From a virus: DNA of 21,394 bases. Below the pieces are notes generated by a model. It ran no database searches. It saw only the letters and a list, made by a program, of their open reading frames with translations, and was not told where the DNA came from. The DNA lies in the IMG/VR virus record IMGVR_UViG_3300025887_000171, positions 1 to 21,394 of that record; one strand, 5' to 3'. Positions 1 through 21,394 of this stretch are shown here, piece by piece; the first letter of the stretch is position 1; each line of letters begins with the position of its first letter. Position numbers and translations under genes: made by a program.

Positions 1-712
1 TGTCCACGTCGGCTCCGGCCCAGCGGTAGATAGCTTGGTCATCGTCGCCCGCGACATACATACGTTTGGATCGTTCATCTAACAGGCTGGCAATATCCCA
101 CTGCATTGGAGAGAGGTCTTGCGCCTCGTCTACAAAACAGAGTTCGAAGTTCGGACAGAAGTTGGAGCCTTCTGTTACAAAATTCTCCAGCATGTCTGTA
201 AAGTCAAATTTGTGCCGGACCTGTTTGTATCGCCCAAGGCAGCTATCGACGTAATTTATCTCGTTCCATGTAAGATGTGTGTTGCTCATGTCGTATTGTT
301 TACGCAGAGGCACTTTTCTAAGACGCGCCAGATTTATTAAACCCAGAATTGGATCAGACGCTTTCATCATGTCCGGCAGATCATCATCAAAATTAACGCT
401 TTTGGTGGTTACGAGATGTACCCCCATGTTTTCCGACAGTTCGCGATAGTCCGACGGCTGCATTACTTGTTCGGGGCTTATGTCTGACAGTGACAAGGCT
501 AGACTGTGGATAGTGCGAAAGAAGTACAGGTCCTTTTTCGAGTCCAGCTTAAACCGTGCAGCGGCGCGTTCTTTAGCTTCTTCTGCGGCTTTTCTGGTGA
601 AGGCTAAGAAAGCAATCTTGGTCGGCTCTACTCCGCTTTGCAGGGCGTCATCAACCTTGTTGAGTAGTGTTGTTGTCTTCCCCGTCCCCGGAGGTCCGAA
701 TATCCGATACAT
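1..712 (-). CDS. UvrD/Rep-family (SF1) DNA helicase, C-terminal part beyond the window
   Basis: Superfamily 1 ATP-dependent DNA helicase, presumably acting in phage replication or recombination. The first 237 codons are open and run off the left edge. Visible motifs: Walker A FGPPGTGKTTTLL (residues 5-17), motif Ia AFLAFTRKAAEEA (34-46), TIHS (67-70), motif II FVDEAQDLSP (193-202) and motif III GDDDQAIYRWAGAD (222-235), all typical of UvrD/Rep/PcrA. The ATG at 710-712 has GGGAGA about 6 nt upstream, so this start is well supported. It lies inside the 3' end of the upstream HTH gene (62-nt overlap in another frame), suggesting translational coupling. The later motifs IV-VI fall outside the window, so completeness of the enzyme cannot be judged. 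The DEAQ box and GDDDQ motif separate it from SF2 enzymes. Confidence 0.9.
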   Translation of the reverse strand, partial: MYRIFGPPGTGKTTTLLNKVDDALQSGVEPTKIAFLAFTRKAAEEAKERAAARFKLDSKKDLYFFRTIHSLALSLSDISPEQVMQPSDYRELSENMGVHLVTTKSVNFDDDLPDMMKASDPILGLINLARLRKVPLRKQYDMSNTHLTWNEINYVDSCLGRYKQVRHKFDFTDMLENFVTEGSNFCPNFELCFVDEAQDLSPMQWDIASLLDERSKRMYVAGDDDQAIYRWAGADVD

Positions 713-857
713 TGTTTGTCTCCCGAGTGTATATCTGATGTACCCGCTGCTTGGTTATCCCAAACCATTTAGCAACAGCGGTCTTGGTCACTTTCTGTTC
801 GTCAATCAGACGGACAATTTCTTTGTTCCGCATTTCTTTTAATACGTTGTCGGTCAA
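651..857 (-). CDS. Small helix-turn-helix protein (68 aa), TTG start
   Basis: A 68-aa protein whose residues about 23-43 (VTKTAVAKWFGITKQRVHQ and following) form a clear helix-turn-helix of the sigma70 region 4/resolvase type. This is followed by a polar S/T/D/N-rich tail. It probably binds DNA, either as a small regulator or as an accessory of replication. The start is a TTG at 855-857, chosen because AGGAG lies about 8 nt upstream and because it overlaps the primase stop codon as TTGA. An internal ATG (codon 9) lacks such a site. The 3' end overlaps the UvrD-like gene by 62 nt. No longer family can be named. The target is unknown; the overlapping divergent promoters near 3.85 kb are one candidate, purely by position. 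Confidence 0.75.
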   Translation of the reverse strand: MTDNVLKEMRNKEIVRLIDEQKVTKTAVAKWFGITKQRVHQIYTRETNNVSDIRTSGDGEDNNTTQQG

Positions 858-2389
858 AACGGACTCTCCTGCGCTTGAAACTGTGGTGTACTTAATTCTA
901 TATCACCGTTTTCAAATGCTGGCACCTTCCATAGGCGCACTACTCGACCTTTTATTTTAAGTAAGCAGCTTTCTCCGGTCACCTCGCGCAGACGCTGGGC
1001 AATCTTGTGGGACTTATATTCAAAAAACTTATTCTTCTTTAAAAACCCTTCAAAGTCCTTGAGCCTAAAGTAAGTATACTGCCCTTCCTCATCCGTCCAC
1101 GGACGGCGAAGTAGTATCTCTTCTCTGTCTTTGGCCTGTTGCATGTGGCTACAGAACTCTTCTAGGAAGTCGTAGAACTGACCACCCACTGAGGCGTCAA
1201 CGGACACTTCTATTATGGCGCTTTGGTTTTCGGTCATTTCACGCATCATAGTACTGATCCGCGCTTCCCACTGTGATCTAGCAACGCTGCGCGGCATAAA
1301 GTTAATTTGCTCCATACAGGCTTTTTGAAACATGCTCTGGTTCATCAAGCCGTCCGTATCTAATTCAACGGGTTCACTGTTTACGTCCATAAACCACACG
1401 GGCGGTGTTGAGTTGTACTTACGCAAGTTTCCAATAGCCGCGTTCTGAGCCCCTGCGCCGATCCCAAACTTCATGGTCTGGCACAGTTCTTTGTTGCAGT
1501 GCGCGTTGATGGGCGCATCAGAACATTTGTAGGAGTAGTCCTTTTTGCCAACTTGCTTTGCAACAACGTTCACTTCTGGCAGCGGCAACGGCGGGTCTAA
1601 AAACTGGGTGTTGTACGTCATTATCTCTGTCTCCCAGCTATCGGGAAACGCTTTGCGTAGATAAATACCTATGTTGTACAGACCGTTGTTTCTTCCGCCT
1701 TCGCTGATCAAAACCTTGGTGAGGTGCTGTAGGCAGGGCGGTCCGTCGGCAAGCGGTCCTTTTACCTGCGCGTCAGTCATCTGAAGTTTGACTATCTCCT
1801 CCGGCGTTTGCACATGCGCCTCGTACAAGCCGAAGAACTCTTCAAGCGTTGCTGATGTGCCGTCATCCAGAATGCCGTATCTCAGGCCGTCCTCTGCGTC
1901 GTAGTAAGGCAGGTTTAGAAAGTTACCTACGTCTCCGCGATCCAAGTGCAGTTTTACTTGTTTTGGAAATATCTCACTACCGCCATATCCGAGGGCCGCG
2001 GACAGGTGTGTCAGGACCTTCTGCATTTCTTTTGCTTCGATCCATTCCTTACAGAACAAAAAGCAGTGTGCGCCGCCGGACTTTGATCGACAGACAACCA
2101 AGGGCAGCTTCATAGCCCGTATTTTTTCTATAAGTACTTTGTGGTCTAGCGGGTACTGGTCAACGTCAATGCAGCCCCACTTGCAGCAATTATCCTCATT
2201 AATCGGGATGATGCCTACAGCGGTGCCTTTGCCGGACAGGTGACCTTTCCAGAGTTTCGAGGTCCGCGGTTCCTTAATGATACTAGCCTTGCCCGTATTT
2301 TTACCGTTGGACTGAGTTTTTTCAACTTTGTACGTGCCGTAAGCCTGTTTCAAACCATCAAAGATGGCGGAAAACTTATCTACTGACAT
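854..2389 (-). CDS. Archaeo-eukaryotic-type primase (TOTE-like AEP) with PriL-like cysteine region
   Basis: Likely replicative primase or primase-polymerase (511 aa). Residues about 50-165 match the AEP domain seen in TOTE-conflict-system primases: metal-binding motif GCIDVDQYP (D75, D77), CRSKSGGAHCFLF (S103, H108), EIFPKQ (139-144) and GNFLNLPYY (155-163). Downstream, PPCL (C219), EGGRNNGLYNIGIYL (230-244) and Y-x-C-x8-C-x4-C (C289, C298, C303) resemble the cysteine arrangement of the PriL/PriCT iron-sulfur region. The last ~100 residues (TYFRLKDFEGFLKK...) look like a winged-helix tail. I chose the ATG at 2389 because AAGGAAGA sits just upstream; an in-frame ATG at 2422 would add 11 residues but has only a weak site. 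Neighbours (SSB-like protein, helicases) agree with a replication role. The AEP call is strong from motifs; priming activity is inferred. Confidence 0.82.
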   Translation of the reverse strand: MSVDKFSAIFDGLKQAYGTYKVEKTQSNGKNTGKASIIKEPRTSKLWKGHLSGKGTAVGIIPINEDNCCKWGCIDVDQYPLDHKVLIEKIRAMKLPLVVCRSKSGGAHCFLFCKEWIEAKEMQKVLTHLSAALGYGGSEIFPKQVKLHLDRGDVGNFLNLPYYDAEDGLRYGILDDGTSATLEEFFGLYEAHVQTPEEIVKLQMTDAQVKGPLADGPPCLQHLTKVLISEGGRNNGLYNIGIYLRKAFPDSWETEIMTYNTQFLDPPLPLPEVNVVAKQVGKKDYSYKCSDAPINAHCNKELCQTMKFGIGAGAQNAAIGNLRKYNSTPPVWFMDVNSEPVELDTDGLMNQSMFQKACMEQINFMPRSVARSQWEARISTMMREMTENQSAIIEVSVDASVGGQFYDFLEEFCSHMQQAKDREEILLRRPWTDEEGQYTYFRLKDFEGFLKKNKFFEYKSHKIAQRLREVTGESCLLKIKGRVVRLWKVPAFENGDIELSTPQFQAQESPF

Positions 2390-2442
2390 GGGGTCTTCCT
2401 TTGGGAAAGCGGGCCGCAGCATCAGCTACGGCCCTTGTGAAA

Positions 2443-3228
2443 CTAGAACGGTACTTCGTCTGGGTTGAAGTCAGGCTTTGACGCCTCTTCACTTTGGTGT
2501 TTCACAACCACGTCCCCTGAAGCGATGCTTGCACGGAACTCACGGGCTCTGTTGTAGATGCCCTTGTCTTCTACGGGGCCAATGCGAGACATGTCCCAAT
2601 TATGCCATTTGCCCTTGCTGTTTTCTTCACTAACGGACTTTAGCAAATATACAGAGCTAAACCGCGGCGGTGTGAAGGGACCGTTCTTGCCGTTCATGGT
2701 GATTGAACTCATCATAGAGTTCCACTTACGGCTTTTCTTGAGGCCCGTGCTTTTCATTGCAATGAGCGCCGTTTCCGCAGAGCCGTCTTCGTTAAGAACA
2801 ATTACGAAGTGTTGGTGCGTTTCTTCGATGTACGAGCCATCACCGCCTACAACCATGTCTTTATTGGTTTCACGGTCACGTTCGAACGGGGGCAGTTTGT
2901 CTGTCGGTTCAAACACCGCGATAGGAGCGCCTGAACCAGCGCCTCTGGGGGCCCACTGGATGAACCTGCGCTGATAGACGCAGGGTATGACCCTAACGCC
3001 GTCTGCGCCTTTGTGGACGGTCTGGGAGACGGTATTGTAGATATCACCCTTCTTTCCCTCAAAGTCAGGGTCATCTAACAGGCTGTCGAGCCCGCTAATC
3101 AGCTTGAGGAACGGCAGCGCCAGATCGTCTTGGCCCATATCCGATACGCCAACTCCGGCGTCCGCTTCAAACATACTTTGGTCAAACTCAACCATTTCTG
3201 TTTTCTCTGTCTTCTTAACTGCACCCAT
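2443..3228 (-). CDS. Conserved phage protein with SSB-like acidic C-terminal tip
   Basis: A 261-aa soluble protein. The N-terminal part has a patch DLALPFLKLISGLD (about 35-48) followed by GDIYNTVSQ and RVIPCVYQRRFIQWAPRG, a pattern I recall from conserved phage replication-block proteins, not from a family I can name with certainty. The C-terminus ends PDFNPDEVPF, closely resembling the acidic tip (DDDIPF) that bacterial and phage single-strand-binding proteins use to recruit partners. Its position next to the primase and helicases supports an ssDNA-binding role, but no OB fold can be demonstrated by eye. The ATG at 3226-3228 overlaps the upstream stop by one base (TAATG) and GGGGAG lies about 8 nt upstream. 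There are 20-53 nt to the primase start, depending on which start is used. Confidence 0.7.
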   Translation of the reverse strand: MGAVKKTEKTEMVEFDQSMFEADAGVGVSDMGQDDLALPFLKLISGLDSLLDDPDFEGKKGDIYNTVSQTVHKGADGVRVIPCVYQRRFIQWAPRGAGSGAPIAVFEPTDKLPPFERDRETNKDMVVGGDGSYIEETHQHFVIVLNEDGSAETALIAMKSTGLKKSRKWNSMMSSITMNGKNGPFTPPRFSSVYLLKSVSEENSKGKWHNWDMSRIGPVEDKGIYNRAREFRASIASGDVVVKHQSEEASKPDFNPDEVPF

Positions 3229-3803
3229 TATTTTGCTCCCCTAATAATGGCTCGTTGCCCAACGTAGGCTCCGAATAGTGTGTGCGGGAAGTCTTCTCCC
3301 GTTTCGATGCGCTCTTTAACAAACGCTTTTAGTGTACTCGCATGAATACTTTCGTTCTGGTCTGCCGGATAACCTTGCTGAGATGCGAACGCGTGAAACG
3401 CACTGGCTTGGTCATCCTCACCTCTGCCAAACTGGCAAGAGATAACGTTCTTTATAATGTCATCAAACCCGTTTTCGCGCAGCCATTCGTATGCTGCCGG
3501 ACGGTCTTTGACGAGGATGCTGGCACCGTAAGTCGGCTTAACTTCTACTGTACTGCCGTCATCCAAAGAGAACTTAGACAGCCCTAAGTCAGCCATAGTC
3601 GAGGGTAGGTCCTCGTCTGTCAGCTTTAGTAGTGCTTGCTTTTCGTCTTTAAGTTCCCGATCAAGCCGTTCAACTTTATCTTGTTGATACTTGATCTTTC
3701 TAGCTAGACCAGCCACAGTGTCTAAACCTGCGTTGTCCAGCGTTTCGACAGAAGAGAGAGTTTTCTCAAAGTCCTCTTCCATCATGCCTAAAATATCGTT
3801 CAT
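3228..3803 (-). CDS. Conserved phage protein with N-terminal coiled coil (191 aa)
   Basis: First gene of the leftward replication block. Residues about 30-62 (KIKYQQDKVERLDRELKDEK and following) are a charged coiled coil. They are followed by DLPSTMADLGLSKFSLDDG, a TVEVKPTYGASI strand region, YEWLRENGFDDIIKN and a C-terminal LKAFVKERIETGEDFPHTLF-AYVGQRA segment. I recognise this combination as a recurrent phage protein but know no established function. Its coiled coil followed by a compact domain is loosely reminiscent of Gam-like nuclease-inhibitor proteins, an analogy only. The start is well supported by AGGAGT 5 nt before the ATG and by a promoter upstream. The stop overlaps the start of the SSB-like gene (TAATG), so the two are almost certainly co-translated. 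Confidence 0.72.
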   Translation of the reverse strand: MNDILGMMEEDFEKTLSSVETLDNAGLDTVAGLARKIKYQQDKVERLDRELKDEKQALLKLTDEDLPSTMADLGLSKFSLDDGSTVEVKPTYGASILVKDRPAAYEWLRENGFDDIIKNVISCQFGRGEDDQASAFHAFASQQGYPADQNESIHASTLKAFVKERIETGEDFPHTLFGAYVGQRAIIRGAK

Positions 3804-3838
3804 CTAGTACTCCTGTTTAAAAGACCCTTTTTACGGCC

Positions 3839-3866
3839 TTGACAAACACCTATATACATATAAGAT
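3839..3866 (+). promoter_or_regulatory. Sigma70-like promoter for the rightward SNF2 helicase gene
   Basis: A perfect -35 box TTGACA (3839-3844) is followed after 16 nt by TAAGAT (3861-3866; 4 of 6 matches to TATAAT). A TATAAG starts two bases earlier. Transcription would begin near 3873, leaving a leader of about 20 nt with AGGAG before the ATG at 3896. The TTG of this -35 box also opens a frame continuous with the helicase, but it has no ribosome binding site, so it is a promoter element and not a start codon. Confidence 0.55.
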
Positions 3867-3879
3867 ATCAGGCAGTCAA
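3851..3879 (-). promoter_or_regulatory. Sigma70-like promoter for the leftward replication block
   Basis: On the minus strand a -35 box TTGACT (3874-3879; 5 of 6 matches to TTGACA) is followed after exactly 17 nt by TATATA (3851-3856; 4 of 6 matches to TATAAT). Transcription would start near 3844, about 40 nt before the ATG of the 191-aa gene, whose AGGAGT site is correctly placed. The element shares DNA with the rightward promoter. Activity is predicted from sequence only. Confidence 0.5.
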
Positions 3880-3895
3880 CCCCGTAGGAGAACAA

Positions 3896-5353
3896 ATGTT
3901 GGAACAGATAGATTACGATTTTAAGACGCAGCCCTTCAACCATCAGCGTGACGCACTAGAAGAGTCTTGGTACAAAACGTACCACGCGTACTTTATGGAA
4001 ATGGGCACTGGTAAATCCAAAGTCGCCATAGATAATATAGGTGTACTATATATAGAAGGTGACCTGAACGCGGCACTAATTGTAGCGCCCAAGGGTGTCT
4101 ACGACAACTGGGTGCAGGGCGAAATACCCGCGCACTTGCCAGACAATATAAAGCGCAAAGTTATGCGGTGGACGCCCGCCACATCCAAACGCTACTCCGA
4201 AGAACTGGATACGTTTATTGATGACCCGTTTGACGGACTAAAACTTTTTGTAATGAACGTTGAAGCGTTCTCGTCGCCCCGAGGCACAAGGGCCGCGGGA
4301 CGTTTTCTGGTAGCCAATCCCGAGAACATGGCTGTTGTTGATGAAAGCACCACGATAAAGAACCGCAACGCCCAGCGCACCAAGAACCTGATGGCGTTAA
4401 ACCCGTACATTAAGTACAGGCGCATTCTGACAGGCTCTCCGATTACAAAGTCCCCGTTGGATTTATATAGCCAGTGCAGGTTCCTTGATCCGAGTTCTTT
4501 GGGCTTTGCCAGCTTCTACGCGTTCCAGAGCCGCTACGCGATTACGCAGAAGCGCGTCATGGGTTCGCGCAGCTTTCAAGAGATAACGGGATACCGTAGG
4601 TTGGACGAACTAAACGAGCGTCTGTTGGGGTTCAGCACCCGCACGTTAAAAGAGGATTGTTTGGATTTACCCGATAAACTGTATATAAAGCGCCGCGTTC
4701 CGTTGACCACGGAGCAAAGCAGGGTGTACGATCAGATGAAGTCATTGGCTTTGGCGCATCTTAACGATGACAATATTGCCACGACAACCAGTGTTCTGAC
4801 ACAGATCATGCGGCTCCAACAGATATGCTGCGGATCGTTTCAGCCTGACGTGGGGGATTTACAGGAACTAAAGAACAACCGTCTGCCAGAATTAATGGAT
4901 ATAACAGACGAGCTTTCGGGGAAGGCTATCATTTGGGCGACGTACACTAACGACCTCCAACGGATAGCACATGCCCTGCGCGACCGTTTCGGGCCCGATT
5001 CGGTCGCAACTTATTACGGTGAGACGCCGCAGGACCGCAGACAGGAGATTGTTGAGGAGTTCCAAGACCCCGACAGCCCGCTGCGGTTCTTTGTGGGACA
5101 GCCCAAGACGGGCGGCTACGGCATTACTCTGACGGCGGCTAACACTGTGATCTACTACAGCAACAGCTACGATCTGGAGATACGCTTACAGAGTGAGGAC
5201 AGGGCCCACCGGATTGGTCAAACTAAAGCGGTGACGTACATTGACCTCGTTTCCCCCGATACCATAGACGAGAAAGTTCTGGACGCTTTGCGGTCCAAGG
5301 TGAACCTAGCTGGCAAGGTACTGGGGGAAGAAGTTAAGGGGTGGTTAAGTTAA
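3896..5353 (+). CDS. SNF2-family (SF2) DNA helicase/translocase
   Basis: The only rightward gene in the window; 485 aa. Superfamily 2 motifs in order: FNHQRDALE (14-22, Q-motif-like), Walker A MEMGTGKSKVA (34-44), Ia LIVAPKGVYDNW (61-72), motif II VVDESTTIKN (147-156, DEST in place of the usual DEAH/DEAQ), motif III ILTGSP (177-182), KAIIWATY (343-350), motif V GGYGITLTAANTVIYY (406-421) and motif VI QSEDRAHRIGQ (432-442). The last two are diagnostic of the SNF2/RapA group. It likely acts in phage DNA replication, remodelling or recombination. I place the start at the ATG at 3896, preceded by GTAGGAG with 5-6 nt spacing. An upstream in-frame TTG at 3839 is part of the predicted -35 box. It has its own promoter and ends tail to tail with the late block. 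Confidence 0.9.
   Translation: MLEQIDYDFKTQPFNHQRDALEESWYKTYHAYFMEMGTGKSKVAIDNIGVLYIEGDLNAALIVAPKGVYDNWVQGEIPAHLPDNIKRKVMRWTPATSKRYSEELDTFIDDPFDGLKLFVMNVEAFSSPRGTRAAGRFLVANPENMAVVDESTTIKNRNAQRTKNLMALNPYIKYRRILTGSPITKSPLDLYSQCRFLDPSSLGFASFYAFQSRYAITQKRVMGSRSFQEITGYRRLDELNERLLGFSTRTLKEDCLDLPDKLYIKRRVPLTTEQSRVYDQMKSLALAHLNDDNIATTTSVLTQIMRLQQICCGSFQPDVGDLQELKNNRLPELMDITDELSGKAIIWATYTNDLQRIAHALRDRFGPDSVATYYGETPQDRRQEIVEEFQDPDSPLRFFVGQPKTGGYGITLTAANTVIYYSNSYDLEIRLQSEDRAHRIGQTKAVTYIDLVSPDTIDEKVLDALRSKVNLAGKVLGEEVKGWLS
5350..5353. other. Shared convergent stop codons (TTAA)
   Basis: The palindrome TTAA gives the TAA stop of the rightward SNF2 gene (5351-5353) and, on the other strand, the TAA stop of the leftward 665-aa gene (5350-5352). 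The two operons therefore meet with a 4-base overlap and no spacer. I see no hairpin plus T-run on either side, so transcripts probably run into each other. Confidence 0.9.
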
Positions 5354-7347
5354 ATATAGATGCCCAAGCCTTTTCCAATATTAGTGTTGGTTCCGGGGTA
5401 TCTTCTAGCGGGCTCTTCCTCGGGCCGATATTGAGGACGTAGGGATCGAAAAACACCACCTTTATCTTCTCCAAACTCCACCTCTGGGGGCCTAAGATTT
5501 GGTTTAATTCTTGGTTTTTTTCCGAGTAAACGTTCAGCCATGTTCGGCGCAGAATATTTTTCCATTAACCCTGAAGGTTGTTGTATCGCGGGTGCGGGCG
5601 TAGGTGGCAAAAGCTCGAAATCGTCCTGTTGAGACTCCGATCCAAAATAAGGTTGAAAGTCTTGACGCAACTGCTCTCCAACACTCTGATCGCTTGCCAT
5701 AACAGTCATATCTCTTTCGGCACGTTTAAAGCTTGGAAGCAACTCGGCTATTCCACTTTGCGCGGGTTCGGGTGTTGTGTAATCCTCTTCGTAGGCGCGT
5801 CTGCGAAGCGCACGTTCTTCTTGCGCTTCTGGAGACATTAAACTTCTAAGAAACTTTGCTACCGTTATGGGATACTTTACAGCCTCTTGATCCAAAGGCT
5901 TTCTGCCTTCAATGAAAGCCTGATAGTTTCCGGTGCCTGCGTTGTACTTTTGAAGCGCAGCTTTTATGTCTCCGTCAGAATGAGAAATCATGGCTTGCAA
6001 ATATTTTTTTCCGAAGGCCATGTTAACCTCGGGGTCGAAGAGTAACTGTCTTGCTTTTTCTACAGTTCTTTCGCCTTCATCCACCGGAAAGCCCATGTCT
6101 ATCGCAATGTCGAACACATTTTCCGCGCCGTAGTTCTCGTATCCGGGTTGAGCCGCTGTACTGGGCAAAATTTGCATTAAACCTATCGCATCGTCAACAC
6201 TAACAGCGTTGGGGTCACCGCCACTCTCTGTTTGAATAACCGCCTCGGTTAGTGTTTCAAAGTCTACTTCGGCGAACGGATCACCACCATTACTCATATA
6301 AACAGGTCCGCCGTCCGCGAACTGTTGGAAAGCGCCAATGCCCTGCGGGTCCGGTCCGCGTGTCGGGGGTGGCCCCATTGCTTCACCGCCGCTGGCGAAC
6401 TGCTGATAAGCGCCAATGCCCCGCGGTCCGCGAGTCATGTTTCGGGCTGTCTCGTTCAGGGTTCCAATACCGCGCATCACGGGACCTCCTTGGGCAAATT
6501 GTTCTCGGGGTTTAACCACAAAGTATTCTTCAGGATTTCGAATACCGCGTTTTTTATTTTGCTCTTCTGCAAATTGTCTAAGAAGGTCTACCGACTCAAA
6601 CAACGGCCTATTTTTTACCGTGTCATCTCCACGAAAGGCTCCTCTAAAGAAAGCTCCCTCCACACGGTCGGCGGGATTTGTTTGTAAATATTCTCTAAAA
6701 GCCGATTGGTTATCTGTTTCTAAAATTCTAAATTGTTCCTCTGGAGTAATTACCCTCATTCCTTGGCGTACAGGTAATCCTCTTTCATCGGCATAAGCCT
6801 TTAACAAGGCTAGTCTTTCCGCCGCAGTGTTTGGCTGTCTTGTTTTGCGATTATAACTAAATGGGGGAACATCTTCCCCCTCTACATAAGGTCCAGTTGG
6901 TTTATTGTAGCTTTCGTGTTTTTCGTAAAACTCTGAAATCATTTCTGCAAAGTTTTTGTTGTACTCGCCGTCCTCTATCATTTGCGGTCTGTCTTGAGCT
7001 TCGATTGCAATTTTTAAATCTAATAGTTGAAAATAAAGTTCATCACCATATTTTTTTCTAAACGCTAAACTGTCTTCAGAAATTTCTTTCAGCAAAATGT
7101 TTATCCCACGTTCACGAAATTCATGAGCGTGTGTCCCTTTGCTTGATAATTGACTCGGTCCGATATTTATTATGTCGCCAACTGGTTGATAGTAGGCGGT
7201 ATCTTGACCTTTTTTAGTGGGGTCCCCAACCCTCACGCGGTTAGGATCAAACCCCGCTCTAGCGATAGGGTCTAAATGATCTAAAAGATCATACTCGTAT
7301 TCTAAATCCCCAAACTGTTCGCTCATTCGGCGGTTTTGGTTAGCCAT
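5350..7347 (-). CDS. Virion-associated protein with SLT lytic transglycosylase domain (665 aa)
   Basis: Last gene of the late block. Residues about 364-505 form a soluble-lytic-transglycosylase domain: LTEAVIQTESGGDPNAVS with catalytic Glu374, AIGLMQILPSTA (387-398) and ALQKYNAGTGN (464-474). It would cut peptidoglycan glycan strands, probably during DNA entry, as the SLT domain of T7 gp16 does. The N-terminal region has INIGP and AHEFRERG (74-81), which look like a decayed HExxH metallopeptidase site. Residues 283-351 hold three QFAxGG motifs, two of them within GIGA(Y/F)QQFA(S/D)GG repeats. The tail after 510 is charged and Pro-rich. The ATG at 7347 has AGGAT about 9 nt upstream. An internal ATG (codon 291) has a much better ribosome site and would yield the SLT part alone. 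Confidence 0.85.
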   Translation of the reverse strand: MANQNRRMSEQFGDLEYEYDLLDHLDPIARAGFDPNRVRVGDPTKKGQDTAYYQPVGDIINIGPSQLSSKGTHAHEFRERGINILLKEISEDSLAFRKKYGDELYFQLLDLKIAIEAQDRPQMIEDGEYNKNFAEMISEFYEKHESYNKPTGPYVEGEDVPPFSYNRKTRQPNTAAERLALLKAYADERGLPVRQGMRVITPEEQFRILETDNQSAFREYLQTNPADRVEGAFFRGAFRGDDTVKNRPLFESVDLLRQFAEEQNKKRGIRNPEEYFVVKPREQFAQGGPVMRGIGTLNETARNMTRGPRGIGAYQQFASGGEAMGPPPTRGPDPQGIGAFQQFADGGPVYMSNGGDPFAEVDFETLTEAVIQTESGGDPNAVSVDDAIGLMQILPSTAAQPGYENYGAENVFDIAIDMGFPVDEGERTVEKARQLLFDPEVNMAFGKKYLQAMISHSDGDIKAALQKYNAGTGNYQAFIEGRKPLDQEAVKYPITVAKFLRSLMSPEAQEERALRRRAYEEDYTTPEPAQSGIAELLPSFKRAERDMTVMASDQSVGEQLRQDFQPYFGSESQQDDFELLPPTPAPAIQQPSGLMEKYSAPNMAERLLGKKPRIKPNLRPPEVEFGEDKGGVFRSLRPQYRPEEEPARRYPGTNTNIGKGLGIYI
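6317..6426 (-). repeat. 32-bp direct repeat encoding GIGA-QQFA-GG units
   Basis: Two near-identical 32-bp copies (6317-6348 and 6395-6426, offset 78 bp = 26 codons) encode the peptide repeat GIGAYQQFASGG / GIGAFQQFADGG in the SLT protein. A third, more diverged unit (QFAQGGPVMRGIG) lies upstream in the gene near 6460-6500. Mismatches are few. Confidence 0.8.
6475..6491 (-). promoter_or_regulatory. Candidate internal ribosome binding site and start within the SLT gene
   Basis: The codons for QGGPVM read AAGGAGGT (6484-6491), a full-length match to the 3' end of 16S rRNA, followed after 6 nt by an in-frame ATG (6475-6477). Initiation here would make a 375-residue protein holding the SLT domain without the N-terminal part. 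The match may also be a by-product of the GG peptide motif (GGA GGT codons). Confidence 0.4.
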
Positions 7348-7357
7348 AGCCTAAATC

Positions 7358-7963
7358 CTACGCGTAAGGGTTCTGGTACATGCCCAACAGTTCTTGGAAC
7401 GTGTAGGCTTTGTTCGCGGGCCGCTGTCCAATAGGCATAACGGGAGGACGCGCTATAACGTCAGAAGGGTTTGTTACGCTTGTCGTGGTCTGTTCATCCG
7501 TGTTCATCGGCACCATAGGCTGACCAGAACTAATAGGGTCCAAGGTCGGCGGCGCGACGTTCACGGGCGCGGGCGCTTGGTACATGGGTTGCACGAATTG
7601 AACGGGTTGCGGCTTGTCGTCTTCTTTGTACAAAGCATCGTACTCCGCGGCTTTTGCTTGCCTGTCTAAGTTAGCTTGATGCCGTTGCTCGTAAGGTGTT
7701 GGATAGTCGTCCATAAAGCCGTCGTTTCTCTTGTCGGGGTCTTCTTTCATCCCCGTCCCTATGGCAAAGTCGTTAGCCATACTGGAAAAGAAGTCACCTA
7801 TGGCACCAAACTCAGGGACGCCGCCGTGGCTCGGGAGCCCCGATCCGCCGTTCTGTTTCAAAAGCATGGCTTCCGCGGGCGTAATGTAGGCCAGCATGTG
7901 CGGCTGATCGCGGATCATGGTCTGTCGGGGTATGGACGCTATGCCCTGTTGCATTCTGTTCAT
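7358..7963 (-). CDS. Late-block protein with LxxxE/GVPEF module (201 aa)
   Basis: I do not recognise a named family. The N-terminal region has HMLAYITPAEAMLLKQNGG (22-40) then a GVPEFGAIGDFF segment (48-59), a module I remember from many marine phage virion proteins. It resembles the module in the 478-aa protein of this window. The remainder is Pro/Gln-rich and probably disordered (PQPVQFVQPMYQAPAPVNV), ending in a short hydrophobic AYTFQELLGMYQNPYA. The ATG at 7961-7963 overlaps the stop of the 1447-aa gene (ATGA), and a perfect AGGAGG sits 8-9 nt upstream inside the last codons of that gene. Location between the giant internal protein and the SLT protein suggests a structural or ejection-related role. 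Confidence 0.72.
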   Translation of the reverse strand: MNRMQQGIASIPRQTMIRDQPHMLAYITPAEAMLLKQNGGSGLPSHGGVPEFGAIGDFFSSMANDFAIGTGMKEDPDKRNDGFMDDYPTPYEQRHQANLDRQAKAAEYDALYKEDDKPQPVQFVQPMYQAPAPVNVAPPTLDPISSGQPMVPMNTDEQTTTSVTNPSDVIARPPVMPIGQRPANKAYTFQELLGMYQNPYA

Positions 7964-10900
7964 CGGAATAATCCTCCTATGCCTGATCGCATCTCGCCGC
8001 CACGGGCCGCGAAGGTTATGTCGTTAGGGAAAAGCTGTCGCGCTTTGTTAATGTCAATGCTACTTATGCCGCCAGACTGCGGTCTTTGTGATCCGCTACC
8101 AGCGGAGTCAACAGAAGCCGTCTGGACTCCGCTGGGCACCGGAGCAGGGGCTGGGAGGACTCCCCTACTCGGTAGTTGTAAGGATGATTGCTCTTCTGGA
8201 ATAGGAAGATTAAGGCTCTCAGTTCCATATTTCGTAGGTTCTTTGTCCACAACGGACTCAGTAGACTCACGAACAATCGCGGGCGCTTGGCGACGAAAGA
8301 AGTTCGCCGTGTTAGTTGTTGCAGGTATAAGACCTTTTTCAACAAAGAGTGTAGCCAAACGCCCTGCAATGTTAAGTTGTTCTCTTTCCGTCCGGCCTCT
8401 TTTTAAAAGCGTTGCCAATAGTTCAGGGTCTTTCATCATGGCCTGCATACTGTCCATCTTCAACTCTTCGGGTATCGCAGAGAAAACCTTGTTGTATGCG
8501 TTTCTAAAGAGCTTAGAACCAGCGCCCCGCGCAATAAGGTCGTTACCCCCACCACCAAGCATTTCAGAAGCGCCTGCACCTAAATTAGAACCTTGAATAC
8601 GCAAATAAAAGTCCATAGCAGGACCAACGTTTTCAGCAACGTCCTGAAGGTTTATATCTCCTGTTGCGGCAAAAGACTCCATTTTTACCATTTCCGCCAT
8701 AAAACGTCGCATACGTTCAATGTCGGCTTTAGGCATAACACCGTTTTCCTCCATCCATTCTGCAACAGTAATCTTGTTTTGAGAGTTTGGAATAGGAGAA
8801 AACAGGTCGTCGAAAGCCGCCCGAGGACTGAACGTCAAGGATGTTTGTCCATTTTTCGTAAAAATGGACTCTAACAACGAACTTCTAAAACCCTCTATTG
8901 CATCAGCTTTGGTGTGATTAACGCCGTCAGGAGTAGTCCAATTTTCTGGGGCATCTTTCACCACTTTCCAAAGAGGGTTTAAGCCTTTTACGATAGGGTT
9001 TTTGTTGTTACGAGCCAGTGCCTTTGAAAACGCTGTAGTGGGGTTTTCTGTAACGGATGGCAATAAATCCATAAACGAGCTTTGTTTTTTAACCTCCGCT
9101 CGGCGTTCTTTCATAGCAGCATTTTGTTCGTTTAAAACAACATTTGCAGAGGCGCTGTTTTCTAAATCCGCTTTTAACGCAGGCATAGCGTTCAGAACAT
9201 CTACATTTTCCGGTTTTGCCATCCACTTTCTAAGTGTGTCAGGATTAACCTCTCCCGTGTCCGGGTTAAACATGTTGGCTGTAGATCGTATGTTTCTTAG
9301 AATGGATTCTACAGTGCCGCGGGTGGTGGTTGTCAAACTTGCAGCGTCTCTAACCCTGTTTAAAACTTCTGGATAAGCCTCAAGAGAACCCGCGTTTTCA
9401 AAAATCCACTGAGACAAAGCTCTCTGATCCAACATCTGATTGTCGGGATTTACTGAAGTTTCTAACATATCATCTAGTAAAGGGCGCAACTCTCCCGAGG
9501 AATCGTTTGCAAGATTTGTCATGGCCTGCGTTATTTCAAATTTGCCAATTCCGTCAATTTGAAGGGACCGCAAATATCCTGCATCAGCGTTAAAAAGGTC
9601 GTTTGCTAACATTTCAGGTGCAATTTTGGCCGCACCTGTTTTGTCCAAACCCAATGCTTCGCCAACAAATGTACGAGTAAAGGCGTCATTAAAAGCTCGG
9701 GAGTAAGCTCTCGCCGTATCGTATGCAGGGTCCACGCCTTCTGGAAAACTTTCTAAATCATCTAACAACGCATCCGCAAACCCGTAAGCTATTCGAGCAG
9801 AATTGCTGTCGCCCGCAGCCGCAAGCTGTCGTCCTAAGTTTATTGCGGTGCTTCGCATATCTACCAATTCTACGACGCTAAGTGTTCCGGCTTCCTCAGA
9901 CCCGTCGGAAGCCGCAGCGCGGGCCGCGGACATTGCAGAGCCACGGGTTTCGGAAGGTTGGCTTTGTCCCTGTAGAGTTAAGTCTCGACTTTGTAGGTAG
10001 CTGTCAACTACATCAGCTAAAGCCGTTTGACCGTCACTTCTTAACTGGTCTATATCCGCTCCGATAATATCTCTGTTTTGGTTAATAACCGGAGTATCAT
10101 TTAACAAAGAATCAATTCTACGGGTGTAATAAGCAACGTCTCTTGCGTCACCGCCCTCGCTTAAAAACGCCTGTTCCGCTTCGTCAAAACGTTGTTGGGC
10201 TCTGTTAAGCGCCTCTTGCGACACTCTTTGCATCGCAGGGGCATCCCCCAACTCGCCCACATTAAGTCGCGTGGCTATAAGTTCTCTTTGACGATCTAAA
10301 GCGTTAGCTAACTGAGTAGATCGTGGGCCTAACCGTCTCCTAGACGCAGCTTGTTGAGCCAACTCTGCCATAGCTGTTTCTGGGTCCATGCCCCTAACTG
10401 AGTCCATGACGGTATTGTATGTGTCTTCAGAGGGCGTTCCTCGTATCTTTAAAAAGGCCGAATCAAAACTTCTTTGCGCTTGTGACGGACCTGTAGCCGC
10501 CGCATCCGCCGCCTCCGCCGCCTCTGGGAACAGGTCGCGCATTTTATCATCATAAAAACCCGCTAAATCTTTCAACGCACGTTTTATTGGGTCCGCCGCT
10601 CGGGAGGTTGTTGGTAACGCTGATTTCCAATAAGCCATAAAGTTAGGCTCATCTATTTCTTGACCGCGAGGGTTTCTAAACGTGATTATTTCGCCATTAC
10701 GGTTGGTTTGTTGCCACAAACGACGTTCATTGTCTCTTCCCAATTTAAAGCGTTGTTCAAAAACTTTTTCAAGGTTTCGACCTAAAACGGCCTGCCTCTC
10801 AGGAGATTCCCCGCCCTTTACACGGTTGAAAGCGTTAAACGTGTTATCAACAGCTTGTTGTATTCCACTGGTAAGGTCGGCTTCAAATATTTGCTCGGCT

Positions 10901-12303
10901 AACTCGGCTCCGTTTCTTAAAGCCTCTTTGTCTCCCGAAGCGTACATAGCCATAACGTAGTTTCTTAAAGCTCTGGTGGCTTGTATATTGGCTGAACCAC
11001 GCTCTTTACCTAATCCCGTAGACAGACGATCAAGAGCTTTTTCTAACGCTAGTATTGTTGGAGAACCCGACTTTAGTGCTGCTGTAAGCTCAATGGGGTC
11101 ACCTGTGTCAGGGTCAAGTAAGATGCCCTCAAATTCTTTAGAAGAAAGCGCCGCTATAACTGCATCGGCATCCTCACCGGAGTCTTCTAAAAGGTCCAGA
11201 ATATAGTTTATATTCTGCCTGCGCATTTCCTTAGTGCCTTTACCTGCAAGCTCCATTGCAGCGTCTTGAGCTTTCCCCTCTTTTCCGTATTTAAGCATAC
11301 TCTTTAAGGCATTTTTCATTGCGGGAATACGTTCAAACAAAACGGCTTTGGTTACTGGAACCGAAAGTCCTCCAGCAAATTCTGCAATGAGCCGAGTTGT
11401 TGTGTCTCCGGGTTTATATGTTTCAGCGCCGTAAGCCCCTAAAGTAGCCCCCGCTCCCGCCGCGACCTCGGCTTTTAAAAACGCGCTGGGAGCTTCTTGA
11501 GCAACCCTGCCCAAACTTCCTACCGTGTTTTCAAGACCACGGGCCATTCTCAAACCGAAGTTTGTTCCCTTTCCTGAAGTAAGGATTTGTTTACCCTTGT
11601 ATCGCCACATGCTTTCAACGGCTTGAACGCCAAAGTTTAATTTTTGTGGGATCATAAAGGGCATGGGCAACCACGCTAATGCTCCAGCGGTTGTTTTACC
11701 TGCTTCGTAAGCTGCGGCAGTCCCCGGAAGCATGGGTTTTTCTTCGCCCGCGATAGCCTCTGTAACTTTCTCGCCCAGAGCATAGGTTGTCATTGCCCCC
11801 AAGGTGCCTGTTATTAAAGGGACTCCAAATCGAAGTGCCGCCGTAGGTAGGGTGACAGGGGGGACACCCGCCACAAGAGTTTGACCCGCAGAAAAACCGC
11901 CCATAAAACCGGGAACAGAGGCCGCTTGAGCGGGAAGTTCCCGCGAAAAACCCTCTAAAAAAGTTCCTGCCTGTATTGGGTTTCCTTCTGTGTCAAAAGC
12001 AAAAAGGCTGACAATCTGTTCGTCTGTTAAGCGCCTGCCTTGAGGAGAAACGTTTTTATAACTAGGGAACAAATTAAATACAGGGGCGGTGCCGTCCTTT
12101 AAACCTTGGTACGTTAAAAACTCAGGGTCTTTATATTGTTCCTGTAAAACAGCGGACATGTTAGCAGCAAACTGAGGGATGTTGCCGTTAAACGATTCCA
12201 TTTGATTATCAAACTCTTCCTTACTAAAAGTAAGGTGCGCCGGAACCACTTTCGCTGCGGGCCCCGCCTGTTTTTCCCCAGAAACTTGTTGTTCTTCCGC
12301 CAT
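7960..12303 (-). CDS. Giant internal virion/ejection-type protein (1447 aa)
   Basis: No family could be named with certainty. The first ~120 residues are polar. Residues about 126-180, 202-220, 275-292 and 304-323 are small-residue-rich hydrophobic stretches (for example LPTAALRFGVPLITGTLGA), the kind found in phage proteins that are injected and insert into membranes. The central and C-terminal ~1000 residues are mostly charged and helical, with few cysteines. The last 17 residues (TFAARGGEM...GIGGLFR) carry the GG motif shared with other late proteins. Size and position beside the 1244-aa protein and an SLT protein recall T7 gp15/gp16, so a role in DNA ejection is inferred. The ATG at 12303 is 12 nt after the preceding stop, with only GGGG as a weak ribosome site. 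The downstream gene starts inside its stop codon. Confidence 0.75.
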   Translation of the reverse strand: MAEEQQVSGEKQAGPAAKVVPAHLTFSKEEFDNQMESFNGNIPQFAANMSAVLQEQYKDPEFLTYQGLKDGTAPVFNLFPSYKNVSPQGRRLTDEQIVSLFAFDTEGNPIQAGTFLEGFSRELPAQAASVPGFMGGFSAGQTLVAGVPPVTLPTAALRFGVPLITGTLGAMTTYALGEKVTEAIAGEEKPMLPGTAAAYEAGKTTAGALAWLPMPFMIPQKLNFGVQAVESMWRYKGKQILTSGKGTNFGLRMARGLENTVGSLGRVAQEAPSAFLKAEVAAGAGATLGAYGAETYKPGDTTTRLIAEFAGGLSVPVTKAVLFERIPAMKNALKSMLKYGKEGKAQDAAMELAGKGTKEMRRQNINYILDLLEDSGEDADAVIAALSSKEFEGILLDPDTGDPIELTAALKSGSPTILALEKALDRLSTGLGKERGSANIQATRALRNYVMAMYASGDKEALRNGAELAEQIFEADLTSGIQQAVDNTFNAFNRVKGGESPERQAVLGRNLEKVFEQRFKLGRDNERRLWQQTNRNGEIITFRNPRGQEIDEPNFMAYWKSALPTTSRAADPIKRALKDLAGFYDDKMRDLFPEAAEAADAAATGPSQAQRSFDSAFLKIRGTPSEDTYNTVMDSVRGMDPETAMAELAQQAASRRRLGPRSTQLANALDRQRELIATRLNVGELGDAPAMQRVSQEALNRAQQRFDEAEQAFLSEGGDARDVAYYTRRIDSLLNDTPVINQNRDIIGADIDQLRSDGQTALADVVDSYLQSRDLTLQGQSQPSETRGSAMSAARAAASDGSEEAGTLSVVELVDMRSTAINLGRQLAAAGDSNSARIAYGFADALLDDLESFPEGVDPAYDTARAYSRAFNDAFTRTFVGEALGLDKTGAAKIAPEMLANDLFNADAGYLRSLQIDGIGKFEITQAMTNLANDSSGELRPLLDDMLETSVNPDNQMLDQRALSQWIFENAGSLEAYPEVLNRVRDAASLTTTTRGTVESILRNIRSTANMFNPDTGEVNPDTLRKWMAKPENVDVLNAMPALKADLENSASANVVLNEQNAAMKERRAEVKKQSSFMDLLPSVTENPTTAFSKALARNNKNPIVKGLNPLWKVVKDAPENWTTPDGVNHTKADAIEGFRSSLLESIFTKNGQTSLTFSPRAAFDDLFSPIPNSQNKITVAEWMEENGVMPKADIERMRRFMAEMVKMESFAATGDINLQDVAENVGPAMDFYLRIQGSNLGAGASEMLGGGGNDLIARGAGSKLFRNAYNKVFSAIPEELKMDSMQAMMKDPELLATLLKRGRTEREQLNIAGRLATLFVEKGLIPATTNTANFFRRQAPAIVRESTESVVDKEPTKYGTESLNLPIPEEQSSLQLPSRGVLPAPAPVPSGVQTASVDSAGSGSQRPQSGGISSIDINKARQLFPNDITFAARGGEMRSGIGGLFR
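7990..8010 (-). repeat. 21-bp sequence encoding AARGGEM, copy 1
   Basis: Encodes AARGGEM near the end of the 1447-aa protein and differs at only two positions from the segment at 17285-17305 in the 478-aa gene. Both differences are synonymous. Confidence 0.8.
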
Positions 12304-12314
12304 GTGTGCCCCGC

Positions 12315-15300
12315 TTAATCCTCTTTGTCGCCGCCTGTCACGCTTTGTCGCATCATGTCTTGAGCCGCGCCAAAGTTAACGGCGGCGGCGGCGCTTTGAT
12401 CCGTAGTCACGATTGGACCTAAAATGTTTTGCAGTTTTTCAATCTCAGATATTTTTTGAGAATATATGGTTCGAGTAGATTTATCCATAGGTTCGTTACG
12501 AGCAAACAATCCTAACAAACGTTGTTTTTCCTCGGTTAAATACCTGTCAATAGTAACCAGCTTGTCCGCCTCTGTCTTAGGGTTACTGAACAAGGCTTCT
12601 TCATTTGGAAACAATTTTTCTGTAGTTACAAGGTCACTTACCGCAAATCTCGGGGACGAAGATAACGCGGATCGACCCATGACACGCACCATTTTAACGA
12701 ACTGTCTCGCGTCTGTCGTTTCTTTAAAGTAATCCCTAAAGGCATCTTCAGAACCGGGAATTGCAGACAACACTGCGTTTAAGCCTGCGCCGACCTTTGA
12801 CCAGAAACCTGTACCGGACCGCGCTGCGGCGTAAGCATCCACTGTCTGCCCTGCTTCATTAGGGTCAAGCATTCTACTTCCGTTAACGTTTCCAGCCGCG
12901 TCGTAGGTGGGAACAGACATGCCTTGAACCAGCGCCGCGTCAATTTCTTGCAACTTTCTAATAGCCGTAGCGGCATATTTTTCTTGTTTGTTAACCTCGT
13001 TTGCTACAGAGTTGTTAACCTCATAGACCCCTTCGGCATCCTGAAGATTTTTAATTTCTCCAGCATGGTTAACATACGTCACGCCGTCGTAAGAAGTTAC
13101 CACACCCTCATTAGGAATTACAAACCCGCGGACCGCGGTGCTTTGCGTAGTCACTTTTTGCATAGACGCGCCAGCAATGCCCGCCTCGGTAGCTTGGTTA
13201 ACTTGCTCTAACAAAGATTTTCCGCGAGGACCGGAGATATCTGCAACCGTTTTGGTTAAAACACCGTTGGCGTTGGGCAACGTAAACACACGATATTCAG
13301 GGTCAGGAAGTTTTGCTGTTCCATAAACCGCCAAAGCTTCTCCCGTGGATTTGTCTACGCGAACAAGCTGACCGTCAATTTCTTTTACAAGGATGTTATC
13401 GCGATTTTGTACTGCACGAAGTTCTTTTTCAATTTGAGCCGCAACGTCCCGTTCAAACCGAGTTCTTTCTGCTATCCTTACACGGTCTTCTTTAGCTAAG
13501 TCTTTGCCCAAAGCCCGTTGTTCCGCGTCTATTGCGTATTCGTTTTCAATCTTTTGACGAGTTTTCCAGTAAAGCTCTTGTTGCGCAGCGTCATCTAAAT
13601 CATATCCGCGCAAACGCTTTTCTTCTAAAAGTTCTTTTTCTGTACGAGCAACAATGTCAGACAGTTGCGCTGAACGGTTTTTAGCCCAAAGAGCGTTTTC
13701 TCGACCAAGGGCACGTTCCTCTGCACCAATAGTAGTAAGAAGTAGACGTTTTTCCGCAGCGATATCATAACCTTGATCCCGTATTTCTTGACGTTTTTTT
13801 GCCAACTCGTCGCGCTTTTCTTGCGCCAACTGTCTAGCAAGTGCCCGTTGCTCCGCCCCTATAGTAGAGTCCTCTTCCATTGCGGCAACTTTATCAAGCT
13901 GTCGGTTTAAAGCGGATTCCGCACGTATCTCTTCAGCTAGTATTCGCGATAACGCTCGGGACTCTTCGTCCAGTGTTCGATCCTTGGCTCTATCTTCTGC
14001 CCGTATTGCAGCCAGTTCTAACCGACCCTCTGTTGCAGTTTCTCGAACAAGTCTCAACGCATCAGAGTATCTTGCATACTCTTTTTGTCGGTCAAATGCA
14101 GTTGTTGCCGTTCGTATGTCATGCAGACTTTTAACATCAAACATTTCCAGAGCGTTAGTCTGGTCTAACTGAGCTTGAGCTTTGTCTCTGCGCTCTGCCA
14201 AGGTTGCCCGTAATTGCTCCACGCCCCTGCCCTGAAAGTTTTTAAGATTTTGCATGGCACGGTTAGTTTCAGCCAAATCTGTTGCCAACGACTCTTTGTA
14301 ACCTTGCAGAGTTTGATCCCGACCCGTGGTAAACAACTGCTGGTCATCCTGCAAAGCTTTAGAGTAGTTAAATGCTGCGCGGTTTTGTTCCTCGGTTGCA
14401 ACAAGTCCGACTTTTTGACGACGGTCCGCACCCTTCTCACGAATTTCCAGTAGGTTAAGACCAACCTCCGCCAATTTCTCGGCAGCGGAAACACGGTTTT
14501 TGTTTTTAAACCCTTCAATTTCAAGCGTTGCGGCGGTTTGAGTAGCAATTTCGCTTTGGTTCCAACCTTTGCTCAAAAGTTGGTTAACGGTTTCCGTAGA
14601 ATTTGGTTGACCCAGTAAAACAGTTTTTGGTTGTTGGCCTTTTTTATAGAGTGTTGTTAGATTAACGTTAGCGTCAATTAAATCCCATTTCCCACGTTGT
14701 TCGCCTTGTTCTCTCTTTGATAGGTAAGCTACTTCGCCTACTGCATAATCAACTCCATCTACTTGCATAGGTTGTTTAGCTACAACCTTAGTAAGGTCTA
14801 AACCAACAAGTTCTCCCGTAAAGGCTTCTAAAAGAGGTCCCGCAGTGTCTTTTGTTCGATAATTTCCGCTACCGGAAGCCTTATCATACGCAGCTTTTTC
14901 TGCATCGTTCGTTAAATCAAACGTTTTAAATCCACCAGTTAAACCTTTTCCATCAGCCGTAACTCTATATAAAGTCTGACGGTCCGCAGCCGTTGGTTTT
15001 ACTTTTGCTTGAACTAAAGCCAACTCGTCTGCCGCAGTTTTGTCTGCAATAGACTGTTGCAGGCTGGCCTGTAGTCCCGCCATACGCATCTGACGGTCCT
15101 CGGCGCGTTGTTCTCGTTTCGCAGCCATCATACCTGCGGCACGTTCCCCGATCCGCTGTGGAAGCTGTGTTTGCGCAGCCGCATTTGCCAACCGCTCGGC
15201 TATAGAGCCGCCTTCAGTAGTGCCTGCAAACTGCAAACCCGCTTGAGCAATATCAAACAGCATTTGCGCTTGTGACATTCTACGCTGTTCTTCAAGGTCC

Positions 15301-16049
15301 GCGGCCCGCGCTTCGCTGTCCATAGCGCCCGCAAAGTAATCTTGATACGCCGAAGCATCACGATTTGCCTGCGTTATAACAGGGTTGGGCGTTCCGCCTG
15401 CTTGAAGTCTTTGGACCTCTACGGGCCCACCCTGCCTAAAATTTACGGGGGGAGTGTTGCCCGCCTCCATCATTGGATCGTTCATCGCGGGCTCCGGCGC
15501 TTGGGCCATCATCAAACCACCGACGCCCTCCCCCATCTGACCTTCCATCGAAGTATCTCCGGCTATGCCCTGCATTAGCTCACCAATGCCGCTGTTAACC
15601 GCTCCCTCTTCCGTCATCATAATGGCTGGCTGCGTTAGCGCCAAAACCGACTCTGGCGTTTGCATCGCGTCTTGCTCACCTACAATACCACCAAGTTCCG
15701 CGTACCGCGCTTCAAGGGGCTGTTGATTTCCCCGTATTCCGTCGATCAAGCTTTGGTAGTCTTGAGCGCCGTCAATTTGCTGCATAACACCTTCCGCGGC
15801 CATCATGCCCATCTCTTGGCCCTGCATTTCCGCGCCAGCTAGAGCTTGCTCTGGTCCCATTGGTGGTGGCGCTGCGGGCGGCATCATGTTGGGGTCCATC
15901 ATAGGTGGTCCGCCCATTGCCAAGCCTTGTACGCCTCGGCCCATCAAAACATCTTTTCTAGTGACTTTTCCGTCACCGCTCAGATCAGGAAACGAGGCCG
16001 CTCCGCCGCGGTTAAACATCTGACGCTTCATTACGCTACGATTCATCAT
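12315..16049 (-). CDS. Coiled-coil internal virion-type protein with EF-hand-like loop (1244 aa)
   Basis: Large late protein of unassigned family. Layout: an N-terminal GG motif and the loop PDLSGDGKVTRKDVLMGRGV (21-40), where D22, S24, D26, G27, V29 and D33 fit an EF-hand/dockerin calcium loop. A Met/Pro/Gly-rich low-complexity region follows (about 45-200), then FRQGGPV (204-210), and a long charged helical region (about 530-885) with repeats of the form IxAExRALxRxLAxExR. The C-terminal domain (about 910-1244) is mixed and ends in acidic residues. No signal peptide or clear membrane segment. By size and position it would be the middle-sized ejection protein next to the 1447-aa one (compare T7 gp15), an inference. 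The start ATG (16047-16049) directly follows the upstream TAA with a weak GGGG site, so translation is probably coupled. Confidence 0.75.
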   Translation of the reverse strand: MMNRSVMKRQMFNRGGAASFPDLSGDGKVTRKDVLMGRGVQGLAMGGPPMMDPNMMPPAAPPPMGPEQALAGAEMQGQEMGMMAAEGVMQQIDGAQDYQSLIDGIRGNQQPLEARYAELGGIVGEQDAMQTPESVLALTQPAIMMTEEGAVNSGIGELMQGIAGDTSMEGQMGEGVGGLMMAQAPEPAMNDPMMEAGNTPPVNFRQGGPVEVQRLQAGGTPNPVITQANRDASAYQDYFAGAMDSEARAADLEEQRRMSQAQMLFDIAQAGLQFAGTTEGGSIAERLANAAAQTQLPQRIGERAAGMMAAKREQRAEDRQMRMAGLQASLQQSIADKTAADELALVQAKVKPTAADRQTLYRVTADGKGLTGGFKTFDLTNDAEKAAYDKASGSGNYRTKDTAGPLLEAFTGELVGLDLTKVVAKQPMQVDGVDYAVGEVAYLSKREQGEQRGKWDLIDANVNLTTLYKKGQQPKTVLLGQPNSTETVNQLLSKGWNQSEIATQTAATLEIEGFKNKNRVSAAEKLAEVGLNLLEIREKGADRRQKVGLVATEEQNRAAFNYSKALQDDQQLFTTGRDQTLQGYKESLATDLAETNRAMQNLKNFQGRGVEQLRATLAERRDKAQAQLDQTNALEMFDVKSLHDIRTATTAFDRQKEYARYSDALRLVRETATEGRLELAAIRAEDRAKDRTLDEESRALSRILAEEIRAESALNRQLDKVAAMEEDSTIGAEQRALARQLAQEKRDELAKKRQEIRDQGYDIAAEKRLLLTTIGAEERALGRENALWAKNRSAQLSDIVARTEKELLEEKRLRGYDLDDAAQQELYWKTRQKIENEYAIDAEQRALGKDLAKEDRVRIAERTRFERDVAAQIEKELRAVQNRDNILVKEIDGQLVRVDKSTGEALAVYGTAKLPDPEYRVFTLPNANGVLTKTVADISGPRGKSLLEQVNQATEAGIAGASMQKVTTQSTAVRGFVIPNEGVVTSYDGVTYVNHAGEIKNLQDAEGVYEVNNSVANEVNKQEKYAATAIRKLQEIDAALVQGMSVPTYDAAGNVNGSRMLDPNEAGQTVDAYAAARSGTGFWSKVGAGLNAVLSAIPGSEDAFRDYFKETTDARQFVKMVRVMGRSALSSSPRFAVSDLVTTEKLFPNEEALFSNPKTEADKLVTIDRYLTEEKQRLLGLFARNEPMDKSTRTIYSQKISEIEKLQNILGPIVTTDQSAAAAVNFGAAQDMMRQSVTGGDKED
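13395..14009 (-). repeat. Degenerate coiled-coil repeats in the 1244-aa protein
   Basis: Encodes residues about 681-885. Units beginning IRAEDRAKDR, IGAEQRALARQLAQEKR, IAAEKRLLL, IGAEERALGREN and IDAEQRALGKDLAKEDR recur at uneven spacing (about 11-65 residues). The DNA for AE(Q/E)RAL is recognisably similar between units. The heptad-like pattern and high charge indicate long alpha-helices. Confidence 0.7.
15951..15986 (-). other. EF-hand/dockerin-like calcium loop coding segment
   Basis: Encodes DLSGDGKVTRKD (residues 22-33 of the 1244-aa protein). It fits D-x-[DNS]-x-[DNS]-G-x-[IV]-x-x-x-[DE] at every defined position. Only one loop is present, whereas dockerins normally have two. Confidence 0.6.
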
Positions 16050-17090
16050 TTAAAATAACCCCGCCCGTTGTGCGCCTGATGCGGCGGCTAATCCACTTAT
16101 ACCCAAACCCATTGCAGTTTGGAAGGGTGAAACTTGCGGAGCCGAAGCCGCCGTAAGCGTTGAAGACCCTGTTGGTGTGCCAGAGTAAATATCTGACAAG
16201 AAGCCATACTGTTGATAAGGCTGTGTATAACGCTGCAAGTTAGTCAGACGCAGAGCATCCAAACCCGCTTGATTAACACCGCGCTCCGTAGCGCCCGTCG
16301 TCATTAGGTTCTGTATATCTTGAGTATTCAGGTTTGTGCCCATCTCACCCAAGCCCGCTTGTTGTATACCAAGCCCGCCTAGCTGTTGACCCAACGCACC
16401 CGTTTGTGCGCCCAAAGAACCGAGGCCCGCGCCTATCTGTCCGGTAAGCTGGCCCAACTGTTGCTGTCTACCCATACCCGACTCAAACGCACCCATTGCA
16501 GCTTGCTGCGCGTTCTGAAAACCTGCCGCCCGCATTTGCGCCGCCGTGTCTGCCTGTTGCTTCATAACGTTTCGGTCTAGCTCAGACTGTGCAATCTGAC
16601 CGCGAGAACCACCAAACGCTCCAGAACCTACCGCTTGAGCCGCAACGCCCCGCTGCGCTATGTCACCCTGACGACGAATGTCCGCTAAAGTGTTGTCAAT
16701 AACCTGATCTTCGTAAGGGTTCATAAAGTCTTGGTAACTGTTGGGGTCATACATAGCCCCAGTGCCAGCCAAAGCACCAATACCGCCTTTTAAAGCTGTC
16801 GAGGCGTCACCCATGTATCCGGTGGCGGTTGTCCCTGTTAAATCCGTGGCTTGATCCACGGTTGACGAACCTTGCGTCAGGAACGGCTGATACGCGCCCA
16901 CGCCTGTTTGTGCCGCGGTAATAGAAGCCTGTTCACCGGGACTCAGCCCTGCAACCTGATAATCAGGCGGTGCATCGCCGCGTTCAATCTGACCTTTGAT
17001 GTATTTCTGAACATCGCCCAGTAAGCCCAGACGGTACGCTTCAATCGCGGGGTCTTGGCGGCTGACCATATATTGAGTTGTTGTGGTCAT
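16050..17090 (-). CDS. Gln/Gly/Ala-rich virion protein (346 aa), ejection-type
   Basis: A 346-aa low-complexity protein. Conserved-looking segments are MNPYEDQVIDNTLADIRRQG (123-142) and GVAAQAVGSGAFGGSRGQI (148-166), which I recall from many marine podovirus-like genomes where they are annotated only as structural. Residues about 211-251 are a run of LG/GxQ units (GLGSLGAQTGALGQQLGGLG), and the end is an Ala/Gly-rich hydrophobic stretch (GLGISGLAAASGAQRAGLF). Small size, Q/A-rich helices and position ahead of the two giant proteins recall T7 gp14 or P22 gp7, but no homology is claimed. The ATG at 17088-17090 overlaps the upstream TGA (ATGA) and AAGGGGG lies about 8-9 nt upstream. Its stop abuts the next start. 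Confidence 0.75.
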   Translation of the reverse strand: MTTTTQYMVSRQDPAIEAYRLGLLGDVQKYIKGQIERGDAPPDYQVAGLSPGEQASITAAQTGVGAYQPFLTQGSSTVDQATDLTGTTATGYMGDASTALKGGIGALAGTGAMYDPNSYQDFMNPYEDQVIDNTLADIRRQGDIAQRGVAAQAVGSGAFGGSRGQIAQSELDRNVMKQQADTAAQMRAAGFQNAQQAAMGAFESGMGRQQQLGQLTGQIGAGLGSLGAQTGALGQQLGGLGIQQAGLGEMGTNLNTQDIQNLMTTGATERGVNQAGLDALRLTNLQRYTQPYQQYGFLSDIYSGTPTGSSTLTAASAPQVSPFQTAMGLGISGLAAASGAQRAGLF

Positions 17091-18493
17091 GCTACTGCAC
17101 CCCCTTCAAAGGCTCTCATCATATCGTACATCTTTCTAACGCCGCGCTCCCTGCTACCGCCACCCGCTCCGCGGACGGCCTTAGCGTTCATCACAAACTC
17201 CCCGTCAGAAAGCATCGCTGGGATACTGTCGGAAGTCTCGGTTCCGGGGCCACTTATATAACCTGTTTTGCGTGGGAAGTTCTCCATTTCGCCGCCGCGG
17301 GCCGCGGTTTGTATGGGCTCAACGAGGGGCTCATAAATCGGCGGACGGACCGTTGGCACCATTACATCGTACAGAGTACGGTAAGACGGCGCTCCCGCGG
17401 CTCCGGTTGTATACTTCTCAGGGTTTGCTGCCAAGAGTTTCTGGGACGGCGACTCCTGATCGTAGGGGTCTTCAATCTCTTCGGCGGGTATTTGTTTAAA
17501 GCCACCAGCTAATGCTGTTACACCAAGGCCCGCCCCAATTGTTGGTAGGAGCTTTAAACCGCCTTTGACGGCCTCTGTTCCACTTTGTGCGGCTAACGCT
17601 CTAACGTCGGCGTTAGTAAAATCTAACCCCTTTTCAATTTTAAGTTTGTTTAATTTTTCAAAGGCTGTAGACAAGTCCCCCGAAACCGCTTCTTTGGGGG
17701 CTTCGTAAAACATGTCTTCAACAACGTCAGGAACATACTTACGAAAACCCTCTTGAGAGCTTATTGCTACAGGTTCGCTAGAGGTGGTGTTTACCGTTTT
17801 CGAAACCGACGGACTTGAAGGGAACAAAAAGTTCTTACCTCCACCCCCTAAAAACTCAGGTGCGCTGTCCACAAAACCTTCCCTAAACGCTGCAATGCCT
17901 TGCCCTGAAGCGGCTTGACTATAACGTTGAATACCGCTTGAAATACCGCCCGCTAATCCCCCAAACAATGCGCCTCTTAAAAGGTCTTTTCGATTACCGC
18001 CTGTAGCTAAAGCGGTTAAACCGCCCGTCAAAGCACCCTGCGCCATCAAACCTAAACCTAGCCCGCCTGTAGCCAATCCAATTACAGCGGGTAATACAAT
18101 AGGCGCAGCCGCCTTAACGATCTTCTTAACGCCGCTAATAATCTTCTTCAGAAAGAACTCTCTGTTACCCGTATAAGGGTTTACAGAGTTAGCCGCGTTG
18201 CCAACCGTGTAACGCGCCATGTCCATGTCGTTGTCACTAAAAACCTCCGCCATAGCGTTCCTGATCCGCGGATCGCGGGCCATGTTCCGGTCTATAATAA
18301 TCTCGTCACGATTAACGTGAGCCAGTTCCGTATCGCCGTTACGACCCATCTGAGCCATGCGGTTTGCTACGTCGCCCATAGAGTTAATGCCGCGAGGCTG
18401 ACCAAACGCAAGTACGTTGTCAGGCATTTCATCCATGTTAGAGGTTAAGAAAGACCCCACACCACCTTCGGGAAAATACATCTGTTCTTGCAT
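17087..18493 (-). CDS. Late-block protein with two LxxGE modules and a hydrophobic segment (468 aa)
   Basis: Unnamed structural-type protein. From the ATG at 18493: YFPEGGVGSF near the N-terminus; module one GDTELAHVNRDEIIIDRN (about 53-70), then YTVGNAANSVNPYTGNREFF and KKIISGVKKIVKAAAP. A Gly/Ala-rich hydrophobic stretch follows (about 128-180, possibly membrane-active). The C-terminal module is AARGGEM, then GYISGPGTETSDSIPAMLSD and GEFVMNAKAVRGAGGG (about 397-447). The last module is well known from tape-measure-like phage proteins. I chose the ATG at 18493 because AAAGGGG lies about 8 nt upstream. A GTG at 18523 would overlap the preceding stop (GTGA), add 10 residues and cannot be excluded. 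The role could be tail or ejection apparatus; the exact function is not known. Confidence 0.75.
   Translation of the reverse strand: MQEQMYFPEGGVGSFLTSNMDEMPDNVLAFGQPRGINSMGDVANRMAQMGRNGDTELAHVNRDEIIIDRNMARDPRIRNAMAEVFSDNDMDMARYTVGNAANSVNPYTGNREFFLKKIISGVKKIVKAAAPIVLPAVIGLATGGLGLGLMAQGALTGGLTALATGGNRKDLLRGALFGGLAGGISSGIQRYSQAASGQGIAAFREGFVDSAPEFLGGGGKNFLFPSSPSVSKTVNTTSSEPVAISSQEGFRKYVPDVVEDMFYEAPKEAVSGDLSTAFEKLNKLKIEKGLDFTNADVRALAAQSGTEAVKGGLKLLPTIGAGLGVTALAGGFKQIPAEEIEDPYDQESPSQKLLAANPEKYTTGAAGAPSYRTLYDVMVPTVRPPIYEPLVEPIQTAARGGEMENFPRKTGYISGPGTETSDSIPAMLSDGEFVMNAKAVRGAGGGSRERGVRKMYDMMRAFEGGAVA
17285..17305 (-). repeat. 21-bp sequence encoding AARGGEM, copy 2
   Basis: Second copy of the 21-bp segment found at 7990-8010, with two synonymous differences. 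It also includes part of a tandem CCGCGG-G-CCGCGG (17295-17307). Confidence 0.8.
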
Positions 18494-18519
18494 CACACTG
18501 CCCCTTTGACCGTACTTTA

Positions 18520-18843
18520 TCACGAAATCTCTAAAATACTAGCTACAACGTGCAGCCGATTGGCTGTAGCAGCCGTAACTTTTAAGACTTCATCGGCTTG
18601 AACCACAAGTGGTGCCGTTAATAGTTCTACAGTTGCATGACCCGCAATAGTTTTACTGTCAAACAAAACAAACACGGCGTTTGACGCGTCTGTTATCGTG
18701 AGCGTTAAGGTATCACCATTGTTACTGTCATCGCAAACCAAAATTGACTTTACTACCGCCGTAGCAAACGGACCGCACGTATATAGCGTGGTTATGCCTG
18801 TCGTTGTGAGGTCCGCTTTTGCGTTTATATATGCGTTAGCCAT
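18520..18843 (-). CDS. Small beta-rich structural protein (107 aa)
   Basis: A 107-aa protein made almost wholly of alternating hydrophobic/polar stretches (TTTGITTLYTCGPFATAVVK, TLTLTITDASNAVFVLF, ATVELLTAPLVVQ, LHVVASILEIS), predicting a beta sandwich. I recall near relatives in uncultured marine phages, placed next to gp10-like genes, with no known function. A small head-tail or tail-surface component is plausible. The ATG at 18841-18843 overlaps the stop of the 55-aa gene (TGATG), so translation is coupled. The stop is shared with the possible GTG start of the next gene. The single cysteine pair (positions 23 and 37) is unremarkable. Confidence 0.75.
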   Translation of the reverse strand: MANAYINAKADLTTTGITTLYTCGPFATAVVKSILVCDDSNNGDTLTLTITDASNAVFVLFDSKTIAGHATVELLTAPLVVQADEVLKVTAATANRLHVVASILEIS

Positions 18844-19010
18844 CAGCCCATAAACCAGCTTAGGGCAGTCGTATCATCGTCTGCCACCTGTTGAGTGTTG
18901 TTGAATTGATTCAAAAACACGGAGAAAGAACGAACCACCTCATTTAAATACTCTTGGTTGTACTCTTGAGGCGGAGTAGGGAAAAACGGTACAGGCGTGT
19001 TGGTAGCCAT
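18843..19010 (-). CDS. Very small late-block protein (55 aa)
   Basis: A 55-residue reading frame between the gp10-like gene and the 107-aa gene. Its protein begins MATNTPVPFFPTPPQEYNQE and ends ADDDTTALSWFMG. The middle (YLNEVVRSFSVFLNQFNN) is an amphipathic helix after a Pro-rich start. GGAGAAG lies about 6 nt before the ATG. The ATG overlaps the gp10-like stop by one base (TAATG), and its stop overlaps the next start (TGATG). This perfect packing and the absence of any other frame in the interval make it a real gene. I recall similar small proteins beginning with a proline-rich PFFPTPP stretch in marine phages, without a function. Confidence 0.75.
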   Translation of the reverse strand: MATNTPVPFFPTPPQEYNQEYLNEVVRSFSVFLNQFNNTQQVADDDTTALSWFMG

Positions 19011-21214
19011 TATCTTCTCCCGTCGGGTCTAATATCTACACGAGGCACACCCAATCTCCAAAGTACGTTTGCGTCGGTAGACTGTAACTTGAGCGTAAAG
19101 CTACGGCCCCGTAACCGTGTAAAGTACTGGTTTGTGTACTGATCCACAGGCGTACTGGACGTTTTAGATATAGTGTTTGTTGAGGAGTTCTGATCGACTT
19201 GCCCCGGAAAACTTTTAGTCTCCAAGATAAAGTCCAAAGAAGAGGTATCGACTGTTTCTCTAAAATTAATGTCCGGTATAACTCTATTAATAAAAGAAAA
19301 CTGATTGCCGTCTGTAATGGACATATCACCAGACTCAATAAATGAAGTCATAGCCGCGCCGTCATCTTGTGCGCCCACCTCTTGATTATACAAAAAGTTG
19401 TTAGTTCCCGCCGCGAGAGGCAACGAAGAAATACCACGATCCAACCACGCCGTTCTAGCTAGGTTTCCTATAAACCAAAGCTTCTCAAGGTAATTGTAGA
19501 CCACATACCTGTCATTCTCGGTTGAGTCCGCAGACGGATAAAACCACCAAACCTCGGAGAAGGACACGTTGGCTCCCGAAACAATCTTGTCAGACTGAGA
19601 AGTATTTATGTCATCAAACACATAATCTCGCACAGTGCAGGGTATTCTTTGAACCGCACCCGTGAACGCATAAAACTCCGCCGATCCCATCCAAAATACC
19701 GCATCGTCCACCGCAACCGCCGCCTTGGGACTAGCGATGGTAATGTTTTCAGAAATTAAGTTTATACCAAAGGTGAACGGTGGCCCAAGAAACTGCATCG
19801 CGTGAATAGAAACGTCTGTAAACACCAGTATTTGTTGCCGAGTTTCAAGAGCTTGAATAATCTTGGAGCCAGAGCTTATACGCAAATCACCCGCTGTATT
19901 GGTAGAGGTAGGATACCAATCGACAGGATTCTCCTGACTGCTAAACCGTATTAACAACGGGTCTTGGATGCCACTACCATCAGTTGAAGAGGACGTAAGA
20001 CCAAGACCATCCGCGCCAAAGGCAATTACATGCCTGTCTCTGTCAGACAAAAGAACCTGTGTGGCTATTGTAGGAACCGAGGTCCGTGTGCCGAGGCCCA
20101 AGGCGCTGTCTGTTAGGAACTTAGCTCGTGTGCCTGTACCGTTGGTTTTATCCCAATAGTAAATCCTACCGTTTCTTTCGTTCAACAACAGGTCTTCGCC
20201 AAAGTTGTCTTGTGTCCAGATGCGTAGGTTTGCAGATGGCGTAATTGTTCCTGAAACAAGAGCCAATCCCCAGCCAGAAAAATTATCCGCTGTAAGCGCG
20301 TTACCTGTTGCAAGTCGAACGGAAGAACCATCTGCGTGAGTAGCGGCAGTAGTGCCTTTGTGTCCTCTGGTACATCCTGTTAGGTCGTTAGAGCTTATAC
20401 CCCCTACCAGAATAAGTTCGTCATCTATTAAAACGATATCGCTGGCTACAATACCCGTAGTGTTAGCTACGGTGATTGTGGTGTCACTATCAGAAAGTGT
20501 ACCGCCCTCGTTTACCGTTGTAGTAAGAGCGCCCGTAGTTGTACCACCCCAAACTCCCGCGCCCCAACCAGTGCCAAACACCGAGCTATTAAGACCCGTA
20601 CCAATTTGATAGGTTCCTACAACACTACCACCGCCGTTACCCGTATCACTAGCGTTAGCAGTGACGGCAGTAACGCTTATGCCACCAGAAACTGTAACGC
20701 TTTCTATAGTGCTGACGGTTCTTGCCGATATTTTATAGGTGTTGCCATCCACAACTTCTGTGACCTGATATTCTTGGTTAAGAACGTTTGCCGTGACGTT
20801 GCCGCCCAAAGAAGCCGCACCAGAGAAAGTAACAAAGTCATTAGCCACGCAACCATGATTAGGGTCCGCTACTGTAATTACGGACGAGCCGTTTGTAGCA
20901 GAAAAGGTTACGTCTCCTGCAGATGTTGTCTGCCTGATTGGAGTAACGTCTTTAAAATCAACCCCCTCTTTAATGTAGAACTTTAATTCTGTCCCAAGGC
21001 CTAAAAACTTTTCGCCACTCAACGCTACAAACTCATGCATTCCACGGCATTGACCTAAGAAGGCTTCGTTTGAGTTTTTTTCCCAACCATTTAACTTTTC
21101 AGGATAACCAAAGCGAAAACGTATCTTATCACAATCTACCCAGCCGTTTTCTTCAGAATACGGAGTAGTTTCTTTGTTTATTCCAGCTTTAAATTTAAGG
21201 TCTAAAAGAGGCAT
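19010..21214 (-). CDS. P22 gp10-like tail accessory (phage stabilisation) protein, enlarged
   Basis: Probable head-tail closure or tail accessory factor like P22 gp10 (phage stabilisation protein family). Family-like features: the N-terminal GWVDCDKIRFRFGYPEKLNGW (split here as GWVDCDKIRFRF and GYPEKLNGW, residues 24-44), RIWTQDNFGEDLLLNERNG (331-349), IYYWDKTNG, DRHVIAFG and the C-terminal beta-propeller-like part with LVFTDVSIHAMQFLGPPFTF. P22 gp10 is about 470 aa; this is 734. The excess is explained by two inserted beta domains at about 98-200 (DVTFSATNGSSVITVADPNH...) and about 229-302 (TTITVANTTGIVASDIVLID and GCTRGHKGTTAATHADG). The ATG at 21214 has only a distant AGGA. The start of the 55-aa gene overlaps its stop. 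Confidence 0.8.
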   Translation of the reverse strand: MPLLDLKFKAGINKETTPYSEENGWVDCDKIRFRFGYPEKLNGWEKNSNEAFLGQCRGMHEFVALSGEKFLGLGTELKFYIKEGVDFKDVTPIRQTTSAGDVTFSATNGSSVITVADPNHGCVANDFVTFSGAASLGGNVTANVLNQEYQVTEVVDGNTYKISARTVSTIESVTVSGGISVTAVTANASDTGNGGGSVVGTYQIGTGLNSSVFGTGWGAGVWGGTTTGALTTTVNEGGTLSDSDTTITVANTTGIVASDIVLIDDELILVGGISSNDLTGCTRGHKGTTAATHADGSSVRLATGNALTADNFSGWGLALVSGTITPSANLRIWTQDNFGEDLLLNERNGRIYYWDKTNGTGTRAKFLTDSALGLGTRTSVPTIATQVLLSDRDRHVIAFGADGLGLTSSSTDGSGIQDPLLIRFSSQENPVDWYPTSTNTAGDLRISSGSKIIQALETRQQILVFTDVSIHAMQFLGPPFTFGINLISENITIASPKAAVAVDDAVFWMGSAEFYAFTGAVQRIPCTVRDYVFDDINTSQSDKIVSGANVSFSEVWWFYPSADSTENDRYVVYNYLEKLWFIGNLARTAWLDRGISSLPLAAGTNNFLYNQEVGAQDDGAAMTSFIESGDMSITDGNQFSFINRVIPDINFRETVDTSSLDFILETKSFPGQVDQNSSTNTISKTSSTPVDQYTNQYFTRLRGRSFTLKLQSTDANVLWRLGVPRVDIRPDGRR

Positions 21215-21227
21215 CTTTGTATATGTC

Positions 21228-21394
21228 CTAATTTGGCTTTACAGGCCAAGTGATTGCATTAGGAAAACCTGACTGTTGTGGTAAATTTAATAGGTCAGTT
21301 CTGTATTGTGACCACTCTGTCTGCTTATTAGAGGTCAGTTCTGCCCAACGCAAAGGGTTAGAAACTAATGGGTCAACCTCTGTAAGTAACTTGT
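21228..21394 (-). CDS. Phage tail assembly chaperone-like protein, C-terminal end only
   Basis: The last 54 codons of a leftward gene whose start lies beyond the window. The peptide begins KLLTEVDPLVSNPLRWAE and continues with TEWSQYRTDLLNLPQQ (about 25-40) and GFPNAITWPVKPN. This is the R/KLL-D ... W-x2-YR-x2-L-x6-FP-x-I-x-WP signature I know from the Phage_tail_APC-type C-terminal domain found in tail assembly chaperones and small tail-fibre-associated proteins. It ends with TAG 13 nt before the gp10-like ATG. The N-terminal part and full length are not visible. Confidence 0.72.
   Translation of the reverse strand, partial: KLLTEVDPLVSNPLRWAELTSNKQTEWSQYRTDLLNLPQQSGFPNAITWPVKPN

Follow-up and report, generated by a model that had tools for sequence, protein, structure and literature searches.

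The window analysed here is the whole of a 21,394-bp virus record from a marine phage (IMGVR_UViG_3300025887_000171). On the minus strand, a leftward operon is opened by a Pam3 gp33-like gene (DUF7307, phrog_2378; 3228-3803), with a Pam3 gp34-like gene (2443-3228) and an AEP-type primase gene (854-2422) making up the leftward replication block; a small HTH-like protein gene, also leftward, lies at 651-857, where the Pfam matches are weak and fall under the curated cut-off. On the plus strand, the gene of an SNF2-family DNA helicase occupies 3896-5353, with its ATG start at 3896. The gap between the helicase and gp33-like genes is 92 bp and carries a promoter for each direction. Ribosome-binding sites with the sequence AGGAG can be read off in front of both genes, at 3810-3814 on the minus strand for the gp33-like gene and at 3886-3890 on the plus strand for the helicase. 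No known RNA families or tRNAs were reported in the window. In Pam3, the helicase, gp33, and gp34 genes are all co-directional, so that not every carrier of these genes has the divergent layout.

Both promoters lie within 41 bp, at 3839-3879. The rightward promoter, which aims at the helicase, has the -35 box TTGACA (3839-3844) and the -10 box TAAGAT (3861-3866) at a spacer of 16, with a predicted start around 3873. The leftward promoter, which aims at the replication operon, has the -35 box TTGACT (3874-3879 on the minus strand, read from 3879 to 3874) and the -10 box TATATA (3851-3856, read from 3856 to 3851) at a spacer of 17, with a predicted start around 3844. These are sigma70-type promoters, with hexamers near TTGACA and TATAAT and spacers within 16-18, the leftward -10 being weak in the window. 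An earlier note on this DNA had described overlapping divergent sigma70-type promoters here, and their boxes and spacers can be read directly as it claimed. The core elements are interleaved in their sequence geometry, from which we infer occupancy. The two -10 boxes are separate, with 4 bp between them, and the predicted starts are 29 bp apart, each at or just beside the opposite -35: the leftward transcript is predicted to start in the complement of TTGACA, and the complement of TTGACT adjoins the predicted rightward start. From 3844 and 3873, the AGGAG sites follow after 30 and 13 nt, respectively.

The window sequence by itself is moderate evidence for the pair, and the leftward site is marginal. 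In a consensus scan of positions 1-12000, the rightward site is the sole 10/12 match; the leftward site was not listed because its -10 matches at only 4/6 positions and lacks the T at the sixth position (-7). There were 14 promoter-like sites in the same stretch versus 11.0 in shuffles (sd 2.7), which is not clearly above chance, so that single-sequence scanning could not have settled the matter. With a weight-matrix score, we ranked the rightward site 2nd and the leftward site 23rd among 42,728 window positions; dinucleotide shuffles of the 92-bp intergenic gave P values of 0.0068 for the rightward promoter, 0.060 for the leftward, and 0.0010 for both. The pattern TTGAC-N31-GTCAA, which was picked after seeing it, occurs once in the window versus 0.01 expected. 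The leftward boxes also fit the alphaproteobacterial consensus CTTGAC-N17-CTATAT, as given in PMC2573895, which may not be the consensus of the host; we left the host open because the three genome-contig matches are metagenome bins that span different phyla, with a locus G+C of 34-60%.

Conservation in near relatives

As the near family we took the best 80 of at least 598 helicase relatives, selected by protein and not by motif. In 76 of these 80 loci a gp33-like gene stands divergently beside the helicase; the other four (L074, L075, L080, and L081) lack both gp33 and the facing pair beside the helicase. Together with the window, the 76 loci give 77 pairs and 58 distinct gp33-helicase intergenics, and the facing TTGAC / GTC[A/C]A is kept in all 58. 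Conservation of the boxes in related genomes had been set beforehand by the earlier note as a test that could refute it, and both pairs of boxes came through. The promoter pair is thus established by conservation in relatives, not by a single sequence, and on this conservation we rejected a chance origin of the pair.

The span of the element is 41 bp in 52 of the 58 intergenics, 40 bp in five, and 39 bp in one. Among the 43 distinct 41-bp cores, TTGACA is invariant and GTCAA is present in 42; the sixth box base is always A in the right-reading box and T (0.60) or A (0.40) in the leftward one. Of the 6 intergenics whose core is 40 or 39 bp long, 4 have TTGACT as the left box, and in the 40-bp cores the spacer is 17 in both directions. 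The same 43 cores carry a rightward -10 signature, T-A-n-n-n-T, at a spacer of 18 (0.93/0.84/0.84), their commonest position, and the rightward -10 of the window is 2 bp closer (spacer 16 vs 18). The leftward -10 region, core columns 13-18, is conserved in them too. When the interiors of near cores were shuffled (n=48), none of 500 shuffles reached the native mean -10 scores in either direction.

The boxes have been retained at near-saturated divergence. Across 1,326 pairs drawn from the 52 intergenics of span 41, box identity is 0.988-1.000. In the 447 pairs with 60-72% helicase identity, fourfold-degenerate sites are identical at 0.32 and the two boxes at 1.00 and 0.99; fourfold identity is 0.35 in the 756 pairs at 72-85% helicase identity and 0.54 in the 123 closer pairs. 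In seven loci (L008, L013, L026, L032, L049, L057, and L067) the best-scoring partner is another hexamer, not the facing box. Of 13 hand-picked long relative records, 12 contain a single TTGAC-N30-32-GTCAA; the remaining one contains two, the second of which looks unrelated. The near-family gaps, extrapolated from protein matches, are 75 to 155 bp long. Three loci (L018, L022, and L025) have a gap of about 151-155 bp with an apparent short extra ATG-started stretch between promoter and helicase.

Distant relatives and the leftward leader

The distant set comprises 118 loci from searches with the L291 and L290 helicases, plus L289-L291 and DSL-LC04, for a total of 122; a divergent gp33-like gene is present in 109 of them. 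Seven near-family-like upstreams (L289, L374, L375, L376, L377, L379, and L408), all of which carry the 41-bp pair, were left out before the distant counts. When the left box was allowed to be TTGAC, TTGTC, TGGAC, or TAGAC, with GTCAA as the right box and a span of 28-46, 71 distinct distant upstreams have a facing pair and 17 do not; among the 17, several show facing boxes in degenerate form, are cut, or have no gp33. There is no convincing facing pair in DSL-LC04 (L082) or L333, and the repeat is absent from the record ends examined for HTVC023P and HTVC027P; phage 023Pt_psg01 carries it with a span of 37. According to PMC12753301, HTVC027P encodes no RNA polymerase and depends on the enzyme of its host, a point in favor of promoters of the host type even though the repeat is missing from this relative itself.

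The geometry is more varied in these relatives. Among 49 distinct distant cores, the spans are 33 (11 cores), 34 (6), 37 (8), 38 (1), 39 (8), 40 (2), 41 (11), and 45 (2). In near and distant cores the -10 was sought at spacers 16-18 only; -10-like hexamers are present in both directions in most distant cores, and the -10 is weak in one direction in L385, L386, L389, L397, L398, L290, and L371. Distant cores shorter than 36 bp (17/49) were excluded from the interior-shuffle test; for the 32 of at least 36 bp, 0/500 shuffles came up to the native mean -10 score, rightward or leftward. Starts were also predicted by weight matrix without assuming the facing boxes, in 136 distinct regions, a set in which only six upstreams lacking gp33 were retained and no piece is shorter than 70 nt: the best rightward and leftward starts fall 15-38 bp apart in 130 of the 136, versus a fraction of 0.329 in dinucleotide shuffles, and 28-38 bp apart in 116. 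On a quick helicase tree (111 rows, 9 labels), the span label changes at least 23 times; contigs that are cut account for some of the 'none' labels, and two of the long branches are uncertain. At the same gene pair, L290, L371, and L372 are predicted to use a single -10 (TATCAT/TATGAT) for both directions, which would put the starts 18 bp apart, as in the canonical bidirectional form. Six of seven pelagiphage-type loci (L309, L312, L332, L335, L347, and L354; L337 differs) have a left frame of 119-131 aa with its ATG exactly 6 nt past the leftward -10, TATGAT, an arrangement that suggests a leaderless leftward mRNA in these six.

In the window, the leftward leader carries a hairpin at its predicted 5' end, AAGGCC-loop-GGTCTT (3821-3840, minus strand; RNAfold -7.3 kcal/mol). 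A transcript from 3844 is predicted to begin with (U)GUC, followed by the AAGGCC-loop-GGUCUU fold (3840-3821). Across 53 of 54 leaders, L050 being left out, the hairpin shows compensatory changes and G-U pairs: pair 4 is G-C in 20, G-U in 20, A-U in 11, C-G in one, and unpaired in one. Of the 30 distinct hairpins, 29 pair, versus 24.5 in shuffles, with 10/10,000 shuffles as high. The G-U pairs are as expected for RNA from the leftward strand and independently point to leftward transcription from the 3839-3879 region. For distant leaders, the set excluded the seven near-family-like upstreams, L082, L300, and upstreams of more than 210 nt (pelagiphage type); most of its 37 members have a hairpin near the same place with other stems (such as AAGTTTG/CAAACTT and AGGAATG/CATTCCT), and in L293, L296, L297, L368, and L389 the best-scoring hairpin lies elsewhere.

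The leader hairpin likely protects the 5' end of the leftward mRNA or regulates this mRNA, and it could also be an attenuation hairpin. Reference titles in PMC3997798 tell of 5'-terminal stem-loops that stabilize mRNA in E. coli, papA among them. Like these, the hairpin here would lie a few nt from the 5' end predicted for the leftward transcript. A reading as an intrinsic terminator is not favored: few T residues follow the stem and a terminator scan did not list it. In the leftward leaders of L027-L033, short CGAACCACGAACCRCGAA-like units are repeated in tandem after the hairpin and before the start codon of the gp33-like gene.

Alternative readings of the boxes

Facing boxes of this kind also occur away from the gp33-helicase family. 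In a wider scan for CTTGACA-N-TGTCAAG in samples of viral contigs, the forms with N28/29 (spans 42 and 43) are commonest among spans 40-48, with at least 51 distinct matches. Among 51 listed matches, 10 belong to the gp33-helicase family and include all six with a -10 both ways; in the remaining 41, a -10 is present in one direction in 21 matches and never in both. Away from the family, then, the facing boxes resemble one-way promoters whose start site carries TGTCAAG. Such pairs are seen in L092, L095 (three copies), L110, L124 (two copies), L153, L161, L189, and others. There is an excess at spans 30, 39, and 51 among the matches listed, which may be a coding-frame effect.

The earlier note had proposed the near-palindromic TATATACATATA as a possible operator, a suggestion that comparison with relatives does not support. 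This sequence, at 3851-3862, spans the leftward -10 and the beginning of the rightward -10. The core arms match at 2.93 of 12 positions in native cores and at 3.16 in shuffled ones, with 4,623 of 5,000 shuffles as high. Because the arms do not covary and the span is not fixed, we rejected an operator palindrome as the main explanation. In arrangements of the tetA/tetR type, divergent genes with interleaved core promoters are accompanied by a repressor gene and by operators in the overlap; the phage element differs in that this operator signature was not found. The arm covariation and fixed span that would mark an operator-controlled switch of the pLS20 or tet type are likewise missing from it. 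A non-symmetric regulator site over the promoters could still be present.

The boxes might themselves be read as something other than two -35 elements. One reading takes the facing TTGAC...GTCAA as half-sites, lying over ordinary promoters, for a repressor that acts as a dimer or by looping; the HTH protein of 651-857 could be one. The inverted 5-bp repeat is indeed kept in the near family, a small HTH gene does sit within the leftward operon (with weak, sub-cut-off Pfam matches), and TGTCAAG recurs at the start sites of promoters with a one-way -10 in other viral contigs. We nevertheless consider half-sites unlikely, given that there is no covariation inside the boxes (2.93 vs 3.16), that the span varies among relatives, mostly between 33 and 41, that the sixth base in 41-bp cores never departs from A on the right-reading side and is A or T on the opposite one, and that the boxes and -10s already account for most of the pattern. 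Another reading accepts the rightward promoter alone and attributes the leftward boxes to chance in AT-rich DNA. The window leaves some room for this, with its P of 0.06 and a leftward -10 without T at -7, but the leftward -35 is conserved where fourfold sites are near saturation, the leftward -10 scores exceed all 500 shuffles, and the leader hairpin covaries on the leftward strand. It is very improbable that the leftward boxes are accidental.

Probable competition for a single DNA segment

We think it probable that the 92-bp gap contains interlaced promoters of the host sigma70 type at which polymerase orientations compete, so that box strengths set the ratio of helicase to replication operon. 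The -35 boxes form the outer edges, each -10 lies inside the spacer of the opposite promoter, and each transcript is predicted to begin where the opposite -35 has its complement or right next to it. Host polymerase with its main sigma factor would bind in one orientation or the other, covering the opposite core elements and start; the two directions would then compete for a single DNA segment, and the relative strengths of the boxes would determine the ratio of initiation. The actual start sites, the use of host RpoD, the competition, and its effect on expression are inferred. That only one polymerase could be held at a time, as the earlier note had argued, follows from the geometry, with the predicted starts 3844 and 3873 by the opposite -35 boxes, and exclusive occupancy would be its consequence.

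Polymerase exclusion has been described for bidirectional promoters in PMC12825309, where five native E. coli bidirectional promoters show little competition unless one direction is strengthened. Because competition is negligible at native strength in E. coli, reciprocal coupling of rates, that is, control of a ratio, would be expected here rather than an either-or choice. Competition in the phage element is plausible because both -35 boxes are near consensus. The interpretation in the earlier note is thus supported in part: the mutually exclusive expression that it had raised as a possibility is not supported, and competition that sets a ratio appears likelier.

It is quite possible, though we lean against it, that both promoters are real and that their overlap is passive, frozen by entanglement and genome compactness without regulatory meaning. 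A single indel cannot separate the promoters without breaking a spacer; every base between the boxes belongs to the spacer or the -10 of at least one promoter, making indels costly, and in pelagiphage-type loci, where the left frame starts right at the box, space is short. In contrast, near-family gaps of 75 to 155 bp offer room for separation, and at least 23 span changes on the helicase tree indicate that the geometry moves while the promoters mostly do not drift apart; the clade of L290, L371, and L372 is predicted to have a common -10 and starts 18 bp apart.

How, then, does an element with competing orientations relate to known systems? Bacterial bidirectional promoters (Warman, Grainger), as covered in PMC12825309 and PMC10268837, have a common -10 and starts that are usually 18, or 10 or 23, bp apart. 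The likeness lies in divergent starts from one short pseudo-symmetric element, to which polymerase binds in only one orientation at a time. The window differs in having separate -10s and starts predicted 29 bp apart, a distance outside this series, and it is in the -35 boxes that its symmetry is best conserved; a shared -10 is predicted in relatives such as L290. Judged by its sequence, the window element would work like a bidirectional promoter, yet it is outside the definition by a shared -10. In pLS20, the divergent core promoters Pc and Pr overlap, as in the phage, and polymerase itself can serve as the switch, according to PMC4207663. pLS20 differs in having a dedicated regulator, operators over the promoters, DNA looping, and strongly unequal strengths; the phage element resembles it without such a regulator. 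Among the open-access papers listed in our literature searches, we found no description of the same architecture in phages, and the word 'promoter' is absent from the main text of PMC12753301 and PMC9599517.

More tentatively, and with rather more doubt than conviction, we suggest that facing -35 boxes doubling as initially transcribed sequence represent a distinct, selected architecture in which the orientation of polymerase would control the ratio of helicase to replication functions without a regulator. Under this broader proposal, the geometry would move between interlaced (28-38 bp) and shared -10 (18 bp) forms within one broad marine lineage. The element would be a natural test bed for a question raised for bidirectional promoters, whether competition between opposite polymerase directions has been selected as a means of regulation: its -35 boxes both lie close to consensus, and the arrangement is maintained where divergence is nearly saturated. 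The natural span variants (33, 34, 37, 39, 40, and 41 bp), together with the clade with a predicted shared -10, should make the effect of geometry on the choice of direction measurable. A further addition is the covarying hairpin on the replication mRNA of a group of marine phages, placed at the 5' end predicted for it.

One further position within the core is conserved. At core column 21 (3859 in the window), 0.86 of the 43 distinct cores have C and the window has T. This C, which falls between the -10 boxes, corresponds to no standard promoter element; it could be a contact of another protein.
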